Assembly (NCBI RefSeq): GCF_019890725.1
Contig: NZ_JAINZZ010000032.1
Coordinates: forward strand, 1-64,000
Direction: 5' to 3'
DNA: 64,000 nt
Source of the DNA: Actinacidiphila acidipaludis
Lineage (GTDB): Bacteria > Actinomycetota > Actinomycetes > Streptomycetales > Streptomycetaceae
Shown here: in pieces, positions 1 through 64,000 of the stretch
Layout of the letters: each line of letters begins with the position of its first letter
Position numbering within the stretch: the stretch's first letter is position 1
The notes under the pieces: model-generated
Database searches by the model: none
The model's input: only the letters and a program-made list of their open reading frames with translations
Told to the model about the DNA's origin: nothing
Translations under genes and position numbers: made by a program

Positions 1-64
1 ACTCCTTCTCCGAGCTGCGGTCCGGTCCGCGCGGTGCCCAGGGAAAGCACCGGGTGTCCATGAT

Positions 65-99
65 GGTACTGAGTACCCTACCCGACGGTACTCAGTGTC
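65..99. promoter_or_regulatory. Operator pair, GGTACTGAGTACC type
   Basis: A perfect palindrome GGTACTGAGTACC at 65-77 is followed 9 nt later by the related half-degenerate copy GGTACTCAGTGTC at 87-99. The same core recurs at 173-209. Symmetric sites of this size with an AGT/ACT core are typical of TetR-family dimers (inference). They probably control a gene that starts near the left edge on the minus strand and lies mostly outside the window. Confidence 0.55.
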
Positions 100-172
100 A
101 TTCGTTGCCGGGTGATGTGGTGTTCGCCACGCGCCGCCGCGCCCGGAGGGCGGCAACCGGGCCGCGCGATTC

Positions 173-209
173 AAGGCACTCAGTGCCTTGTGTACCGGCA
201 CTGAGTGCC
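173..209. promoter_or_regulatory. Operator pair, GGCACTSAGTGCC type
   Basis: AAGGCACTCAGTGCCTT (173-189) is a perfect 17-bp palindrome. GGCACTGAGTGCC (197-209) is a second perfect palindrome with its centre 22 bp away. Together with 65-99 this makes four related sites in 145 bp. The second copy lies wholly inside the spacer of the promoter at 188-216, so a bound protein should block RNA polymerase. Confidence 0.65.
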
Positions 210-216
210 TTATCTT
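188..216 (+). promoter_or_regulatory. Promoter for the DUF35-like gene
   Basis: The -35 is TTGTGT (188-193) and the -10 is TATCTT (211-216), with a 17-nt spacer that contains the GGCACTGAGTGCC operator. The predicted transcription start is near 223, about 38 nt ahead of the GTG start at 261. Confidence 0.5.
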
Positions 217-260
217 CTCGGACGTCAAGTGTGTGCGGACGCATGACAGGAGAAGAGAAC

Positions 261-647
261 GTGCCCCAGACGCTGGAACCCCAGGAACTGACCGCTGTCC
301 CCGGCGAGGCCACCGGCCAGGAGACCGACGCCCTGCACTTCCGCCGCTGCGTCTGGTGCCGGTCGGCGACCGAGCACTCCAGGACGCTGTGCCGGGTGTG
401 CGGATCCTCGGAGCTGGTTGAGGAGCGCAGCCAGGGTAGCGGCGCCATCGGCTGGACGACCCGGGTGGTGCGGACCCAGGACCTCGTGCACCGGATACGG
501 CAGACCTGCTTCGTGGCCCTCGACGAGGGCTTCACCGTACCGGCGACCGTGGAGGCGCAGGCCATCGAGCCCCTGCCCAACGGCACCCGGGTGCGGCTGG
601 CCGACCTCGGGCCGGGCGAGGAGGCCGCGGTCTTCGTTCCGGCCTGA
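261..647 (+). CDS. DUF35-type Zn-ribbon/OB-fold protein
   Basis: A 128-residue protein with an N-terminal rubredoxin-like zinc ribbon (C30-x2-C33 and C44-x2-C47) followed by a beta-rich segment (about 55-128) that fits an OB fold. This is the DUF35 layout. Such proteins are often small acyl-CoA-binding partners of thiolase or ketosynthase-like enzymes, but no thiolase is adjacent, so the role here is unknown. The GTG at 261 was chosen because AGGAG (248-252) lies at good distance. An upstream ATG at 243 is in frame but lacks such a site. The gene lies behind an operator-covered promoter and is probably repressed by a TetR-like regulator encoded to the left of the window. Confidence 0.7.
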   Translation: MPQTLEPQELTAVPGEATGQETDALHFRRCVWCRSATEHSRTLCRVCGSSELVEERSQGSGAIGWTTRVVRTQDLVHRIRQTCFVALDEGFTVPATVEAQAIEPLPNGTRVRLADLGPGEEAAVFVPA

Positions 648-740
648 GTCGCGGTGCCGTCGTCCGGGGAGCAGCCGACCCCCGTTCCCGCTACGGTGAG
701 GACGAGGCGGGGGATCACGGCAGACGACGCAAGGAGAACC

Positions 741-1247
741 ATGCCGCCCGAGGCCGAGCCACCGGCTGCAGCGCACGGGTCACCGCAGACGACCGCCTCC
801 GCGGACGGGGCCGCCACCGCGGGAGCGCCTGCGGCGGGGCCGCGGCTCGCGGCGGTCGTCGTGTTCGTCCGCGATCTGCAGCAGTCCGCCGAGTTCTACT
901 GCGGCCTGCTGCGGCTGTCGGTCGTCACCCGGGAGAGCACCGCGCTGGTGCTCTCCGGCCCCGGTTCGTCAGGGGCGGTCGTGCTGCGCGCCATCGGGCC
1001 GCGTGGCGAACACGCCCTCGGCGCCGTCGGCGTCCAGTACTCCTGCTGGGCGGTCCACGACATGGCCGAGCTGCGGCGCTGCGAGCACTATCTGGAGGAG
1101 CGGTCGGCGCTGGTCGAGACCACCGGCGTGGAGGACATCACGGTGGTCGAGGGCCGCGACCCCGACGGGCTGCCCGTCATGGTGATGCACACCCCCGAGG
1201 GCGCCGACATCTCCGGCGAGATCATGCGGCGCGTCTACGCCTGGTGA
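741..1247 (+). CDS. VOC-superfamily (glyoxalase-like) protein
   Basis: A 168-residue protein. The first 35 residues are Ala/Pro/Gly-rich and look unstructured. The rest (about 36-160) has one vicinal-oxygen-chelate pattern: a strand, then a D-L-xx-S-xx-F-Y helix (FVRDLQQSAEFYCGLL), and a C-terminal region with GRDPDGLPV near residue 145. VOC proteins bind a metal and act as glyoxalases, dioxygenases or resistance proteins. The substrate cannot be read here. The ATG at 741 follows AAGGAG with 5 nt spacing. The gene is 93 nt behind the DUF35-like gene and may share its transcript. Confidence 0.65.
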   Translation: MPPEAEPPAAAHGSPQTTASADGAATAGAPAAGPRLAAVVVFVRDLQQSAEFYCGLLRLSVVTRESTALVLSGPGSSGAVVLRAIGPRGEHALGAVGVQYSCWAVHDMAELRRCEHYLEERSALVETTGVEDITVVEGRDPDGLPVMVMHTPEGADISGEIMRRVYAW

Positions 1248-1466
1248 AACCGTTGGCGGTGCCGCGGTTGCCCGGGAGGCGGCTGCCGGACCTGCCGGCC
1301 CGTCCGATCCTCCGCGCCGTCGGAGCTCCGCGACCCTCCGGGGACGCCCTGGTGCGGGACAGAGGATGTGAACGCGCCCGCGTCGAAAGGGACTTCGGGG
1401 CCTGTGCCGCCGGCGACCGTCACCTGCCGAGAGGAGCAGGGGGGATGCGGGGAATTCAAGGATGTG

Positions 1467-1551
1467 TGTCCGAGGGGGGACTTGAACCCCCACGCCCGAT
1501 AAAGGGCACTAGCACCTCAAGCTAGCGCGTCTGCCATTCCGCCACCCGGAC
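1467..1551 (-). tRNA. tRNA-Leu (anticodon GAG)
   Basis: Read on the minus strand, 1551-1545 (GTCCGGG) pairs with 1474-1468 (CTCGGAC) as a 7-bp acceptor stem with one G-U, followed by discriminator A at 1467. The T arm contains GTTCAAGTC. The anticodon stem CTAGC/GCTAG encloses TTGAGGT, giving GAG (1518-1516). A long variable arm makes it a class II tRNA, as expected for Leu. CCA is not encoded. About 220 bp between it and the VOC gene contain nothing I can support. Confidence 0.95.
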
Positions 1552-1707
1552 CGGGTGTGTCACCGCGGCTGCGAGGTCGTGGCGACGAGGTAAACCATAG
1601 CAAAGATCCAGGCCCGTCGATCACGGTCCGTCGTGGTGCCCCTTGGGCTCGGGCGGGGCTCGGGGGAGGATGGGGGGATCGGGCAGTGGCACGGAGGAGG
1701 AATCAGG

Positions 1708-3030
1708 GTGAGCGAGCCGACGAGCGCGGTGGTCAGGGGCGAGGACGAGGTCGTCGACCTGTGCAGCGAGCTGATCCGGATCGACACGAGCAACTACGGC
1801 GACCACTCGGGGCCGGGTGAGCGGGCGGCCGCCGAGTACGTGGCCGGGAAGCTCGCCGAGGTCGGGCTGGAACCGGAGATCTTCGAGTCGCACCCGGGCC
1901 GGGCCTCCACCGTCGCACGGATCGAGGGCGAGGACCGCTCGCGGCCCGCGCTGCTCATCCACGGGCATCTGGACGTCGTGCCGGCCAACGCCGACGACTG
2001 GACCCGCCACCCCTTCTCCGGCGAGGTCGCCGACGGCTGCGTGTGGGGCCGCGGCGCGGTCGACATGAAGGACATGGACGCCATGACGCTCGCCGTCCTG
2101 CGCGACCGGCTGCGCAGCGGCCGCAAGCCGCCGCGGGACGTCGTCGTGGCCTTCCTGGCGGACGAGGAGGCAGGCGGCACCTTCGGCGCGCGCCACCTGG
2201 TCGACCGGCACCCCGGCCTGTTCGAGGGGGTCGACGAGGCCATCGGCGAGGTCGGCGGCTTCTCGTTCACCGTCAACGAGAACCTGCGGCTCTACCTCAT
2301 CGAGACCGCCGAGAAGGGCATGCACTGGATGCGGCTCACCGTGGACGGCACCGCCGGCCACGGCTCGATGACCAACAAGGACAACGCCATCACCGAGCTG
2401 TGCGAGGCCGTCGGCCGGCTCGGCCGCCACGAGTTCCCGGTGCGGGTCACCAAGTCGGTGCGCGGCTTCCTGGACGAGCTGTCCGACGCGTTCGGCGTCG
2501 AACTCGACCCGGAGGACATGGAGACCACCCTCACCCGGCTCGGCGGCATCGCCCGCATGATCGGCACGACGCTGCGCAACACCGCCGCCCCCACGATGCT
2601 CGGCGCCGGCTACAAGGTGAACGTCATCCCCGGCCAGGCCACCGCGCACGTCGACGGCCGCTACCTGCCGGGCCACGAGGAGGAGTTCCTCGCCGACCTG
2701 GACCGCGTCCTGGGCCCGCGGGTGAAGCGCGAGACGCTGCACACCGACAAGGCGCTGGAGACGGACTTCGACGGCCCGCTGGTCGAGGCGATGCGCTCCG
2801 CGCTGAAGGCCGAGGACCCCATCGCGCACGCCGTGCCGTACATGCTCTCCGGCGGCACCGACGCCAAGTCCTTCGACGACCTGGGCATCCGCTGCTTCGG
2901 CTTCGCGCCGCTGCAGCTCCCGCCGGAGCTGGACTTCGCCGGGATGTTCCACGGCGTGGACGAGCGGGTGCCGGTCGACGGCCTGCGCTTCGGTGTGCGC
3001 GTACTCGATCGTTTCCTCGACAACTGCTGA
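1708..3030 (+). CDS. M20-family metallopeptidase / amidohydrolase
   Basis: A 440-residue di-zinc hydrolase of the M20 (ArgE/DapE/dipeptidase) family. Visible active-site motifs are GHLDVVPA (H87, D89), GRGAVDMKDM (bridging D119), DEEAGG (general base E153, metal ligand E154), and a C-terminal SGGTDAKSF followed by FHGVDERVPVDG. The middle part is the dimerisation lid (about 200-310), containing AGHGSM. It is cytoplasmic, with no signal peptide. The exact substrate (dipeptide, N-acyl amino acid) cannot be told. The GTG at 1708 was chosen because GGAGGAGG (1693-1700) precedes it; the longer frame from 1633 has no ribosome site. It is followed by a terminator hairpin. Confidence 0.88.
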   Translation: MSEPTSAVVRGEDEVVDLCSELIRIDTSNYGDHSGPGERAAAEYVAGKLAEVGLEPEIFESHPGRASTVARIEGEDRSRPALLIHGHLDVVPANADDWTRHPFSGEVADGCVWGRGAVDMKDMDAMTLAVLRDRLRSGRKPPRDVVVAFLADEEAGGTFGARHLVDRHPGLFEGVDEAIGEVGGFSFTVNENLRLYLIETAEKGMHWMRLTVDGTAGHGSMTNKDNAITELCEAVGRLGRHEFPVRVTKSVRGFLDELSDAFGVELDPEDMETTLTRLGGIARMIGTTLRNTAAPTMLGAGYKVNVIPGQATAHVDGRYLPGHEEEFLADLDRVLGPRVKRETLHTDKALETDFDGPLVEAMRSALKAEDPIAHAVPYMLSGGTDAKSFDDLGIRCFGFAPLQLPPELDFAGMFHGVDERVPVDGLRFGVRVLDRFLDNC

Positions 3031-3045
3031 CATTCGGCCGTATGT

Positions 3046-3079
3046 ACCCGTGCCGGCGGCCTTCTTCGCCGGTACGGGT
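3046..3079 (+). terminator. Hairpin after the M20 peptidase
   Basis: ACCCGTGCCGGCG (3046-3058) pairs with CGCCGGTACGGGT (3067-3079): 13 bp with one G-U and an 8-nt loop. It lies 15 nt after the stop codon. There is no long T tract, as is usual for GC-rich actinobacterial terminators. Confidence 0.6.
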
Positions 3080-3124
3080 GAATGATCCAGTTCGCTCGTA
3101 GCCCCGTTTCCCCCTCCTCGTTAC

Positions 3125-3159
3125 GACGTGTGTGGTCCGCGGCTGGGACCACACGTGTC
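3125..3159 (+). promoter_or_regulatory. Leader hairpin in front of chpH
   Basis: GTGTGGTCC (3130-3138) pairs with GGACCACAC (3146-3154), extended outward through two G-U wobbles and GAC/GTC to 3125-3159, with a 7-nt loop. The ribosome-binding site (GAGGAGG) begins about 5 nt after the stem, so the structure sits in the chaplin leader and could affect translation or mRNA stability. This is an inference from sequence. Confidence 0.45.
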
Positions 3160-3176
3160 CCATGAGGAGGAAGACA

Positions 3177-3410
3177 ATGATCAAGAAGGTTGCCGCTGTC
3201 GCGGCTGCCACGGGCGGTCTGGTTCTCGCCGGCGCGGGCCTGGCTGTCGCCAGCTCCGGCGCTGAGGGTGCCGCGGTCCAGTCCCCGGGCGTCCTGTCCG
3301 GGAACGTCGTCGAGGTCCCGGTGCACGTGCCGGTGAACCTGTGCGGTGACACCGTCGACGTCATCGGGCTGCTGAACCCCGCCTTCGGCGACGGCTGCGT
3401 GGCCGACTAG
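3177..3410 (+). CDS. chpH: Short chaplin
   Basis: A 77-residue precursor. A secretion signal (residues 1 to about 26) is followed by one chaplin domain (about 35-77) with the family pattern SPGVLSGN, VPVHVPVNLCGDTV and LLNPAFGDGC. C56 and C74 should form the conserved disulphide. Short chaplins are secreted, assemble into amyloid-like films on aerial hyphae and spores, and lower surface tension so that hyphae can leave the medium. The symbol follows the S. coelicolor arrangement, in which a short chaplin precedes a long one; other short chaplins would look alike. The start ATG follows GAGGAGG with about 7 nt spacing. Expression is probably developmental, and a leader hairpin and a downstream terminator isolate the gene. 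Confidence 0.9.
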   Translation: MIKKVAAVAAATGGLVLAGAGLAVASSGAEGAAVQSPGVLSGNVVEVPVHVPVNLCGDTVDVIGLLNPAFGDGCVAD

Positions 3411-3445
3411 TTCCCCCGCCGGCCGCGTATCGGCCGGGTCGGGTC

Positions 3446-3477
3446 GGCCCCGGGCGCCGCAAGGGCACCCCGGGGCC
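3446..3477 (+). terminator. Terminator after chpH
   Basis: GGCCCCGGGCGCC (3446-3458) pairs with GGCACCCCGGGGCC (3464-3477) across a 5-nt loop with one bulged base. It lies 36 nt after the chpH stop, between the two chaplin genes, so they are probably separate transcripts. Confidence 0.6.
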
Positions 3478-3546
3478 ACTCGCCTTTCCGGGGGACTGGC
3501 ACGGGTGTGACGGGCGCTCCGGTTGATTCGAAAGCAGGATGAGGAC

Positions 3547-4245
3547 ATGCGACAGGTCGCAAGGAAGGGCCTGCTCACCGTGGTCGCCACAGGTGGCGCG
3601 CTGGCGGCCACCGGCGGTCTCGCCCACGCGGACGCGGGGGCTGCGGGGACGGCGGACGGTTCGCCGGGCGTCGTCTCGGGCAACGCGGTACAGCTCCCGG
3701 TGCACGTGCCGGTGAACCTGTGCGGCGACACGGTCAACGTCATCGGGGCGCTAAACCCGGCGCTGGGCAACCACTGCGCCGACGTCTCGTCGGGCGGCAG
3801 CGGTCCGTCCGCGCACGGCGGCGGTTCGGTGGCCACCGGCCACACCGGCGGTTCGGCGGGCGTGGGCTCCGGGAACCTGATCCAGGCCCCGGTGGACATC
3901 CCCGCCAACGTGTGCGGCGTCGGAGTCGACGTGGTGGCGCTGCTGAACCCCACGTTCGGCGACGCCTGCGGCGTCGACGAGGGCAACCCGGCCACCCCCG
4001 GGACCCCCTCGACCCCGGCCGGTCCCGGTACGCCGGACACCCCCGGCACCACCGGCACCCCGGCCACCCCGGACAGCCCGCAGACGGGCACCCCCGACAC
4101 CAACACCGTCCGGGAGACGGGGACCCGTACGGCCGCCCTCGCCGAGACGGGATCCGAGGGTCTGGGGCTCACCGCGGCGCTCGCCGGCGCTCTGCTGCTC
4201 GGCGGCGCGGTGCTCTACCGCCGCGGGCAGGCCGCCCGGCGCTGA
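3547..4245 (+). CDS. chpC: Long chaplin with sortase anchor
   Basis: A 232-residue precursor with a signal peptide (1 to about 28), a first chaplin domain (about 38-77; SPGVVSGN, VPVHVPVNLCGDTV, LNPALGNHC), a Gly/Ser linker, a second domain (about 98-145; GSGNLIQAPVDIPANVCG, LLNPTFGDAC), a Pro/Thr/Gly-rich wall-spanning stretch, and a C-terminal sorting signal LAETG, hydrophobic helix and RRGQAARR tail. LAETG matches the LAXTG motif of class E sortases, so the protein should be covalently attached to peptidoglycan and seed the chaplin layer. The second domain diverges at VPVHVPVN (VDIPAN). The ATG at 3547 was chosen over the in-frame TTG at 3523 because AGGA (3536-3539) lies 7 nt before it. 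Confidence 0.9.
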   Translation: MRQVARKGLLTVVATGGALAATGGLAHADAGAAGTADGSPGVVSGNAVQLPVHVPVNLCGDTVNVIGALNPALGNHCADVSSGGSGPSAHGGGSVATGHTGGSAGVGSGNLIQAPVDIPANVCGVGVDVVALLNPTFGDACGVDEGNPATPGTPSTPAGPGTPDTPGTTGTPATPDSPQTGTPDTNTVRETGTRTAALAETGSEGLGLTAALAGALLLGGAVLYRRGQAARR

Positions 4246-4373
4246 GACGCGGCCTCAGGGGGCGGCGACGCCCCCGCGCCGAGACGCCCCGCACCGGGGC
4301 GCACACGACCGGGCGGCCCGCGGCGGCCGCCCGGTCGTCGTGTCGGCCGTCGTGTCGGTCGTCGTTGTGGGGG

Positions 4374-4562
4374 TCACCAGGTCGCACGTGGCTGGCGGAT
4401 GATGCGGCGCCGCAGCCGCACCCGCCGGCTCCCGTCCGGATACAGCCGGACGCGGTCGAGTTCCCAGTGCCTGTACTCGGCTTCGTCGGTCAGCAGACGT
4501 GCCGCGTCCTTGCGGGAGACCTCCCGCGGCACGTACATCTCTCTGAATTCGTATTCCGGCAT
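4374..4562 (-). CDS. Small conserved DUF5703-type protein
   Basis: A 62-residue basic protein with PEYEFREMYVP at the start and a C-terminal Arg-rich stretch (RRVRLRRRII). It resembles a short protein found next to the chaplin genes in many streptomycetes (DUF5703, from memory). No catalytic motif, signal or membrane segment is visible. The function is unknown. No Shine-Dalgarno sequence precedes the ATG at 4562, and the 47 nt to the divergent gene at 4610 must hold both promoters. Confidence 0.75.
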   Translation of the reverse strand: MPEYEFREMYVPREVSRKDAARLLTDEAEYRHWELDRVRLYPDGSRRVRLRRRIIRQPRATW

Positions 4563-4596
4563 CGCATCTATTGTGCGGGCAAGGCCCCGGTGCGGA

Positions 4597-4602
4597 TAGC
4601 GT
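4597..4602 (+). promoter_or_regulatory. -10 box for a leaderless transcript
   Basis: TAGCGT (TANNNT) ends 7 nt before the ATG at 4610. No ribosome site is present, so transcription probably starts at or next to the start codon. No good -35 was seen. Confidence 0.45.
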
Positions 4603-4609
4603 CTGCACC

Positions 4610-5215
4610 ATGTCTGATGACGTGCAGCCCAGCGTGGCGGAGGTCCGTGCCGCCGTAGCGGCGGTCAAGGCCGCCCTCGACCGCCACCTCGACGCGGTCG
4701 AGAACCGTGTCGGTGAGGACGACCCCGCTGTCTACGAGGCGTTCGAGGCGCTGGCCGCGGCGGCGGAGAGCTATGACGAGTTGCTGTACGACACCTACGA
4801 CGAGGTGACCCCGTTCGAGGTGCCCTCGGGCGGCGGTATGCCGGAGTACGGCGGCCCGTCCGACCCCGAGGCGGTCAGCGTGCTGATCCGCCGCGACTAC
4901 ACGATCGCCGAGCCCGACCGGCTCTTCGCGCAGGCCCGGCGGGCGAGCGACGGCGAGACGATCCCCGACGCCTCGGTCAACGCGGCGCTCGGAGTGATCT
5001 TCGGCGAGTACGAGGCGGACGAAGTCGCCCAGCGGCACAAGGAGTTCGGCCTGGAGGAGGGCGACGCCACGCTGTGGGTGGCGGCCGTCGAGCCGGCCGA
5101 GCCGGGGGAGTGGCTGGACGCTCCGTTCGACGAGGTGGATCCGCAGCTGGTGATCTGCCGGTTCGACATGAGCACGGTCTTCGACGACGACCTGGGCGTT
5201 CTCGACCCCGACTGA
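4610..5215 (+). CDS. Conserved hypothetical acidic protein
   Basis: A 201-residue, strongly acidic cytoplasmic protein. It is predicted helical in its first 70 residues (VRAAVAAVKAALDRHLDAVE, then AFEALAAAAESYDELL), has a Gly-rich turn GGGMPEYGG near residue 77, and a mixed C-terminal half ending in an Asp-rich tail. No signal, membrane segment or known catalytic motif is visible. I recognise it only as a protein conserved near the chaplins in Streptomyces. Function unknown. It is divergent from the DUF5703-type gene and probably leaderless. Confidence 0.75.
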   Translation: MSDDVQPSVAEVRAAVAAVKAALDRHLDAVENRVGEDDPAVYEAFEALAAAAESYDELLYDTYDEVTPFEVPSGGGMPEYGGPSDPEAVSVLIRRDYTIAEPDRLFAQARRASDGETIPDASVNAALGVIFGEYEADEVAQRHKEFGLEEGDATLWVAAVEPAEPGEWLDAPFDEVDPQLVICRFDMSTVFDDDLGVLDPD

Positions 5216-5267
5216 CCGGCGCCGGACCGGGTGGCCGCGGGTGCGGTCCGCGGCCACCCCTTCCCGC

Positions 5268-7547
5268 TCAGCCGTCCGCGGTGAGTTCCTTGAGCACCGG
5301 GACCAGTCGCGTGGTGCGCGGCCTGGCCGTGGCGCCCGCGACCGCCGCCGCCAGCCCCTGGTCGGCGCCCTGCACGACCGACAGGTGCCGCTCGCCGCGG
5401 CCGAAGGCGGTGTAGACCCAGGGACGGGTCAGCAGCGGGCCGGCGTCGCCCGGGACGACGACCACGACCGCCGGCCAGCGCATTCCCGCCGCCTGGTGGC
5501 CGGTGACCGCCCAGCCGTGGCGCACGGTGCCCGCCACGTCGTCGCGCGGCACCAGGACGGGACCCCCGTCGCACTCCAGCCGCAGCCCCCCGGGCTCCGC
5601 GCCGGCCACCGTGCCCGGCAGCGCCCGGCCCGCGGCCGGCACGTACACCACCCGATCGCCGGGGTCGAAGCCGCCGAACCGGCCTGGACCGGGGTTCAGC
5701 CGTTCCTTCAGCGCCGCGTTCAGCGCCCGGGTGCCGACCGGGCCGCCGTGCCCGACGGTGATCACCTGGGTCTGCCCGGCCTCCAGGCCGAAGGCGCGCG
5801 GCACCGAGTCGGCCACGAGCTGGACCGCGCGGTGCACGGCCTCGCGGGGGTCGCGGACCGGCACCACCACGACCTCCTTGTCCGGCGCGTCCACCGGCGT
5901 GAGTTCGCCCTCGCCGACACACGAGACCAGCTCACCGATCGGGCCGGGGTCGGGGGTGCGGGAGGCCACCCGCGGGCAGATCCGGGCGCCCAGCAGATCG
6001 GCGAAGGCACAGCCGGGACCGGCCGACCACAGGACGTGCACGTCACCGCTCAGAACCAGCCGGGCGCCGTCCGGCACCGCCTCGACCAGGTCGGCGGCCT
6101 CCACCACGGAGAGCTGGGGGGCGTCGAGCACCGCCAGCACGTCCAGCGCCAGGGCGCCGTCCGGCGCCCGGCCCGGCCCCTGGCCGCCGTCCAGCAGCCC
6201 CTCGACCGTCACCGCGGCGTCCTCGCCGACCGCCTCGGCCAGCCGCCGGCGGCCGTTCTCGGTGGCGGCCGCGGCGTACGCGCGCAGGCCCGCCGCGCGT
6301 GCGGCGGCGACCAGCGCCGCGGGTTCGGCGCGGGCCGCCTCCCCGCCGGTGTGCAGCACCAGTCCGCTGCCGGCCACCGCGCGGATCAGCTCGGCCGCGG
6401 ACGGCGAGGGGGCCGCGGCGGCCGCCCGGGACCAGTCCGGGCCGGCGGGCCCCTCCGCCTCGCCGGCGTCGCTGCCGTCGGCGCCGCCCGCGTCCAGGGT
6501 GCGCAGCAGACGCACGCAGCCGTCGGCGAAACTCTCCTCGGCCAGGGCGTAGCGGTCCAGACCGAGCAGCACCGGCACGTCGGGGCCGTCGCCCTCCCCG
6601 CCGTCCCCGTCGGTCGCGTCGAACCCGGCGTCCGTGGCGTCCTCGCCGGCCGCGGCGGAGTCCTTGGTGGTGTCCCGGAACACCAGGACGTGGCCCTCCT
6701 CGACGGCCGTGGCCACGGCGGCGTCCGGGTCGGGCAGGGCGTTGCGCGCCAGCTCCGCCTTGAGGGCGTCGGCGGCCAGCGCGGTGTGCCCGGCCGCGGC
6801 GGCCCGCTCCAGCAGATGGCCGATGAGGGCGCGGGCCCGGCGGTCGTCCCCGGGGCCGCACGCGGCGCCGAGCAGCGCGCGGGCGAAGGCGTCGGCCTGC
6901 TCCACCCGGACGCCGTCCAGCGCCAGCACGCCCCAGGGGTCGGCCCGCAGTGACTCGGCCGCCGCCTCGCCGAGGGCCCGCACGGCCGCCACCGCCAGCG
7001 ACTCCGGCGCACCGCCCGCCGTGAGCACCTCCCGCACCGCCTCGACCGCGGCCGGATCGGCCTCCGCGGCCGGGCGCCCGGCCCGCGGCCGCCGCTCGGG
7101 CCGGGGGCGCTCGGCACTCCCGGCCGGGCTCTCGGCGGCCGCGCCCTCGCCCGCCGTTGCCTCCTCGCCGCCGGCTTCCGCGGCCTGCGTCTCGGCGATC
7201 TCCGCCGCCATCGCCTCGCGCCGCCTGCGCCGGGCCTCGGCGGCGTCCCCGCGCGGCGCGGGCGCGGACGGGTTCTCCCCGCGCTCGATCGACCGGACCG
7301 CTGCGGCCAGCGCCGCCAGGTCCCCGGCACCGCCGCCGGAGCCCTGCCCGGGCCCCTGCCCAGACCCCTGCCCAGATCCCTGTCCGGTCCCGGCCGGACG
7401 GCCGCCGGACTCCGCGCCGCCCTGCCGCCGCGCACCGGAGTCCCCGGCGTCGCCCTGCTCGCGCGCGGACACAGGGCCGGTGCCTCCCTCGGCGGGATCG
7501 GACGAGGGGCGGGCGCCCTCCCCGGACGGGGGGATCGTGTCGGTCAC
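5268..7547 (-). CDS. RecD-like helicase homologue with degenerate ATPase motifs
   Basis: 759 residues. The N-terminal 150 are low-complexity (Gly/Gln/Ala/Glu-rich). Then comes a helical region like the HhH part of RecD2 (about 165-270), followed by a helicase-like body. The colinear motifs can be recognised but are eroded. The Walker A site reads SGLVLHTGGEAARAEP with no GKT. The Walker B site reads VLDAPQLS, and then LVLSGDVHVLWSAGPG matches the VGDxxQLPSVGPG motif. The C-terminal HKSQGSE motif is replaced by TGHQAAGMR, and YTAVTRA by YTAFGRG. ATP hydrolysis therefore looks unlikely, and the protein may keep a DNA-binding or scaffolding role (inference). The GTG start follows GGAAGG with 8 nt spacing. 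Confidence 0.7.
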   Translation of the reverse strand: MTDTIPPSGEGARPSSDPAEGGTGPVSAREQGDAGDSGARRQGGAESGGRPAGTGQGSGQGSGQGPGQGSGGGAGDLAALAAAVRSIERGENPSAPAPRGDAAEARRRRREAMAAEIAETQAAEAGGEEATAGEGAAAESPAGSAERPRPERRPRAGRPAAEADPAAVEAVREVLTAGGAPESLAVAAVRALGEAAAESLRADPWGVLALDGVRVEQADAFARALLGAACGPGDDRRARALIGHLLERAAAAGHTALAADALKAELARNALPDPDAAVATAVEEGHVLVFRDTTKDSAAAGEDATDAGFDATDGDGGEGDGPDVPVLLGLDRYALAEESFADGCVRLLRTLDAGGADGSDAGEAEGPAGPDWSRAAAAAPSPSAAELIRAVAGSGLVLHTGGEAARAEPAALVAAARAAGLRAYAAAATENGRRRLAEAVGEDAAVTVEGLLDGGQGPGRAPDGALALDVLAVLDAPQLSVVEAADLVEAVPDGARLVLSGDVHVLWSAGPGCAFADLLGARICPRVASRTPDPGPIGELVSCVGEGELTPVDAPDKEVVVVPVRDPREAVHRAVQLVADSVPRAFGLEAGQTQVITVGHGGPVGTRALNAALKERLNPGPGRFGGFDPGDRVVYVPAAGRALPGTVAGAEPGGLRLECDGGPVLVPRDDVAGTVRHGWAVTGHQAAGMRWPAVVVVVPGDAGPLLTRPWVYTAFGRGERHLSVVQGADQGLAAAVAGATARPRTTRLVPVLKELTADG

Positions 7548-7581
7548 AGCGAAAGCCTTCCGTGGAGCGGCCGGCCGCGGC

Positions 7582-8562
7582 TCAGAGGGTGCTCCAGTCG
7601 TGGTCCGGGTAGCGGTGCAGCGGCGCCGAGACGTCGTCGAGCGCCAGATTGATCTCTTCGGGAAGACTAAGGGTCTCCACTGACAGCGCCGCCGTGAGCT
7701 GGGCGGCGTTGCGCGCGCCGAGGATGGGGGCGACGACGCCGGGGCGGTCGCGCACCCACGCGAGGGCGACCTGGAGCGGGGAGACGGCCAGGCCGTCGGC
7801 CGCTATGGCCAGCGCGTCCACGATGAGGCGGGCCGTCTCGTCGAGGTAGGGCGCGACGAACGCGGCCATGTCCTCGGACCCGCCGCGCGAGTCCCCGGGC
7901 GTGGTGTGCCGGTACTTGCCCGTCAGCACGCCGCGGCCCAGCGGGGACGACGGCAGCAGTCCGACGCCGAGGTCGACCGCGGCCGGCAGCACCTCCCGCT
8001 CCACGCCGCGCTGCAGCAGCGAGTACTCCATCTGGGTGCTGGCCAGCGCGGTGCGGCCGGGGGAGGCGAGCTGCCAGGTCGCGGCCTTGGAGAGCTGCCA
8101 GCCGCAGAAGTTGGAGACGCCGACGTAGCGGGCGCGGCCGGAGCTGACCGCGATGTCGAGCGCCTGCAGCGTCTCCTCCAGCGGGGTGCCCGGGTCGAAG
8201 GCGTGCACCTGCCACAGGTCGACGTAGTCGGTGCCCAGCCGCTGCAGCGACGCGTCGAGCGCGGACAGCAGATGCCCGCGCGAGGCGTCGAAGCGCCGGT
8301 CGGGGTCGGGCACGCTGCCCGCCTTGGTGGCGATCACCAGGTCGGAGCGCGGCACCAGGTCCTCCAGGAGCCGCCCGAGCAGGTACTCGGCACCCCCGTC
8401 GGCGTAGACGTCGGCGGTGTCGACCAGCGTGCCGCCCGCGTCCCAGAACGCCTTCAACAGGTCGGCGGCGTCGCGTTCGCCGGTGTTCCGGCCCCAGGTG
8501 AGCGTGCCGAGCCCGAGCCGGGACACGCGCAACCCGGTCCGGCCGAGGTGCCTTTGCTCCAT
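7582..8562 (-). CDS. Aldo/keto reductase
   Basis: 326 residues, a full-length (beta/alpha)8 NADPH-dependent oxidoreductase. The start LGRTGLRVSRLGLGT is typical of the YajO/Tas-like branch. The catalytic tetrad is visible as DTADVY (Asp and Tyr near 49-54), ATKAG (Lys near 81) and VHAFD (His). The cofactor-binding end includes SPLGRGVLTGK and GARNAAQL. The physiological aldehyde or ketone is not evident. It sits 34 nt upstream of the RecD-like gene on the same strand and could be cotranscribed with it. There is no Shine-Dalgarno sequence before the ATG. Confidence 0.88.
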   Translation of the reverse strand: MEQRHLGRTGLRVSRLGLGTLTWGRNTGERDAADLLKAFWDAGGTLVDTADVYADGGAEYLLGRLLEDLVPRSDLVIATKAGSVPDPDRRFDASRGHLLSALDASLQRLGTDYVDLWQVHAFDPGTPLEETLQALDIAVSSGRARYVGVSNFCGWQLSKAATWQLASPGRTALASTQMEYSLLQRGVEREVLPAAVDLGVGLLPSSPLGRGVLTGKYRHTTPGDSRGGSEDMAAFVAPYLDETARLIVDALAIAADGLAVSPLQVALAWVRDRPGVVAPILGARNAAQLTAALSVETLSLPEEINLALDDVSAPLHRYPDHDWSTL

Positions 8563-8570
8563 GACCGCTG

Positions 8571-8576
8571 AGGCTA
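8571..8576 (-). promoter_or_regulatory. -10 box for the aldo/keto reductase, probably leaderless
   Basis: On the minus strand TAGCCT ends 8 nt before the ATG at 8562, and no ribosome-binding sequence lies between. This fits a leaderless or nearly leaderless transcript. Confidence 0.4.
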
Positions 8577-8694
8577 GCGCCCGTACTGGCCGAATGGGCG
8601 GCAGTGACGTACCTGACAGGCGTCGTGATGCCGCGCGGACGCTACAGTCCGGGGGGACAACGACGTTACCGATGAGTACGAAAAGGGGAGCGGC

Positions 8695-9744
8695 ATGCGG
8701 CTCGGGATCAACCTCGGTTACTGGGGTGCCGGGATGGACGCGGACAACCTGGCCGTCGCCCAGGAGGCGGACCGCCTCGGGTACGCGGTCTGCTGGGCCG
8801 CCGAGGCGTACGGCTCCGACGGCCCCACCGTGCTGTCCTGGGTCGCCGCGCAGACCGAGCGGATCGACGTCGGCTCGGCCATCTTCCAGATCCCGGCCCG
8901 CACCCCGGCGATGACCGCGATGACGGCCGCGACCCTCGACTCGCTGTCCGGCGGCCGCTTCCGGCTCGGCCTCGGGGTGTCCGGCCCGCAGGTGTCAGAA
9001 GGCTGGTACGGCGTCAAGTTCGACAAGCCGCTGTCGCGCACCCGCGAGTACGTCGAGATCGTCCGCAAGGCGATGGCCCGCGAGCGGCTGAGCTACGAGG
9101 GCGAGCACTGGACCCTGCCGCTGCCCGGCGGTCCGGGCAAGCCGATCAAGCTGACCGTCCACCCCACCCGCGAGCACATCCCGCTGTACATCGCGGCGAT
9201 CGGCCCCAGGAACCTGGAGCAGACCGGCGAGATCGCCGACGGCGCCCTGCTCATCTTCCCGTCCGCCGCGCACCTCGAGGACACCGCGCTGCGCCACATC
9301 CGGGCCGGTCGCGCGAAGGCCGGACTGACGCTGGACGGCTTCGACGTCAGCCCCACGCTGCCGCTGGCCCTGGGCGAGGACGTCTCCGCGCTCGCCGACG
9401 TCTTCCGCCCGTACACCGCGCTGTACGTGGGCGGTATGGGCAGCCGCAAGCAGAACTTCTACAACCAGCTCGCGCAGCGCATGGGTTACGAGAAGCAGGC
9501 CGCCGAGATCCAGGACAGGTACCTGGCCGGCGACAAGGACGGCGCGGCGGCCGCGGTGCCGCAGGACCTCATCGACTCCACCTGCCTGCTCGGCCCGGTG
9601 CAGCGGATCGCCGACCGTATGCGGGAGTACGCCGAGGCGGGCGTCACCACGCTCAACCTGAGCCCGGCCGGCTTCACGCTCGACGAGCGGATCGCGGGCC
9701 TGCGCGCGGGTGTCGAGGCGCTGGAACTGGCGGGCCTGGCCTGA
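8695..9744 (+). CDS. LLM-class F420-dependent oxidoreductase
   Basis: 349 residues, luciferase-like monooxygenase fold. The start MRLGINLGYWGAGMD, the core LDSLSGGRFRLGLGVSGPQV and the repeated TIM-barrel strands match the F420-dependent branch of the family (often annotated as a Rv-type LLM oxidoreductase). Actinobacterial members reduce or oxidise diverse substrates with coenzyme F420. The substrate here is unknown. The start ATG follows AAGGGGAG with about 5 nt spacing. It stands alone between genes on the other strand. Confidence 0.85.
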   Translation: MRLGINLGYWGAGMDADNLAVAQEADRLGYAVCWAAEAYGSDGPTVLSWVAAQTERIDVGSAIFQIPARTPAMTAMTAATLDSLSGGRFRLGLGVSGPQVSEGWYGVKFDKPLSRTREYVEIVRKAMARERLSYEGEHWTLPLPGGPGKPIKLTVHPTREHIPLYIAAIGPRNLEQTGEIADGALLIFPSAAHLEDTALRHIRAGRAKAGLTLDGFDVSPTLPLALGEDVSALADVFRPYTALYVGGMGSRKQNFYNQLAQRMGYEKQAAEIQDRYLAGDKDGAAAAVPQDLIDSTCLLGPVQRIADRMREYAEAGVTTLNLSPAGFTLDERIAGLRAGVEALELAGLA

Positions 9745-9870
9745 GAGGTGGGGGTGCCGCCCGCCCGTTCGCCCCGGTGCTCGGTTTCGTCCGGGTGCCG
9801 GGTGCCGGGTGCGGGATGTCGGCGGGCCGGGTGCCGCGTGTCGGCGCCGGGTGGGTCCCGGATGGCGGGC

Positions 9871-10485
9871 TCAGCCCGGGACGAGCCGTCCGAGCAGGCG
9901 GCCGAAGTCGATCAGCCGGGCTATCTGGCCCGGGCCGCCGTCGTCCAGCGACTTGCTGAACCGGAAGGCCTCCGGGCGGAACTTGGCCGACGTCACCGGC
10001 AGCGGCGAGTCCGGGTCGGCCGTGACCGCGCTCAGTTCGTGCGGGGTGGCGGTGGCCAGCACCACGTAGACGCCGCGGTCGATGCGTCCGCCGCGCTCGT
10101 CGCGGCCGACCAGGGTGCGCATGCCCACATGGCCGATGGAGTCCAGCGGCAGCACCTGCACGGAGGAGTCCAGCACGGTGCCGCCCGGCGCCTTGTCGTC
10201 GGCCAGTTCCTCGCTGTGCCACAGGATCAGCCGGCGGCCGTCGCAGACCGCCGCCTCCTGCCACACCGAGGTGCCGGCCTCCGTCAGGTCCACCACGCGC
10301 TCCAGCGTGAAGCCGCGCACCCGGCGGCGGCCCAGCACGCCGGCGATGGCGTCCAGCGCGATGTCGGCGTGCAGGAAGTACACCCGGGCGGCGTCGTCCA
10401 GGCGGTCGTAGGGCGACCAGTCCGCTCCGGCGGCACCCGTCCCGGACGCAGTTCGCGGTCGGCTCCTCGTCGCCTTGCCGAACAT
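9871..10485 (-). CDS. Conserved actinobacterial protein of unknown function
   Basis: 204 residues from the chosen ATG. The recognisable block is ARVYFLHADIALDAIAGVLG, then VVDLTEAGTSVWQEAAVCDGRRLILWHSEELADDKAPGG, VLPLDSIGHVG and a C-terminal helix. No catalytic motif, signal or membrane segment is evident. It appears to be a soluble protein with a beta-rich core. The frame is open to 10587, but MFGK at 10485 is the most likely start. A GTG two codons upstream (10491) is also possible, and neither has a strong ribosome site. It is divergent from the histidine phosphatase gene. About 125 bp downstream contain a run of GGGTGCCGGGTGCC-like repeats and no gene. Confidence 0.65.
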   Translation of the reverse strand: MFGKATRSRPRTASGTGAAGADWSPYDRLDDAARVYFLHADIALDAIAGVLGRRRVRGFTLERVVDLTEAGTSVWQEAAVCDGRRLILWHSEELADDKAPGGTVLDSSVQVLPLDSIGHVGMRTLVGRDERGGRIDRGVYVVLATATPHELSAVTADPDSPLPVTSAKFRPEAFRFSKSLDDGGPGQIARLIDFGRLLGRLVPG

Positions 10486-10683
10486 CTCCACCCGCTTCGC
10501 GATCCCGACTCCCGGGCCCCCTCGGCCCCCCGTCACCTTACCCAGCGGGCGGGACGGCAAGGACCATGCGGGAGTCGCCGGAAGCACCGGGAATCGCGGG
10601 AATTCCGCGGCCGTGGTGGGGGCTCGGGGGTGTCTTCCCCGCCACGGCCGTCACCCAGCACAACGTCCGCGCCCGCAAAGGGT

Positions 10684-10689
10684 TACGGT
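10684..10689 (+). promoter_or_regulatory. -10 box, leaderless histidine phosphatase gene
   Basis: TACGGT (TANNNT) ends 7 nt before the ATG at 10697. The intervening GGCGGAC is a poor ribosome site, so the transcript may begin at the start codon. Confidence 0.4.
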
Positions 10690-10696
10690 GGCGGAC

Positions 10697-11398
10697 ATGC
10701 CCACCGTCATCCTCGTCCGGCACGGCCGTTCGACCGCCAACGCCGAAGGAGTCCTGGCCGGCTGGAGCCCCGGTGTCGCCTTGGACGACACCGGCCGGGC
10801 CCAGGCGACCGCGCTCGCCGCCCGCCTCGCCGCCGTACCCCTGGCCGCCGTCGTCTCCAGCCCGCTGCAGCGGTGCCAGGAGACCGTCAAACCCCTGCTG
10901 GACACCCGCCCGGAGCTGACGCCGCACACCGAGGAGCGGATCGGCGAGTGCCACTACGGCGACTGGACCGGCCGCAAGCTCAGCGAGCTGGCCGAGGAGC
11001 CGCTCTGGGCGACCGTGCAGCGCCACCCCTCCGCCGCCGTCTTCCCGGGCGAGGAGGGCGAGTCGCTGCGGGCCATGCAGGCCCGCGCCGTCGACGCGGT
11101 CCGCGACTGGAACCGGCGCATCGAGGACGCGCACGGCCCGGACGCCACCTATCTGATGTGCTCGCACGGCGACATCATCAAGTCCCTCGCCGCGGACGCC
11201 CTCGGGATGCACCTCGACCTCTTCCAGCGGATCAGCACCGACCCGTGCTCGGTGACGGTGATCCGCTACACCCCGCACCGCCCGTTCCTGCTGCGCCTCG
11301 GCGACACCGGGGACCTCAGCACCCTCGCCCCCGCACCGGGACCGGCCCCGGCCGCCGCCGACGACGCGGTGGTCGGGGGCTCCACCGGCACCCGTTGA
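10697..11398 (+). CDS. Histidine phosphatase (MSMEG_4193-like phosphomutase family)
   Basis: 233 residues, a phosphoglycerate-mutase-like acid phosphatase fold. The catalytic motif LVRHGRSTAN is at residues 6-15 (H9 is the phosphoacceptor). The acid/base GECHYGDWTG lies near residue 82 and the second histidine is in CSHGDIIKS near residue 156. The last 40 residues are an Ala/Pro-rich tail. In actinobacteria this subfamily travels with the DUF3090 and SCO1664-type proteins that follow here. The substrate is not known. The three genes are close together (66-nt gap, then an overlap) and run in the same direction as mshC. Confidence 0.85.
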   Translation: MPTVILVRHGRSTANAEGVLAGWSPGVALDDTGRAQATALAARLAAVPLAAVVSSPLQRCQETVKPLLDTRPELTPHTEERIGECHYGDWTGRKLSELAEEPLWATVQRHPSAAVFPGEEGESLRAMQARAVDAVRDWNRRIEDAHGPDATYLMCSHGDIIKSLAADALGMHLDLFQRISTDPCSVTVIRYTPHRPFLLRLGDTGDLSTLAPAPGPAPAAADDAVVGGSTGTR

Positions 11399-11464
11399 TC
11401 AGCTTCCGCAGTAGGGTGGGTGACCGGTACAGCAGCCCGATCGGACAAGCAAACGGAGCAAGAA

Positions 11465-12055
11465 GTGCCCCGTCAGGTCTTCTTCTACGAACATCCCGAC
11501 CGTTTCGTGGCCGGGACCGTCGGCCAACCCGGCCAGCGGACGTTCTACCTGCAGGCCACCGCGTCCGGGCGGACCACCAGCGTCGCCCTGGAGAAGACCC
11601 AGGTGGCCGCGCTGGCGGAGCGTGTCGACGAGCTGCTGGACGAGGTGGTGCGGCGCAGCGGCGGGAGCGCGGCGGTGCCCGCCGTGGCCCCGAGCGAACT
11701 CTCCGACACCGCACCGCTGGACGTGCCGGTGGAGGAGGAGTTCCGGGTCGGCACCATGGCCCTGGCCTGGGACGGCGCCCACGAGCGGATGGTCATCGAG
11801 GCGCAGGCCCTGGTCGAACTCGTCGGTGACGACGAGGAGGACCTGGAGGCGGCCGAGGAGGAGATGCTCCAGGACGACGAGAACGGCCCGCCGCTGCTGC
11901 GCGTGCTGCTCACCGGCGCCCAGGCCCGCTCCTTCGCCAAGCGCGCCCTCGACGTGGTCTCCGCGGGCCGCCCGCCGTGCCCGCTGTGCAGCCTGCCCCT
12001 GGACCCGGAAGGACACGTATGCCCGCGTCAGAACGGGTACCGGAGGTCGGCCTGA
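11465..12055 (+). CDS. DUF3090-family protein
   Basis: 196 residues. The start PRQVFFYEHPDRFVAGTVGQPGQRTFYLQA is the family signature. The middle has a helix with LEKTQVAALAERVDELL and an acidic stretch (DDEEDLEAAEEEMLQDDE). The C-terminus has a zinc-ribbon-like cluster CPLC plus a later Cys (CPLCSLPLDPEGHVC). The function is undetermined. The GTG at 11465 is preceded by GGAG with about 6 nt spacing. The coding end overlaps the next gene by 37 nt, which strongly suggests translational coupling with the kinase-like protein. Confidence 0.88.
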   Translation: MPRQVFFYEHPDRFVAGTVGQPGQRTFYLQATASGRTTSVALEKTQVAALAERVDELLDEVVRRSGGSAAVPAVAPSELSDTAPLDVPVEEEFRVGTMALAWDGAHERMVIEAQALVELVGDDEEDLEAAEEEMLQDDENGPPLLRVLLTGAQARSFAKRALDVVSAGRPPCPLCSLPLDPEGHVCPRQNGYRRSA

Positions 12056-13074
12056 TCCCGGCCGCGCCCGGGACCACGGAGGCCGCGGCCCACGCGTCCG
12101 GGCGGTCCGGGGCGAGGGGCGCAGGCCCGTCGGCGCCCGACGGCACCCATGTCCTGCTGCACGGTGAGCTGACCGTGCGCGGGCAGGTCCGCGAGGCGTC
12201 CAACGCCGTGCTGTACTGCGAGGCGGTCCTCGACGGCCGCTCGGTGACGTGTGTGTACAAGCCGGTCGCCGGAGAGCGCCCGCTGTGGGACTTCCCCGAC
12301 GGCACCCTGGCCCAGCGCGAGGTCGCGGCCTATCTGATCTCCGAGGCCACCGGCTGGGGGCTGATCCCGCCCACCGTGCTGCGCGACGGCCCCTACGGCG
12401 AGGGCATGGTCCAGCTCTGGATCGACGTCGCGGGCGACGGGGAGATCCTCGCCGGGCCTGACGACGCCGACGGCACAGACGACGGAGACACCGACGACGC
12501 CGACGGCACAGACGACGGAGACACCGACGACGCCGACGGCAGGGACGGCCACGACGATGACGGGGACGGTGTGTCCCCCGAGGGGCAGGCCGGGCCCGGG
12601 CCGCTGCTCGCGCTCTCCGAGGAGCTGGAGCCGGCCCCGGGCTGGAAGGCGGTCGTCGAGGCCGAGACCGGCGACGGCCGCACGGTCCTGCTCGTGCACG
12701 CCGACGACATACGCCTGCGCCGCCTCGCCGTCCTCGACGCCGTGATCAACAACGCGGACCGCAAGGGCGGCCATCTGCTGCCCGCGCCCGACGGCCGCCT
12801 CTACGGCATCGACCACGGCGTGACGTTCCACACCGAGGACAAGCTCCGCACCCTGCTGTGGGGCTGGGCCGGCGAACCGCTGCCCGCCGAGGCCGTGCCG
12901 GTGCTGGAACGCCTCGCGGCGGCGCTGGACGGCGCCCTGGGGGAGCGGCTGGCGGAACTGCTGACGGCCGCCGAGACCGACGCCCTGCGCCAACGGGTCC
13001 GCCGCCTGCGGGAGACCGGCGTGCACCCCGCCCCGGGCGGCCAGTGGCCCTCCATCCCGTGGCCACCGGTCTGA
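12019..13074 (+). CDS. SCO1664-family kinase-like protein
   Basis: 351 residues. Conserved segments are VCVYKP-type (TCVYKPVAGERPLWDFP, about residues 77-93), LAQREVAAYLISEATGWGLIPPTVLRDGP, then VLDAVINNADRKGGHLL and GIDHGVTFH in the C-terminal half. The last two resemble the catalytic-loop (xxNxxR) and DxG metal motifs of PI3/4-kinase-like and HipA-like folds, so a phosphotransferase is plausible but not shown. An acidic insert of 11-residue repeats (about 148-174) lies between lobes and is encoded by a 33-bp tandem repeat. The ATG at 12019 follows GGAAGGA and overlaps the DUF3090 gene. Confidence 0.8.
   Translation: MPASERVPEVGLIPAAPGTTEAAAHASGRSGARGAGPSAPDGTHVLLHGELTVRGQVREASNAVLYCEAVLDGRSVTCVYKPVAGERPLWDFPDGTLAQREVAAYLISEATGWGLIPPTVLRDGPYGEGMVQLWIDVAGDGEILAGPDDADGTDDGDTDDADGTDDGDTDDADGRDGHDDDGDGVSPEGQAGPGPLLALSEELEPAPGWKAVVEAETGDGRTVLLVHADDIRLRRLAVLDAVINNADRKGGHLLPAPDGRLYGIDHGVTFHTEDKLRTLLWGWAGEPLPAEAVPVLERLAAALDGALGERLAELLTAAETDALRQRVRRLRETGVHPAPGGQWPSIPWPPV
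12460..12540 (+). repeat. 33-bp coding tandem repeat (about 2.5 copies)
   Basis: Two identical 33-bp units (12460-12492 and 12493-12525) plus 15 bp of a third (12526-12540). Each encodes DDADGTDDGDT. The unit length is a multiple of 3, so copy-number change would keep the reading frame and only alter the length of an acidic linker. Confidence 0.9.
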
Positions 13075-13146
13075 GCAGGCGCCCGGGGGCGGCGCGCTGC
13101 CCGGCCCCGCCGTTTTGACGGACGGCCGTCCGGTTAATCTCATGAC

Positions 13147-14376
13147 ATGCATGCCTGGCCCGCTTCCGACGTCCCCGCCCTTCCCGGCACCGGACGCCCC
13201 CTGAGTCTCCACGACACCTCGACCGGTGGACGGGTGACCCTCGACCCCGGCCCCGTGGCACGGATCTACGTCTGCGGGATCACCCCGTACGACGCCACCC
13301 ACATGGGGCACGCCGCCACCTACACCGCGTTCGACCTCGTCCAGCGCGTGTGGCTCGACACGAAGCGCCAGGTCCACTACGTCCAGAACGTCACCGACGT
13401 CGACGATCCGCTGCTGGAGCGCGCGGTGGCCACCGGTGACGACTGGACGGCGCTGGCCGAGCGCGAGACCGCGCTGTTCCGCGAGGACATGACGGCGCTG
13501 CGGATGCTGCCGCCCGCCCACTACATCGGCGCGGTCGAGGCGATACCGGGCATCGTGCCGCTGATCGAGCGGCTGCGGGAGGCCGGCGCCGCCTACGAGC
13601 TCGACGGCGACGTGTACTTCTCGGTGGAGTCCGACCGCCACTTCGGCACCGTGGCGCGGCTGGACGCCGCCGCGATGCGGGTGCTGTCCGCCGAGCGCGG
13701 CGGCGACCCGGACCGCCCGGGCAAGAAGAACCCGCTGGACCCGATCCTGTGGCTGGGCGCCCGCGAGGGCGAGCCGAGCTGGGACGGCGGGTCGCTCGGC
13801 CCGGGACGCCCCGGCTGGCACATCGAGTGCGTGGCGATCGCCCTGGACCACCTCGGCATGGGCTTCGACGTCCAGGGCGGCGGGTCCGACCTGGCCTTCC
13901 CGCACCACGAGATGGGCGCGTCGCACGCGCAGGTGCTGACCGGCGAGTTCCCGTTCGCGAAGGCGTACGTGCACGCCGGGATGGTCGCCCTGGACGGCGA
14001 GAAGATGTCCAAGTCCAAGGGCAACCTGGTCTTCGTCTCCGCGCTGCGCCGCGACGGCGTCGACCCGGCGGCGATCCGGCTGGCGCTGCTGGCGCACCAC
14101 TACCGGGCGGACTGGGAGTGGACCGACGCGGTGCTGGCCGAGGCGGTGGAGCGGCTCGGCCGCTGGCGGGCGGCGGTGTCGCGGCCCGACGGGCCACCCG
14201 CGGAGGGCGTGCTGGCCGAGGTGCGGGCGGCGCTGGCCGACGACCTGGACGCGCCGCGGGCGCTGCGGGCGATCGACGCCTGGGCCGAGGCGCAGGCCGC
14301 CGGCGGGGGCGCCGACACCGGCGCTCCCGGACTCGTCTCCCGCACCGCCGACGCCCTGCTGGGCGTGGCGGTCTGA
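13147..14376 (+). CDS. mshC: Mycothiol synthesis ligase MshC
   Basis: 409 residues, the usual MshC length. It joins L-cysteine to GlcN-Ins through cysteinyl-AMP, the third step of mycothiol synthesis. It is a cysteinyl-tRNA synthetase paralogue: the nucleotide site shows HMGH (H52-H55) and EKMSKSKGN (K286 to about 293), with zinc ligands including C43 (YVCGITPYD), GWHIECV and FPHHEMG. It differs from true CysS by lacking the C-terminal anticodon-binding domain and by a N-terminus beginning HAWPASDVP. It follows the kinase-like gene by 72 nt. A TTGACG at 13115 is present, but its spacing to TAATCT is only 14 nt, so the promoter is uncertain. Confidence 0.95.
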
Positions 14377-14396
14377 CCCTGCTTCTCCCCGGCGTT

Positions 14397-14448
14397 CCTC
14401 CCCTGCCCGGGCGCCGCGGCGCGTGCGCCGCCGACCGGGCGGGGGAGG
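14397..14448. terminator. Bidirectional terminator between mshC and the PAC2 gene
   Basis: CCTCCCCTGCCCGG (14397-14410) pairs with CCGGGCGGGGGAGG (14435-14448), 14 bp with one T-G wobble. The 24-nt interior can itself fold. It lies between two convergent genes, 20 nt after mshC and 8 nt past the PAC2 stop. Confidence 0.6.
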
Positions 14449-14455
14449 GCGCCGG

Positions 14456-15457
14456 CTACTCGTCCGGGTCGCTGTCCGAGCCGTCGTTCGAGTCGCCGTC
14501 CGGGTCGCCGTCCGCGGGCGGCGCGTCCGGGCCGTCCTCCTCGTCGCGCGGCGGGCGGAAGCGGGGGACGCCGTCCTCGCCCTCGCTGGCGTAGCCCCCC
14601 GCGGACCCGCCCGCCTGCGGGTCCCGCCGCCGCAGGTACCGCTCGAACTCCTTGGCGATGGCCTCGCCCGAGGCCTCCGGCAGCTCCGCGGTGTCCCGCG
14701 CCTCCTCCAGCGTCTGGACGTACTCCGCGACCTCGCTGTCCTCGGCGGCGAGCTGGTCCACGCCGACCTGCCAGGCCCGGGCGTCCTCCGGCAGCTCGCC
14801 CTGCGGGATCCGCAGGTCCAGCAGGTCCTCCAGCCGGTTGAGCAGCGCCAGCGTGGCCTTCGGGTTCGGCGGCTGGGAGACGTAGTGCGGCACCGCGGCC
14901 CACAGGCTCACCGCCGGGATCCCGGCATGGGTGCACGCCTCCTGCAGGATGCCGACGATGCCGGTCGGCCCCTCGTACCGCGACTCCTCCAGGTTGAGGG
15001 CGGTGGCCAGGTCCGCGTCGGAGGTGACCCCGGTGACGGGGACCGGCCGGGTGTGCGGGGTGTCGCCGAGCAGCGCCCCGAGCACGACCACCATCTCGAC
15101 GCCCAGTTCGTGCGCGAAGCCCAGGATCTCGTTGCAGAACGAGCGCCACCGCATGCTCGGTTCGATGCCGCGCACCAGCACCAGGTCGCGCGGCTTGGGC
15201 GTCTGGATCCGCGCCACGGACAACCGGGTCGTCGGCCAGGTGATGCGGCGGGTGCCGCCGTCCATCCACACCGTGGGCCGGTTGACCTGGAAGTCGTAGT
15301 AGTCCTCAGCGTCGAGCGCGGCGAAGACCTCGCCCTTGAACTCCCGGTCCAGATGGCCGACCGCCGTGGATGCTGCGTCCCCGGCGTCGTTCCAGCCCTC
15401 GAACGCGGCCACCATGACCGGGTCGATCAGCTCGGGAACGCCCTCGAGCTCGATCAC
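14456..15457 (-). CDS. PAC2-family (proteasome assembly chaperone 2-like) protein
   Basis: 333 residues. Residues 1 to about 285 show the PAC2 pattern: MVAAFEGWNDAGDAAS near the start, a strand DYYDFQVNRPTV, LVLVRGIEPSMRWR, MVVVLGALLGDTPHTRPVPV, and SLWAAVPHYVSQPPNPKAT. The tail is highly acidic (DGDPDGDSNDGSDSDPDE). Despite the name, actinobacterial PAC2 proteins are not established as proteasome chaperones, though the same window carries the PrcBA proteasome. The start is GTG at 15457 with AGGAGG about 6 nt upstream. It is convergent with mshC. Confidence 0.88.
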   Translation of the reverse strand: MIELEGVPELIDPVMVAAFEGWNDAGDAASTAVGHLDREFKGEVFAALDAEDYYDFQVNRPTVWMDGGTRRITWPTTRLSVARIQTPKPRDLVLVRGIEPSMRWRSFCNEILGFAHELGVEMVVVLGALLGDTPHTRPVPVTGVTSDADLATALNLEESRYEGPTGIVGILQEACTHAGIPAVSLWAAVPHYVSQPPNPKATLALLNRLEDLLDLRIPQGELPEDARAWQVGVDQLAAEDSEVAEYVQTLEEARDTAELPEASGEAIAKEFERYLRRRDPQAGGSAGGYASEGEDGVPRFRPPRDEEDGPDAPPADGDPDGDSNDGSDSDPDE

Positions 15458-15542
15458 CCAGCGCCTCCTTCTCCAGGCCGGAGGGGGCGGCGATGCCGTC
15501 CCCGTGCCGGCAGCTGTGCTGTTCCTGACGTGCGGGACCAGC

Positions 15543-16703
15543 CTACGGCGTACCGCCCCCCGTGCCCCAACCGCTGCGGTAGGCGGCCCAGTCGCCGGTC
15601 GTGGCTCCGTCGGAACCGCGGGCTCCGGTGGTACTGCCGAAGTCGATGTAGAGCGACAGGCCGAACATGCGGCGGCCCCGGTCGTGCCGGGCCAGGGCGA
15701 CCCGGGCGCCGCGCACCGCGGCGTCCACCGTCTCGGCGTAGGCGTGGTGGCCCATGTTCTCGGTGTGGTAGCCGGGCAGGCCGATGATCAGATCGGTGCT
15801 GTGCGGGGTGGCGGCCAGCGCCAGCCCGGTCTGCTGGGCGACGTACCCGCCGAACAGCGACTTCGCGGGCATCGCGGTGTCGTAGGCCATCACGGCGATC
15901 TGGTCCACCCGGCGGGCGACCTGCCCGAAGTACGCCTGCGCCCACCACTTGGGGTGGCTGAAGGGCAGATGGGCGACGGCGTGCAGGCCGGGCAGCGGGT
16001 CGATCTGCGGCACCGCGACGGACAGCGGGACACCGCGCTCCTCGGTCAGGTCGTGGACGGAGTCGAGCAGTGCCAGGAAGTCCCGGTCGCCGGACGGGAC
16101 CGGTTCCAGGTCCAGGTGGACGCCGTCGAACCCGGCGTCCAGCACCTGCGCGCACGAGTCCCGCAGCCGGGCCCGCACCGCTGTGTCGCCCAGCCGGAGC
16201 CCGGATCTGCCGCCGCCCGCGACGACGTCGCCGAGCCATGCCTGCACCCGCACCCCGGGCAGCGACCGGTGCACGTCGGCGATGAACGACGCGGCGGCGG
16301 GGTAGAGCTTCGGGTCGAGGCTGCCGTCGTGCTCCAGGGGGCCGGTGTGGACGTAGAGGTCACGGATGCCGGTGCCCCGCACCCGGGAGCGCAGCAAGGC
16401 CATGCCGGCGGCGGTGCGGCGGCCGTCCACCCAGGCGTGGCCCAGCCACACCGCGTCATGGCCGCGACTGCGCCCGGCCGCCGCCGGATTGCCGGCGTAC
16501 TGGGCGCGCAGCGCCGTCGCGGCCGCCACCACGGCCAGCACGGCGATCACGGTCGCCAGCGTCACGGCGTGCCGCGTCCAGCGCATGGCCCGGCGGCGCG
16601 ACGGCGCCCGCTGGTTGAGGCAACGGACCGCACGGCAGACGACACGACCGGCGACGCGACGGATCACGCCACGGACGACCCGCGGGACCGGCGGATGAGA
16701 CAT
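15543..16703 (-). CDS. Exported GH18-like glycosidase-fold protein
   Basis: 386 residues from the ATG at 16703. A membrane/signal helix ([20 protein letters not shown]) is followed by a TIM-barrel-like domain. Two features recall glycoside hydrolase family 18: [11 protein letters not shown], which aligns with DxxDxDxE (the last Glu would be the acid; the second Asp is His here), and [11 protein letters not shown], like the family's QIMxYD strand. The fold also resembles putative sugar-hydrolase TIM barrels of unknown activity. The start is unsure; MRWTRH at 16586 would place the helix at the very N-terminus. It is divergent from the fuconate dehydratase gene, with a copy of the proposed FadR half-site over its start, so it may be coregulated. 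Confidence 0.6.
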
Positions 16704-16709
16704 CCGATC
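16700..16709. promoter_or_regulatory. Possible FadR-type half-site at the GH18-like gene start
   Basis: ACATCCGATC differs at one base from the ACATCGGATC arm at 16765-16774 and lies across the proposed start codon of the divergent gene. Confidence 0.35.
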
Positions 16710-16737
16710 TGTAATCCACAAAGTTCTGGCTTCCCCC

Positions 16738-16767
16738 TGGACGAACCCCGGGCTGCGCCGCTATACA
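16738..16767 (+). promoter_or_regulatory. Promoter of the sugar operon
   Basis: The -35 is TGGACG (16738-16743) and the -10 is TATACA (16762-16767), with an 18-nt spacer. The inverted repeat at 16765-16794 begins inside the -10 and covers the expected start site, the classic position for repression. Confidence 0.5.
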
Positions 16768-16794
16768 TCGGATCATCAAGAAAAGATCCGATGT
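16765..16794. promoter_or_regulatory. Operator, 10-bp inverted repeat
   Basis: ACATCGGATC (16765-16774) and GATCCGATGT (16785-16794) are perfect inverted copies separated by 10 nt. The ACATCGGA part recurs in front of the FadR-family regulator gene at 24724, which points to that regulator as the binder (inference). Confidence 0.6.
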
Positions 16795-16812
16795 CTTGCG
16801 ACGGGAGTGTGC

Positions 16813-18129
16813 ATGAGTCCGACCATCACCGAGGTCGACGTCTACGACATCCGCTTTCCGACCTCGGAGCAGCTCGACGGCTCGGACGCCATGAACCCCG
16901 ATCCCGACTACTCGGCCGCCTACGTCGTGCTCCGTACCGACGCTCCCGGCGGCCTCGCGGGGTACGGCCTGTGCTTCACGATCGGGCGCGGCAACGACGT
17001 GGTCGCCGCCGCGATCCGAACACTGCGACCTTATGTCGTCGGGCGCGCGGTGGACAGTGTCACGGGCGATCTTGGCGCCTTCTACCGGCTGCTCACCCAC
17101 GACTCCCAACTGCGCTGGCTCGGCCCGGAGAAGGGCGTGATGCACATGGCGGCGGGCGCCGTGGTCAACGCCGCCTGGGACCTGGCCGCCCGCCAGGCCG
17201 GCCGCCCGGTCTGGGAGTTGCTTGCCGCCATGACGCCCGAGCAGATCGTCGGACTCGTCGACTTCCGTTACCTCAGCGACGCGCTCACCCCGGACGAGGC
17301 GCTGGAGATCCTGCGCCGCGCCGAGCCCGGCAAGGCCGAACGCGCCGCGCTGCTGCGCCGCGAGGGCTACCCCGCCTACACCACGGAGCCCGGCTGGCTC
17401 GGCTACTCCGACGAGAAGCTCACCCGGCTGGCCAAGGAGGCGGTCGCCGCGGGCTTCCGCCAGATCAAGCTGAAGGTCGGCGCCGACCTCGACGACGACC
17501 TGCGCCGCCTGCGGCTGGCCCGGGACGCGGTCGGCGACGGCGTGCGGATCGCCGTGGACGCCAACCAGCGCTGGGACGTCGCCGAGGCGGTCTCCTGGAT
17601 GACCGCCCTCGCGCCCTTCGAGCCCTACTGGATCGAGGAGCCCACCAGCCCGGACGACGTGCTCGCCCACGCGGCGGTGCGCGCCTCCCAGCCGGTGCCG
17701 GTCGCCACCGGTGAACACGTCGCCAACCGCGTGGTGTTCAAGCAGCTGCTGCAGGCCGGCGCGGTGGACTTCGTGCAGATCGACGCGGCCCGGGTGGGCG
17801 GCCTCAACGAGAACATCGCGATCCTGCTGCTCGCCGCCAAGTTCGGCGTCCCGGTGTGCCCGCACGCCGGCGGCGTGGGACTGTGCGAACTCGTCCAGCA
17901 CCTGTCGATGTTCGACTTCGTGGCCGTCTCGGGCACCCAGGAGAACCGGATCATCGAGTACGTGCCGCACCTGCACGAGCACTTCACCGACCCGGTCGTG
18001 GTGGAGAACGGCCGCTACCGCGCGCCCGACGCTCCCGGCTTCTCCGCCCGTATGGTCCCCGAGTCCCTCGCCGACTACCGCTACCCCGACGGTCCGGTGT
18101 GGACCGCACGACAGGAGCTGGCCCGATGA
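16813..18129 (+). CDS. L-fuconate dehydratase (enolase superfamily)
   Basis: 438 residues, the length of L-fuconate dehydratase, which removes water from L-fuconate to give 2-keto-3-deoxy-L-fuconate. Superfamily residues are visible: IKLKVGAD (KxK, catalytic Lys near 220), VDANQRW (Asp ligand near 248), IEEPTSPDD and GEH (Glu ligands), and HAGGVGLCE (catalytic His near 350). The segment [19 protein letters not shown] is typical of this subgroup. Cytoplasmic and Mg-dependent. The ATG at 16813 follows GGGAG with 5 nt spacing; a GTG two codons earlier (16807) overlaps that site. It is the first gene of the operon and overlaps the next by 4 nt. Confidence 0.88.
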
Positions 18130-18923
18130 CCACGCCCGCACCCGCCTCCCTCGCCCAGGACTTCGCCGGCCTCACCGCGCTGGTCACCGGAGGCGCCTCC
18201 GGCATCGGCGCGGCGACCGCGGCGCTGCTCACCGCCCGCGGCGCCCGGGTCGCCGTCCTCGACCGCGACGTGACGGGCGCGCCCGAGGGCACCGTCCCGC
18301 TGGTCGCCGACGTCACCTCGGACGAGGCGGTACGGGCCGCGGTCGGCGCGGCCGTCGAGGAACTGGGCGCGCTGCACGCCGTCGTGGGCAACGCCGGGAT
18401 CGGCGCCATCGGCACGGTCGAGGACAACGCGGACGACGAGTGGCAGCGGGTCCTGGACATCAACGTCCTGGGCATGGTCCGCACCGCTCGCGCCGCGCTG
18501 CCGCACCTGCGCAAGTCCGCGCAGGACCGGCCGGGTTGCGCGTCCATCACCCTCACCTGTTCCATCGCCGCCACCGCCGGGCTGCCGCAGCGCGCCCTGT
18601 ACAGCGCGAGCAAGGGCGCGGTGCTCGCGCTGACCCTGGCGATGGCGGCCGACCACGTACGCGAGGGCGTCCGGGTCAACTGCGTCAACCCCGGGACCGC
18701 GGACACCCCGTGGATCGGCCGGCTGCTCGGTCAGGCCGACGACCCGGCCGCCGAACGCGCCGCGCTCGACGCCCGCCAGCCGATGGGCCGGCTGGTCAGC
18801 GCCGACGAGGTCGCCGCGGCCATCGCCTACCTGGCGAGCCCCGCGGCGGCGAGCGTGACGGGCACCGCGCTGGCGGTCGACGGCGGCATGCAGGGCCTGC
18901 GCCTGCGCCCCGCCACCGGCTGA
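18126..18923 (+). CDS. SDR-family dehydrogenase, probably 2-keto-3-deoxy-L-fuconate dehydrogenase
   Basis: 265 residues, a classical short-chain dehydrogenase with NAD-binding VTGGASGIG (about 21-29), ADVTS, VGNAGIG, catalytic Ser (TCSIAA), YSASKGAV (Tyr and Lys near 160-164) and [10 protein letters not shown]. The C-terminal DGGMQGLRL ends the family pattern. Its start (ATGA) overlaps the dehydratase stop, so the two are translationally coupled. From context it should oxidise the dehydratase product at C4, giving 2,4-diketo-3-deoxy-L-fuconate. Sequence alone would allow other sugar-acid substrates. Confidence 0.82.
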
Positions 18924-18960
18924 CCGCCGCCACCCGTACCGCGTACCGCCCGAACGGCAC

Positions 18961-19080
18961 CACCGCCCGAACGGCTCCACCGCTCCACCGCTCCGACAGC
19001 ACCGCCGCACGACAGCACCGCAGCACCACCGCACCGCACCCGCATCAGCACCAGTACCGCACGTACCGAGCAGACCCTCG
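18961..19080 (+). other. C-rich, G-poor intra-operon spacer
   Basis: Within the 180-nt gap between the SDR gene and the binding-protein gene, these 120 nt contain 61 C and 25 G, with short repeats such as CTCCACCG. No ORF with a ribosome site is present. Such unstructured C-over-G RNA resembles Rho-loading sequence or an mRNA processing region (inference). Confidence 0.4.
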
Positions 19081-19103
19081 AACCCGAAAGGCAGGTCTCG
19101 CTG

Positions 19104-20141
19104 ATGAGACTGCGCACGACGACCGTGGCGGCCTGTGCCGCCCTGCTCGCGGTCACCGCTCTCGCCGGCTGCAACAGAGGCAGTGACGACAAGGCCGGCG
19201 GCTCCGGCAAGGTCGGCATCGACCTGCCGCGCTCCGACAGCGACTTCTGGAACTCCTACCAGAACTACATCGAGCAGGGTGTCAAGTCCGGCGTCGTCTC
19301 CGCGCTGCCGCGCAGCAACTCGCAGAACGACATCGGCAAGCTCGTCGCCAACGTGCAGACCTTCGTCGACCAGGGCGCCAAGGCGATCGTGATGGCCCCG
19401 CAGGACACCGGCGCCATCGCCTCGACCCTGCAGACCCTGGCCGGCAAGCACATCCCGGTGATCAGCGTGGACACCCGCCCGGACAAGGGGCAGGTGTACA
19501 TGGTGGTCCGCGCCGACAACCGGGCCTACGGCACCAAGGCGTGCGACTACCTCGGCCAGCAGCTCGAGGGCAAGGGCAAGGTCGTCGAGTTCGAGGGCGC
19601 GCTGGACTCCATCAACGGCCGTGACCGCTCCGAGGCGTTCGCGTCCTGCATGAAGAGCAAGTACCCGGCGATCAAGGTGATCGCGCTGGCCACCGACTGG
19701 AAGGGCGACGTCGCCTCGGCGAAGCTGCAGACCACGCTCGCCTCCGACCCGGACATCAACGGCATCTACATGCAGGCCGGCGGCGTCTTCCTGCAGCCGA
19801 CCCTCGCGCTGCTCCAGCAGAAGCACCTGCTCAAGCCGCCCGGGACGCCCGGCCACATCACGATCATCTCCAACGACGGCATCCCCGAGGAGTTCAAGGC
19901 GATCAAGGCGGGCCAGATCGACGCCACCATCTCCCAGCCGGCCGACCTGTACGCCAAGTACGCGCTGTACTACGCCAAGGAGGCGCTGGCCGGGAAGACC
20001 TTCCAGCCCGGCCCGACCGACCACGACTCCACCATCATCAAGATCCCCAACGGCCTGGAGGACCAGCTCCCGGCGCCGCTGGTGACCAAGGACAACGTGG
20101 ACGACCCCAAGCTGTGGGCCAACCAGCTCGGGAAGAGCTGA
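19104..20141 (+). CDS. Sugar ABC transporter substrate-binding lipoprotein
   Basis: 345 residues. A lipoprotein signal ends in LAGC (C22), so the mature protein should be lipid-anchored outside the membrane. The rest is a periplasmic-binding-protein type I fold (RbsB/ribose-type), with SDSDFWNSYQNYIEQGV, AIVMAPQDTGAI, VISVDTRPD and a hinge around ISNDGIPEEFKAIKAGQ. It captures the sugar for the permease encoded next. The locus suggests L-fucose or a related 6-deoxy sugar. AAGGCAGG precedes the ATG. The long C-rich leader may allow higher expression than the ATPase and permease. Confidence 0.9.
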   Translation: MRLRTTTVAACAALLAVTALAGCNRGSDDKAGGSGKVGIDLPRSDSDFWNSYQNYIEQGVKSGVVSALPRSNSQNDIGKLVANVQTFVDQGAKAIVMAPQDTGAIASTLQTLAGKHIPVISVDTRPDKGQVYMVVRADNRAYGTKACDYLGQQLEGKGKVVEFEGALDSINGRDRSEAFASCMKSKYPAIKVIALATDWKGDVASAKLQTTLASDPDINGIYMQAGGVFLQPTLALLQQKHLLKPPGTPGHITIISNDGIPEEFKAIKAGQIDATISQPADLYAKYALYYAKEALAGKTFQPGPTDHDSTIIKIPNGLEDQLPAPLVTKDNVDDPKLWANQLGKS

Positions 20142-20145
20142 CCCG

Positions 20146-21699
20146 ATGACCAACGGCACCAACGACACCAAAGGCACGGCCCCGCCGCCGGCCGTCCACG
20201 CCGAGGGCATCGTCAAGCGGTTCGGGCCCACCCTCGCCCTCGACCGGGTGGGCATCACCGTGGAGGCCGGGGACTCGCACGCCCTCGTCGGGCGCAACGG
20301 CGCGGGCAAGTCCACCCTCGTCTCGGTGCTGACCGGGCTGCACGTGCCCGACGCCGGGCAGGTCTCGTTCCAGGGGGCCCCGGCGCCGGCCGCCGGGGAC
20401 ACCGCGGCCTGGCAGTCCAAGGTCGCCTGCGTCTACCAGAAGTCCATGGTGGTGCCCGACCTGACCGTCGCGGAGAACCTGTTCCTCGGCCGGCTCGGGT
20501 CCGGCCGGATCCGCTGGTCGGCGCTGCGGGAGCGGGCCCGCGACCTGCTGGCCGAGTACGGGGTCGATGTCGACCCCGCCGCGCGGGCCGGCGATCTGAC
20601 GGTCGAGCAGGGGCAGTTCGTCGAGATCGCGCGGGCGCTGTCGTTCGGCGCCCGGTTCATCATCCTCGACGAGCCGACCGCGCAGCTCGACGCCGCCGGC
20701 ATCGAGCGGCTGTTCGGCAAGCTGCGTGAACTGCAGCGGCAGGGCGTGGCGTTCCTGTTCATATCGCACCACCTGCAGGAGGTCTACGACCTGTGCAGCA
20801 CCGTCACGGTCTACCGCGACGCCCGCCATGTGCTGACCGCGCCCGTCGCGGACCTCGGCAAGGCGGAGCTCGTGGCGGCGATGACGGGGGAGGACGCGGG
20901 ACCGCAGGCCGCCGGCTGGCATGCCGGTGCGGCGGCCGGCACCGGCGACGCGGAGCCGGTGCTGCACGCCGAGGGGCTCGCCCTGGACGGCGTGTACGAC
21001 CCGATCGACTTCGCCGTGCGTCCCGGTGAGGTGGTGGGCCTGGCCGGGGCCACCGCCAGCGGCAACACCGCGCTCGGCGAGACCCTGGTGGGTCTGCGCA
21101 AGGCCACCGCGGGCCGCACCCTGGTCGGCGGCCGGGCGGTGCGCCCCGGAAGCGTCCCGCACGCCCTGAACGCCGGGATCGGCTACGTGCCCGAGGACCG
21201 GCACCGCCAGGGCCTGGTGCTGGGCCGCAGCGTCGCGGAGAACGCCACCCTCTCGGTGACCGACCAGCTCGGCCCGTACGGCACCGTCCTGCCGTCCAGG
21301 ACCCGGACGTTCGCCGAGCGCATGATCGCGTCGCTGGACATCAAGACCTCGGGGCCCGCGCAGCCGGTCTCCGACCTGTCCGGCGGCAACCAGCAGAAGG
21401 TCGTCATCGCCCGCGCGCTGGCCCGCGAGCCGCGGGTCCTGGTGGCCATCCGGCCCACCGCGGGCGTCGACGTGAAGTCCAAGGACTCGCTGCTGTCCGT
21501 GGTGCGGGGCGTCGCCGAACGTGGCGACGCGGCCGTCATCGTCTCCGACGAACTGGACGACCTGCGGGTGTGCGACCGGGTGATCGCCCTGTTCCACGGG
21601 CGGGTGATCGCCGAGTTCGGCAGCGGATGGAGTGACCGGGACCTGGTCTCGGCGATGGAAGGGCTGCCCTCGGGCGGCGGCAAGGGAGCCGAGGAATGA
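20146..21699 (+). CDS. Sugar ABC transporter ATPase (double NBD)
   Basis: 517 residues, two fused nucleotide-binding domains of the RbsA/MglA type. NBD1 has Walker A GRNGAGKST (about 47-55), a signature read as LTVEQGQ, Walker B FIILDEPT, and the H-loop ISHH. NBD2 has the signature LSGGNQQK but a Walker A of AGATASGNTA without Lys and a Walker B of VLVAIRPT without Asp-Glu, so it probably does not hydrolyse ATP. Loss of the second Walker A Lys is common in this family; loss of the Walker B Glu is less so. It sits 4 nt behind the binding protein and overlaps the permease by 4 nt. Confidence 0.92.
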   Translation: MTNGTNDTKGTAPPPAVHAEGIVKRFGPTLALDRVGITVEAGDSHALVGRNGAGKSTLVSVLTGLHVPDAGQVSFQGAPAPAAGDTAAWQSKVACVYQKSMVVPDLTVAENLFLGRLGSGRIRWSALRERARDLLAEYGVDVDPAARAGDLTVEQGQFVEIARALSFGARFIILDEPTAQLDAAGIERLFGKLRELQRQGVAFLFISHHLQEVYDLCSTVTVYRDARHVLTAPVADLGKAELVAAMTGEDAGPQAAGWHAGAAAGTGDAEPVLHAEGLALDGVYDPIDFAVRPGEVVGLAGATASGNTALGETLVGLRKATAGRTLVGGRAVRPGSVPHALNAGIGYVPEDRHRQGLVLGRSVAENATLSVTDQLGPYGTVLPSRTRTFAERMIASLDIKTSGPAQPVSDLSGGNQQKVVIARALAREPRVLVAIRPTAGVDVKSKDSLLSVVRGVAERGDAAVIVSDELDDLRVCDRVIALFHGRVIAEFGSGWSDRDLVSAMEGLPSGGGKGAEE

Positions 21700-22733
21700 G
21701 CGACACCAGCCAGCTGACCGCCGACGCCGCCGTGCCCGGCGCGGGCAGACGGCCCGTACCGCGCATCCAGGTGGGCCGCTACCGGGACCTGTCCCTGCTG
21801 CCGGTGATCTTCGTCCTCGGCGTGATCGGCTTCATCGTCTCGCCCGCCTTCCTCACCTCAGACAACCTCATCGGGGTGCTGCAGCAGACCAGCGAGCTGA
21901 GCCTGCTGGTGCTCGGCGAGGCGATGATCCTGATCTGCGGCCGGATGGACCTGTCACTGGAGTCCACCATCGGTGTGGCCCCGGTGGTCGCCATGTGGCT
22001 GGTCATGCCGAGCAGCGGCTCCGCCACCTACCACGGCATCGGGCTGCTGCCCGGCTGGATGTCGATACCCGCCTGCCTGGTGGTCGGCCTGCTGATCGGC
22101 GGCTTCAACGGGTTCATGATCCTGAAACTGCGGGTCAACGGCTTCATCGCCACCCTCGGCATGCTCACCATGCTGCGCGGCCTGCAGGACGGCATCTCGC
22201 AGGGCAAGTCCATCGTCGAGGTGCCGGCGTCCTTCTCCTACCTCGGCAAGGCGTCCTGGATCGGGGCGCCCGCCGCGGTGTGGATCTGCCTGGTGCTGTT
22301 CGCGCTCGGCGGCCTCGCGCTGGGCTACCTGCGGCACGGACGGGCGCTGTACGCGATCGGCGGCAACACCGAGGCGGCCCGGGCGGCCGGCATCCGGGTG
22401 GACCGGATCACCTGGATCGTGCTGGCCCTCGGCTCGCTGCTGGCCGCGTTCGCCGGTGTGCTCTACGTCGGCCACTACGGCGCGGTGTCCTCCACCCAGG
22501 GCGACGGCTGGATCTTCCAGGTCTTCGCCGCCACCGTCATCGGCGGCGTCAGCCTCAACGGCGGCCGGGGCACCCTCTTCGGGGCCCTCACCGGCGTGAT
22601 CGCGCTGCAGCTCGTGGTCAACGTGACGACGCTCGGCGGGGTGCCGCCGCTGTGGGACAAGTTCCTCTACGGTGCCATCATCATCGTCGCCCTGATCATC
22701 TCCCGCTTCGCCAGCGGCGAGAAACAGGACTGA
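21696..22733 (+). CDS. Sugar ABC transporter permease
   Basis: 345 residues, BPD_transp_2 (RbsC-like) integral membrane permease with about nine hydrophobic segments. The family signatures GRMDLSLES, FIATLGMLTMLRG, YAIGGNTEAARAAGI (the ATPase-contacting loop) and VIGGVSLNGGRGT are all present. The first ~30 residues are cytoplasmic. ATGA start/stop overlap with the ATPase gene. Only one permease is encoded, so it presumably forms a homodimer. Confidence 0.92.
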   Translation: MSDTSQLTADAAVPGAGRRPVPRIQVGRYRDLSLLPVIFVLGVIGFIVSPAFLTSDNLIGVLQQTSELSLLVLGEAMILICGRMDLSLESTIGVAPVVAMWLVMPSSGSATYHGIGLLPGWMSIPACLVVGLLIGGFNGFMILKLRVNGFIATLGMLTMLRGLQDGISQGKSIVEVPASFSYLGKASWIGAPAAVWICLVLFALGGLALGYLRHGRALYAIGGNTEAARAAGIRVDRITWIVLALGSLLAAFAGVLYVGHYGAVSSTQGDGWIFQVFAATVIGGVSLNGGRGTLFGALTGVIALQLVVNVTTLGGVPPLWDKFLYGAIIIVALIISRFASGEKQD

Positions 22734-22736
22734 GGA

Positions 22737-22779
22737 CCGCGCCCCGGACGCCCGGCCGCAGGCCGGGCCCCGGGCGCGG
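22737..22779 (+). terminator. Two-part hairpin after the permease gene
   Basis: GCCCGGCC (22750-22757) pairs with GGCCGGGC (22761-22768) across GCA, and outside it CCGCGCCCCGG (22737-22747) pairs with CCGGGCGCGG (22770-22779). It begins 4 nt after the stop and probably ends or attenuates the first half of the operon before the sugar dehydrogenase gene. Confidence 0.6.
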
Positions 22780-22850
22780 CGGGGAGCACCCGTCACCGAA
22801 CAGGAACACCAGCACCCGGAACCCCCGGCACGCAAGGAGAAGACCGCCCC

Positions 22851-23837
22851 ATGCCCGTACCGGCACTGCCCCGGCTCGGCCTCGGCTGCGCCCCCCTGGC
22901 CAACCTCTACCGCGCCGTCACCGAGGAGGAGGCCGAGGCCGCGGTGGCCGCCGCGTTCGACACCGGCGCCACCTACTTCGACACCGCGCCGCACTACGGA
23001 CTCGGCCTGTCCGAGGAGCGGCTGGGACGCGCGCTGGCGGGCCGGGACCGTGCGTCGTACGTGCTGTCCACCAAGGTCGGGCGCCGGCTGCGGGACCTGG
23101 GCCCGGGTGAGGAGCCGGACGGCCAGGGCTTCGCCGACACCCCGCGGCGGGCCCGCGTCTGGGACTTCACCCCCGACGGCATCCGCGCCGCGCTGGAGGG
23201 CTCCCTGGAGCGGCTCGGCGTGGACGCGGTGGACGTCGTGTACCTGCACGACGTGGAGGACCACCTGGAGGAGATCCACGACGGCGGCTTCGCGGCCCTC
23301 GCCGAACTGCGCGACCAGGGCGTCGTGAAGGCCATCGGCTTCGGGATGAACTACAGCGGGGTGCTGGCCGAACTCGTCACCGCGTTCGACGTGGACGTGG
23401 TGCTCTGCGCCGGCCGCTGGACGCTGCTGGAGCGCACCGCGCTGGACGACCTGCTGCCGGTGTGCGAACAGCGCGGCACCAAGGTGGTCGTCGGCGGCGT
23501 CTACAACTCGGGTGTGCTGGCCGACCCGCGGCCCGGCGCCCCCTACAACTACACTGCCGCACCGGAGGAGTTGCTGCGCCGTGCCCAGCGCATGGCGGCG
23601 GTGTGCGGCGAGTTCGGGGTGCCGCTGCGCGCCGCGGCGCTGCGCTTCCCGTTCGGCCACCCGTCCGTCGTCTCCGCCGTCGTGGGCGCGGCGGGCGAGG
23701 CCGAGGTCCGGGACAACGCGGCGATGTTCGCCCACGACATCCCGGACGACATGTGGCACGCGCTCGTCGCCCACGGGCTGCTGGACGAGGACGTGCCGCT
23801 GCCGCTGTCGGCCGCCGCCACCAACGCCGGGGAGTGA
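22851..23837 (+). CDS. Aldo/keto reductase, probable L-fucose (D-threo-aldose) 1-dehydrogenase
   Basis: 328 residues, AKR fold. The start LPRLGLGCAPLANLYRAVTEEEA, catalytic Asp/Tyr in FDTAPHYGLG, Lys in LSTKVGR and His in YLHDVED match the family. GRWTLLERTALDDLLPVC and GGVYNSGVL match the branch that oxidises L-fucose, D-arabinose and related sugars to lactones. The expected reaction is L-fucose plus NAD(P)+ to L-fucono-1,5-lactone. The next gene encodes a matching lactonase 4 nt downstream, which supports this. AAGGAGAAGA precedes the ATG. Confidence 0.85.
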   Translation: MPVPALPRLGLGCAPLANLYRAVTEEEAEAAVAAAFDTGATYFDTAPHYGLGLSEERLGRALAGRDRASYVLSTKVGRRLRDLGPGEEPDGQGFADTPRRARVWDFTPDGIRAALEGSLERLGVDAVDVVYLHDVEDHLEEIHDGGFAALAELRDQGVVKAIGFGMNYSGVLAELVTAFDVDVVLCAGRWTLLERTALDDLLPVCEQRGTKVVVGGVYNSGVLADPRPGAPYNYTAAPEELLRRAQRMAAVCGEFGVPLRAAALRFPFGHPSVVSAVVGAAGEAEVRDNAAMFAHDIPDDMWHALVAHGLLDEDVPLPLSAAATNAGE

Positions 23838-23841
23838 ACCG

Positions 23842-24708
23842 TTGCGCATCGACGCCCACCACCACCTGTGGGACCTGGACCGGCGTCCCCAGCCCTGGCT
23901 GACCGGTCCCGCGCTCGACCCGATCGCCCGCACCTTCCGGCTGGACGAGCTGCGCCCGCTGCTCGCCGCCCACGGCATCGACGCGACCGTGGTCGTCCAG
24001 TCCAGCTCCTCGCTGCCGGAGACCCGCGAACTGCTGGACATCGCCGCGGAGTCGGACGGGCTGGTGGCCGGTGTGGTCGGCTGGGCCGACCTCACCGACC
24101 CCGCGCTGCCCGAGGTGCTCGCCGGCCTCCGCGGCCCGCTGGTGGGCATCCGGCACCAGGTGCAGGACGAGCCCGACCCGCGGTGGCTGACCCGGCCCGA
24201 GGCGCACACCGGGCTGCGGGCCGTGGCCGCCGCCGGGCTGGTCTACGACCTGCTGGTCACACCGGTGCAGCTGGCGGCGGCCCTGGACACCGCACGGGCG
24301 CTGCCCGAGGTGCCCTTCGTACTCGACCACTGTGCCAAACCGCCGATCGCGGCCGGCGGCTGGGAGCCGTGGGCCGGGCAGATCACGGCGCTCGCCGCGC
24401 TGCCCAACGTGAGCTGCAAGCTGTCCGGCCTGATCACCGAGGCCGACTGGGAGGGCTGGCGGCCGCAGGACGTCCTGCCGTACGCCCGGCACGTCCTGGA
24501 CGCCTTCGGCCCCGAGCGGGTGATGTTCGGCTCGGACTGGCCGGTGGCGACGCTGGCCGGGCGGTACGCGGACGTGTTCGCCCTCGCCGAGCAGGCGGTC
24601 GCCGCGCTGGGCGCCGCCGAGCGCGACGCGGTGTTCGGCGGCACCGCCGTCCGCGTGTACGGGCTCCCGGCCGATGCCCGCCCGGCGCGGGCCGGGGCTG
24701 GGTCATAA
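23842..24708 (+). CDS. Amidohydrolase-fold lactonase, probable L-fuconolactonase
   Basis: 288 residues, amidohydrolase_2 family. RIDAHHHLWDL at the start gives the HxH metal motif. Further residues are GIRHQVQDE, VLDHCAKPP (metal His), VSCKLSGLIT and MFGSDWPV (catalytic Asp). It should hydrolyse the aldonolactone made by the neighbouring dehydrogenase. The start is the unusual TTG at 23842, chosen because the conserved RIDAHHHLW follows at once and GGGGAG lies 7 nt before it. Only 4 nt separate it from the upstream stop. Confidence 0.85.
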   Translation: MRIDAHHHLWDLDRRPQPWLTGPALDPIARTFRLDELRPLLAAHGIDATVVVQSSSSLPETRELLDIAAESDGLVAGVVGWADLTDPALPEVLAGLRGPLVGIRHQVQDEPDPRWLTRPEAHTGLRAVAAAGLVYDLLVTPVQLAAALDTARALPEVPFVLDHCAKPPIAAGGWEPWAGQITALAALPNVSCKLSGLITEADWEGWRPQDVLPYARHVLDAFGPERVMFGSDWPVATLAGRYADVFALAEQAVAALGAAERDAVFGGTAVRVYGLPADARPARAGAGS

Positions 24709-24723
24709 TGGACCGAGGGCAAG

Positions 24724-24731
24724 ACATCGGA
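24724..24731. promoter_or_regulatory. Copy of the sugar-operon half-site before the FadR-type gene
   Basis: ACATCGGA repeats exactly the arm of the operator at 16765 and lies 45 nt before the regulator's ATG. A possible -10 CATAAT is at 24704-24709. Autoregulation is the simplest reading. Confidence 0.4.
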
Positions 24732-24775
24732 GGTCTGGCGGAGGCGCCACGAGACCTGGACCAGGGGAGGCGCTG

Positions 24776-25447
24776 ATGGCGGTCACCGACGAGGCGATCG
24801 AGAAGATCAAGGAGATGATCGTCTCCGGGGCGCTGCGCCCGGGCGACCGGCTGCCCAGGGAGAGCGAGCTGGCCGCCGAGCTGGGCCTGTCCCGGAACTC
24901 GCTGCGCGAGGCCGTGCGCGCCCTGTCGCTCATCCGCATCCTCGACGTCCGTCAGGGCGACGGCACCTACGTCACCAGCCTCGACCCGCAACTGCTGCTG
25001 GAGGCGCTGAGCTTCGTCGTCGACTTCCACCGCGACGACACGGTGCTGGAGTTCCTCGCGGTGCGCCGCATCCTGGAGCCCGCGGCGACCGCGATGGCGG
25101 CGATCCGCATCCCGGTCGAGGAACTCGACGCGCTGGAGGGCAAGCTCGACGCGCTGGGCCCGCAGCCCTCGGTGGAGGAACTGGTCGCCTCCGACCTGGA
25201 GTTCCACCGTGGCATCGTGCAGGGCTCCGGCAACTCGGTGCTGTGCTCGCTGCTCGACGGCCTGTCCGGGCCCACCACGCGGGCCCGCGTCTGGCGCGGC
25301 CTGACCCAGGAGGACGCGGTCAGCCGCACCCTCCTGGAACATCGTGCCATCCTGAGCGCCCTGCGCGACCGCGACGCCGAGGCGGCCCGCTCCTGGGCCA
25401 CCGTGCACGTCGCCAGCGTCGAGCAGTGGCTGCGGTCCACGCTGTAG
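24776..25447 (+). CDS. FadR/GntR-family (FCD) transcription regulator
   Basis: 223 residues. The winged-helix domain (1 to about 75) contains LRPGDRLPRESELAAELGLS, RNSLREAVRALSLI and the wing DVRQGDGTYV. The FCD ligand domain (about 85-220) carries likely metal/ligand residues in DLEFHRGIVQGSGN and LLEHRAIL. FadR-type regulators in sugar-acid loci usually bind a pathway intermediate and release DNA. It closes the sugar cluster, and the shared ACATCGGA elements suggest that it represses both its own gene and the dehydratase operon. The ATG follows GGGGAGG with 5 nt spacing. Confidence 0.88.
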   Translation: MAVTDEAIEKIKEMIVSGALRPGDRLPRESELAAELGLSRNSLREAVRALSLIRILDVRQGDGTYVTSLDPQLLLEALSFVVDFHRDDTVLEFLAVRRILEPAATAMAAIRIPVEELDALEGKLDALGPQPSVEELVASDLEFHRGIVQGSGNSVLCSLLDGLSGPTTRARVWRGLTQEDAVSRTLLEHRAILSALRDRDAEAARSWATVHVASVEQWLRSTL

Positions 25448-25561
25448 CGGACGTGTCCGCGCGGGCGGCCGGCAAGTGCCGCCGCGGGTGGGGACGCGCC
25501 TCGGCTCGGCGGCACCGGGCTGCGGCGGCTCTGCTGACGGTCACGTGGCGCTCCGGCCGGC

Positions 25562-26368
25562 TCAGCCCGAGGCGTAGCGCCCGGGCGGCGCACCGACGGC
25601 CGCGGTGAAGTCCCGGGTCAGATGGGCCTGGTCGGCGTAGCCGAGGTCGGACGCGAGCCGGGCCCAGTCGATGCCCGCGCCCTCGTCCGCCCGGGCGGCC
25701 GCCTCGTGCAGCCGGGCCCTGCGCAGCACCCACTTCGGCGACGCGCCCACGTAGTCGGCGAACAGCCGCTGCAACTGCCTGACGGACAGCTCCAGTTCCC
25801 GGGCGAGCTGGTCGACGCGGAACAACTGGGGACTGGCCGTGATCCGCTCGACGAGCTCCGCGACCTGCGCCACCTTCGGGTCCGCGGCGGCCCTCGGCAC
25901 CCGGCCGAGCAGAAACGCGTCGGCGAGCGCGGCCATCTTCGCGAGGTCGTCCAGCTCCAGGACGGCGGTGCTCAGCGCCACCACCCCGGGGCCGAAGAGC
26001 GTGGCCGCGGGGACCGTGCGGTCGGCGAGGACGGCGACCGGGCCGTCCGTGAACGGCCGGAAGGCGCCCGGGCGGAACTTCACCCCGAGCACCTGCCCCC
26101 GCCCGCGCAGCACCCGGCTGAACACACCGCGCTGCACCCCGTACACCCGCGGCTCGGGCGGCTCGAGGACCAGGTGGACGTTGGGGTACGCCAGCACCTT
26201 CTGCTCGTGGTCCGGGCGGCCGCGCAGGTCCCAGCGCGGGTTCCAGTAGAACTCCACCAGGGGCGCGAGCTCCGGCGCGGGCGGATGCTGCCGTACCTCC
26301 AGCACGGCCGCCGCCGCGTCCGGACGCAGCACCCCCCGTCCCATGCCGTGCCTGGCCGTGCCGCTCAT
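25562..26368 (-). CDS. AraC-family transcription regulator
   Basis: 268 residues. The N-terminal part (about 20-150) resembles the DUF6597/cupin-like sensor domain (LAPLVEFYWNPRWDL, GVKFRPGAFRPF). The C-terminal part is a double helix-turn-helix (about 170-265), with VDQLARELELSVRQLQRLFADYVG and LASDLGYADQAHLTRDF, ending PGRYASG. It is divergent from a metal-dependent isomerase-like gene, its most likely target. A TAGTCT box 6 nt before the ATG and no ribosome site suggest leaderless translation. Confidence 0.87.
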   Translation of the reverse strand: MSGTARHGMGRGVLRPDAAAAVLEVRQHPPAPELAPLVEFYWNPRWDLRGRPDHEQKVLAYPNVHLVLEPPEPRVYGVQRGVFSRVLRGRGQVLGVKFRPGAFRPFTDGPVAVLADRTVPAATLFGPGVVALSTAVLELDDLAKMAALADAFLLGRVPRAAADPKVAQVAELVERITASPQLFRVDQLARELELSVRQLQRLFADYVGASPKWVLRRARLHEAAARADEGAGIDWARLASDLGYADQAHLTRDFTAAVGAPPGRYASG

Positions 26369-26374
26369 GCCGCC

Positions 26375-26380
26375 AGACTA
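26375..26380 (-). promoter_or_regulatory. -10 box, leaderless AraC-family gene
   Basis: TAGTCT on the minus strand ends 6 nt before the ATG at 26368. No Shine-Dalgarno sequence is possible in that space. Confidence 0.5.
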
Positions 26381-26439
26381 GAGCGGCCCTCCGACAACGG
26401 CCTGTCGCGTTTCTTCAAGACCCCGCGCGGCCGCGCCCC

Positions 26440-26445
26440 TAGCGT
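26440..26445 (+). promoter_or_regulatory. -10 box, leaderless TIGR03086-like gene
   Basis: TAGCGT ends 7 nt before the ATG at 26453. With the opposite box at 26375-26380, only about 60 bp separate two divergent leaderless promoters, so one regulator site between them could control both. Confidence 0.5.
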
Positions 26446-26452
26446 CGGTGCC

Positions 26453-27016
26453 ATGAAATTCCACGAACACCTCGCCGCCGGCGCGGCGGAAGCGGCCCGG
26501 ATCACATCCGGCGTGAAGCCGGGGCAGCTCGGCGACCCCACCCCGTGCCCCGAGTACGACACCCGCGCCCTGGCCAACCACCTCGTGGCGTACACCGGCA
26601 TCGGCATGGAACTGCGGGCCCGCCGCGAGCCGCACCCCGAGGACCTGCCCACCCGCGACTTCACGGCCGCCCCGGACTGGGCCGCCGGCTACGCCGGGCA
26701 GCTCGACCGCTCGGTCGCCGCGTGGGCCGACCCCGCGGTGTGGGAGGGCGAGATCGCCGGCATGCCCGCCGACGCGATGGGCCGGATGCTCTTCCTCGAA
26801 CTGACCCTGCACGGCTGGGACCTGGCCCGCGCCACCGGCCAGGAGTACCGGCTGGACGACGCGACAGCCGCCGCGCTCCTGGAGGTCGTCGGCGAGCAGG
26901 CCGAGATGTACCGCCAGTACAAGGGGTTCGCGGAGCCCGTCGAGGTCCCGGCCGGCGCCGGCGACCTGGAACGCGCCCTCGCCCTCTCGGGCCGCGACCC
27001 GCGCTGGACGCCCTGA
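26453..27016 (+). CDS. TIGR03086/mycothiol-dependent isomerase-like metal-binding protein
   Basis: 187 residues of the DinB-like four-helix fold used by mycothiol-dependent maleylpyruvate isomerases. Metal-ligand candidates are His in LANHLVAYTGIGME and the pair in LELTLHGWDLARATG. PTPCPEYDTRALANHL is the family's N-terminal signature. Such proteins often use mycothiol, which this organism can make (mshC at 13147). The substrate is unknown. It is divergent from an AraC regulator and is followed by a terminator shared with glpD. Confidence 0.82.
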   Translation: MKFHEHLAAGAAEAARITSGVKPGQLGDPTPCPEYDTRALANHLVAYTGIGMELRARREPHPEDLPTRDFTAAPDWAAGYAGQLDRSVAAWADPAVWEGEIAGMPADAMGRMLFLELTLHGWDLARATGQEYRLDDATAAALLEVVGEQAEMYRQYKGFAEPVEVPAGAGDLERALALSGRDPRWTP

Positions 27017-27045
27017 ACCGGCCCACCCCGTCACCCCGACCCGGC

Positions 27046-27090
27046 GTGCCCGGGCACATCCGGTCGCCGCGGCCGGACGTGCCCGGGCAC
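27046..27090. repeat. Two copies of palindrome GTGCCCGGGCAC
   Basis: Perfect 12-bp palindromes at 27046-27057 and 27079-27090, 33 bp apart, lie between convergent genes. Their place in a gene end region argues against a promoter operator. They could fold into small hairpins. Confidence 0.6.
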
Positions 27091-27093
27091 ACC

Positions 27094-27132
27094 GGAGCCG
27101 GGCCGGCGCTCCCCGTCCACCGGCCCGGCTCC
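27094..27132. terminator. Bidirectional terminator between isomerase-like gene and glpD
   Basis: GGAGCCGGGCCGG (27094-27106) pairs perfectly with CCGGCCCGGCTCC (27120-27132), a 13-bp stem with a 13-nt loop, 8 nt past the glpD stop. Confidence 0.65.
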
Positions 27133-27140
27133 CGTGACCG

Positions 27141-28751
27141 TCAGCCGCCGTTGCCCAGCAGCTTGGCCGTGCGCTCCCGCACCTCCGGCGTGTCCAGGCC
27201 GCGCACCGTCAGCGTGGTGCGGCGGCGCAGCACGTCGTCCGCGTCGTAGGCCCACTCGTGGTCGCGGGCGTACACGACCTGCGCCCAGATCTCCGGCGCG
27301 TCCGGGTGGATCCGCTCGGCCAGCGACGGGTCCTCGTTCGCCAGGCGGGCGATGTCGAAGGCCAGCGAGCCGTAGTGGGTGGCCAGGTGCCGAGCGGTGT
27401 CGGCGGCCATCCGCGGCCCGGGCGCGACCCCGTCGACCAGCAGCCGGTGGGTCACCGCGTCGGGGCTCGCGAAGCCCGGCAGCGGGGCGTGGCGGGGGAG
27501 CTGCGACATCGGCTCCATGTCCTCGGCCAGCGGGTGGCCGGGGAGTTCCGCCAGCTTGTTCATGACCGTGCGGCCGATGTGCCGGAACGTCGTCCACTTG
27601 CCGCCGGCCACGGACAGCATGCCGCCGCGGCCCTCGGTGACCACGGTCTCCCGCTTGGCCTTCGCGGTGTCGCCCGGTCCGCCCGGCAGCACGCGCAGCC
27701 CGGCGAACGCGTACGTCATCAGGTCCCGGGAGAGCTGCGCGTCGCGGACGGACAGCGAGGCCTCGTCGAGGATCTGCGCGATGTCCGACTCGGTGACCGC
27801 CACGTCGGCCGGGTCACCCTCGTACGCCTCGTCGGTCGTGCCGAGCAGCAGCATGTCCTCCCAGGGGAGGGCGAAGGTGATGCGGTACTTGTCGATGGGC
27901 GTGGCGAGCGCGGCCCGCCACGGCGCGGTCCGCCGCAGCACCAGGTGGGCGCCCTTCGACAGCCGGATCGACGGCGCGGCCGTGGGATCCTCCATCCGCC
28001 GCAGGTGGTCCACCCAGGGGCCGGTGGCGTTCAGCACCAGGCGGGCGTTGACGCCGAACTCGGTGCCGTCGGTGCGGTCGCGCAGGTCGGCGCCGGTCAC
28101 CCGGCCGCCGGTGAAGCGCAGCCCGGTCACCTCGGCGTGGTTGAGCACGGTGGCGCCGGCGTCCACGGCGGCCCGCACCGTCATCACGGCCATGCGGGCG
28201 TCGTTCATCTGCCCGTCCTCGTAGACCGCGACCGCGCGCAGGTTGTCGGTGCGCAACTCCGGGACGTCCCGGGCGGCCTTCGCCGGGGTGATCACATGGC
28301 CCACGCCGTCGCGGAACGCCGACAGCGCGGAGTAGGCGAAGACGCCCGCGCCGAGCTTGGTCGCGCCGTGCGGGCCGCCCTTGTACACCGGCAGGTAGAA
28401 GGTGAGCGGGGCGGCCAGGTGCGGCGCGACGTCCCGGGAGACGGCGCGCCGCTCGAGGTGGTTCTCCGCCACGAGCTTCACGGCGCCGGTCTGCAGGTAG
28501 CGCAGCCCGCCGTGCAGCAGCTTGGAGGAGGCCGAGGAGGTGGCGCCGGCGAAGTCGCCGGCCTCGACCATGGCCACCCGCAGCCCCGACTGCGCGGCGT
28601 GCCAGGCGGTGGTGATGCCGAGGATTCCGCCGCCGACGACCAGCAGGTCGTAGGTCGCTCGGCCGAGCAGGTCGCGGGTCTCGGCCCGCCCGGGGTTGGC
28701 GCCGGAAGTGGGGTGCGTGCCCAGCGCGGGCACGCTCTGCAGGGTGGTCAT
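27141..28751 (-). CDS. glpD: Glycerol-3-phosphate dehydrogenase (FAD)
   Basis: 536 residues. It oxidises sn-glycerol-3-phosphate to dihydroxyacetone phosphate and passes electrons to the respiratory chain. The FAD-binding Rossmann motif is VVGGGILGITTAWHAAQSG (about 36-54). Further signatures are SSKLLHGGLRYL, TNVNATGPW-type (NATGPWVDHLR), KGAHLVL and GGKWTTFR. The C-terminal helical DAO_C domain is present (about 400-520). It is the last gene of the gyl operon, starting 7 nt after the glpK stop with the ribosome site inside glpK, so translation is coupled. Glycerol induction through GylR is expected. Confidence 0.95.
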   Translation of the reverse strand: MTTLQSVPALGTHPTSGANPGRAETRDLLGRATYDLLVVGGGILGITTAWHAAQSGLRVAMVEAGDFAGATSSASSKLLHGGLRYLQTGAVKLVAENHLERRAVSRDVAPHLAAPLTFYLPVYKGGPHGATKLGAGVFAYSALSAFRDGVGHVITPAKAARDVPELRTDNLRAVAVYEDGQMNDARMAVMTVRAAVDAGATVLNHAEVTGLRFTGGRVTGADLRDRTDGTEFGVNARLVLNATGPWVDHLRRMEDPTAAPSIRLSKGAHLVLRRTAPWRAALATPIDKYRITFALPWEDMLLLGTTDEAYEGDPADVAVTESDIAQILDEASLSVRDAQLSRDLMTYAFAGLRVLPGGPGDTAKAKRETVVTEGRGGMLSVAGGKWTTFRHIGRTVMNKLAELPGHPLAEDMEPMSQLPRHAPLPGFASPDAVTHRLLVDGVAPGPRMAADTARHLATHYGSLAFDIARLANEDPSLAERIHPDAPEIWAQVVYARDHEWAYDADDVLRRRTTLTVRGLDTPEVRERTAKLLGNGG

Positions 28752-28758
28752 GGCTTAC

Positions 28759-30318
28759 TCAGTGCTCCTCTTCGATCCAGCCCATGGTCCGCTGGACGGC
28801 CTTGAGCCAGTTCTTGTACTCGCGGTCGCGGTCGGCCGCGTCCATACGCGGGGTCCATTCCGCGGCCCGCTTCCAGTTGGCCCGCAGCGCGTCGGTGTCC
28901 GGCCAGAAGCCGACCGCCAGACCGGCCGCGTAGGCCGCGCCCAGGCAGGTGGTCTCGGCGACCATCGGACGCACCACGGGCGCGTCGAGGAAGTCCGCCA
29001 GGGTCTGCATGAGCAGGTTGTTGGACGTCATGCCGCCGTCGACCTTCAGCGCGGTCAGCTCGACGCCCGAGTCCTTGGTCATCGCGTCGGCGATCTCCCG
29101 GGTCTGCCAGGCGGTCGCCTCCAGGACGGCGCGGGCGATGTGGGCCTTGGTGACGTACCGGGTCAGCCCGGCGATCACCCCGCGGGCGTCGTCACGCCAG
29201 TAGGGGGCGAACAGACCGGAGAACGCGGGAACGAAGTACGCCCCGCCGTTGTCCTCCACGGACGAGGCGAGGGTCTCGATCTCGGCAGCCGTACTGATAA
29301 GTCCCATTTGGTCACGCATCCACTGCACTAGTGAACCCGTAACGGCGATGGATCCTTCCAGGGCGTAGACGGGAGCTTCGTCACCCACCCGGTAGCCGAC
29401 GGTGGTGATGAGGCCGTTGTAGGAGTTCACCGGGGTGCCACCGGTGTTCATCAGCATGAACGTGCCGGTGCCGTAGGTGGACTTCGCCTCGCCCTCGGCG
29501 AAGCAGGTCTGGCCGAACAGCGCGGCCTGCTGGTCGCCCAGCGCCGAGGCCACCGGCACGTCGTTCAGGCCGCCGATCCCGGTGCTGCCGTACACCTCGG
29601 ACGACGAGCGGATCTCCGGCAGCACCGCCGCGGGCACCCCGATGGAGGCGAGGATCTTCTCGTCCCAGTTCAGGGTGTGCAGGTTCATCAGCAGGGTGCG
29701 CGAGGCGTTCGTGACATCCGTCACGTGCACGCCGCCGTCCACGCCGCCGGTGAGGTTCCAGATGACCCAGGAGTCCATGGTGCCGAAGAGGATGTCGCCG
29801 GCCTCGGCGCGCTCGCGCAGGCCGTCCACGTTGTCCAGCAGCCAGCGGATCTTCGGTCCGGCGAAGTAGGAGGCCAGGGGGAGGCCGGTCTCGCGGCGGA
29901 AGCGGTCCTGGCCGACGTTGCGGCCCAGCTCCCGGCAGAGCGCGTCGGTGCGGGTGTCCTGCCAGACGATCGCGTTGTGCACCGGTTCACCGGTGTGGCG
30001 GTCCCACAGCACGGTCGTCTCGCGCTGGTTGGTGATGCCGATCGCCTTGACGTCGGCCGGGGTGAAGCCGGGGACGTCCTGGGCGGCCTTGCCGATCGCG
30101 CCGGCCACCACCTCCTGGACGTTCGTCCAGATCTCGGCCGCGTCGTGCTCCACCCAGCCGGGCTTGGGGAAGATCTGCTCGTGCTCCTTCTGGTCCACCG
30201 CGACGATCCGGCCGTCGCGGTCGAAGAGGATGCAGCGGCTGGACGTGGTGCCCTGGTCGATGGCGGCGATGAACGGGCCGCTGCCGTGCGAGCTGGTCCG
30301 GGTCGTGCTCTCGGTCAC
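28759..30318 (-). CDS. glpK: Glycerol kinase
   Basis: 519 residues. ATP-dependent phosphorylation of glycerol, FGGY family. The N-terminal [35 protein letters not shown] and WQDTR are glycerol-binding and family motifs. [13 protein letters not shown] and [14 protein letters not shown] are ATP-site and FGGY signatures. The frame is open far upstream, but the GTG at 30318 was chosen because the conserved [14 protein letters not shown] starts 15 residues later and GAGGAG lies at proper distance. It lies between glpF and glpD in one operon. Confidence 0.95.
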
Positions 30319-30380
30319 GGGGTGCTCCTCGGAGGTCTGCGGTTCCTGGCGGGGGGTGGGGCGCGGTGGGGTCGAGCCCA

Positions 30381-31169
30381 TCAGGTGAAGAACAGGCGGT
30401 ACAGGCCGCCGGCGAGGGCGGCGCCGGCCAGCGGGCCGACGACCGGTATCCAGGCGTAGCTCCAGTCGGAGCCGCCCTTGTTCGGCAGCGGCAGCAGGGC
30501 GTGCACGATACGCGGGCCGAGGTCGCGGGCCGGGTTGATCGCGTAGCCGGTGGGGCCGCCGAGCGACAGGCCGATGCCGACGACGAGCAGGGCGGTCAGC
30601 AGGATGCCGAGGCCGTTGAGGGCCAGGCCCTGCGTCATGCCCTGGGTGAGGATGAAGAGGGCGAGCACGGCGGTGGCGATGATCTCGGTGAGCAGGTTCT
30701 GCACCGGGTTGCGGATCTCGGGACCGGTGGAGAAGACACCGAGCACCGGTCCGCCGGGCAGCGACTCGTCGCGGGTGACCGGCCCCGCGGGGTCCACGTC
30801 GTGTCCGGTGACGACCTCGGCGTCGGTCAGGTGGGCCTTGAACTGACCCATGTACACCACCCACACCAGAAACGCGCCGATCATGGCACCGGCGAACTGG
30901 CCGATGAGGTAGTAGGGGACCTTGCCCCACTCGCCGGTCTTGATCGCGATCGCCAGGGTGACCGCGGGGTTGAGATGACCGCCGGAGTAGCCGTTGGCGA
31001 TGTAGGCCCCGCCCAGCACGCCGAAGCCCCAGCCGAAGGTGATCGCGACCCAGCCCGCGTCCTTCGCCTTGGACTTCTTGAGCGTCACGGCCGCGCAGAC
31101 TCCGCCGCCGAGCAGGATGAGTACGGCGGTTCCGAAGATCTCGCCGATGACGATGTGGCCGTTGGACAC
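30381..31169 (-). CDS. glpF: Glycerol uptake facilitator (aquaglyceroporin)
   Basis: 262 residues, a six-helix MIP channel for glycerol diffusion across the plasma membrane. The two NPA boxes are [11 protein letters not shown] (first half-helix) and [12 protein letters not shown] (second). The Asp after the second NPA (NPARD) marks the glycerol-conducting branch rather than a pure water channel. The start is GTG with GGGAG 6 nt upstream. It is the first structural gene of the glycerol operon, with its own promoter and a GylR-type palindrome between it and gylR. Confidence 0.95.
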
Positions 31170-31221
31170 TGCGACTCCCTTGTCTTAGTCCAGATGGCGG
31201 CGACTCCGTGTCCCGTCCGGT

Positions 31222-31238
31222 GTTCGACATTGTCGACC
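31222..31238. promoter_or_regulatory. GylR-type operator in front of glpF
   Basis: GTTCGACATTGTCGACC contains the perfect palindrome TCGACATTGTCGA (31224-31236). It lies 14-26 nt past the -10 box of the glpF promoter, where binding would block transcription. The same palindrome is found before gylR at 32216-32232. Confidence 0.8.
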
Positions 31239-31249
31239 GCTGGGCGAGA

Positions 31250-31277
31250 GTTTTACTTCCTGGGGTGACGGGGTCAA
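31250..31277 (-). promoter_or_regulatory. Promoter of glpFKD
   Basis: On the minus strand, the -35 is TTGACC (31277-31272) and the -10 is TAAAAC (31255-31250), with a 16-nt spacer. The operator follows immediately downstream. Confidence 0.6.
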
Positions 31278-31400
31278 GAGGGTTGTGACCGATTACTCCG
31301 CGGACCGCCGTCCCGATGCGGCGCGCCAGGGCTCCGGCGGGCCCGGCGAAGGGGCCGCGGCAGCGGCGGAAACAGGGGGAGGAGCAGGGGCGGGAGCGGG

Positions 31401-32165
31401 TCAGAACCGGCCCGCGCCCAGGTCGCGGGAGACCGCCCTGGCGCAGTCCCGCACCGCCGCCACCAGGCGTGATCTGACACCCTCGGCGTCGCAGACCCGC
31501 TCGACGGCGCCGGTGACGCCCACCGCGCCGACCGGCATCCGCCGGCGGTCGTAGACCGGCGCCGCCACCGACGCCACGCCGTCCCAGGTCTCCTCCAGGT
31601 CCGCGCCCCAGCCGCGGGCGCGGACCAGGGCCAGCTCCTCCTCGAAGAGCGCCGGGTCGGTGAGCGTGCGCGCGGTCAGCGCGGTCCACTCCGCCTCGGC
31701 CGCCTCGCTGTGCGCCACCGGGTCGAACGCCGAGAGCACCTTGCCCAGCGCGGTGCAGTGCAGCGGCTGCATCGCCCCGACCTCCAGCACCTGCCGGCTG
31801 TCGTCGGGCCGGAAGACGTGGTGCACGATCAGCACCCCCTGCTGGTGCAGCACCCCCAGGTAGGCGGCCTCGCCGCTGGACCTGGCCAGGTCGTCGGTCC
31901 ACACCAGGGCGCGGGCCCGCAGCTCGTGGACGTCCAGGTAGCTGTTGCCCAGGCGCAGCAGCTCGGCCCCGAGCTGGTACTTGCCCGACACCGGGTCCTG
32001 CTCCACGAAGCCCTCCTGCTGCAGGGTGCGCAGGATGCCGTGGGTGGTGCCCTTGGCCAGGCCCAGCGACGACGCCACGTCGGACAGCCCGAGCCGCCGC
32101 TCACCCCCGGCCAGCAGCCGCAGGATGGCCGCGGCGCGCTCCAGGGACTGGATCGGACCTGGCAT
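31401..32165 (-). CDS. gylR: IclR-family glycerol operon regulator
   Basis: 254 residues. The N-terminal winged helix (about 1-70) has [20 protein letters not shown] and [20 protein letters not shown]. The IclR effector domain follows (about 80-250), with [13 protein letters not shown] and [18 protein letters not shown]. The ATG at 32165 was chosen because GGGAGGG precedes it at 7 nt; the frame is open 25 codons further. GylR is known in Streptomyces as the glycerol-inducible repressor of its own gene and of the glycerol genes, and the identical palindromes before gylR and glpF fit this. Confidence 0.93.
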
Positions 32166-32215
32166 CGCGCACCCTCCCGGGGGTCCTGGACGGGCGCCGC
32201 GCCTTCGCGACGCCC

Positions 32216-32232
32216 GGTCGACATTGTCGACC
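32216..32232. promoter_or_regulatory. GylR-type operator in front of gylR
   Basis: GGTCGACATTGTCGACC is a perfect 17-bp palindrome around a central T, about 50 nt before the gylR start. It shares its 13-bp core with the site before glpF. Confidence 0.8.
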
Positions 32233-32409
32233 CACATCATGGCAGAGACGAGTCTTGCACCACCCGTCCGCCCTGTGGAATGGCTTCGAGGGGTGCGGGG
32301 GCGGCCAGCTAGGCTGACGGGGTGCGCCCTCCTTCCGCGGGCGGCCCCAGCGGGTCACCGGCAGGGTGTGCGCATAGCCGACAGCCGTCGCACCCCAGGG
32401 AGCATCTCC

Positions 32410-35400
32410 ATGGCCTCGCCGTCCCCTCAGTCCTCCGCGCCCGCCGCCAGCAACGCCCGAGCGGCCGCGCTGCGCCAGGCACTCGCCTCACGCGTCGTCG
32501 TCGCCGACGGCGCCATGGGCACCATGCTCCAGGCGCAGGAGCCCACGCTGGACGACTTCCAGCAGCTCGAAGGCTGCAACGAGATCCTGAACGTCACCCG
32601 GCCCGACATCGTGCGCTCCGTCCACGAGGCGTACTTCGAGGCCGGCGTGGACTGTGTGGAGACCAACACCTTCGGCGCCAACCACTCGGCGCTGAGCGAG
32701 TACGACAGCGCCGACCGCATCCACGAGCTCGCCGAGGCGGGCGCCCGCCTGGCCCGCGAGGTGGCCGACGGCTTCGCCGCCGACGGCCGCGACCGCTGGG
32801 TGCTCGGCTCGATCGGCCCCGGCACCAAGCTGCCGACGCTCGGCCACATCCCCTACGCGACGTTGCGCGACGGCTACGAGGCCAACGCGGCCGGTCTGAT
32901 CGCGGGCGGCGCGGACGCGCTGGTCGTGGAGACCATGCAGGACCTGCTGCAGGTCAAGGCCGCGCTGATCGGTTCCCGCCGGGCGATGGCCGCCGCCGGC
33001 GTGGACCTGCCGCTGATCTGCTCGGTGGCCGTCGAGACCACGGGCACCATGCTCCTCGGCTCGGAGATCGGCGCGGCACTGACCGCGCTGGAACCGCTGG
33101 GCATCGACCTGATCGGCCTGAACTGCTCGACCGGCCCGGCCGAGATGAGCGAGCACCTGCGCTACCTGACCCGCCACTCGCGGATCCCGCTGACCTGCAT
33201 GCCGAACGCCGGCCTGCCGGTGCTCACCAAGGACGGCGCCCACTACCCGCTGACCCCGGGCGAGCTCGCGGACGCGCAGGAGGTCTTCACCCGCGAGTAC
33301 GGGCTGTCCCTGGTCGGCGGCTGCTGCGGCAGCACCCCCGAGCACCTGCGGCAGATCGTCGAGCGCGTCGGCGGGCACGACCTGACCCCGCGCAGTCCGC
33401 GCCCCGAGCCCGGCGCCGCGTCGCTCTACCAGACGGTGCCGTTCCGGCAGGACACCTCGTACCTGGCCATCGGCGAGCGCACCAACGCCAACGGCTCCAA
33501 GAAGTTCCGCGAGGCGATGCTGGCCGGGCGCTGGGAGGACTGCGTCGAGCTGGCCCGCGAGCAGATCCGCGAGGGCGCCCACCTGCTGGACCTGTGCGTG
33601 GACTACGTGGGCCGGGACGGCGTGGCCGACATGGCCGAGGTCGCGGGCCGGCTGGCCACCGCCTCCACCCTGCCGATCGTGCTGGACTCCACCGAGGTCG
33701 ACGTGCTGCGCGCCGGCCTGGAGAAGCTCGGCGGCCGGGCCGTGCTCAACTCGGTCAACTACGAGGACGGCGACGGCCCGGAGTCGCGGTTCGCCCGCGT
33801 CACGCAGCTCGCCGCCGAGCACGGCGCGGCGCTGATCGCGCTGACCATCGACGAGGAGGGCCAGGCCCGCACCGCCGAGAAGAAGGTCGAGATCGCCGAG
33901 CGGCTGATCGACGACCTGACGGGGAACTGGGGCATCCGCGAGGAGGACATCCTCATCGACTGCCTGACGTTCACCATCTGCACCGGCCAGGAGGAGTCCC
34001 GCAAGGACGGCGTGGCCACCATCGAGGCGATCCGCGAGCTCAAGCGCCGCCACCCCGACGTGCAGACCACCCTCGGCCTGTCGAACATCTCCTTCGGCCT
34101 GAACCCGGCCGCCCGGGTGGTGCTCAACTCGGTCTTCCTGGACGAGTGCGTGAAGGCCGGACTGGACTCGGCCATCGTGCACGCCGCGAAGATCCTGCCC
34201 ATCGCGCGCATCCCCGAGGAGCAGCGGCAGACCGCGTACGACCTGGTCTACGACAAGCGGCGCGAGGGCTACGACCCGCTGCAGAAGCTGATGGAGCTCT
34301 TCGAGGGCGTCGACAGCACCTCGGTCAAGGCCGGCAAGGCCGAGGAACTGGCCGCGCTGCCGCTGGAGGAGCGGCTCCAGCGGCGGATCATCGACGGTGA
34401 GAAGAACGGCCTGGAGGCCGACCTGGACGCGGCGCTGGCCGACCGCCCCGCCCTGGACATCGTCAACGACACCCTGCTGTCCGGCATGAAGGTCGTCGGG
34501 GAGCTCTTCGGGTCCGGGCAGATGCAGCTCCCGTTCGTGCTGCAGTCCGCCGAGGTCATGAAGTCCGCGGTCGCCTACCTCGAACCGCACATGGAGAAGT
34601 CCGACGACAGCGGCGGCAAGGGCACGATCGTGCTCGCCACGGTGCGCGGCGACGTCCACGACATCGGCAAGAACCTGGTGGACATCATCCTGTCCAACAA
34701 CGGCTACAACGTCGTGAACCTGGGGATCAAGCAGCCGGTCTCGGCGATCCTGGAAGCGGCCGACGAGCACAAGGCCGACGTGATCGGCATGTCCGGTCTG
34801 CTGGTGAAGTCCACCGTGGTGATGAAGGAGAACCTGGAGGAGCTCAACCAGCGCGGCCTGGCCGCGGACTACCCGGTGATCCTCGGCGGCGCCGCGCTGA
34901 CCCGCGCCTACGTCGAGCAGGACCTGCACGAGATCTACCTGGGCGAGGTGCGGTACGCCCGCGACGCCTTCGAGGGCCTCCGGCTGATGGACGCCCTGAT
35001 CGGCGTCAAGCGGGGCGTGCCCGGAGCGGCGCTGCCGGAGCTGAAGGCCCGCCGGGTCGCCCACCGCCCCCAGCCCGAGCCCGAGCAGGAGACCGAGGAC
35101 GGCCCGGTCCGCTCCGACGTCGCCACCGACAACCCGGTGCCCGAGCCGCCGTTCTGGGGCAGCCGGGTGGTCAAGGGCATCCAGCTCGCCGACTACGCCT
35201 CCTGGCTGGACGAGGGAGCCCTCTTCAAGGGCCAGTGGGGCCTGAAGCAGTCCCGGGCCGGCGGGCCCTCCTACGAGGAGCTGGTGGAGTCCGAGGGCCG
35301 GCCGCGGCTGCGCGGGCTGCTCACCCGGCTGCAGTCGGAGAACCTGCTGGAGGCCGCCGTCACCTACGGCTACTTCCCGTGCGTGTCCAAGGGCGACGAC

Positions 35401-35928
35401 CTCATCGTGCTGCACGAGGACGGCTCCGAGCGGGTCCGGTTCACCTTCCCGCGGCAGCGCCGGGGCCGCCGGCTCTGCCTGGCCGACTTCTTCCGGCCCG
35501 AGGAGTCCGGCGAGACCGACGTCGTCGGCTTCCAGGTGGTCACCGTCGGCTCGCGGATCTCGGAGGCCGCCAACGAGCTGTTCGCCTCCGACTCCTACCG
35601 GGACTACCTGGAGCTGCACGGCCTGTCGGTGCAGCTCGCCGAGGCACTGGCGGAGTACTGGCACGCCCGGGTCCGCGCCGAGCTGGGCTTCGGCGGCCAG
35701 GACCCCGAGGACGTCGAGGACATGTTCGCGCTGAAGTACCGCGGCGCCCGCTTCTCGCTGGGCTACGGCGCCTGCCCGGACCTGGAGGACCGGGCGAAGA
35801 TCGCCGAGCTGCTGGAGCCGGAGCGGATCGGCGTGAAGCTGTCCGAGGAGTTCCAGCTGCACCCCGAGCAGTCCACCGACGCCATCGTCATCCACCACCC
35901 CGAGGCCAAGTACTTCAACGCCCGTTAG
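32410..35928 (+). CDS. metH: Cobalamin-dependent methionine synthase
   Basis: 1172 residues. It transfers the methyl group of methyltetrahydrofolate to homocysteine through methylcobalamin. Domains in order: homocysteine-binding barrel (about 20-320) with zinc ligands C239 (LNCSTGP) and C305/C306 (GGCCGS); folate-binding barrel (about 350-620; IGERTNANGSKKF, LDSTEVDV); cobalamin cap and B12 domain (about 640-870), with cobalt ligand H750 in GDVHDIG; and the reactivation domain (about 910-1172; ALFKGQWGLKQ, GYGACPDLEDR). Complete, with no missing domain. The ATG at 32410 follows AGGGAG at 7 nt spacing. I could not see a cobalamin riboswitch in the 170-nt leader. Confidence 0.96.
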   Translation: MASPSPQSSAPAASNARAAALRQALASRVVVADGAMGTMLQAQEPTLDDFQQLEGCNEILNVTRPDIVRSVHEAYFEAGVDCVETNTFGANHSALSEYDSADRIHELAEAGARLAREVADGFAADGRDRWVLGSIGPGTKLPTLGHIPYATLRDGYEANAAGLIAGGADALVVETMQDLLQVKAALIGSRRAMAAAGVDLPLICSVAVETTGTMLLGSEIGAALTALEPLGIDLIGLNCSTGPAEMSEHLRYLTRHSRIPLTCMPNAGLPVLTKDGAHYPLTPGELADAQEVFTREYGLSLVGGCCGSTPEHLRQIVERVGGHDLTPRSPRPEPGAASLYQTVPFRQDTSYLAIGERTNANGSKKFREAMLAGRWEDCVELAREQIREGAHLLDLCVDYVGRDGVADMAEVAGRLATASTLPIVLDSTEVDVLRAGLEKLGGRAVLNSVNYEDGDGPESRFARVTQLAAEHGAALIALTIDEEGQARTAEKKVEIAERLIDDLTGNWGIREEDILIDCLTFTICTGQEESRKDGVATIEAIRELKRRHPDVQTTLGLSNISFGLNPAARVVLNSVFLDECVKAGLDSAIVHAAKILPIARIPEEQRQTAYDLVYDKRREGYDPLQKLMELFEGVDSTSVKAGKAEELAALPLEERLQRRIIDGEKNGLEADLDAALADRPALDIVNDTLLSGMKVVGELFGSGQMQLPFVLQSAEVMKSAVAYLEPHMEKSDDSGGKGTIVLATVRGDVHDIGKNLVDIILSNNGYNVVNLGIKQPVSAILEAADEHKADVIGMSGLLVKSTVVMKENLEELNQRGLAADYPVILGGAALTRAYVEQDLHEIYLGEVRYARDAFEGLRLMDALIGVKRGVPGAALPELKARRVAHRPQPEPEQETEDGPVRSDVATDNPVPEPPFWGSRVVKGIQLADYASWLDEGALFKGQWGLKQSRAGGPSYEELVESEGRPRLRGLLTRLQSENLLEAAVTYGYFPCVSKGDDLIVLHEDGSERVRFTFPRQRRGRRLCLADFFRPEESGETDVVGFQVVTVGSRISEAANELFASDSYRDYLELHGLSVQLAEALAEYWHARVRAELGFGGQDPEDVEDMFALKYRGARFSLGYGACPDLEDRAKIAELLEPERIGVKLSEEFQLHPEQSTDAIVIHHPEAKYFNAR

Positions 35929-36009
35929 CCCGGGCGGCTCCGGGCGGCCCGGGCGCGCGAGGCCGTGCCCGGCGCCGTGAGGCCTCCCGACGTACACTGG
36001 CAGATCCGG

Positions 36010-36060
36010 CAGAGGCCGGTCGCCGTCCCGCGGTCAGCGGGGCGCGGCGACCGGCCTCTG
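36010..36060 (+). terminator. Strong hairpin after metH
   Basis: CAGAGGCCGGTCGCCG (36010-36025) pairs perfectly with CGGCGACCGGCCTCTG (36045-36060), a 16-bp stem with a 19-nt loop. It begins 82 nt after the metH stop and 66 nt before the HAD gene. Terminator is the likely role; an attenuator for the HAD gene is possible. Confidence 0.7.
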
Positions 36061-36125
36061 TGCCCCCCAGGGGCGGGCACGTGCACGGTGCGGAGCCGGG
36101 AGGACCGAGTCGAGGAGTGGGGCGT

Positions 36126-36827
36126 ATGACCAGCAGCATCCCCGTCGCCGGCACCCGCCTGGAGCAGGGGCCCGTACCGCAGGCGGTGCTGCTGGACCTG
36201 GACGGCACCCTGGTGGACACCGAGGGGCTGTGGTGGGCGGCGGAGACCGAGGTCTTCGCCGAACTGGGCCATGTGCTCGACGAGGCCCACCGGGCGGTCG
36301 TCGTGGGCGGCCCGATGTCCCGCAGCCTCGGGCATCTGATCGCCGCCACCGGCACCACCGCGACCCTGGCGGAGCTGTCGCTGGCCGTCGACCTGCGGTT
36401 CGAGCAGCTCGTCGTGCGCGGCGCCCCGCTGATGCCCGGCGCCCTGCGGCTGCTCACCGAGCTGTCCGCCCACGGCATCCCCACCGCGCTGGTCTCCGCG
36501 TCGCACCGCAGGACCATCGACGCGATGCTGGGCTCGCTCGGCGCGGAGCACTTCGCGTTCACGCTGGCCGGTGACGAGGTGCCGCGTACCAAGCCGCACC
36601 CGGACCCCTATCTGACCGCCGCGGCGCGTCTGGGGGCCGATCCCGCGGCCTGTGTGGTGGTCGAGGACACCCTCACCGGAGTGGCGTCCGCGGAGGCCGC
36701 CGGCTGCCGCGTGGTGGCCGTCCCCTCGGTCGTCCCGATCGAGCCGGCGCCCGGCCGTACGGTGCTGCGGTCGCTGGAGGAGCTGAGCATCCCTTTTCTA
36801 CGCTCTTTGAACACAGCTCTTCACTGA
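36126..36827 (+). CDS. HAD-family phosphatase (beta-phosphoglucomutase-like)
   Basis: 233 residues. Motif I LLDLDGTLVDTE gives the nucleophile Asp and the acid Asp. A helical cap follows (about 35-100). Motif II is TALVSAS, motif III is the Lys in PRTKPHPDPY, and motif IV is VVEDTLTGVASAEAAG. Subclass Ia, close to phosphoglycolate phosphatase or beta-phosphoglucomutase-like enzymes; the substrate cannot be assigned. It lies downstream of metH past a hairpin, with its own GAGGAG ribosome site. Confidence 0.88.
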   Translation: MTSSIPVAGTRLEQGPVPQAVLLDLDGTLVDTEGLWWAAETEVFAELGHVLDEAHRAVVVGGPMSRSLGHLIAATGTTATLAELSLAVDLRFEQLVVRGAPLMPGALRLLTELSAHGIPTALVSASHRRTIDAMLGSLGAEHFAFTLAGDEVPRTKPHPDPYLTAAARLGADPAACVVVEDTLTGVASAEAAGCRVVAVPSVVPIEPAPGRTVLRSLEELSIPFLRSLNTALH

Positions 36828-37107
36828 GCGTGTTCGCCGGGAATTTCCCAGCAGTCACTTCCTGAACTTTGGCATCCCGTTGGTGCTGTTCACACGCAAT
36901 CTCGGTATCGTCGCCGAAGCGTGCGCGCGGAGTGTGCTGGAATACCTGCGGTGACCCCCGCGCGGCCAGGCAACCGAAAGCCGCGCGCGTCAGCCTTCCC
37001 GGCCTTCAGCCAGCCCCGGACTCCGGTGTGCGGGCGGCCAGTTGGGCTGCGTGCGGCACCACGGGGGCCAACAGCACTTGAGCAGGAGCAAGAGGAGAAC
37101 AACGACG
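36828..37107 (+). other. Intergenic region, leader of the binding-protein pair
   Basis: 280 bp without a supported gene. The first part (36830-36915) is less GC-rich than its surroundings (AATTTCCC, AACTTTGG, GTTCACACGC) and probably holds the promoter of the downstream lipoprotein genes, but no -35/-10 pair with correct spacing stood out. GGAGCAAGAGGAGAAC near 37085-37100 provides the ribosome site. Confidence 0.5.
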
Positions 37108-38721
37108 ATGAATCGCAGGCTTCTGGTGCTGCCCGCCCTGCTGGGCGTTTTGACACCCCTGATCAGCGGGTGCGGCGGCTCCGGCGGAGGGAGCGGCGAC
37201 AGTGGCAAACCCATCGTCGTGGGCACCACCGACAGCATCGAGATGACCAAGGACAACCCGGCTCCGCTCGATCCGGCGACCTCGTACGACAGCGCGACCT
37301 GGAACATCTTCTACAACACCTTCCAGATGCTGCTGAGCTACCCGCGCAGCAGCACCACGCCTTCGCCCGACGCAGCGTCCGACTGCCACTACACGGACTC
37401 CGCGACGCTGACGTACCAGTGCACGCTGCGGGACAACCTGAAGTTCTCCAACGGTGACAAGATCACCTCGGCGGACGTGAAGTTCTCCATCGACCGGATG
37501 CGGAAGATCAACTGGTCGGCCGGCCCGGCGTCCCTGATATCGGGCGTGAAGGCGGTGAACACCCCCGACGACCGGACCGTGGTCTTCCAGCTCAAGGCGC
37601 CGGACGCGACGTTCCCCGCCAAGCTGGCCACCCCGGCCGCCGCGATCATGGACAGCAAGGTCTACGACATGAGCAAGCCGTACGACGGCTGGAAGCTCAT
37701 AGGCTCCGGCCCCTACGTGCTCAAGTCCTACACCGCCTCCAAGGACGGCTCGTTCGAGACCGGCGAGTTCGTCAAGAACCCCAACTACCAGGGTTCGATC
37801 AAGCTCAACAACAGCAAGGTCGATCTGCGGATGTTCGCGGACTCCCAAAAGATGGAGTCCGCCCTGAAGTCCGGCACCATCGACGTGATGTCCCGGCAGC
37901 TGGCTCCGGACCAGATCAAGGAACTGCAGTCCAGCACCGACCAGAACATCAAGCTCACCGAGGCGCCCGGCGGCGAGGCCCGCTACCTGTTCCTCAACAC
38001 CGCCTCGCCGGACCTGAAGACCAAGGCCGTCCGCCAGGCCATGGCGATGGTCCTGGACCGCCAGGCGATCACCAAGAACGTGTACAAGCGCACCGCCGAC
38101 CCGCTGTACTCGGTGGTCCCGCAGGGCATCTCCAGCCACATCAACTCGTTCTACAACGTCTACGGCGCCCCGAACGTCGCCGCCGCGCAGAAGAAGCTGC
38201 ACAACGCGGGGATCACCAGCAAGGTTCCGCTGACCATCAACTACCGCCGCGACAACGGCGGCACGATGAACCAGCCGGAGGCCGAGGCGATCGCCCAGCA
38301 GCTCAACGCCACCGGGCTGTTCGACGTGACGGCCAAGAGCGAGCAGTGGAACGCCTTCCTGAAGGCGGCCTCGCAGCGCAAGTACCAGATCTTCGCGATC
38401 AGCTGGCTTCCGGACTTCCCGGACCCGGACAACTACATCGCGCCGTTCTTCGACAAGGACAACTTCCTCAACCTGCCCTACCAGAGCAGCGAGATCCAGG
38501 ACACACTGCTCCCGCAGACCCGTGGCATGGCGGCGCGCAGCAACGCCGGCCCGGACTTCGAACAGACTCAGAACATCATCGCCCAGGACGTGCCGATGCT
38601 GCCGCTGTGGCAGGGCAAGCAGTACATCGCCGCGCGCAGTGACATCACCGGCGTCGAGTGGGCACTCAACTCCTCCACCACCACGCAGTTCTGGGAGCTC
38701 GGCCGTGGTGTGAGCGGGTGA
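37108..38721 (+). CDS. Family 5 (peptide/nickel-type) ABC substrate-binding lipoprotein, copy 1
   Basis: 537 residues. The signal peptide ends at the lipobox ISGC (C22). The mature part has the SBP_bac_5 fold: PLDPATSYDSATWNIFYNTF near the N-terminus, LRDNLKFSNGDKITSADVKFSIDR (the family signature, about 112-135), GSGPYVLKSY, and a C-terminal WLPDFPDPDNYIAPFF. It binds peptides or similar ligands outside the membrane and hands them to an ABC permease. No permease or ATPase gene is adjacent. It is a paralogue of the next gene, with an identical end motif LWQGKQYIAARSDITG. Confidence 0.9.
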   Translation: MNRRLLVLPALLGVLTPLISGCGGSGGGSGDSGKPIVVGTTDSIEMTKDNPAPLDPATSYDSATWNIFYNTFQMLLSYPRSSTTPSPDAASDCHYTDSATLTYQCTLRDNLKFSNGDKITSADVKFSIDRMRKINWSAGPASLISGVKAVNTPDDRTVVFQLKAPDATFPAKLATPAAAIMDSKVYDMSKPYDGWKLIGSGPYVLKSYTASKDGSFETGEFVKNPNYQGSIKLNNSKVDLRMFADSQKMESALKSGTIDVMSRQLAPDQIKELQSSTDQNIKLTEAPGGEARYLFLNTASPDLKTKAVRQAMAMVLDRQAITKNVYKRTADPLYSVVPQGISSHINSFYNVYGAPNVAAAQKKLHNAGITSKVPLTINYRRDNGGTMNQPEAEAIAQQLNATGLFDVTAKSEQWNAFLKAASQRKYQIFAISWLPDFPDPDNYIAPFFDKDNFLNLPYQSSEIQDTLLPQTRGMAARSNAGPDFEQTQNIIAQDVPMLPLWQGKQYIAARSDITGVEWALNSSTTTQFWELGRGVSG

Positions 38722-38748
38722 TCCACACCGACAAGGAGATCATCGAGG

Positions 38749-40353
38749 ATGAACCGTAAGCTGCTCGCCCTGCCGGCCGTGATGGGCCTGGCGGCACTGC
38801 CTCTCGCCGGATGCGGATCCGGCAGCGGCAGTGGTGACGGCGGCAGGGCCATCGTGGTCGGTACGACGGACACGTTCCAGATGTCGAAGGAGAACCCGGC
38901 GCCGTTCGATCCGGCGACCGGATACGACATCGGCAGCTGGAACATCTTCAACAACACGTACCAGACGCTGCTGCGCCTGCCGCGCAGCGGCACCGACCCC
39001 GAGCCCGAGGCCGCGAAGGAGTGCCACTTCACGGACAGTCAGGGCGAGCAGTACCGCTGCACGCTGCGCAGCGGCCTCATGTTCTCCAACGGGGACAAGA
39101 TCACCTCGGCGGACGTCAAGTTCTCGGTCGACCGCCAGCTGAAGATCAACGACCCCAACGGCCCGGCGAGCCTGCTGAGCAACGTGGACAAGGTGGAGAC
39201 GCCCGACTCCTCGACGGTCGTCTTCCACCTGTCCGGGCCGGACTCGACCTTCCCGTTCAAGCTGGCCACCCCGGCCGCCGACATCGTCGACAGCCGGGTG
39301 TACGGGGCCACCGCGGTCCACACCGGCTACAGCGTGCTGGGCTCCGGGCCGTACACCCTGGCGTCCTTCGACGCGGGCAAGAGCGCGATCTTCACCCGGA
39401 ACCCCAAGTACAAGGGCTCGGTGACGATCAACAACAGCAAGATCGAGCTGCGCTTCTTCACCTCCTCGGCGGCGATGATGAAGGCCCTCAAGTCCGGCTC
39501 CATCGACGTGATGAGCCGGACCATGGCGCCGGCGCAGATCAACGAGCTGGCCGACGGCGCCGACCCGTCGATCAAGCTGACCGAGGCGCCCGGCACCGAG
39601 ATCCGGTACCTGGTCTTCAACACCGCCGACCCCACCGTGAAGAAGCTCGCGGTCCGCACCGCGATAGCCGAACTGGTGAACCGGCAGAGCCTCACGCACG
39701 ACGTGTACCAGCGGACCACCACCCCGCTGTACTCGCTCGTCCCGCAGGGCATCACCGGGCACACCAACGCGTTCTTCAACAAGTACGGCGACGAGCCCAA
39801 TCTGGCGAGGGCCCGTTCGGTCCTGGCGCAGGCCGGCATCAGCACCCCGGTGCCGCTGACGCTGTCGTACACCACCAACCACTACGGTGAGGCGACCGCA
39901 CCGGAGTTCACCCTGCTCAAGGAGCAGCTGGAGTCCGGCGGCCTGTTCCGGGTCTCCCTGCAGGGCGTGTCCGACTGGAGCGGCTACAAGGCGGCGTACC
40001 GGGCGCACAAGTACCAGGTGTTCGGCATGGGCTGGTTCCCGGACTTCCCCGACCCGGACAACTACATCGCGCCGTTCTTCGGCGCGGACGACTTCCTCAA
40101 CCTCGCCTACGTCAACAAGGAGCTGCGGGACCAGATCATCCCCGGCACCCGGCAGAAGACCGAACGCAGCGGCGCGGTCGGCGACTTCGAGCGGGCGCAG
40201 CAGATCATCGCCCAGCAGATCCCCGTGCTGCCGCTGTGGCAGGGCAAGCAGTACATCGCCGCGCGCAGTGACATCACCGGCACCGAGTGGGCGCTGAACG
40301 CCTCCTCGACCACCCAGTTCTGGGAGCTGGGCCGGGGCGTCCCGACGAACTGA
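38749..40353 (+). CDS. Family 5 ABC substrate-binding lipoprotein, copy 2
   Basis: 534 residues. Lipobox LAGC (C22). Same domain layout as the preceding protein, and colinear with it along the whole length (FSNGDKITSADVKFS, GSGPYTLASF, FPDFPDPDNYIAPFF, LWQGKQYIAARSDITG). By eye the two are clearly similar but far from identical, especially in the middle (residues 190-260 and 340-400), where ligand contacts would lie. It is therefore a tandem duplication with divergence rather than a recent copy. It starts 27 nt after copy 1, with AAGGAG upstream, and the two are probably cotranscribed. Confidence 0.9.
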   Translation: MNRKLLALPAVMGLAALPLAGCGSGSGSGDGGRAIVVGTTDTFQMSKENPAPFDPATGYDIGSWNIFNNTYQTLLRLPRSGTDPEPEAAKECHFTDSQGEQYRCTLRSGLMFSNGDKITSADVKFSVDRQLKINDPNGPASLLSNVDKVETPDSSTVVFHLSGPDSTFPFKLATPAADIVDSRVYGATAVHTGYSVLGSGPYTLASFDAGKSAIFTRNPKYKGSVTINNSKIELRFFTSSAAMMKALKSGSIDVMSRTMAPAQINELADGADPSIKLTEAPGTEIRYLVFNTADPTVKKLAVRTAIAELVNRQSLTHDVYQRTTTPLYSLVPQGITGHTNAFFNKYGDEPNLARARSVLAQAGISTPVPLTLSYTTNHYGEATAPEFTLLKEQLESGGLFRVSLQGVSDWSGYKAAYRAHKYQVFGMGWFPDFPDPDNYIAPFFGADDFLNLAYVNKELRDQIIPGTRQKTERSGAVGDFERAQQIIAQQIPVLPLWQGKQYIAARSDITGTEWALNASSTTQFWELGRGVPTN

Positions 40354-40361
40354 CCGGCCGG

Positions 40362-40391
40362 GGGCCGGGTCCGCGCAGGCGGGTCCGGCCC
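40362..40391. terminator. Hairpin between the lipoprotein genes and the response regulator
   Basis: GGGCCGG (40362-40368) pairs with CCGGCCC (40385-40391). It lies between convergent genes and directly abuts the response-regulator stop. The short stem makes it a weaker call. Confidence 0.4.
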
Positions 40392-41063
40392 TCAGCTCGC
40401 GCCGGGCCGCACCAGGCCGCTCTCGTACGCGTACACCGCCGCCTGCACCCGGTCGCGCAGCGCCAGCTTGGTCAGCACATGGCCGACGTGGGTCTTCACC
40501 GTCGTCTCGCTGACGAACAGCTCGGCGGCGATCTCCGCGTTCGACAGTCCGCGGGCCACGAGTTTGAGCACCTCGACCTCGCGTTCGGTCAGCGCGTTCA
40601 GCGGCTGCGGCACCGCCTCCTCGCCGGACGGCAGCCGCCCCGCGTACTTGTCCAGCAGCCGGCGGGTGATGCTGGGGGCCAGCATGGCCTCGCCCGCGGC
40701 GACCACCCGGATCGCCTGGACCAGCTCCGCGGCCGGTGCGTCCTTCAGCAGGAAGCCGCTCGCCCCGGCCCGCAGCGCCTCCACCACGTACTCGTCGAGG
40801 TCGAAGGTGGTGAGCACCAGGACCTTCGCCGGGCCCGAGCGGTCGGGACCGGTGATCTGCCGGGTCGCCTCGACCCCGTCCATCCGGGGCATCCGGATGT
40901 CCATCAGGACCACGTCGGGCTGCAGCGCCCGCACCTGGTCCAGCGCCTGCTGGCCGTCACCGGCCTCGCCCACCACCGCCAGGTCCGGCTCCGCCTCCAG
41001 GATCATCCGGAACCCGGTGCGCAACAGGGGCTGATCGTCCACCAGCAGGACGCGAATAGCCAC
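40392..41063 (-). CDS. NarL/LuxR-type response regulator
   Basis: 223 residues. The receiver domain (1 to about 120) has the acidic pocket VDDQ, phosphoacceptor D55 in VLMDIRMPRMDG, the switch Thr in LVLTTFD and Lys in GFLLKD. The LuxR HTH (about 155-215) has LTEREVEVLKLVARGLSNAEIA and SETTVKTHVGHVLTKL. It should act as a phosphorylation-controlled transcription factor. No histidine kinase gene is next to it, so it is an orphan by position. The GTG at 41063 follows AAAGGAG; the frame is open farther upstream without a ribosome site. It sits 13 nt downstream of the RecB-type nuclease gene. Confidence 0.9.
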   Translation of the reverse strand: MAIRVLLVDDQPLLRTGFRMILEAEPDLAVVGEAGDGQQALDQVRALQPDVVLMDIRMPRMDGVEATRQITGPDRSGPAKVLVLTTFDLDEYVVEALRAGASGFLLKDAPAAELVQAIRVVAAGEAMLAPSITRRLLDKYAGRLPSGEEAVPQPLNALTEREVEVLKLVARGLSNAEIAAELFVSETTVKTHVGHVLTKLALRDRVQAAVYAYESGLVRPGAS

Positions 41064-41076
41064 GGGTACTCCTTTG

Positions 41077-41997
41077 CTAGACCGAGCCATTCTCGCCCAC
41101 GACGGGCAGGAGTCCCGGATTTTCCGCCAGCGGGTACGGCGGGGGAGTCCCGCCGAATTCGGGACAGAACGCCTGGTGGTCGCACCAGCCGCACAGGGGG
41201 CCGCGCTTCGGCCGCCACTCACCGCTGCCGGTCGCCTCGGTGATCGCCTGCCACAGCGCCAGCAGCTTGCGCTCGGTGCGCAGCAGGTCGGTCTCCGTCG
41301 GGTCGTACGTCAGCAGGTCCCCGCTGCCGAGGTAGACCAGCTGCAGCCGCCGGGGCACCACACCGCGCAGCCGCCACAGCACCAGCGCGTAGAACTTCAT
41401 CTGGAACAGCGGTTCCTCGGCGTACTCCGGCCGCGGCGCCTTGCCGGTCTTGTAGTCCACCACCCGCAGGTCGCCGGTGGCGGGGGCGACGTCCAGCCGG
41501 TCCACGTAGCCGCGCAGCGTCAGCCCGGACTCCAGCACCGTCTCCACGTACAGCTCGCGCTCCGCGGGCTCCAGACGCGTCGGGTCCTCCAGCGCGAACC
41601 AGCGCTCCACCAGTCGCTCGGCGCTCTGCAGCCAGGCCGCCAGCGCCGCCGGGTCGGCCGCGCCCTCGGCGGCCGTGAAGAGCCCGTCCAGCTCGGGCCG
41701 GGCCGCGCGCAGCCGCTCCCACTCGCCGGCCACCATCGACCGGGCCCGGTCCGCGGTCCGCTCGGCCGCGGGCGCGTCGAAGAGCCGCTCCAGCACCGCA
41801 TGCACCACCGTGCCGCGGGTGGCCGCCTCGCTGGGCTTCTCCGGCAGCCGGTCGATCACCCGCAGCCGGTACAGCAGCGGGCAGCGCATGAAGTCCGCGG
41901 CCCGCGAGGGCGACAGCGACGACGGCGGCCGCGACGGGGTCTGCCGGGCCGGCCGGCCGGGCTCGTCCGGCGGGCTGCTCTGGGCGGGGATCTCCAT
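41077..41997 (-). CDS. RecB-family PD-(D/E)XK exonuclease with Fe-S cluster motif
   Basis: 306 residues. The Cas4/AddB-like nuclease motif set is visible: SPSRAADFMRCPLLYRLR with C39, RGTVVHAVLERLF, GYVDRLDVAP, VDYKTGK (catalytic Asp and Lys) and QMKFYALVLWR. Three Cys near the C-terminus (CGWCDHQAFC) would complete a four-Cys iron-sulphur cluster with C39. No helicase domain is present, so it is a stand-alone nuclease. The biological role is not known. A TAGGGT box 6 nt before the ATG predicts a leaderless mRNA. Confidence 0.88.
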   Translation of the reverse strand: MEIPAQSSPPDEPGRPARQTPSRPPSSLSPSRAADFMRCPLLYRLRVIDRLPEKPSEAATRGTVVHAVLERLFDAPAAERTADRARSMVAGEWERLRAARPELDGLFTAAEGAADPAALAAWLQSAERLVERWFALEDPTRLEPAERELYVETVLESGLTLRGYVDRLDVAPATGDLRVVDYKTGKAPRPEYAEEPLFQMKFYALVLWRLRGVVPRRLQLVYLGSGDLLTYDPTETDLLRTERKLLALWQAITEATGSGEWRPKRGPLCGWCDHQAFCPEFGGTPPPYPLAENPGLLPVVGENGSV

Positions 41998-42003
41998 GGC
42001 CCG

Positions 42004-42009
42004 ACCCTA
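42004..42009 (-). promoter_or_regulatory. -10 box, leaderless RecB-type gene
   Basis: TAGGGT on the minus strand ends 6 nt before the ATG at 41997. It is part of CTATTGCCTGGC (42007-42018), which recurs inverted at 42094-42106. Confidence 0.5.
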
Positions 42010-42093
42010 TTGCCTGGCACTGACAGCGACGCCCGGCGGCCCGGCCGGGGGCGGCGCGGCGCGGCGGGCCGACGGTGCCCGCGTCGTCCGATG

Positions 42094-42109
42094 GCCAGGG
42101 CAATAGCAT
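42094..42109 (+). promoter_or_regulatory. -10 region of the site-2 protease gene
   Basis: GCCAGGGCAATAG (42094-42106) is the inverted counterpart of CTATTGCCTGGC at 42007-42018, with one extra G. TAGCAT (42104-42109) is a probable -10. The start codon is at 42172, so this gene has a leader and a ribosome site (GAGGGG). Confidence 0.4.
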
Positions 42110-42171
42110 GGTCGCAGAGCCCCTCGTGCCGCATGATCGGTGCGGGGGACTGCGTCGAACGAGGGGAACCA

Positions 42172-43392
42172 GTGAGCGAGAGCGGTCGGCCGCCGTCGGA
42201 CAACAGCAGCCCTCCGGGCCGGGCCGGCAACGGCACCTCCGCCGGGCCCCCGAGGGAGCCGGGCGGCGGCATCCTGATGGGGCGCTTCTTCGGCGTGCCC
42301 ATCTACGTCGCGCCCAGCTGGTTCCTGGTGGCCGCGCTGATCACCTGGGTCTTCGGCGGGCAGCTGGACACCGTGCTGCCCGAGCTGGGCAGCGTCCGCT
42401 ACCTGGTCTCGCTCTTCTTCGCGGTGGCCTTCTACGCCTCGGTGCTGGTCCACGAGCTCGCCCACACCGTCGCCGCGCTGCGCTTCAAGCTGCCGGTGCG
42501 CCGGATCCAGCTCCAGTTCTTCGGCGGCGTCTCGGAGATCGAGAAGGAGTCCGACAGCCCCGGCCGCGAGTTCGTGCTGGCCTTCGTCGGGCCGCTGCTG
42601 TCGCTGGTGCTGGCGGCGATCTTCTGGGGCGGCATGCAGCTGGTGGAGTCCGGGACGGTGCCCGGGGTGCTGCTGGCCGGCCTCATGGTCAGCAACCTCA
42701 TCGTCGCGATCTTCAACTTCCTGCCCGGGCTGCCGCTGGACGGCGGCCGGATGCTGCGGGCCGTGGTGTGGAAGATCAGCGGCCGGGCGATGACCGGCAC
42801 CGTCGCGGCCGCCTGGGTCGGCCGCGCCCTCGCCCTCGCGGTGCTGATCGGGCTGCCGCTGCTGTCCTACCGCGGCGGCATCGACGGCAGCAGCAGCTCC
42901 GACTCGCTGACCGACGCGCTGCTGGCGGCGATCCTGGCCGCCATCATCTGGACCGGCGCCGGCAACAGCCTGCGGATGGCCCGGCTGCGCGAGCGGCTGC
43001 CCGGGCTGCAGGCCCGCACCCTGACCCGCCGGGCCGTGCCGGTGGCCTCCGACACCCCGCTGTCCGAGGCGCTGCGCCGGGCCAACGAGGCCGGCGCCCG
43101 CGCCCTGGTCGTGGTCGACGGCCGGGGCGACCCCACGGCCCTGGTCCGGGAGTCCGCGATCGTCACCGTGCCCGAGCACCGCAGGCCCTGGGTCGCGGTC
43201 AGCGGCCTCGCCCAGGACCTCACGCCCGGCATGCGGGTGTCCACGGAACTGGCCGGAGAGGACCTGCTGGACCGGCTGCGGGCGACGCCGTCCACCGAGT
43301 ACCTGGTCGTCGAGCCGACCGGGGAGATCTACGGGGTGCTGTCCACCGCCGACGTGGAGCGGGCGTTCCTGGCCGCGATGTCCCGGGCCTGA
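42172..43392 (+). CDS. Site-2 protease (M50) with two CBS domains
   Basis: 406 residues. A membrane metalloprotease with about six hydrophobic segments. The zinc motif is VLVHELAH (H94, E95, H98) and the third ligand is the Asp in LPLDGGRM. The C-terminal third (about 285-400) is a CBS pair (RRAVPVASDTPLSEALRRAN, ALVVVDGRG, EYLVVEPTGEIYGVLST), which in this group binds adenine nucleotides. Such proteases cleave within membrane segments, for example in anti-sigma factors, but the target is unknown. The GTG start is preceded by GAGGGG. It is divergent from the RecB-type nuclease and upstream of trmI and the proteasome genes. Confidence 0.9.
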   Translation: MSESGRPPSDNSSPPGRAGNGTSAGPPREPGGGILMGRFFGVPIYVAPSWFLVAALITWVFGGQLDTVLPELGSVRYLVSLFFAVAFYASVLVHELAHTVAALRFKLPVRRIQLQFFGGVSEIEKESDSPGREFVLAFVGPLLSLVLAAIFWGGMQLVESGTVPGVLLAGLMVSNLIVAIFNFLPGLPLDGGRMLRAVVWKISGRAMTGTVAAAWVGRALALAVLIGLPLLSYRGGIDGSSSSDSLTDALLAAILAAIIWTGAGNSLRMARLRERLPGLQARTLTRRAVPVASDTPLSEALRRANEAGARALVVVDGRGDPTALVRESAIVTVPEHRRPWVAVSGLAQDLTPGMRVSTELAGEDLLDRLRATPSTEYLVVEPTGEIYGVLSTADVERAFLAAMSRA

Positions 43393-43432
43393 GGCCCCCG
43401 GCCCGCGGGACGGGCACCCCCGTTCGAGCCAC

Positions 43433-43438
43433 TAGACT
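43433..43438 (+). promoter_or_regulatory. -10 box, leaderless trmI
   Basis: TAGACT ends 6 nt before the ATG at 43445. No ribosome-binding site is present. Confidence 0.55.
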
Positions 43439-43444
43439 CGACGC

Positions 43445-44356
43445 ATGTCCGAACCGACTGGTGCCGCCCGCCGTCGCGGGCCCTTCAAAGTCGGGGACCA
43501 GGTCCAGCTCACCGACCCCAAGGGACGCCACTACACCTTCACGCTCGAAGCCGGAAAGCAGTTCCACACCCACAAGGGCGCTTTCCCGCACGACGAGCTG
43601 ATCGGTGCCCCCGAGGGCAGTGTGGTCCGAACCACGGGAAACGTCGCCTACCTCGCGCTGCGCCCCCTGCTCCCCGACTACGTCCTGTCCATGCCCCGCG
43701 GTGCCGCCGTGGTCTACCCCAAGGACGCGGGGCAGATCCTGGCGATGGCCGACATCTTCCCCGGCGCGCGCGTCGTCGAGGCGGGGGTGGGCTCGGGATC
43801 GCTGAGCAGCTTCCTGCTGCGGGCGATCGGCGACCAGGGGATGCTGCACAGCTACGAGCGCCGGGCCGACTTCGCCGAGATCGCCACCCAGAACGTCGAG
43901 CGCTACTTCGGCGGCCCGCACCCGGCCTGGCAGCTCACCGTCGGCGACCTCCAGGACAACCTCTCGGACACCGACGTCGACCGCGTCATCCTCGACATGC
44001 TGGCGCCCTGGGAGTGCCTGGAGGCCGTCTCCAAGGCGCTGGTGCCCGGCGGCATCCTCTGCGCCTACGTGGCCACCACCACCCAGCTCGCGCGCACCGT
44101 CGAGGCGATCCGCGAGCACGGCACCTTCAACGAGCCGGCGGCCTGGGAGACCATGGTCCGCACCTGGCACGTCGAGGGCCTGGCCGTCCGCCCCGACCAC
44201 CGCATGATCGGGCACACCGGCTTCCTGCTCACCGCCCGGCGTCTCGCCGACGGCGTCGAGCCGCCGCTGCGCCGCCGCCGGCCCGCCAAGGGCGCGTACG
44301 GCGAGGACTACGCCGGCCCCGGAAGCGGAAGCGGGGGCTCCACCGCCGAGCGCTGA
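43445..44356 (+). CDS. trmI: tRNA (adenine-58-N1)-methyltransferase
   Basis: 303 residues. It methylates A58 in the tRNA T-loop using SAM. The N-terminal beta domain (1 to about 75) has GPFKVGDQVQLTDPKGRHYTF-type sequence. The Rossmann-like domain follows, with motif I VVEAGVGSGSLSSFLL and an acidic residue in YERRADFAEIA. Later are LDMLAPWECLE and HTGFLLTARRL. The C-terminus is basic. In actinobacteria this gene is regularly found beside the proteasome ATPase gene. It appears leaderless, with a -10 six nt before its ATG. Confidence 0.92.
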   Translation: MSEPTGAARRRGPFKVGDQVQLTDPKGRHYTFTLEAGKQFHTHKGAFPHDELIGAPEGSVVRTTGNVAYLALRPLLPDYVLSMPRGAAVVYPKDAGQILAMADIFPGARVVEAGVGSGSLSSFLLRAIGDQGMLHSYERRADFAEIATQNVERYFGGPHPAWQLTVGDLQDNLSDTDVDRVILDMLAPWECLEAVSKALVPGGILCAYVATTTQLARTVEAIREHGTFNEPAAWETMVRTWHVEGLAVRPDHRMIGHTGFLLTARRLADGVEPPLRRRRPAKGAYGEDYAGPGSGSGGSTAER

Positions 44357-44582
44357 GCCCGCCGCGATCACAGCGTGATCGCCTGCGGAGAATTCCGGCC
44401 AACTTCACCGCGCCGCCGCCGGTTTGCCCCTTCACGGGCACCGGCGGCGGCGCGGTCGTGCGTCCGCGGGGAGCGCCGGCGTGATCGCCGCGGAACGGAC
44501 CCGCCCCCGCCGTTCCCGCCGCGTGTGATGTGTGGCACCATGCTGGCCACCCCCGCAGATCGCAACCCCAGGAGACAGGCGC

Positions 44583-45179
44583 GTGCAGCCCTCCGCAGGC
44601 CCGGCCCTCCCGCACACCCACAGCCGCACGGTGCACTGGCTGACGACGGCCGCCGCCCTCGGGGCCGTCGTGGGCGTGGTGGCCCTGGTGCAGCCCGCCG
44701 ACGCCTCGGTGACGGGCGCCGCGGCCACCCCCGGACCCACCGCCACCCAGCGGCCCGCCCGCCCGGTGCCCGCCCCGGACCCCAAGGCGGCCGCGTACCC
44801 GATGGACTGCCCGCCCGGCGCGGGGGTCGACGTCGTCGAGCACGTCTCCGGGGACCTGGACGGCGACGGCCGGCCGGAGACCGTCGCGGTGGTGCGCTGC
44901 CACTCGGAGACGGGTACCCCGCCGAGCGGCGTCTACATCCTGTCCTCGGCGACCACCGCGGGCGCGGCGCCCAAGGTCGCGCAGATGCTGGTGAACCCCA
45001 AGGACGACCGCGAGATCAGCGACTTCCGGCTGGAGGGCCGCACCGTCAGGGCGACCGTCCTCGGCTTCTCCGGCGCGACGGTCCCGCGCTGCTGCCCGGA
45101 CCTGCAGCGCGGCTACTCCTGGGAGTGGCGCGACGGCCGCTACGTGGCCCTGCCGGGGCCCGCGGCCAACAGCGTCTGA
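44583..45179 (+). CDS. Exported/anchored hypothetical protein
   Basis: 198 residues. A hydrophobic segment near residues 20-40 (HWLTTAAALGAVVGVVALVQ) ends in a PADAS context, so it could be a signal peptide or an N-terminal anchor. A Pro/Ala-rich linker follows, then an extracytoplasmic domain (about 75-198) containing DLDGDGRPETVAVVRC, an FG-GAP-like calcium-loop pattern, and paired cysteines (CC in VPRCCPDLQRGYSWEW). Function unknown. The GTG at 44583 was chosen because AGGAG lies 8 nt upstream. The start at 44532 would add 17 residues without a ribosome site. It lies between trmI and the ferredoxin gene. Confidence 0.7.
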   Translation: MQPSAGPALPHTHSRTVHWLTTAAALGAVVGVVALVQPADASVTGAAATPGPTATQRPARPVPAPDPKAAAYPMDCPPGAGVDVVEHVSGDLDGDGRPETVAVVRCHSETGTPPSGVYILSSATTAGAAPKVAQMLVNPKDDREISDFRLEGRTVRATVLGFSGATVPRCCPDLQRGYSWEWRDGRYVALPGPAANSV

Positions 45180-45188
45180 CCGGCGCGG

Positions 45189-45494
45189 CTACTCCGCGTC
45201 GGGGCCGTAGACCTCGACGTGATCGGCCCTGCGCCGCACGTGGATGCAGTCGCCCGGGCAGTCCTTGGCGGAGTCCGCCACGTCCCGCACGAGTGCCAGT
45301 GGTACGGGTACCGTGGCACCAGGGGACTGCAGAAGCTCCGCCTCCTCGCCCTCCGCGGCGGGCCCCTTCACATAGGCCAGCCCGTCGATGTCCAGCTCGA
45401 AGACCTCGGGCGCGTACTGGACACAGATCCCGTCGCCGGTGCACAGGTCCTGGTCGATCCAGACCTCGAGCGCCTCGGCCGTCTCGTTGCTCAC
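45189..45494 (-). CDS. Ferredoxin
   Basis: 101 residues. DLCTGDGICVQYAPEVFEL gives C18 and C24 (spacing x5). C79 and C83 in DCPGDCIHV complete the set, with an insert of about 30 residues between halves. The Cys pattern resembles the small 3Fe-4S/4Fe-4S ferredoxins that serve P450s or other oxygenases. No P450 is nearby, but this gene type is commonly next to the proteasome ATPase gene. The GTG at 45494 was chosen by homology (the conserved part begins there). It is divergent from arc with a 263-bp gap. Confidence 0.85.
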   Translation of the reverse strand: MSNETAEALEVWIDQDLCTGDGICVQYAPEVFELDIDGLAYVKGPAAEGEEAELLQSPGATVPVPLALVRDVADSAKDCPGDCIHVRRRADHVEVYGPDAE

Positions 45495-45518
45495 GGAACC
45501 CCATCCCTGCGTTCGTCG

Positions 45519-45549
45519 TTCGGGAAGTAATCGGGAAAGTCTTCGGGAA
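45519..45549. promoter_or_regulatory. Three TCGGGAA direct repeats ahead of the ferredoxin gene
   Basis: TTCGGGAA (45519-45526), ATCGGGAA (45530-45537) and TTCGGGAA (45542-45549) are spaced 11-12 nt, about one helical turn, 25-55 nt before the ferredoxin start. A nearby hairpin CAACAGCC/GGCTGTTG is at 45551-45572. This looks like an iteron-type regulator site. Confidence 0.4.
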
Positions 45550-45685
45550 GCAACAGCCCCCGACGGCTGTTGACGCAAACGACGATACAACCGGCGGCTT
45601 TCGGATGGAGATCGGCGGGTATCTCAGTGGCGGAGGGACGTGCGCAAGGGTGAAGATCGGACACACCGCGATCGTCTTTGTGATC

Positions 45686-45703
45686 TAGGGGTTTCAACCC
45701 CTA
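45686..45703. promoter_or_regulatory. Palindrome over the arc promoter
   Basis: TAGGGGTTTCAACCCCTA is a perfect inverted repeat (8-bp arms, 2-nt centre). It overlaps the presumed -35 (45692-45697) of the arc promoter and is a good repressor or activator site. Confidence 0.55.
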
Positions 45704-45719
45704 CCAGCCCAGGTAGGGT
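45692..45719 (+). promoter_or_regulatory. Promoter of arc
   Basis: The -35-like TTTCAA (45692-45697) and -10 TAGGGT (45714-45719) have a 16-nt spacer. The expected start is near 45726, leaving a leader of about 30 nt with GGAGGAGG before the GTG. Confidence 0.5.
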
Positions 45720-45757
45720 CTGGGAACGTCCAGCTCCCCTTGGAGGAGGTGAGGACC

Positions 45758-47524
45758 GTGGCGGCCCACGACGACGACATCAACCGTGGCGGCCGACCCG
45801 CCCGTGGATCGGAAGATCCCATGGGCCAGGTCGCCTTTCTTGAGCAGGAGATCGCCGTCCTGCGACGCAAGCTCGCCGACTCTCCGCGGCACACGAGGAT
45901 TCTCGAGGAGCGGATCGTCGAGCTGCAGACCAATCTGGCGGGCGTCTCCGCGCAGAACGAACGGCTGGCGAACACCCTCCGCGAGGCCCGCGACCAGATC
46001 GTGGCCCTCAAGGAAGAGGTCGACCGGCTCGCGCAGCCGCCCGCCGGCTTCGGCGTGTTCCTGCAGGGCAACGACGACGGGACGGCGGACATCTTCACCG
46101 GCGGGCGCAAGCTCCGGGTGAACGTCAGCCCGTCCGTCGAGCTCGACGAGCTGCGGCGCGGCCAGGAGCTGATGCTCAACGAAGCGCTCAACGTGGTCGA
46201 GGCCATGGAGTTCGAGAGCATCGGCGACATCGTCACCCTCAAGGAGATCCTGGAGGACGGCGAGCGCGCCCTGGTCATCGGGCACACCGACGAGGAGCGC
46301 GTGGTCCGGCTCGCCGAGCCGCTGCGCCAGATCCCGCTGCGCGCCGGTGACGCACTGCTGCTCGAACCCCGCTCGGGATACGTGTACGAGCGCGTGCCCA
46401 AGAGCGAGGTCGAGGAACTCGTCCTGGAAGAGGTGCCGGACATCGACTACCGGCAGATCGGCGGCCTGGGCAACCAGATCGAACAGATCCGGGACGCGGT
46501 CGAACTCCCGTACCTGCACGCCGAACTGTTCCGCGAGTACGAACTGCGGCCGCCCAAGGGTGTGCTGCTGTACGGCCCGCCCGGATGCGGCAAGACGCTG
46601 ATCGCCAAGGCGGTGGCCAACTCCCTGGCCAAGAAGGTCGCCGAGGTGACCGGGCAGCCGCAGGGCAAGAGCTACTTCCTCAACATCAAGGGCCCGGAGC
46701 TGCTCAACAAGTACGTCGGCGAGACCGAGCGGCAGATCCGCCTGGTCTTCCAGCGGGCCCGGGAGAAGGCCAGCGAGGGCACCCCGGTCATCGTCTTCTT
46801 CGACGAGATGGAGTCGCTGTTCCGCACCCGCGGCAGCGGCGTCAGCTCGGACGTGGAGAACACCATCGTTCCGCAGCTGCTCGCCGAGATCGACGGCGTC
46901 GAGGGCCTGGAGAACGTCATCGTCATCGGCGCCTCCAACCGCGAGGACATGATCGACCCGGCGATCCTGCGGCCCGGCCGGCTCGACGTGAAGATCAAGA
47001 TCGAGCGTCCGGACGCCGAGGCGGCCAAGGACATCTTCTCCAAGTACCTGCTCGACACGCTCCCGCTGCACAGCGAGGACCTCGCCGAGCACGGCGGGTC
47101 CACGGCGGCCACGGTGGACGCCATGATCCAGTCCGTGGTGGAGCGGATGTACTCCGAGACCGAGGAGAACCGGTTCCTGGAGGTCACCTACGCCAACGGT
47201 GACAAGGAGGTCCTGTACTTCAAGGACTTCAACTCCGGAGCCATGATCCAGAACATCGTGGACCGGGCCAAGAAGATGGCGATCAAGGACTTCCTGGACC
47301 ACAGCCAGCGCGGCATGCGCGTCTCCCACCTGCTCGCGGCCTGCGTCGACGAGTTCAAGGAGAACGAGGACCTGCCGAACACCACCAATCCCGACGACTG
47401 GGCGAGGATCTCCGGTAAGAAGGGCGAACGGATCGTGTTCATCCGCACCCTGGTCACCGGAAAGCAGGGAGCCGACACGGGGCGCTCCATCGACACCGTG
47501 GCGAACACCGGACAGTATCTGTAA
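45758..47524 (+). CDS. arc: Proteasome-associated AAA+ ATPase (ARC/Mpa)
   Basis: 588 residues. The hexameric unfoldase recognises Pup-tagged proteins through its N-terminal coiled coil (about 20-95; [14 protein letters not shown] and following) and threads them into the 20S core. Two OB domains (about 97-240) precede the AAA domain. Walker A is GPPGCGKT (G273-T280), Walker B FFDEMES (D349, E350), and the sensor/Arg-finger region is [19 protein letters not shown]. The C-terminus QYL is the docking motif for the alpha-ring pockets, as in Mpa. GTG start at 45758; the upstream in-frame TTG (45740) and GTG (45749) are less likely. It heads the Pup-proteasome cluster, followed by a terminator and dop. 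Confidence 0.96.
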
Positions 47525-47534
47525 GCACTACCCT

Positions 47535-47580
47535 CCGGCTGCGGGGCCCCACAGACGGGTGCCCGCAGCCGGTGTGTTTT
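47535..47580 (+). terminator. Terminator after arc
   Basis: CCGGCTGCGGG (47535-47545) pairs perfectly with CCCGCAGCCGG (47562-47572), and TGTGTTTT follows. An intrinsic terminator 10 nt after the stop, so arc and dop can be separate transcripts. Confidence 0.75.
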
Positions 47581-47618
47581 CCGGCCCGGAGGGGCCGGAG
47601 CCGGGCAAGGAGGGCCGC

Positions 47619-49130
47619 ATGACCGTACGGCGAGTAATGGGCATCGAGACGGAGTACGGGATCTCCGTCCCCGGCCACCCCAACGCCAATGCCATGCTCA
47701 CCTCGTCCCAGATCGTCAACGCGTACGCGGCGGCGATGCACCGGGCCCGCCGGGCCCGCTGGGACTTCGAGGAGGAGAACCCGCTGCGGGACGCCCGCGG
47801 CTTCGATCTCGCCCGGGAGGCGGCGGACTCCACCCAGCTCACCGACGAGGACATCGGCCTGGCCAACGTCATCCTCACCAACGGTGCCCGGCTCTACGTC
47901 GACCACGCGCACCCCGAGTACTCCTCGCCGGAGATCACCAACCCGCGGGACGCGGTGCTGTGGGACAAGGCGGGGGAGCGGATCATGGCCGAGGCGGCGC
48001 TGCGGGCGTCCCAGCTGCCCGGCGCCCAGCCGATCCACCTGTACAAGAACAACACCGACAACAAGGGCGCGTCCTACGGCACGCACGAGAACTACCTGAT
48101 GAAGCGGGAGACCCCCTTCTCGGACATCGTGCGGCACCTGACGCCGTTCTTCGTCTCCCGGCAGGTGGTGACCGGCGCCGGCCGCGTCGGCATCGGCCAG
48201 GACGGCCACGAGGACGGGTTCCAGATCAGCCAGCGGGCGGACTACTTCGAGGTCGAGGTCGGCCTGGAGACCACCCTCAAGCGGCCCATCATCAACACCC
48301 GCGACGAACCCCACTCCGACGCCGAGAAGTACCGGCGCCTGCACGTGATCATCGGGGACGCCAACCTCTCCGAGATCTCGACCTACCTCAAGCTCGGCAC
48401 CACCGCGCTGGTGCTGTCCATGATCGAGGACGGCTTCATCAAGGTCGACCTGGCCGTGGACCAGCCGGTGCGGACCCTGCACGAGGTCTCCCACGACCCG
48501 ACCCTGCACCAGCTCATCACGCTGCGTAACGGCCGCACCCTCACCGCGGTACAACTCCAGATGGAGTACTTCGAGCTCGCCCGCAAGTACACCGAGGAGC
48601 GGTACGGCGCGGACGCGGACGCGCAGACCAGGGACGTCCTCACCCGCTGGGAGGACGTGCTGAACCGCCTGGAGAACGACCCGATGAGCCTGGCCGGCGA
48701 GCTGGACTGGATCGCCAAGCGGGAGGTGCTGGAGGGCTACCGGCGCCGGGACGGCCTGGGCTGGGACGCCGCGCGGCTGCACCTGGTGGACCTGCAGTAC
48801 GCCGACGTGCGGCCCGACAAGGGCCTGTACAACCGCCTGGTGGCCCGCGGCCGCATCCGGCGGCTGCTGGACGAGCCGGAGGTCCTGCGGGCCGTCCAGG
48901 AGCCTCCGGAGGACACCAGGGCGTACTTCCGCGGCCGCTGCCTCGAGCAGTACGCGGACGACGTCGCGGCGGCCTCCTGGGACTCGGTCATCTTCGACCT
49001 GCCCGGCCGTGACTCGCTGCAGCGCGTGCCCACGCTGGAGCCGCTGCGGGGCACCCGCAACCACGTCAAGGAGCTGCTCGACCGCTGCCGCACCGCCGAG
49101 GAGCTGGTCCGGATCCTGTCCGGGGGCTGA
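47619..49130 (+). CDS. dop: Pup deamidase/depupylase
   Basis: 503 residues, carboxylate-amine ligase (glutamine-synthetase-like) fold. ATP/Mg residues are in GIETEYG (E10, E12), the catalytic Asp is D95 in [11 protein letters not shown], and other conserved blocks are [15 protein letters not shown] and [11 protein letters not shown]. The stretch at about 40-80 ([20 protein letters not shown]) is the Dop-loop that distinguishes it from PafA. Dop cleaves Pup from substrates and, in species with Pup-Gln, deamidates it. Here pup encodes a terminal Glu, so only depupylation should be needed. AAGGAGGG precedes the ATG. Confidence 0.95.
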
Positions 49131-49297
49131 CCCGCGGCTGAAACGGCCCGGAATCGGGAAACAACCCAGTGGCAGTCGTACGTTGAGGTAATCGAGCGCC
49201 GATGTCGGACCGTGCTTGTAGGGTCTGATCTTGTACCGGGAGCACGGACTCATGTACGGCAGGTAACCGAGCGCACGAAACGAGCGGGGTGAGGGAC

Positions 49298-49516
49298 ATG
49301 GCTACGAAGGACACCGACGGCGGACAGCAGAAGGCGACGCGTTCCACCGAAGAGGTCGAGGAGGTCCAGCAGGACGACCAGGCGGCCGCCGACCTCAAGG
49401 AACGCCACGAGAAGCTCTCGGACGACGTGGACTCCGTCCTGGACGAGATCGACGACGTCCTCGAGGAGAACGCGGAGGACTTCGTCCGCTCGTTCGTCCA
49501 GAAGGGCGGCGAGTAG
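49298..49516 (+). CDS. pup: Prokaryotic ubiquitin-like protein Pup
   Basis: 72 residues, intrinsically disordered and acidic, with the helix-forming C-terminal half that binds Arc (ADLKERHEKLSDDVDSVLDE). The C-terminus reads VQKGGE: the ligating residue is already Glu, so it can be attached by PafA without prior deamidation. The ATG at 49298 was chosen over the in-frame GTG at 49289 because GAGG precedes it closely and homologues start MATKD. The 167-nt gap after dop includes TAGGGT (49219-49224), a possible own promoter. It lies directly before prcB. Confidence 0.96.
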   Translation: MATKDTDGGQQKATRSTEEVEEVQQDDQAAADLKERHEKLSDDVDSVLDEIDDVLEENAEDFVRSFVQKGGE

Positions 49517-49532
49517 CCGCTCACCCCTCCAG

Positions 49533-49563
49533 CCGCCCCGCAGCCCCACGGACCGCGGGGCGG
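49533..49563 (+). terminator. Hairpin between pup and prcB
   Basis: CCGCCCCGC (49533-49541) pairs perfectly with GCGGGGCGG (49555-49563) across 13 nt. It starts 17 nt after the pup stop and may lower read-through into prcBA, leaving Pup in excess. Confidence 0.5.
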
Positions 49564-49583
49564 ATGGATTTCCGGGCGGCGGG

Positions 49584-49589
49584 TAGGGT
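49584..49589 (+). promoter_or_regulatory. -10 box before prcB
   Basis: TAGGGT is placed 36 nt before the GTG start at 49626, leaving room for the AAGGA ribosome site. No convincing -35 was found. Confidence 0.4.
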
Positions 49590-49625
49590 CCGTACCGACT
49601 CCCATGATCGTGTGGAAGGAATCGC

Positions 49626-50474
49626 GTGGAAGCCAACACTCGCAGCACCACCGGGCGTCTGCCGGCCGCCTTCCTGACGCCCGGCTCGTCCTCGTTCCTC
49701 GACTTCCTGGGCGACCACTCGCCCGAGCTGCTGCCGGGGAACCGCACGCTGCCGCCCGTGAAGGGCGCGGTCGAACTCCCGCACGGCACGACCATCGTGG
49801 CCGCCACGTTCGCCGGGGGCGTGGTGCTCGCGGGTGACCGCCGCGCCACGATGGGCAACGTCATCGCCCAGCGCGACATCGAGAAGGTCTTCCCGGCCGA
49901 CGAGTACTCCGCGGTGGGCATCGCCGGCACCGCGGGCCTCGCGGTGGAGATGGTCAAGCTGTTCCAGCTCGAGCTGGAGCACTACGAGAAGATCGAGGGC
50001 GCCACGCTCTCCCTGGAGGGCAAGGCCAACCGGCTGTCCACCATGATCCGCGGCAACCTCGGCATGGCCCTGCAGGGCCTGGCCGTGGTGCCGATGTTCG
50101 CCGGCTACGACACCGATCGCGAGAAGGGCCGGATCTTCTCCTACGACGTGACCGGCGGCCGCAGCGAGGAGCTGGGCTTCGCGGCCACCGGCTCCGGCTC
50201 GGTCTACGCCCGCGGTTCCCTGAAGAAGCTCTACCGGCACGACCTCACCGAGCGTCAGATGGTGACCGCCGTGGTCCAGGCCCTCTACGACGCGGCGGAC
50301 GACGACGCGGCCACCGGCGGCCCCGACCTGACCCGCAAGATCTTCCCGATCGTCTCGGTGATCACCGAGGACGGCTTCCGCAGGCTCAGTGAGGCCGAGG
50401 TCTCCGAGATCGCCCACTCGGTGCTGGACGGGCGCCTGGAACGGCCGGACGGACCGCAGGCGCAGGTGCTGTGA
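49626..50474 (+). CDS. prcB: 20S proteasome beta subunit
   Basis: 282 residues. The propeptide of about 54 residues ends in PHG, and self-cleavage would expose T55 ([11 protein letters not shown]), the N-terminal nucleophile of the protease. Supporting residues are GDRRATMGN (Asp and Lys/Arg neighbours) and the family's C-terminal half with GSGSVYARG. The subunit forms the two inner seven-member rings of the core. GTG start with AAGGA about 6 nt upstream. It is 77 nt ahead of prcA. Confidence 0.96.
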
Positions 50475-50551
50475 CGGCCCGCCACGTGACAGGCGGTCAC
50501 GCACCGCATCTCCCGTCTCCCTCAGCGCCAGCAGAAAGGCACGGTTAGCCG

Positions 50552-51331
50552 GTGTCCACGCCCTTTTACGTCTCGCCGCAGCAGGCCATGGCGGACCGCG
50601 CCGAGTACGCCCGCAAGGGCATCGCCCGCGGCCGCAGCGTCGTCGTGCTGCAGTACGCGGACGGCATCGTGTTCGTCGCGGAGAACCCCTCCCGGGCGCT
50701 GCACAAGGTCAGCGAGATCTACGACCGGATCGCGTTCGCCGCGGTCGGCAAGTACAACGAGTTCGAGAACCTGCGGATCGGCGGCGTGCGCTACGCCGAC
50801 CTGCGCGGTTTCACCTACGACCGCGAGGACGTCACGGCCCGCGGCCTGGCCAACGTATACGCCCAGACGCTGGGCACCATCTTCTCCAGCGTCGGCGAGA
50901 AACCGTACGAGGTGGAGCTGATCGTCGCCGAGGTGGGGGCCGCCCCCGAGGACGACCAGATCTACCGCCTGCCGCACGACGGCTCCATCGTGGACGAGCA
51001 CGGCGCGGTCGCGGTCGGCGGCAACTCCGACCAGATCGGCAGCTACCTGGACCAGCGGCACCGCGACGGCATGACGCTGGCCGAGGCGCTGGCGCTGGCC
51101 GTGGAGTCGCTGAGCCGCGACAACAACGGCAGCGACCGGCAGCTGACCGCCGAGCAGCTCGAGGTCGCGGTGCTCGACCGCACCCGGCCGCAGCAGCGCA
51201 AGTTCAAGCGGGTCCTGGGCCGCCAGCTCTCGCGTCTGCTGGAGACGGACTCCGCCGGCGGGACCGGCGCGGCCACCGCCCCCACCGACGACACGCCGCC
51301 CGCGGACGACGCGGCGGACGACGAGGAGTAG
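50552..51331 (+). CDS. prcA: 20S proteasome alpha subunit
   Basis: 259 residues. Family features are the start [26 protein letters not shown] (gate-forming N-terminus), [22 protein letters not shown] and [13 protein letters not shown]-type [13 protein letters not shown]. The last 25 residues are acidic and low-complexity. The alpha rings gate the core and bind the C-terminus of Arc. The GTG at 50552 matches family starts, but the ribosome site is weak (AAAGG 12 nt before). It ends at a strong terminator shared with the LacI gene. Confidence 0.96.
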
Positions 51332-51376
51332 GCCGCAGCACCGGCCGGCTCCGGCTGCCGACCGGGCCTGACACCA

Positions 51377-51429
51377 CCCGCGCCCCTGACGGTGCCGCTC
51401 CGCCGAGCGGCTCCCGTCAGGGGCGCGGG
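51377..51429. terminator. Bidirectional terminator between prcA and the LacI gene
   Basis: CCCGCGCCCCTGACGG (51377-51392) pairs perfectly with CCGTCAGGGGCGCGGG (51414-51429), and inside it GCCGCT (51394-51399) pairs with AGCGGC (51406-51411). The hairpin overlaps the last codons of the convergent LacI-family gene (stop at 51417). Confidence 0.75.
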
Positions 51430-52448
51430 TGCGCCGGGGGAGCGGTGCTGCCCCGGACCACGAGTTCGACGGGCAGCTCGGCCGGGCGGGGCGAGCCGCC
51501 GTCCAGCAGCTCCAGCAGCGCCCGCATGCCGGCCGCACCGACCTCTTCCGCGGGCAGCCGGACCGAGGTGAGTTCCGGGTCCAGCGCGGCGGCCAGCGCC
51601 AGGTCGTCGAAGCCCGACACCGACAGGTCGGCCGGGACGCGCAGCCCCAGGCCCCGGGCGGCCTTGCAGGCACCCGCGGCGAGCATGTCGCCGTCGCACA
51701 GCAGCGCGGTGGGCCGCGGGCCCGGCGCCGTCAGCGCCCGCATGCCGGCCGCCCGCGCCGCGGCGATGTCCAGCGCGCACCGCTCCGTCGCCAGGACGGC
51801 TCCCGGCACGCCGGCCAGCTCGGCGGCCACCGCCTCCGCCCGGGCGCGGAACGTCCAGGTGCCGACGTCGGCCGCGAGATGCGTGATCCGCCGGTGCCCG
51901 AGCGCCAGGAGATGGCGGGTCATCTGCCGGATGCCGTCGCCGACCGCCAGATTCACGGTGGGCGGACCGCCTGCCGGCGCGGGATCGCTGTCCAGCATCA
52001 CCAGCGGCAGCCCGCCGGCCCGGCCGCCGTCGCCGATGCCGGCCAGCGCGTCGGCGGCCATCGAGGAGGCGATCACGCCGTCGATGGCGGCCCGGGCCGA
52101 GCCGAACGGGTCGCGGGCCGGCCCGATGCCCTCCGGCGAGGGGTAGAGCACCACGCCGAAGCCGTGCTCGGCGGCCACGCCCGCCACGCCCGCGTAGATC
52201 CGGGCGAAGTACTCGTTGGTCAGCGCCGGGACCACCAGCAGGGCGGTCCTGGTGCGGCCCAGCCGCAGGCTGCGCGCCGCCAGGTTGGGCCGGTAGCCGA
52301 GCTCGTCGGCGGTGGCCCGCACGGCGAGCGCGGTGCGTTCGGAGACGCGCCCGCGCCACTTGCCGCCCAGCACCAGGGACACCGTCGCCTGCGACACCCC
52401 GGCGGCACGCGCCACGTCGCGCGAGGTGGGCCGCGCCGCACCGGTCAC
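51417..52448 (-). CDS. LacI-family transcription regulator
   Basis: 343 residues. The HTH and hinge helix (about 5-60) are TSRDVARAAGVSQATVSLVLGG and NLAARSLRLGRT, followed by the periplasmic-binding-like effector domain (VVPALTNEYFARIYAGV, DGVIASS, HRRITHLAAD, CDGDMLAAG, SVSGFDDLALAAAL). The GTG at 52448 places the HTH at the N-terminus as in the family; the ORF is open upstream. It is divergent from an MFS transporter gene and probably controls it through the inverted repeat at 52688-52719. The ligand is unknown. Confidence 0.88.
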   Translation of the reverse strand: MTGAARPTSRDVARAAGVSQATVSLVLGGKWRGRVSERTALAVRATADELGYRPNLAARSLRLGRTRTALLVVPALTNEYFARIYAGVAGVAAEHGFGVVLYPSPEGIGPARDPFGSARAAIDGVIASSMAADALAGIGDGGRAGGLPLVMLDSDPAPAGGPPTVNLAVGDGIRQMTRHLLALGHRRITHLAADVGTWTFRARAEAVAAELAGVPGAVLATERCALDIAAARAAGMRALTAPGPRPTALLCDGDMLAAGACKAARGLGLRVPADLSVSGFDDLALAAALDPELTSVRLPAEEVGAAGMRALLELLDGGSPRPAELPVELVVRGSTAPPAHPRP

Positions 52449-52687
52449 GCCGCAACCACCGCAACCGTCACCGACGTCCTCCGCCTCTGCCGTGCCTCTG
52501 CCGCACCTCTGCCACATCACTGCCGCACCACCGCCGGATCCTGATGCCCCGGCTTCCGCCGCCCCAGTCTGACGCCCCGGCCCCGGCCACCGCCCACCGC
52601 CCACCCGTGCCGTGCCGGCGCCCGGCCGGACCGCGGTGTCTCCCGCTCCGCCGCGGTCCCGCGGGTGGACCCGTGAGCTGCGGCCAT

Positions 52688-52719
52688 GGTACGTATGACC
52701 CACTCACGTTATACGTAAC
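52688..52719. promoter_or_regulatory. Candidate LacI-type operator before the MFS gene
   Basis: GGTACGTATGA (52688-52698) and TTATACGTAAC (52709-52719) are inverted copies with 9 of 11 matches and 10 nt between. They lie in the 290-bp divergent gap, just before the MFS start at 52739. The rest of that gap (52449-52687) shows no gene. Confidence 0.5.
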
Positions 52720-52738
52720 ACTGACCGGCGGAGGGGCC

Positions 52739-53986
52739 ATGGCGAGCGGATACGGGGACATGCTGCGCACGCCGTACGCCGCGCGGCTGCTCGGCGGCAC
52801 CCTGCTGGGCCGGCTGCCCAACGCCATGGCCGCCCTGGCCATCGTGCTGTTCCTGCGCTCCCAGGGCGCCGGGTACGGCCTGGCCGGCACCCTGTCGGCC
52901 CTGTACGGGCTCGCCGTCGCCGTCGGGCAGCCGCTGCTCGGCCGGGCGGTCGACAAGCGCGGGCAGCCCCGGGTGATGACCGCCGCCGCCCTGCTGTCGG
53001 CCGCCGGATTCACCCTGCTGGCCGCCGCCGGCCCCTCCCCGCTGCCGGTGGCGGTCCTGGCCGTCCTGCTGGCCGGGACGGCCACACCGCCCCTGGAGGG
53101 CGGTCTTCGGGCGCTGTGGCCCGACGTGCTGGGCGACGGCGAACGGGTGCAGAAGGCGTACGCCCTGGACGCCGCCGCCCAGGAGGTGATGTTCGCGGTC
53201 GGGCCGCTGCTGGTGACCGCCGCCGCGGCCGCCGCCTCCCACGCGGCCGCCGTCGTCCTCACCGGCCTGCTCGGCGTGGCAGGCACGCTGGTGGTGGTCA
53301 CCGCGCGGCCGTCCCGGGCCTGGCGGGCCGAGCCGCGGGAACCGCACTGGCTCGGCGCGCTGCGCTCCCGCGGGCTGGCGGTGCTGCTGGGCGCCTGCCT
53401 CTTCGTCGGCATCGCGCTGGGCGCCGTCTCGCTGGCCGCGGTCGCCTACGGCGACGCGCACGGCGGCGGCCCGGTCGCCGCGTACGTGCTGGCCGCCAAC
53501 GGCGCCGGCGCGCTGACCGGCGGCCTCTGCTACGGCGCCCGGGTGTGGACCGGAGTACCCGAACGGCGGCTTCGGGTGCTGTCCGTCGGTCTGGCCCTCT
53601 GCTACCCGCCGCTGGTCCTGGTGCCCGGCCCGGCCCTGATGCTGCCGCTGGCCGCGCTCTCCGGGCTGTTCCTGGCCCCCGCGCTCGCCTGCGCCTTCCT
53701 GGTGGTCGACCGGCACGCCCCGGCCGGCACCGTGACGGAGGCGTTCTCCTGGGTGGTGACCGCGGTCGGGGTCGGCGCGGCGCTGGGCACCGCCGTGGCG
53801 GGCGTCGCGGCCCAGCACGCGGGCCCCGCGGCGGCCTTCGCCACGGCCGCGGGCGGTGGCGCGGCGGCCCTGCTGGTACTGCTGTGCACCAGCCGAATCC
53901 TGACGGTTCCAAACCTCACGGCAGGCTCGGAAAAAGATCGAATCCGTACGGTCGAACCCCGTTTCAGTACCACGCATCAGGCGTAA
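52739..53986 (+). CDS. MFS transporter
   Basis: 415 residues with about 12 hydrophobic helices. The TM2-3 loop reads GRAVDKRGQPR, the usual MFS motif A position. It resembles drug or sugar exporters and uptake carriers without a substrate-specific motif that I can identify. The cytoplasmic tail after residue 385 is polar. The 3' end lies 9 nt before pafA. GAGGGG precedes the ATG. With the LacI gene it forms a two-gene insert in the Pup cluster. Confidence 0.88.
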   Translation: MASGYGDMLRTPYAARLLGGTLLGRLPNAMAALAIVLFLRSQGAGYGLAGTLSALYGLAVAVGQPLLGRAVDKRGQPRVMTAAALLSAAGFTLLAAAGPSPLPVAVLAVLLAGTATPPLEGGLRALWPDVLGDGERVQKAYALDAAAQEVMFAVGPLLVTAAAAAASHAAAVVLTGLLGVAGTLVVVTARPSRAWRAEPREPHWLGALRSRGLAVLLGACLFVGIALGAVSLAAVAYGDAHGGGPVAAYVLAANGAGALTGGLCYGARVWTGVPERRLRVLSVGLALCYPPLVLVPGPALMLPLAALSGLFLAPALACAFLVVDRHAPAGTVTEAFSWVVTAVGVGAALGTAVAGVAAQHAGPAAAFATAAGGGAAALLVLLCTSRILTVPNLTAGSEKDRIRTVEPRFSTTHQA

Positions 53987-53989
53987 TGT
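53984..53989 (+). promoter_or_regulatory. -10 box, leaderless pafA
   Basis: TAATGT ends 6 nt before the ATG at 53996 and overlaps the MFS stop codon. The -35-like TTTCAG (53962-53967) gives a 16-nt spacer. pafA would be transcribed independently of the MFS gene. Confidence 0.5.
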
Positions 53990-53995
53990 TCAGAC

Positions 53996-55357
53996 ATGGA
54001 CCGCCGCATTTTCGGGCTGGAGAACGAGTACGGCGTCACATGCACGTTCAGGGGACAGCGGCGTCTGTCCCCTGACGAGGTGGCGCGGTACCTCTTCCGC
54101 CGTGTCGTGTCATGGGGCCGCAGCAGCAACGTCTTCCTGCGCAATGGGGCCCGCCTCTACCTCGACGTGGGCTCGCACCCGGAGTACGCCACTCCCGAGT
54201 GCGACAACGTCACCGAACTCGTCACGCACGACAAGGCCGGGGAACGCATCCTCGAAGGCCTTCTGGTGGACGCCGAACGGCGGCTCCACGAAGAAGGCAT
54301 CGCCGGCGACGTCTACCTGTTCAAGAACAACACCGACTCCGCGGGCAACTCGTACGGATGCCACGAGAATTACCTCGTGGCCCGGCACGGTGAATTCTCC
54401 CGGCTGGCCGACATCCTCATTCCGTTCCTCGTCACCCGGCAACTGCTGTGCGGCGCGGGCAAGGTCCTGCAGACCCCCCGCGGCGCCGTCTACTGCGTGA
54501 GCCAGCGCGCCGAGCACATCTGGGAGGGCGTCAGCTCCGCCACCACCCGGTCCAGGCCGATCATCAACACCCGCGACGAGCCGCACGCCGACGCCGAGCG
54601 CTACCGCCGGCTGCACGTGATCGTCGGCGACTCCAACATGTCCGAGACCACCATGCTGCTCAAGGTCGGCGCGACCGACCTGGTGCTGCGGATGATCGAG
54701 GCCGGCACCGTCATGCGCGACCTCACGCTGGAGAACCCGATCCGGGCCATCCGCGAGGTCAGCCACGACATCACCGGCCGCCGCAAGGTCCGGCTGGCCT
54801 CGGGCCGTGAGGCCTCCGCCCTGGAGATCCAGGAGGAGTACTACACCAAGGCGGTGGAGTTCTGTGAGCGCCGCGGCATCCGCAGCGGCGTCATCGACCA
54901 GGTGCTGGAGCTGTGGGGCCGCAGCCTCGAGGCCATCGGCAGCGGCGACCTGGACAAGATCGGCACCGAGATCGACTGGGTGATGAAGTACCAGCTCATC
55001 GAGCGCTACCGCAACCGGGACAACATCACCATGTCCCACCCGCGGGTCGCCCAGATCGACCTCGCCTACCACGACATCCACCGCCGCCGCGGGCTGTACT
55101 ACCTGCTGGAGCGCAAGGGCCAGGCCAAGCGGATCTGCAGCGACCTGAAGATCTTCGAGGCCAAGTCCGTGCCGCCGCAGACCACCAGGGCGCGGCTGCG
55201 CGGGGACTTCATCCGGCGGGCCCAGGAGCAGCGGCGTGACTTCACCGTCGACTGGGTGCACCTCAAGCTCAACGACCAGGCACAGCGCACCGTTCTGTGC
55301 AAGGACCCGTTCCGCTCGGTGGACGACCGCGTGGAGAAGCTGATCGCCGGGATGTGA
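53996..55357 (+). CDS. pafA: Pup ligase
   Basis: 453 residues. It links the C-terminal Glu of Pup to substrate lysines, using ATP. Paralogue of Dop: GLENEYG (E9, E11), catalytic D57 in [36 protein letters not shown] and the C-terminal domain [22 protein letters not shown]. It lacks the Dop-loop, which marks it as the ligase. No Shine-Dalgarno sequence; probably leaderless. It is separated from prcA by the LacI and MFS genes. Confidence 0.96.
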
Positions 55358-55443
55358 CCGGGGCGGCGTACGGCACACCGTAGGGTGTGGGGCGGCACTC
55401 CCGACCCGCCAGCCCCACACCCGACGAACCCCTGAGGAACACC

Positions 55444-56442
55444 GTGCGCCGACGCTCCGTACTGCTCGCCGTGCCCGCGCTCATGCTGACCGCCGCAGGC
55501 TGCGGCAGCAGTGACAAGAAGAGCGACTCGGCGTCGTCCCCCTCGCCGTCCGGCGCCACGCCCACGTCCTCCGCGACGCCCAAGCCGACGATCGTCAGCG
55601 GGCCCGTCCCGGCCATCACCGCGGGCACGAAGTTCAACGAGAAGCCCACCGTGGCCAAGGGCACCGTCACTCCTTCGAAGGATCTTGCCGTCAAGACGGT
55701 CATCCAGGGCGACGGCCCGGCGATCGCGGCCGGCGACTACGTCCAGGTGAACTACCTCGGCCAGATCTGGGACACCGCCAAGGTCTTCGACACCTCCTTC
55801 GGCCGCGGCCCGTACACCAACGTGATCGGCGAGGGGAAGGTCATCCCGGGCTGGGACCAGGGCCTGGTCGGCCAGAAGGTGCACAGCCGGGTGGAGCTGG
55901 CCATCCCGCCGTCCCTCGGCTACGGCAGCTCGGGCAACGCCCAGGCGGGCATCAAGGGCACCGACACCCTGGTGTTCGTGGTGGACATCCTGAACCGCTT
56001 CAACATCAAGAGCTCCGCCAACGGCAAGGCCGTCCCGCAGAACGACGCCAACCTCCCCAAGGTCGGCGTCAACACCGACGGCAGCGCCCCCTCGGTCACC
56101 GTGCCCAAGGGCGTCAAGCCGCCCACCAAGCTCGTCTCCGCCTACGTGCTGGAGGGCGACGGCGCCGCGGTCAAGGCCACCGACACCCTGCTGCTGCAGT
56201 ACAAGGGCGTGCTGTGGGACGGCGGCAAGGAGTTCGACTCCACCTACAAGAACGGCCAGCTCGCCGCCTTCCCGCTGGCGCAGCTCATCAAGGGCTGGCA
56301 GCAGGGCCTGGCCGGCAAGAAGGTCGGCAGCCGCGTGATGCTGGTGACGCCGCCCGATCTGGCCTACGGCAGCCAGGCCCAGGGCGGCATCCCGGCCAAC
56401 TCCACGCTGGTCTTCACCTTGGACATCCTGGCGGTTCTGTAA
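55444..56442 (+). CDS. Tandem-FKBP prolyl isomerase lipoprotein
   Basis: 332 residues. Lipobox TAAGC near residue 20 marks a lipoprotein, followed by a Ser/Pro/Thr linker and two FKBP domains (about 85-185 and 230-332). Both keep the core aromatic residues: VQVNYLG, VFDTSF, VIPGWDQGL, LGYGS in the first, and LLQYKG, EFDSTY, LIKGWQQGL, LAYGS in the second. It should assist folding of exported proteins outside the membrane. The GTG at 55444 follows TGAGGAAC. It starts 86 nt after pafA and is followed by a cytoplasmic single-domain FKBP. Confidence 0.92.
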   Translation: MRRRSVLLAVPALMLTAAGCGSSDKKSDSASSPSPSGATPTSSATPKPTIVSGPVPAITAGTKFNEKPTVAKGTVTPSKDLAVKTVIQGDGPAIAAGDYVQVNYLGQIWDTAKVFDTSFGRGPYTNVIGEGKVIPGWDQGLVGQKVHSRVELAIPPSLGYGSSGNAQAGIKGTDTLVFVVDILNRFNIKSSANGKAVPQNDANLPKVGVNTDGSAPSVTVPKGVKPPTKLVSAYVLEGDGAAVKATDTLLLQYKGVLWDGGKEFDSTYKNGQLAAFPLAQLIKGWQQGLAGKKVGSRVMLVTPPDLAYGSQAQGGIPANSTLVFTLDILAVL

Positions 56443-56482
56443 GACTGTGCGGGTTGCCCGCACCAGCACAAGGAGCATGTAC

Positions 56483-56854
56483 GTGAGCATCGACAAGCCC
56501 GAGGTCGACTTCCCGGGCGGCGAGCCGCCGGCCGAGCTGGAGATCAAGGACATCTGGGAGGGCGACGGCCCGGTCGCGAAGGCCGGGGACACCGTGGCCG
56601 TCCACTACGTGGGCGTGGCCTTCTCCACCGGCGAGGAGTTCGACGCGAGCTGGAACCGCGGCGCGCCGCTCCGCTTCCAGCTCGGTGTCGGCCAGGTCAT
56701 CGCCGGCTGGGACCAGGGCGTGCAGGGCATGAAGGTCGGCGGCCGCCGCCAGCTGACCATCCCCGCCCACCTCGCCTACGGCGACCGCGGCGCCGGAAAC
56801 GCCATCAAGCCCGGCGAGACGCTGATCTTCGTCTGCGACCTGGTCTCCGTCTGA
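56483..56854 (+). CDS. FKBP-type peptidyl-prolyl isomerase
   Basis: 123 residues, one FKBP domain without signal peptide, hence cytoplasmic. Active-site residues are VHYVGVAF, EFDASW, VIAGWDQGVQGM, AYGDRGAG and LIFVCDLV. The GTG at 56483 lies 7 nt after AAGGAG (56470-56475). An ATG at 56477 would sit only 1 nt from that site, so GTG is preferred. It forms an operon-like pair with the preceding lipoprotein (40 nt gap). Confidence 0.93.
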   Translation: MSIDKPEVDFPGGEPPAELEIKDIWEGDGPVAKAGDTVAVHYVGVAFSTGEEFDASWNRGAPLRFQLGVGQVIAGWDQGVQGMKVGGRRQLTIPAHLAYGDRGAGNAIKPGETLIFVCDLVSV

Positions 56855-56857
56855 CCG

Positions 56858-56897
56858 TCTGACGGCGATCGTCTGACGGCGATTATCTGACGGCGAT
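56858..56897 (+). repeat. 14-bp tandem repeat, three copies
   Basis: TCTGACGGCGAT occurs at 56858-56869, 56872-56883 and 56886-56897, each separated by two variable bases, just after the FKBP stop codon (56852-56854). A short array of this kind can arise by slippage. No function is evident. Confidence 0.7.
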
Positions 56898-56936
56898 GGC
56901 CGGACGACGACCGTCCGCAGGCGAGGCGCGACGCGT

Positions 56937-56976
56937 CCCGAGGGCCCCCGCCGGACGGCGGGGGCCCTCGGGTTTT
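56937..56976 (+). terminator. Intrinsic terminator after the FKBP genes
   Basis: CCCGAGGGCCCCCGCC (56937-56952) pairs perfectly with GGCGGGGGCCCTCGGG (56957-56972) across GGAC, followed by TTTT. A 16-bp stem with a tetraloop and U tract, the clearest terminator of the window. Confidence 0.9.
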
Positions 56977-57002
56977 GGCAGCGGCGCCGGTAGCGGTACG
57001 GT
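56975..57002 (+). promoter_or_regulatory. Promoter of pafBC
   Basis: The -35 is TTGGCA (56975-56980) and the -10 is TACGGT (56997-57002), with a 16-nt spacer. It starts within the T tract of the preceding terminator. The leader to the ATG at 57033 is about 24 nt. Confidence 0.55.
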
Positions 57003-57032
57003 CTGCGAGCGAGGGCGGAAGAAGGGTGCGGG

Positions 57033-57974
57033 ATGGCGATCGCCAAGGCCGAGCGGCTGATGAACCTGGCCCTGTGCCTGATGAACACCCGGCGCCCGGT
57101 CAGCAAACGCGAGCTGCGGGCCTCCATCGAGGCGTACCACGAGGTCACGTCCGACGACGCGTTCAACCGGATGTTCGAGCGGGACAAGGACGACCTGCGC
57201 GAGCTCGGCCTGGTCATCGACACCGTGGAGAGCCTCGACGGCGAGTTCGGCTACCTCGCCCGCAGCGACCGCAACCGCCTCCCGGACATCGCGCTCGACC
57301 CGGAGGAGGCCGCCGCGCTCAGCCTGGCCGCCAAGGTCTGGCAGCAGGCCCGGCTGGCCGAGGCGGCCAGCGGCGCCCTGCAGAAGCTGCGCGCGGCCGG
57401 CGTGCCCTACGAGGACGTCAGCAGCGCCCTGGAACCGCGCATCCCCGCCCCCGAGCCCGCCTTCGAGGCGCTGATGGTAGCCACCCGCGAACGCAAGGCG
57501 GTGGCCTTCGACTACCGCAAGGCGAACGCCGTGCGGCCCGAGCCGCGACTGGTCGAGCCGTGGGCCCTGGAGTGCTGGCGCGGCCACTGGTACCTCGCCG
57601 GGTACGACCGCGACCGCGCCGACGTGCGGGTCTTCCGGCTCTCCCGGATCAGCGGAAAGGTGCGCGCCCGCGGCGCGGCGGCCGCCGAGGTCCCGGACCA
57701 CGTCGACGTCCGCGAGGCGGTCGCCCGCTGGGCCGGTGAGGGAGCCACCGCGGTGACCGCCCGCATCCGGCTGCGCCGGGACAGCGGCTACCCGCTGCGG
57801 GCCCGCGCGGTCGCCACCACCCCGGTGGACGCGGACTGGGACGAGCTGGAGGTCCCCTACGGCCACGGACTGGACGCCTGGCTGGCGGAGTTCGGCCCGG
57901 ACGTCGTGGTCCTGGCGCCCGAGGAGCTGCGGGCCGAGGTCGTGGACCGGCTGCGCGCCGTGGCCAAGGGCTGA
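57033..57974 (+). CDS. pafB: WYL-domain regulator PafB
   Basis: 313 residues. N-terminal winged helix (about 1-70), with AKAERLMNLALCLMNTRRPVSKRELR and EVTSDDAFNRMFERDKDDLRELG. The WYL domain follows (about 145-215; KAVAFDYRKANA, LECWRGHWYLAGYDRDR, RVFRLSRISG), then a C-terminal WCX extension. With PafC it forms the transcription activator of the RecA-independent DNA-damage response in actinobacteria. No role in pupylation itself is known. It is transcribed from its own promoter behind a terminator; pafC follows after 20 nt. Confidence 0.93.
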   Translation: MAIAKAERLMNLALCLMNTRRPVSKRELRASIEAYHEVTSDDAFNRMFERDKDDLRELGLVIDTVESLDGEFGYLARSDRNRLPDIALDPEEAAALSLAAKVWQQARLAEAASGALQKLRAAGVPYEDVSSALEPRIPAPEPAFEALMVATRERKAVAFDYRKANAVRPEPRLVEPWALECWRGHWYLAGYDRDRADVRVFRLSRISGKVRARGAAAAEVPDHVDVREAVARWAGEGATAVTARIRLRRDSGYPLRARAVATTPVDADWDELEVPYGHGLDAWLAEFGPDVVVLAPEELRAEVVDRLRAVAKG

Positions 57975-57994
57975 CGGGAGAGGGGGACGGCACG

Positions 57995-58951
57995 ATGAGC
58001 AACGCGATCGACCAGACACGGCGGATGCTGTCACTGGTGACCTATCTGCGCGAGCGGCCCGGCGCCCGGGTCAGCGAGGTGGCCAGGGCGTTCGGCGTCA
58101 CCGAGGCCGAGCTGATCGGCGACCTGAACGTGCTGCCGCTGTGCGGCACCAGCTTCCGCGGCGGCGACCTGCTCGACATCGACACCGACGGCGAGCGGAT
58201 CTGGTGGCACAACCCCGGGACCGCCGACGACGTCGCCCAGCCGCTGCGGCTGGCCGCCGACGAGGCCACCGCGCTGCTGGTGGCCGCCCGTGCGGTCGCC
58301 AACCTGCCCGGCCTGCGGGACAGCGACCGGCAGGCGCTGCAGCGTGCGGGCACCAAGCTGGAGGCCGCCGCCGGCGAGGCCGCGGGAGCCAGCGCGCACC
58401 TCTCGGTCACCTTCGAGTCCGAGGGCAGCGTCTTCGCCACCGTGGACCGGGCGATCACCGAGCGCCGCCGGCTGTGGATGCGCTACTACTCGCCGGCCCG
58501 CGACACCCTCACCGAACGCGAGGTCGACCCGATCCGGCTGTTCGCCGTCGGGCACACCTACGTCGAGGGCTGGTGCCGGCTCTCCGAGGACCGCAGGACC
58601 TTCCGGCTCGACCGGGTCGCGGAGATCCGCCTGCTCGACGAGCCGTCGGACCCGCCGCGGATCGAGCCGCGCGACCTGTCGCAGGGCCTGGTCCAGCCGG
58701 CCGGCGACGACCCCGAGGTGGTCATCGAGGTCGGGCCCGGCGGGCGCTGGGTGGCCGAGTACTACCCGCACGACAGCGCCGAGGAGCTGGCCGACGGCGG
58801 CCTGCGGATCACCCTGCGCACCCCGGACCCGGGCTCGCTGCGCCGGCTCGCGCTGCGGCTGGGCCGCGACGGCCGGATCGTGGCGCCCGCGGCCCTGGCG
58901 GCCGAGGCCCGCGACGCGGCGGTCCAGGCCCTCGCCGCCTACGGGGAGTGA
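57995..58951 (+). CDS. pafC: WYL-domain regulator PafC
   Basis: 318 residues, same layout as PafB. The N-terminal winged helix has RMLSLVTYLRERPGARVSEVARAFGV. The WYL domain has RRLWMRYYSPARDTLTER, GHTYVEGWCRLSEDRRTFRLDRV, and the C-terminal WCX domain has GGRWVAEYYPHDSAEEL. It partners PafB in the heterodimeric activator that responds to DNA damage. The ATG at 57995 follows GGGAGAGGGGG-like sequence. Confidence 0.93.
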   Translation: MSNAIDQTRRMLSLVTYLRERPGARVSEVARAFGVTEAELIGDLNVLPLCGTSFRGGDLLDIDTDGERIWWHNPGTADDVAQPLRLAADEATALLVAARAVANLPGLRDSDRQALQRAGTKLEAAAGEAAGASAHLSVTFESEGSVFATVDRAITERRRLWMRYYSPARDTLTEREVDPIRLFAVGHTYVEGWCRLSEDRRTFRLDRVAEIRLLDEPSDPPRIEPRDLSQGLVQPAGDDPEVVIEVGPGGRWVAEYYPHDSAEELADGGLRITLRTPDPGSLRRLALRLGRDGRIVAPAALAAEARDAAVQALAAYGE

Positions 58952-58960
58952 GGGAACGTC

Positions 58961-59230
58961 ATGACGGCGCCCGCCGCCTGCCCGCCGCCCGCCGCCGGCC
59001 CGGTGGTGTTCCGCGCCGCCTGCCCGCACTGCCGGGAGAACTTCGAACTGGCCGCCGGCGCCCTGCGGCTGGCCATCGGGGCCTCGGCCCGCACCACCTT
59101 CTACACCTTCACCTGTCCCGAGTGCGGTGAGGCGGTCCGCAAACCGGCCGGCGAGCGGATCGTCGAACTGCTCACCGGCGGCGGCGTCCGGACCATGCGG
59201 CTGCACGGTGCGGCCCCGGGCGACCGGTAG
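58961..59230 (+). CDS. Small zinc-ribbon protein
   Basis: 89 residues. The pattern AACPHCRENFEL and FTCPECGEAVRKP provides two CxxC knuckles about 36 residues apart, a zinc ribbon. The C-terminal 25 residues (GERIVELLTGGGVRTMRL) may form a helix. Function unknown, but it sits directly behind pafC (9-nt gap) and is probably cotranscribed, suggesting a link with PafBC or the Tat genes. Confidence 0.75.
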   Translation: MTAPAACPPPAAGPVVFRAACPHCRENFELAAGALRLAIGASARTTFYTFTCPECGEAVRKPAGERIVELLTGGGVRTMRLHGAAPGDR

Positions 59231-59233
59231 GCT
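59228..59233 (+). promoter_or_regulatory. -10-like box before the small membrane protein
   Basis: TAGGCT, overlapping the zinc-ribbon stop codon, ends 8 nt before the ATG at 59242 with no ribosome site between. Possible leaderless promoter. Confidence 0.35.
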
Positions 59234-59241
59234 GCCGCCCC

Positions 59242-59445
59242 ATGTGGTGGCTCTTCGCCGTTGTCGGCCTCTCGACCGCGGGACTCCTGGTACTGGGGGT
59301 CCTGGCCGTCCGCGTCTACCTGGCCGTGGAGGAACTGGCCGGTCAGGTGGCCCGGAGCACGCAGGCGCTGACCGCGGCGACCGAGCGGCTGCACCAGGCC
59401 GCCGGGCGGGTGGGCGTGCAGGCCGGAGAGATCTTCCGGCCCTGA
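59242..59445 (+). CDS. Small membrane protein with helical tail
   Basis: 67 residues. One N-terminal membrane helix (LFAVVGLSTAGLLVLGVLAV, about 4-23) is followed by an amphipathic, heptad-like helix (VEELAGQVARSTQALTAATE). It resembles small conserved proteins found upstream of tatA in actinomycetes. Function unknown. Its layout (short TM plus long amphipathic helix) is reminiscent of TatA itself, though it lacks the FG hinge. Confidence 0.6.
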   Translation: MWWLFAVVGLSTAGLLVLGVLAVRVYLAVEELAGQVARSTQALTAATERLHQAAGRVGVQAGEIFRP

Positions 59446-59536
59446 GCCCTGCCCTGCCGAGCGCGCGGGAGGGTACCCTGAGCGAGCGGCCCGCTTCGAG
59501 CGCGGCGGGGGCCGCCACCGGCGTACTCCGGGAGCT

Positions 59537-59566
59537 TTCCGGCAGTTCACCGGCGCACGCTACGAT
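59537..59566 (+). promoter_or_regulatory. Possible tatA promoter
   Basis: The -35-like TTCCGG (59537-59542) and -10 TACGAT (59561-59566) have an 18-nt spacer, leaving a leader of about 85 nt before tatA that contains the inverted repeat at 59585-59604. Confidence 0.4.
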
Positions 59567-59584
59567 CGCAGCCGGCGCAGGATG

Positions 59585-59604
59585 TACCGGACAGGTGTCC
59601 GGTA
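59585..59604. promoter_or_regulatory. Inverted repeat in the tatA leader
   Basis: TACCGGACAGGTGTCCGGTA is a perfect 8-bp inverted repeat around AGGT, about 12-38 nt after the expected start of transcription. It may be an operator or a leader hairpin. Confidence 0.45.
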
Positions 59605-59658
59605 GGCGCCACCAGCAGTCGCAAGGACACGCCGCCCCGGTGAGAAGGTAGACCTTTT

Positions 59659-59940
59659 ATGCTCGGCAATCTCAAGCCCCTCGAGATCGTCCTCATCCTT
59701 CTCGTGATCGTCGTGCTCTTCGGCGCCAAGAAGCTGCCCGACGTGGCCCGGTCCCTCGGCAAGTCGGCCCGCATCCTCAAGAGCGAGGCCAAGGCGATGA
59801 AGAACGACGGCGCGAACTCCGCGGACGGCGGCGCCGGCACGGCGCAGAACGGCTCCGCGCAGCGGACCATCCAGTCCGCCCCCGGCGACACCGCCAGCGC
59901 CCGCCCGGTCTCCGAGCCGGACCGCACGACGCAGGGCTGA
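59659..59940 (+). CDS. tatA: Tat translocase subunit TatA
   Basis: 93 residues. A short N-terminal membrane helix ([15 protein letters not shown]), the FG hinge ([16 protein letters not shown]), an amphipathic helix and a disordered polar tail. It oligomerises to let folded, twin-arginine-signal proteins cross the membrane. The ATG at 59659 follows AGAAGG (59643-59648). tatC follows 101 nt downstream; no tatB is in the window, as is common when tatB lies elsewhere. Confidence 0.95.
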
Positions 59941-60041
59941 GCCCGGCCCGACCGCCGGGACCGGGCCGCCGAGCGCCCGGTCCCCAGGTGAAGGACGAAG
60001 CCGACACGCGCTGACGGCTGCCGCACGAGACGAGGACGTGG

Positions 60042-60986
60042 GTGCTCAAGACTGCCCGCAAGCAGGACAAGGACCCCGAGGGGCGGATGCCCCTCGCCGA
60101 CCACCTGCGTGAACTGCGCAACCGGCTGTTCAAGTCGGTGCTGGCGATCATCGTCGTCACGATCGTGGCGGCGTTCTTCTACAAGCACATCATCGAGCTG
60201 CTGCAGCACCGGATCCCCGGCAACGTGCGCTGTGTCAACGGCGCCACGCACCAGCACGACAGCGCGCCCTGCGCCCAGATGACCGTCAACGGCCTGCTCG
60301 GTGGTTTCTCCATCGCCCTCAAGGTCTCGCTGATGGCCGGCATCGTCGCGTCGTCGCCCGTCTGGCTGTACCAGCTCTGGGCGTTCCTCGCGCCCGGTCT
60401 GCACCGCAACGAGAAGCGCTACACGCTGGGCTTCGTCGGCGCCGGTGTGCCGCTGTTCCTGGCCGGCGCGGCGCTGGCCTACGAAATCCTGCCGCAGACC
60501 GCCCGGATCATGATCGGCTTCGTGCCGAACGACACCACCAACCTGCTGGCCCTGGACGACTTCCTGGACCTGGTGGTCCGCATGGTCGTGGTCTTCGGTC
60601 TCGCCTTCGAGCTGCCGCTGGCGCTGGTGCTGCTCAACTTCACCGGGGTCGTCAGCGGCCGCCGCATGCTCGGCTGGTGGCGCGGCATGGTCATCGGCAT
60701 CACCGTCTTCGCCGCCGTCGCCACCCCCACCGGCGACCCGCTGACGATGTGCCTGCTCGCCGCGCCGATCGTCTTCCTGTACTTCCTGGCGCTGGGCATC
60801 TGCTTCTTCAACGACTCCCGCAGGGCCCGCCGCCGCGCCGCCGACCCGGACTTCGGGCTCGACCCGGACGAGGCCTCCAGCCTCGACCACATCCCCGAGC
60901 AGATCCAGTCCCAGCCCTACGACGACGAGGACGGCGAGGGCACCGGCACCCGCCGAGCCGACGACGGCTTCGACGACGCCACCTGA
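60042..60986 (+). CDS. tatC: Tat translocase subunit TatC
   Basis: 314 residues, six membrane helices. The N-terminus MPLADHLRELRNRLFKS is the conserved cytosolic RR-signal-binding site with the Glu in HLRELR. Later are WLYQLWAFLAPGLHRNEKR, the FGLAFELP helix and ATPTGDPLT. A periplasmic loop near residues 55-80 has two Cys (RCVNGATHQHDSAPCAQ) that could form a disulphide. The C-terminal tail from about residue 260 is long, charged and poorly structured. The start is GTG at 60042 with GAGGAC upstream. Confidence 0.94.
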   Translation: MLKTARKQDKDPEGRMPLADHLRELRNRLFKSVLAIIVVTIVAAFFYKHIIELLQHRIPGNVRCVNGATHQHDSAPCAQMTVNGLLGGFSIALKVSLMAGIVASSPVWLYQLWAFLAPGLHRNEKRYTLGFVGAGVPLFLAGAALAYEILPQTARIMIGFVPNDTTNLLALDDFLDLVVRMVVVFGLAFELPLALVLLNFTGVVSGRRMLGWWRGMVIGITVFAAVATPTGDPLTMCLLAAPIVFLYFLALGICFFNDSRRARRRAADPDFGLDPDEASSLDHIPEQIQSQPYDDEDGEGTGTRRADDGFDDAT

Positions 60987-61026
60987 ACGCCACCTGACGG
61001 ATCTCCTCGGCGGCCCCGATCCGGGG

Positions 61027-61032
61027 TAGGGT
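61027..61032 (+). promoter_or_regulatory. -10 box, leaderless lipid-kinase-like gene
   Basis: TAGGGT ends 6 nt before the GTG at 61039. No ribosome-binding site is present. Confidence 0.5.
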
Positions 61033-61038
61033 CCGCCC

Positions 61039-61926
61039 GTGACCAGCGAGATCACCCTCTTCGTCAATCCCGGCGCGGGCCGCGGCCGGGGCGCGCAGGC
61101 CGCCGGGCCGGCCGCCGGGGCCCTGCGTGACGCCGGGCACCGCGTGCGGACCGTCGTCGGCCAGGACGCCGCGGACGCCCTCGACCGTGCCAGGAAGGCC
61201 GTCGAGGGCGGCACCGACGCCCTGGTCGCCGTCGGCGGGGACGGCATGGTGTCGCTGGCCCTCCAGGCGGTCGCCGGCACCGGTACGCCGCTCGGCGTGG
61301 TCGCCGCCGGCACCGGCAACGACTTCGCCCGGGTCAACGGCCTGCCGGTGCGCGACCCTGCCGCGGCCGGCGCCGCCATCGCCGCAGCGCTGACCGCCGG
61401 CCGGACCCGCACGCTGGACCTCGGCCGGATCGGGGACCGCTGGTTCGGCACCGTCATGGCCTCCGGCTTCGACTCCCGGGTCAACGACCGCGGCAACCGG
61501 ATGAGCTGGCCCACCGGCCGGTTCAAGTACGACCTGGCGATGCTCGCCGAGCTGGCGGCGCTGCGCCCGATCCGCTACACCGTGCAGTTCGACGACGCGC
61601 CCGAGCGGGAGATCGAGGCCACCCTGATCGCGGTCGGCAACGGCTCCTCGTACGGCGGCGGCATGCGGATATGCGCCGACGCGCTGATGGACGACGGCCT
61701 TTTCGACGTGTGCGTGGTCGGCCCGTGCAGCCGCAGCACCCTGCTGAGGGTCTTTCCGCGGGTCTACCGCGGCACCCATCCGAGCCATCCGGTCGTCACC
61801 GTGCACCGCGCGGCGCGGGTGCGGCTGGCCGCCGAGGGGATCACCGCCTACGCCGACGGAGAGCGGGTCGGAGCCCTCCCGATCAGCGCCGAGACCGTCC
61901 CCGGAGCCGTCCGCCTGCTGAGCTGA
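61039..61926 (+). CDS. Diacylglycerol kinase-family lipid kinase
   Basis: 295 residues of the DAGK catalytic fold. FVNPGAGRGRG (NPxxGxG) begins the protein, the nucleotide motif is VGGDGMVS (G66-G69), and GVVAAGTGNDFAR follows. The C-terminal beta-rich domain includes VGNGSSYGGGMRICADALMDDGLFDVCVV. It phosphorylates a lipid such as diacylglycerol; sphingosine-like or other lipids cannot be excluded. Leaderless from the -10 position. It is separated from tatC by 52 nt and from the helicase by 52 nt. Confidence 0.9.
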   Translation: MTSEITLFVNPGAGRGRGAQAAGPAAGALRDAGHRVRTVVGQDAADALDRARKAVEGGTDALVAVGGDGMVSLALQAVAGTGTPLGVVAAGTGNDFARVNGLPVRDPAAAGAAIAAALTAGRTRTLDLGRIGDRWFGTVMASGFDSRVNDRGNRMSWPTGRFKYDLAMLAELAALRPIRYTVQFDDAPEREIEATLIAVGNGSSYGGGMRICADALMDDGLFDVCVVGPCSRSTLLRVFPRVYRGTHPSHPVVTVHRAARVRLAAEGITAYADGERVGALPISAETVPGAVRLLS

Positions 61927-61978
61927 GCAGATAAGATCACGCGCCGTGTCGGTGCCGCCCGGTAGGCTCGTGGGCGAG

Positions 61979-64000
61979 ATGACCGATGAGATGTCGCCCG
62001 CCGAGCGCTTCGCCGCCAGCCGTCGTCGCGCCGCAGAGAACGCCACCGCACTCGCCCAGTTCCGCGAGCTGTACGAGTTCGGCCTCGACCCCTTCCAGAT
62101 AGAGGCGTGCAAGGCGCTGGAGGCCGGCAGCGGCGTCCTGGTCGCCGCGCCCACCGGCTCCGGCAAGACCATCGTGGGCGAGTTCGCCGTCCACCTGGCC
62201 CTGGCCGAGGGGCGGAAGTGCTTCTACACCACGCCCATCAAGGCCCTGTCGAACCAGAAGTACAACGACCTCGCCAAGCGGTACGGGGCCGACAAGGTCG
62301 GCCTGCTCACCGGGGACAACAGTGTCAACGGCGACGCGCCCGTGATCGTCATGACGACCGAGGTCCTGCGGAACATGCTGTACGCGGGCTCCCCGGCGCT
62401 GGACGGCCTGGCCTACGTGGTCATGGACGAGGTGCACTACCTGTCCGACCGCTTCCGCGGCGCCGTGTGGGAGGAGGTGATCATCCACCTCCCGCAGTCC
62501 GTCACCCTGGTGTCGCTCTCCGCGACCGTGTCCAACGCCGAGGAGTTCGGCGACTGGCTGGACACCGTCCGCGGCGACACCCGGGTGATCGTCTCCGAGC
62601 ACCGGCCCGTGCCGCTGTGGCAGCACGTCCTGGCCGGGCGGCGGATGTACGACCTCTTCGAGGAGAAGGCGGGCTCCGGCGGGGGCCAGGGCCGGCGCGA
62701 GGTCAACACCGACCTCGAACGGCTCGCCCGGATCGAGAACCAGCGCCCCTTCACCGGCCGCGGACGCCGCGGCCGGGAGGCGGACCGCGAGCGCGAGCGG
62801 CGGTCCCGCAGCCGGGTCTGGACGCCCAGCCGCGCCGAGGTCATCGACCGCCTCGACAGCGAGGGCCTGCTCCCCGCGATCACCTTCATCTTCAGCCGGG
62901 CCGGCTGCGAGGCGGCGGTCCAGCAGTGCCTCTACGCCGGGCTCCGGCTCAACAACGACGAGGCCCGCGCCAAGGTGCGGGCCCTGGTCGAGGAGCGCAC
63001 GCGCGCCATCCCGGACGAGGACCTGCACGTCCTGGGCTACTTCGAGTTCCTGGAGGGCCTGGAGCGCGGGATCGCCGCCCACCACGCGGGCATGCTGCCG
63101 ACGTTCAAGGAGATCGTCGAGGAGCTGTTCGTCAAGGGCCTGGTCAAGGCGGTCTTCGCCACCGAGACGCTGGCGCTGGGCATCAACATGCCCGCCCGGT
63201 CGGTGGTGCTGGAGAAGCTGGTGAAGTGGAACGGCGAGACGCACGCCGACATCACCCCCGGCGAGTACACCCAGCTCACCGGGCGCGCCGGCCGCCGCGG
63301 CATCGACGTCGAGGGCCACGCGGTGGTGCTGTGGCAGCGGGCGTTCGACCCGGTCGCCGTCGCCGGCCTGGCCGGTACCCGCACCTATCCGCTGCGGTCC
63401 TCCTTCAAGCCGTCGTACAACATGGCGGTCAACCTGGTCGGCCAGTTCGGGCGGCACCGCTCGCGCGAACTGCTGGAGACCTCCTTCGCGCAGTTCCAGG
63501 CCGACCGCTCGGTGGTCGGCATCTCCAAGCAGGTGCAGCGCAACGAGGAAGGGCTGCGCGGCTACAAGGAGTCGATGACCTGCCACCTCGGCGACTTCGA
63601 CGCGTACATGGGCCTGCGGCGGGAGCTGAAGGAGCGTGAGGCCGAGCTGTCGCGTCAGGGCGCCAACCAGCGCCGCGCGGCCGCCGCGGAGTCGCTGGAG
63701 AAGCTCAAGCCGGGCGACATCATCCACGTCCCGGCCGGCAAGTACGCCGGCCTCGCGCTGGTCCTGGAACCGGGCATCCCCGGCCGGGCGACCGGCGGGC
63801 ACCACCCGCGCGGCGGCGAGTTCCACGACGGTCCCCGGCCGCTGGTGCTGACCGCGGAACGCCAGGTCAAGCGGCTCGCGCAGATCGACTTCCCGGTGCC
63901 GGTCGAGGCGCTCGACCGGATGCGGATCCCCAAGTCGTTCAACCCGCGCAGCCCGCAGTCCCGGCGCGACCTGGCCTCGGCGATGCGCTCCAAGGCCGGC
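61979..64000 (+). CDS. DEAD/DEAH-box helicase (Ski2/Mtr4-like), cut by the right edge
   Basis: 674 residues are visible in an open frame that continues past the window. Motif I is APTGSGKT (K63), motif Ia TTPIKALSNQK, motif II DEVH (D150-H153), motif III SLSATVSN, motif VI QLTGRAGRRG, with GLEKLVKWNGE-type VLEKLVKWNGE before it. It is like HelY-type RNA helicases of actinobacteria, proposed to unwind RNA. The ATG at 61979 lies 10 nt after TAGGCT (61963-61968). A GTG at 61970 is in frame and possible. Because the stop lies outside, total length and the C-terminal domain are unknown. Confidence 0.9.
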   Translation, partial: MTDEMSPAERFAASRRRAAENATALAQFRELYEFGLDPFQIEACKALEAGSGVLVAAPTGSGKTIVGEFAVHLALAEGRKCFYTTPIKALSNQKYNDLAKRYGADKVGLLTGDNSVNGDAPVIVMTTEVLRNMLYAGSPALDGLAYVVMDEVHYLSDRFRGAVWEEVIIHLPQSVTLVSLSATVSNAEEFGDWLDTVRGDTRVIVSEHRPVPLWQHVLAGRRMYDLFEEKAGSGGGQGRREVNTDLERLARIENQRPFTGRGRRGREADRERERRSRSRVWTPSRAEVIDRLDSEGLLPAITFIFSRAGCEAAVQQCLYAGLRLNNDEARAKVRALVEERTRAIPDEDLHVLGYFEFLEGLERGIAAHHAGMLPTFKEIVEELFVKGLVKAVFATETLALGINMPARSVVLEKLVKWNGETHADITPGEYTQLTGRAGRRGIDVEGHAVVLWQRAFDPVAVAGLAGTRTYPLRSSFKPSYNMAVNLVGQFGRHRSRELLETSFAQFQADRSVVGISKQVQRNEEGLRGYKESMTCHLGDFDAYMGLRRELKEREAELSRQGANQRRAAAAESLEKLKPGDIIHVPAGKYAGLALVLEPGIPGRATGGHHPRGGEFHDGPRPLVLTAERQVKRLAQIDFPVPVEALDRMRIPKSFNPRSPQSRRDLASAMRSKAG

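Follow-up and report, generated by a model that had tools for sequence, protein, structure and literature searches.

A conserved actinobacterial gene trio of a histidine phosphatase, a DUF3090 protein and a predicted PI4KII-fold kinase, possibly a reversible phosphorylation module

What might be the role of the three genes that stand together on the forward strand, immediately upstream of mshC, in Actinacidiphila acidipaludis? In the window, the whole stretch of 64,000 nucleotides that was analysed, the first gene (10697..11398) encodes a branch 1 histidine phosphatase of the MSMEG_4193 family TIGR03848 (323.9 bits against a cut-off of 203.85), the second (11465..12055) a TIGR03847/DUF3090 protein (251.1 bits against 117.25) and the third (12019..13074) an SCO1664-family protein, TIGR03843, a predicted kinase of the PI4KII/FAM20/HipA fold (360.6 against 172.4 bits). 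On the same strand follows mshC (13147..14376; MshC/TIGR03447, 653.2 bits against 485.1), which is adjoined by a PAC2-family gene on the reverse strand (14456..15457), from its position beside mshC probably the counterpart of Streptomyces coelicolor ParJ (SCO1662). The trio and mshC all exceed the curated cut-offs of their families, and the identities proposed in an earlier note on this DNA hold. The NNADRKGG and GIDHG motifs which it named are present in the translated SCO1664-family protein, and the last two genes of the trio do share 37 nt (12019-12055). For DUF3090 we use the GTG at 11465 as start, with an in-frame GTG at 11420 as a possible alternative, and AGGA lies 5 nt upstream of the kinase-gene ATG (12019). 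A scan for promoters and terminators found none.

Family curators, we presume, had already noted the trio; the records for TIGR03843, TIGR03847 (DUF3090, PF11290) and TIGR03848 give no cellular role, and the literature searched reports no function for the SCO1664-family protein or DUF3090. In that respect the locus agrees with the earlier note, which took it as a candidate for an undescribed system, but the families are named, and two papers already give the linkage of SCO1664 to mshC (PMC4255298) and assays of the phosphatase (PMC3866925). A defence system was ruled out, as PADLOC returned no matches, and a mobile element is contradicted by kinase matches in just 2 of 72,556 plasmid records and 1 of 50,697 phage records. 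One of the plasmid records is 11.85 Mb and thus chromosome-sized, and the phage record is unannotated.

The reading that we favour, at a little under an even chance, is that a single operon here specifies a reversible phosphorylation module, made up of a kinase, a phosphatase and a DUF3090 adaptor. The SCO1664-family protein would act as an ATP-dependent phosphotransferase with the PI4KII/FAM20/HipA fold, the histidine phosphatase would take the phosphate off again, and DUF3090, itself without catalytic activity, would bind zinc and direct the two enzymes to their target. That target is slightly more likely to be a protein, or to be associated with nucleic acid, than to be an inositol lipid.

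The three families co-occur almost perfectly, and far beyond chance, in 246 genomes of the phylum. The SCO1664 family and DUF3090 are both found in 98 genomes, each is found singly in 1, and neither is found in 146. All three families are present in 97 genomes, and two further sets are interrupted by contig ends (G163, without the kinase, and G150, without the phosphatase); these were counted as trio genomes, giving 99, so that some trio totals here use 97 genomes and the later comparisons 99. G165, whose sole kinase match was at E 9e-4, was left out as spurious. A TIGR03848 match (E 1e-35) without a kinase match occurs in 19 genomes, one of them G163; the other 18 lack the trio, and their scores (127 to 157 bits) take in those of the lowest-scoring trio phosphatases (142 and 143 bits). 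This profiling bears out the statement in the earlier note that the families occur together across actinobacteria, and independent distribution, the first outcome that the note named as refuting its idea, was not seen. Gene order is equally constant: in all 117 fetched loci with the three genes they are co-directed, the phosphatase stop lies within 100 nt of the DUF3090 domain in 112 and the DUF3090 stop within 150 nt of the kinase core in 113. A common transcript would fit this arrangement. The trio is present in 26 sampled actinobacterial families and is an ancient gene set whose members are nearly always together. Metagenome bins keep the taxon labels under which they were deposited, some of which (Bifidobacterium breve, Acidobacteria, Rokubacteria) are questionable.

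The SCO1664-family protein is predicted to have a type II PI 4-kinase/FAM20/HipA fold. In VIA its model matched PI4KII best (Z 16.8, rmsd 4.2, 230 aligned), followed by FAM20 (Z 13.7), CtkA (Z 12.4) and HipA (Z 10.4), and Foldseek gave E 2.9e-5, with low TM-scores to PI4KII (0.36 by query length). PI4KII was also the best match in profile comparison (E 2e-5). PF00454 (PI3/PI4 kinase) matches 54 of 56 family members at E values up to 1, the best at 1.1e-13; the protein from the window scores 19.7 bits against a gathering score of 27.1. K81, D247, H252 and D265 are invariant in 138 of 138 homologues, an alignment of 139 kinases less one truncated sequence (L060), with rows trimmed at chosen in-frame points rather than at proven starts. 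Eighty of the loci were the best 80 of a longer list and were retrieved by two peptide patterns (one containing NN[AT]DRK, the other YKP), so that the invariance of K81, D247, R248 and K249 in these is partly due to selection; H252 and D265 lie outside both patterns, and all four residues named first are present in 59 of 59 homologues gathered without a motif filter. Together with the fold, the ATP lysine, catalytic aspartate and second metal aspartate place the protein, by prediction, in the kinase superfamily, among the PI4KII/HipA/FAM20 type. ATP would be bound by K81; D247 would be the aspartate of the catalytic loop and D265, in the DHG motif, the one that binds metal. H252 may stand in for the usual metal-binding asparagine. 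The kinase-like fold suggested earlier from two motifs is thus recovered in the predicted model, with invariant residues at the nucleotide site, so that the second refuting outcome named in the earlier note, a model lacking a kinase-like nucleotide pocket, did not arise either. The protein in the window has an additional acidic stretch at about residues 147-192, where model confidence is in part below 50, and which contains a 33-nt tandem repeat (12460..12541, forward strand; 2.5 copies, 100% match).

Catalytic activity is also probable for the phosphatase, whose catalytic Arg, His, Arg, Glu and His are kept in 59 to 61 of 61 loci. From its name and position, we take Mycobacterium tuberculosis Rv2135c to be the TIGR03848 homologue. 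A study of the mycobacterial protein describes Rv2135c as an acid phosphatase with no phosphoglycerate mutase activity, with Km values of 7.75 to 14 mM for those small molecules that it accepted and no activity on three others (PMC3866925). These assays name no physiological substrate.

The DUF3090 protein scores 228.2 against 27 for PF11290 and ends in a zinc-knuckle-like C-x2-C...H-x-C motif. Its predicted model (mean pLDDT 90.8) aligns best, and weakly, to PUR-alpha (Z 9.3; Foldseek E 0.15), with Whirly and MRP at Z of about 5; absence from a VIA list says nothing against a family, and the fold is not claimed to be new. Comparison with the PUR, Whirly and MRP nucleic-acid-binding proteins gave no sequence or profile match, a sequence search gave no PDB match at E <0.6, and Pfam gave nothing beyond DUF3090 except weak matches, mostly to zinc ribbons. 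A homology test between the two halves of the protein aligned 26 columns only (probability 47).

Departures from the complete trio are informative about the pairing of its parts. A kinase and phosphatase pair without DUF3090 exists, chiefly in Micrococcaceae, and clusters near Acidimicrobiia in both the kinase and the phosphatase tree, which supports a working pair. The trees were built by a quick method for the kinase and a careful one for the phosphatase (128 of 130 rows, short ones omitted) and are midpoint-rooted only; in the kinase tree, one trio row (L141) falls within the clade of the DUF3090-less pair. The transfer-like pattern of the pair also supports a shared substrate. The earlier note hypothesised that a phosphate-adding and a phosphate-removing enzyme act on one substrate: co-distribution, predicted fold and the transfer-like pattern strengthen the pairing, while the single substrate is still conjecture. 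No DUF3090 match was found in Kocuria, Citricoccus or Propioniciclava, that is, in three of the four Micrococcaceae/Propionibacteriaceae genomes, which suggests that an adaptor would be dispensable. The Corynebacterium glutamicum control likewise gives no DUF3090 match. The trio is also found in Chloroflexota, where DUF3090 occurs in 11 of 11 genomes (two of these have it outside the kinase locus as fetched, and one more at a distance of 5.6 kb), a high-scoring phosphatase lies elsewhere in three, and TIGR03848 matches are only weak (81 to 106 bits) in four and missing in one.

Tight co-distribution, geometry, the kinase fold, the invariant residues, the paired tree grouping and the phosphatase activity of Rv2135c therefore argue for a phosphorylation module. 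The asparagine to histidine change at the metal site, the low TM-score, the Rv2135c kinetics, the Chloroflexota phosphatases and the placement of L141 argue against it, and the loss of DUF3090 in the three genera and its weak fold match argue against the module in the form proposed.

The strongest competitor, which we regard as rather unlikely, is that the three proteins have transcription and inheritance in common but not a substrate, making up a housekeeping operon with no writer and eraser pair. It would suit the variable surroundings of the trio, as flanking genes differ by lineage and no other family occurs in more than 13 of 61 loci, and the weak or missing phosphatase in 5 of 11 Chloroflexota genomes and the absence of DUF3090 described above, which indicate that parts are lost singly. 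The tight geometry and co-occurrence of the trio speak for the module instead, as do the matching tree positions of the kinase and phosphatase that occur without DUF3090.

An inositol-lipid cycle, in which phosphatidylinositol, or some other 1-substituted myo-inositol, would be the substrate of the kinase while the phosphatase would reverse the reaction or act on phosphatidylinositol phosphate, seems decidedly unlikely, even with a type II PI 4-kinase as the closest solved fold. It draws on PIP synthase-like genes (E 1e-25) in 97 of 99 trio genomes against 70 of 147 others, only 23 of all 167 such genomes exceeding the curated cut-off, on Ino1 (E 1e-10) in 95 of 99 against 74 of 147, and on PIP synthase-like matches in 8 of 11 Chloroflexota genomes, none above the cut-off. 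MshC genomes, however, are nested among PIP synthase genomes equally well (57 of 59), so the nesting of the trio among inositol users is weak evidence that does not discriminate. Three of the Chloroflexota genomes have no PIP synthase match at E 1e-8, the loci around PIP synthase in 20 genomes contain no match to the trio proteins, and no membrane anchor was seen by eye. The PIP synthase loci commonly carry a PimA-like glycosyltransferase, recognised by eye in 19 of 21, and their other shared genes may include a different phosphatase.

An unexpected association is that with pupylation. Every one of the 99 trio genomes has a Pup ligase/Dop match (PF03136, E 1e-30), but only 7 of the other 147 do. 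In the window a complete Pup-proteasome set begins 33 kb downstream of the trio, all on the forward strand: the proteasome ATPase Mpa/ARC (TIGR03689, 45740..47524), Dop (TIGR03688, 47559..49130), Pup (TIGR03687, 49289..49516), the 20S proteasome subunits PrcB (beta; TIGR03690, 49626..50474) and PrcA (alpha; TIGR03691, 50552..51331) and the Pup ligase PafA (TIGR03686, 53996..55357). Among the matches listed, Pup ligase or Dop lies 18-36 kb from the kinase in 15 of 22 genomes of the same class, at 163-771 kb in three and on a separate contig in four. That the module serves this system by modifying a part or client of it is nevertheless very unlikely, and a dedicated switch, in which a PI4KII-fold kinase with a histidine metal site modifies that part or client and the phosphatase reverses it, is more speculative still. 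Shared ancestry could explain the co-distribution, since the 26 trio families all fall within 30 Pup-ligase families (of 62 family labels) and both may be inherited by clade; the spacing is 0.65-1.46 Mb in 7 of 7 genomes checked from other classes, and none of the six proteins was found in the 11 Chloroflexota loci or in about 1.17 Mb of the trio-bearing 3.7 Mb Bellilinea genome. Plant type II PI4K-gamma enzymes act as protein kinases on the proteasome receptor RPN10 and on UFD1, which would be a striking parallel if such a switch were real.

A mycothiol accessory role, with the phosphatase as the MshA2 of mycothiol synthesis and its neighbours tuning the pathway, is highly improbable, and a mycothiol-specific one is rejected on distribution. 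According to one review, SCO1664 and mshC are "invariably closely linked" (PMC4255298), and MshA2 is named in the literature consulted without a locus tag. But mshC adjoins the trio in just 10 of 61 loci, none of the loci fetched from classes other than that of the window has the two side by side, the trio extends to Chloroflexota, and 43 of 99 trio genomes have no MshC match at E 1e-100, although an MshA2 would be expected to co-occur with MshC.

The data thus speak against the mycothiol role that the neighbouring mshC suggests. The module would make the trio an operon of 26 sampled actinobacterial families with a likely kinase, a likely phosphatase and a putative zinc-binding partner, and the co-distribution with pupylation offers a concrete first place to seek its target. 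If the kinase is active, the PI4KII/FAM20/HipA fold would include in it a bacterial lineage whose metal site is altered and which comes with its own eraser.

Compared with known systems, the DUF3090 protein has its zinc knuckle in addition to anything in the PUR-alpha, Whirly and MRP folds, and the phosphatase and the Rv2135c acid phosphatase differ by an RHA in place of RHG. The SCO1664-type enzyme resembles kinases better known from animals and plants. Its model also has the fold class of the bacterial kinases HipA and CtkA, but its partners are a phosphatase and DUF3090, and no HipB-like partner was seen among ten annotated shared neighbour families or the scanned window genes beside the trio. 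The FAM20 secretory kinases, the second fold group, are secreted eukaryotic enzymes, unlike the SCO1664 family, and hold glutamate at the metal position that is histidine here. Type II PI 4-kinases carry a cysteine-rich palmitoylation motif, whereas the translated SCO1664-family protein has two single cysteines and no cluster, and its gene, unlike theirs, stands in a putative operon with a phosphatase. NTDR and DNG of PI4KII correspond to NADR and DHG, VFKP corresponds to VYKP only in a non-significant segment of the profile alignment, and the metal-site asparagine of PI4KII is replaced by histidine (H252), five residues past the catalytic aspartate, throughout the family.

The earlier note had described three co-directed genes, the last two sharing 37 nt, with mshC following them, and each of these observations holds in the window. 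The genes lie at 10697-13074 and encode an MSMEG_4193-family histidine phosphatase (TIGR03848), a DUF3090 protein and an SCO1664-family kinase-like protein, each scoring above its curated cut-off. The sequence reads AGGA 5 nt upstream of the ATG at 12019, inside the final codons of DUF3090. Downstream of mshC on the opposite strand is a gene for a PAC2 protein, which probably corresponds to S. coelicolor ParJ (SCO1662), a neighbour of mshC (SCO1663) in that organism. An open frame adjoining the phosphatase (9871-10587, minus strand) has no Pfam or NCBIfam matches and could be a gene or chance. The genome containing the window has 170 contigs totalling 8.48 Mb. In its kinase, an Asp-rich insert is encoded by a perfect 33-nt tandem repeat (12460-12541); the 19 relatives compared with it are without the Asp-rich repeat.

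The order phosphatase, DUF3090, kinase-like gene recurs across 61 loci (60 fetched loci and the window), where DUF3090 is missing only at a second copy in genome G008 and the kinase only at two contig-end loci. The best 80 loci from a species-level genome collection comprise 59 trios, 10 phosphatase-kinase and 7 DUF3090-kinase loci, and 4 with the kinase alone, some of which sit at contig ends. When both sets are pooled, all 117 three-gene loci are co-directed; the phosphatase stop precedes the DUF3090 domain start by a median of 15 nt (100 nt or less in 112 loci), and the kinase core match starts a median of 33 nt ahead of the DUF3090 stop (no more than 150 nt past it in 113 loci). At one locus (L080, 7860-8800) the kinase core match begins 943 nt past DUF3090, whereas no other gap among the 117 loci exceeds 190 nt. 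The surroundings are variable: mshC is next door at 10 of the 61 loci and PAC2 at 9, and, once the trio families and the shadow frames antisense to them are set aside, no family is common to more than 13. Ten annotated representatives of the shared neighbour families comprise UppP (BacA) and unremarkable genes of metabolism or transport.

The earlier note's statement that the three families occur together across actinobacteria was borne out when one set of 246 genomes of the phylum was searched for each family. SCO1664-family matches were found in 99 genomes at E 1e-3 (96 above cut-off), DUF3090 in 99 (82 above), TIGR03848 in 116 at E 1e-35 (72 above) and MshC in 59 at E 1e-100 (22 above). The SCO1664 family and DUF3090 were both present in 98 genomes, each alone in one and both absent from 146, and 97 genomes held all three families. 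Two genomes without one member break at a contig end, and the trio total was then taken as 99; one genome (G165) has a single odd SCO1664 match (E 9e-4).

Chloroflexota, as assigned by record title or lineage, account for 11 of the best 80 loci. DUF3090 is matched in every one of these 11 genomes, outside the fetched kinase locus in two and 5.6 kb away in a third. Six encode a TIGR03848 protein scoring 178 bits or more, within the trio in three (202.8 to 260 bits) and elsewhere in the genome in three (214, 187 and 179 bits); in four others no match exceeds the range of 81 to 106 bits, and the remaining genome has none at E 1e-20. Linkage has thus broken here, yet DUF3090 and the kinase still occur together.

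The kinase and phosphatase also occur as a pair without adjoining DUF3090 in Arthrobacter, Kocuria, Citricoccus, Propioniciclava and G008 (L037, L115, L118, L128, L133, L144, L147, L148, L154, L166 and L167). G008 carries such a pair plus a complete trio, Arthrobacter Leaf69 has a pair plus a second phosphatase adjoining a DUF3090 gene, and the Kocuria, Citricoccus and Propioniciclava genomes (0 of 3) gave no DUF3090 match. The 11 pair phosphatases form a single clade (support 100/94), as do the 11 pair kinases (support 98, with one trio row, L141, nested). Each clade sits with Acidimicrobiia in a larger group (support 88/92 for phosphatases, 94 for kinases), at a distance from the trio as found in the class to which the window belongs. 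This matching placement points to a common history of kinase and phosphatase separate from DUF3090, which would fit a working pair. The pair was apparently acquired from an Acidimicrobiia-like source, although we infer the direction of transfer.

The catalytic residues of the phosphatase are kept in 59 to 61 of 61 loci. By name and position, we take mycobacterial Rv2135c to be its homologue. Rv2135c is reported to be an acid phosphatase without mutase activity, with Km values of 7.75 to 14 mM on its four accepted substrates and no hydrolysis of ADP, 3-phosphoglycerate or glucose-6-phosphate (PMC3866925).

The DUF3090 model (mean pLDDT 90.8) shows two units, each of a sheet plus helix, and ends in a zinc-knuckle motif at the C-terminus. 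Its closest chain is PUR-alpha (Z 9.3, rmsd 3.3, 112 aligned), followed by two uncharacterised cyanobacterial proteins (Z ~6.5) and the nucleic-acid-binding proteins Whirly and MRP1/2 (Z ~5). Since Foldseek gave E 0.15 and sequence-profile searches lent the likeness no support, a PUR/Whirly-like fold is only a lead. The mycobacterial DUF3090 gene is presumably MSMEG_4192, or Rv2134c. Individual table rows place MSMEG_4192 in a ClpC1 interactome (PMC10433963) and as overrepresented after dibucaine (PMC10127668), and Rv2134c among mutants of altered rifampicin sensitivity (PMC11329110).

The trio is best read as a reversible phosphorylation module; the portions of the literature searched give no function for the SCO1664-family protein or DUF3090. 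The most interesting lead to its role, and the least secure, is a link to the Pup-proteasome system. Pup ligase/Dop is found in 99/99 trio genomes versus 7/147 others, nearly as tight an association as that of the trio itself, and the window holds a complete set (Mpa/ARC, Dop, Pup, PrcB, PrcA and PafA, 45740-55357) starting 33 kb from the trio. Among the matches listed for 22 genomes of the window's class (counting the window itself), kinase and Pup ligase/Dop are separated by 18 to 36 kb in 15 and by 163 to 771 kb in three, and lie on separate contigs in four; in other classes the distance is 0.65 to 1.46 Mb in all seven genomes checked. Common descent could explain the whole association, the 26 families with the trio all lying within the 30 with Pup ligase, of 62 family labels seen. 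In Chloroflexota, which offer an independent test, no Pup-proteasome protein was found at the 11 loci among the best 80, by a search that recovered all six proteins in the window as a control, or in the ~1.17 of 3.7 Mb searched of a Bellilinea genome. The literature passages searched make no connection of the trio to pupylation. The control genome of Corynebacterium glutamicum has matches to Pup ligase, kinase, phosphatase and MshC; DUF3090 was looked for there and gave no match. This organism is not known to have a 20S proteasome, so the absence of DUF3090 may go with that of the proteasome.

An inositol connection draws on Ino1 (95/99 trio genomes versus 74/147 others) and PIP synthase-like genes (97/99 versus 70/147, the majority below the curated cut-off), but MshC is equally nested in PIP synthase genomes (57/59), so the trio's nesting there says little. 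Four loci in genomes of other classes (L191, L192, L193 and L198) have an MshC-like gene a few kb from PIP synthase, and connect mycothiol-like with inositol-lipid genes. A mycothiol role is unlikely: a FEMS review counts SCO1664 among the signature proteins of actinobacteria and notes its linkage to mshC (PMC4255298), but MshC occurs in 56 of the 99 trio genomes and is missing from 43.

The earlier suggestion of a kinase opposing the phosphatase gains strength from the fold predicted for the SCO1664-family protein and from its invariant site residues. The model, built from 56 sequences (mean pLDDT 79.5; the N-terminus and a portion of the acidic insert score low), has type II PI 4-kinases as its top PDB structures (Z 16.8, rmsd 4.2, 230 aligned), followed by FAM20 (Z 13.7), CtkA (12.4) and HipA (10.4). 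Foldseek gave E 2.9e-5 against PI4KII (TM-score 0.36 by query length), and the sequence profile matched PI4KII at E 2e-5 and FAM20A at E 0.005. PF00454 was matched by 54/56 members at E up to 1, the window protein scoring under the gathering score. K81, D91, R100, E101, D240, D247, R248, K249, H252, D265, R277, T278, W281, E319, R326, P347 and P349 are invariant in 138 homologues, partly owing to the search patterns for the best 80 loci; K81, D247, R248, K249, H252 and D265 are present in 59/59 loci from the family search alone, a comparison that numbers them two higher. In the alignment PI4KII has an asparagine five residues past the catalytic aspartate, whereas the SCO1664 family always has a histidine. 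This constant histidine is a family-defining difference at the putative metal site, and because of it we do not file the SCO1664-family protein as a type II PI 4-kinase despite the resemblance.
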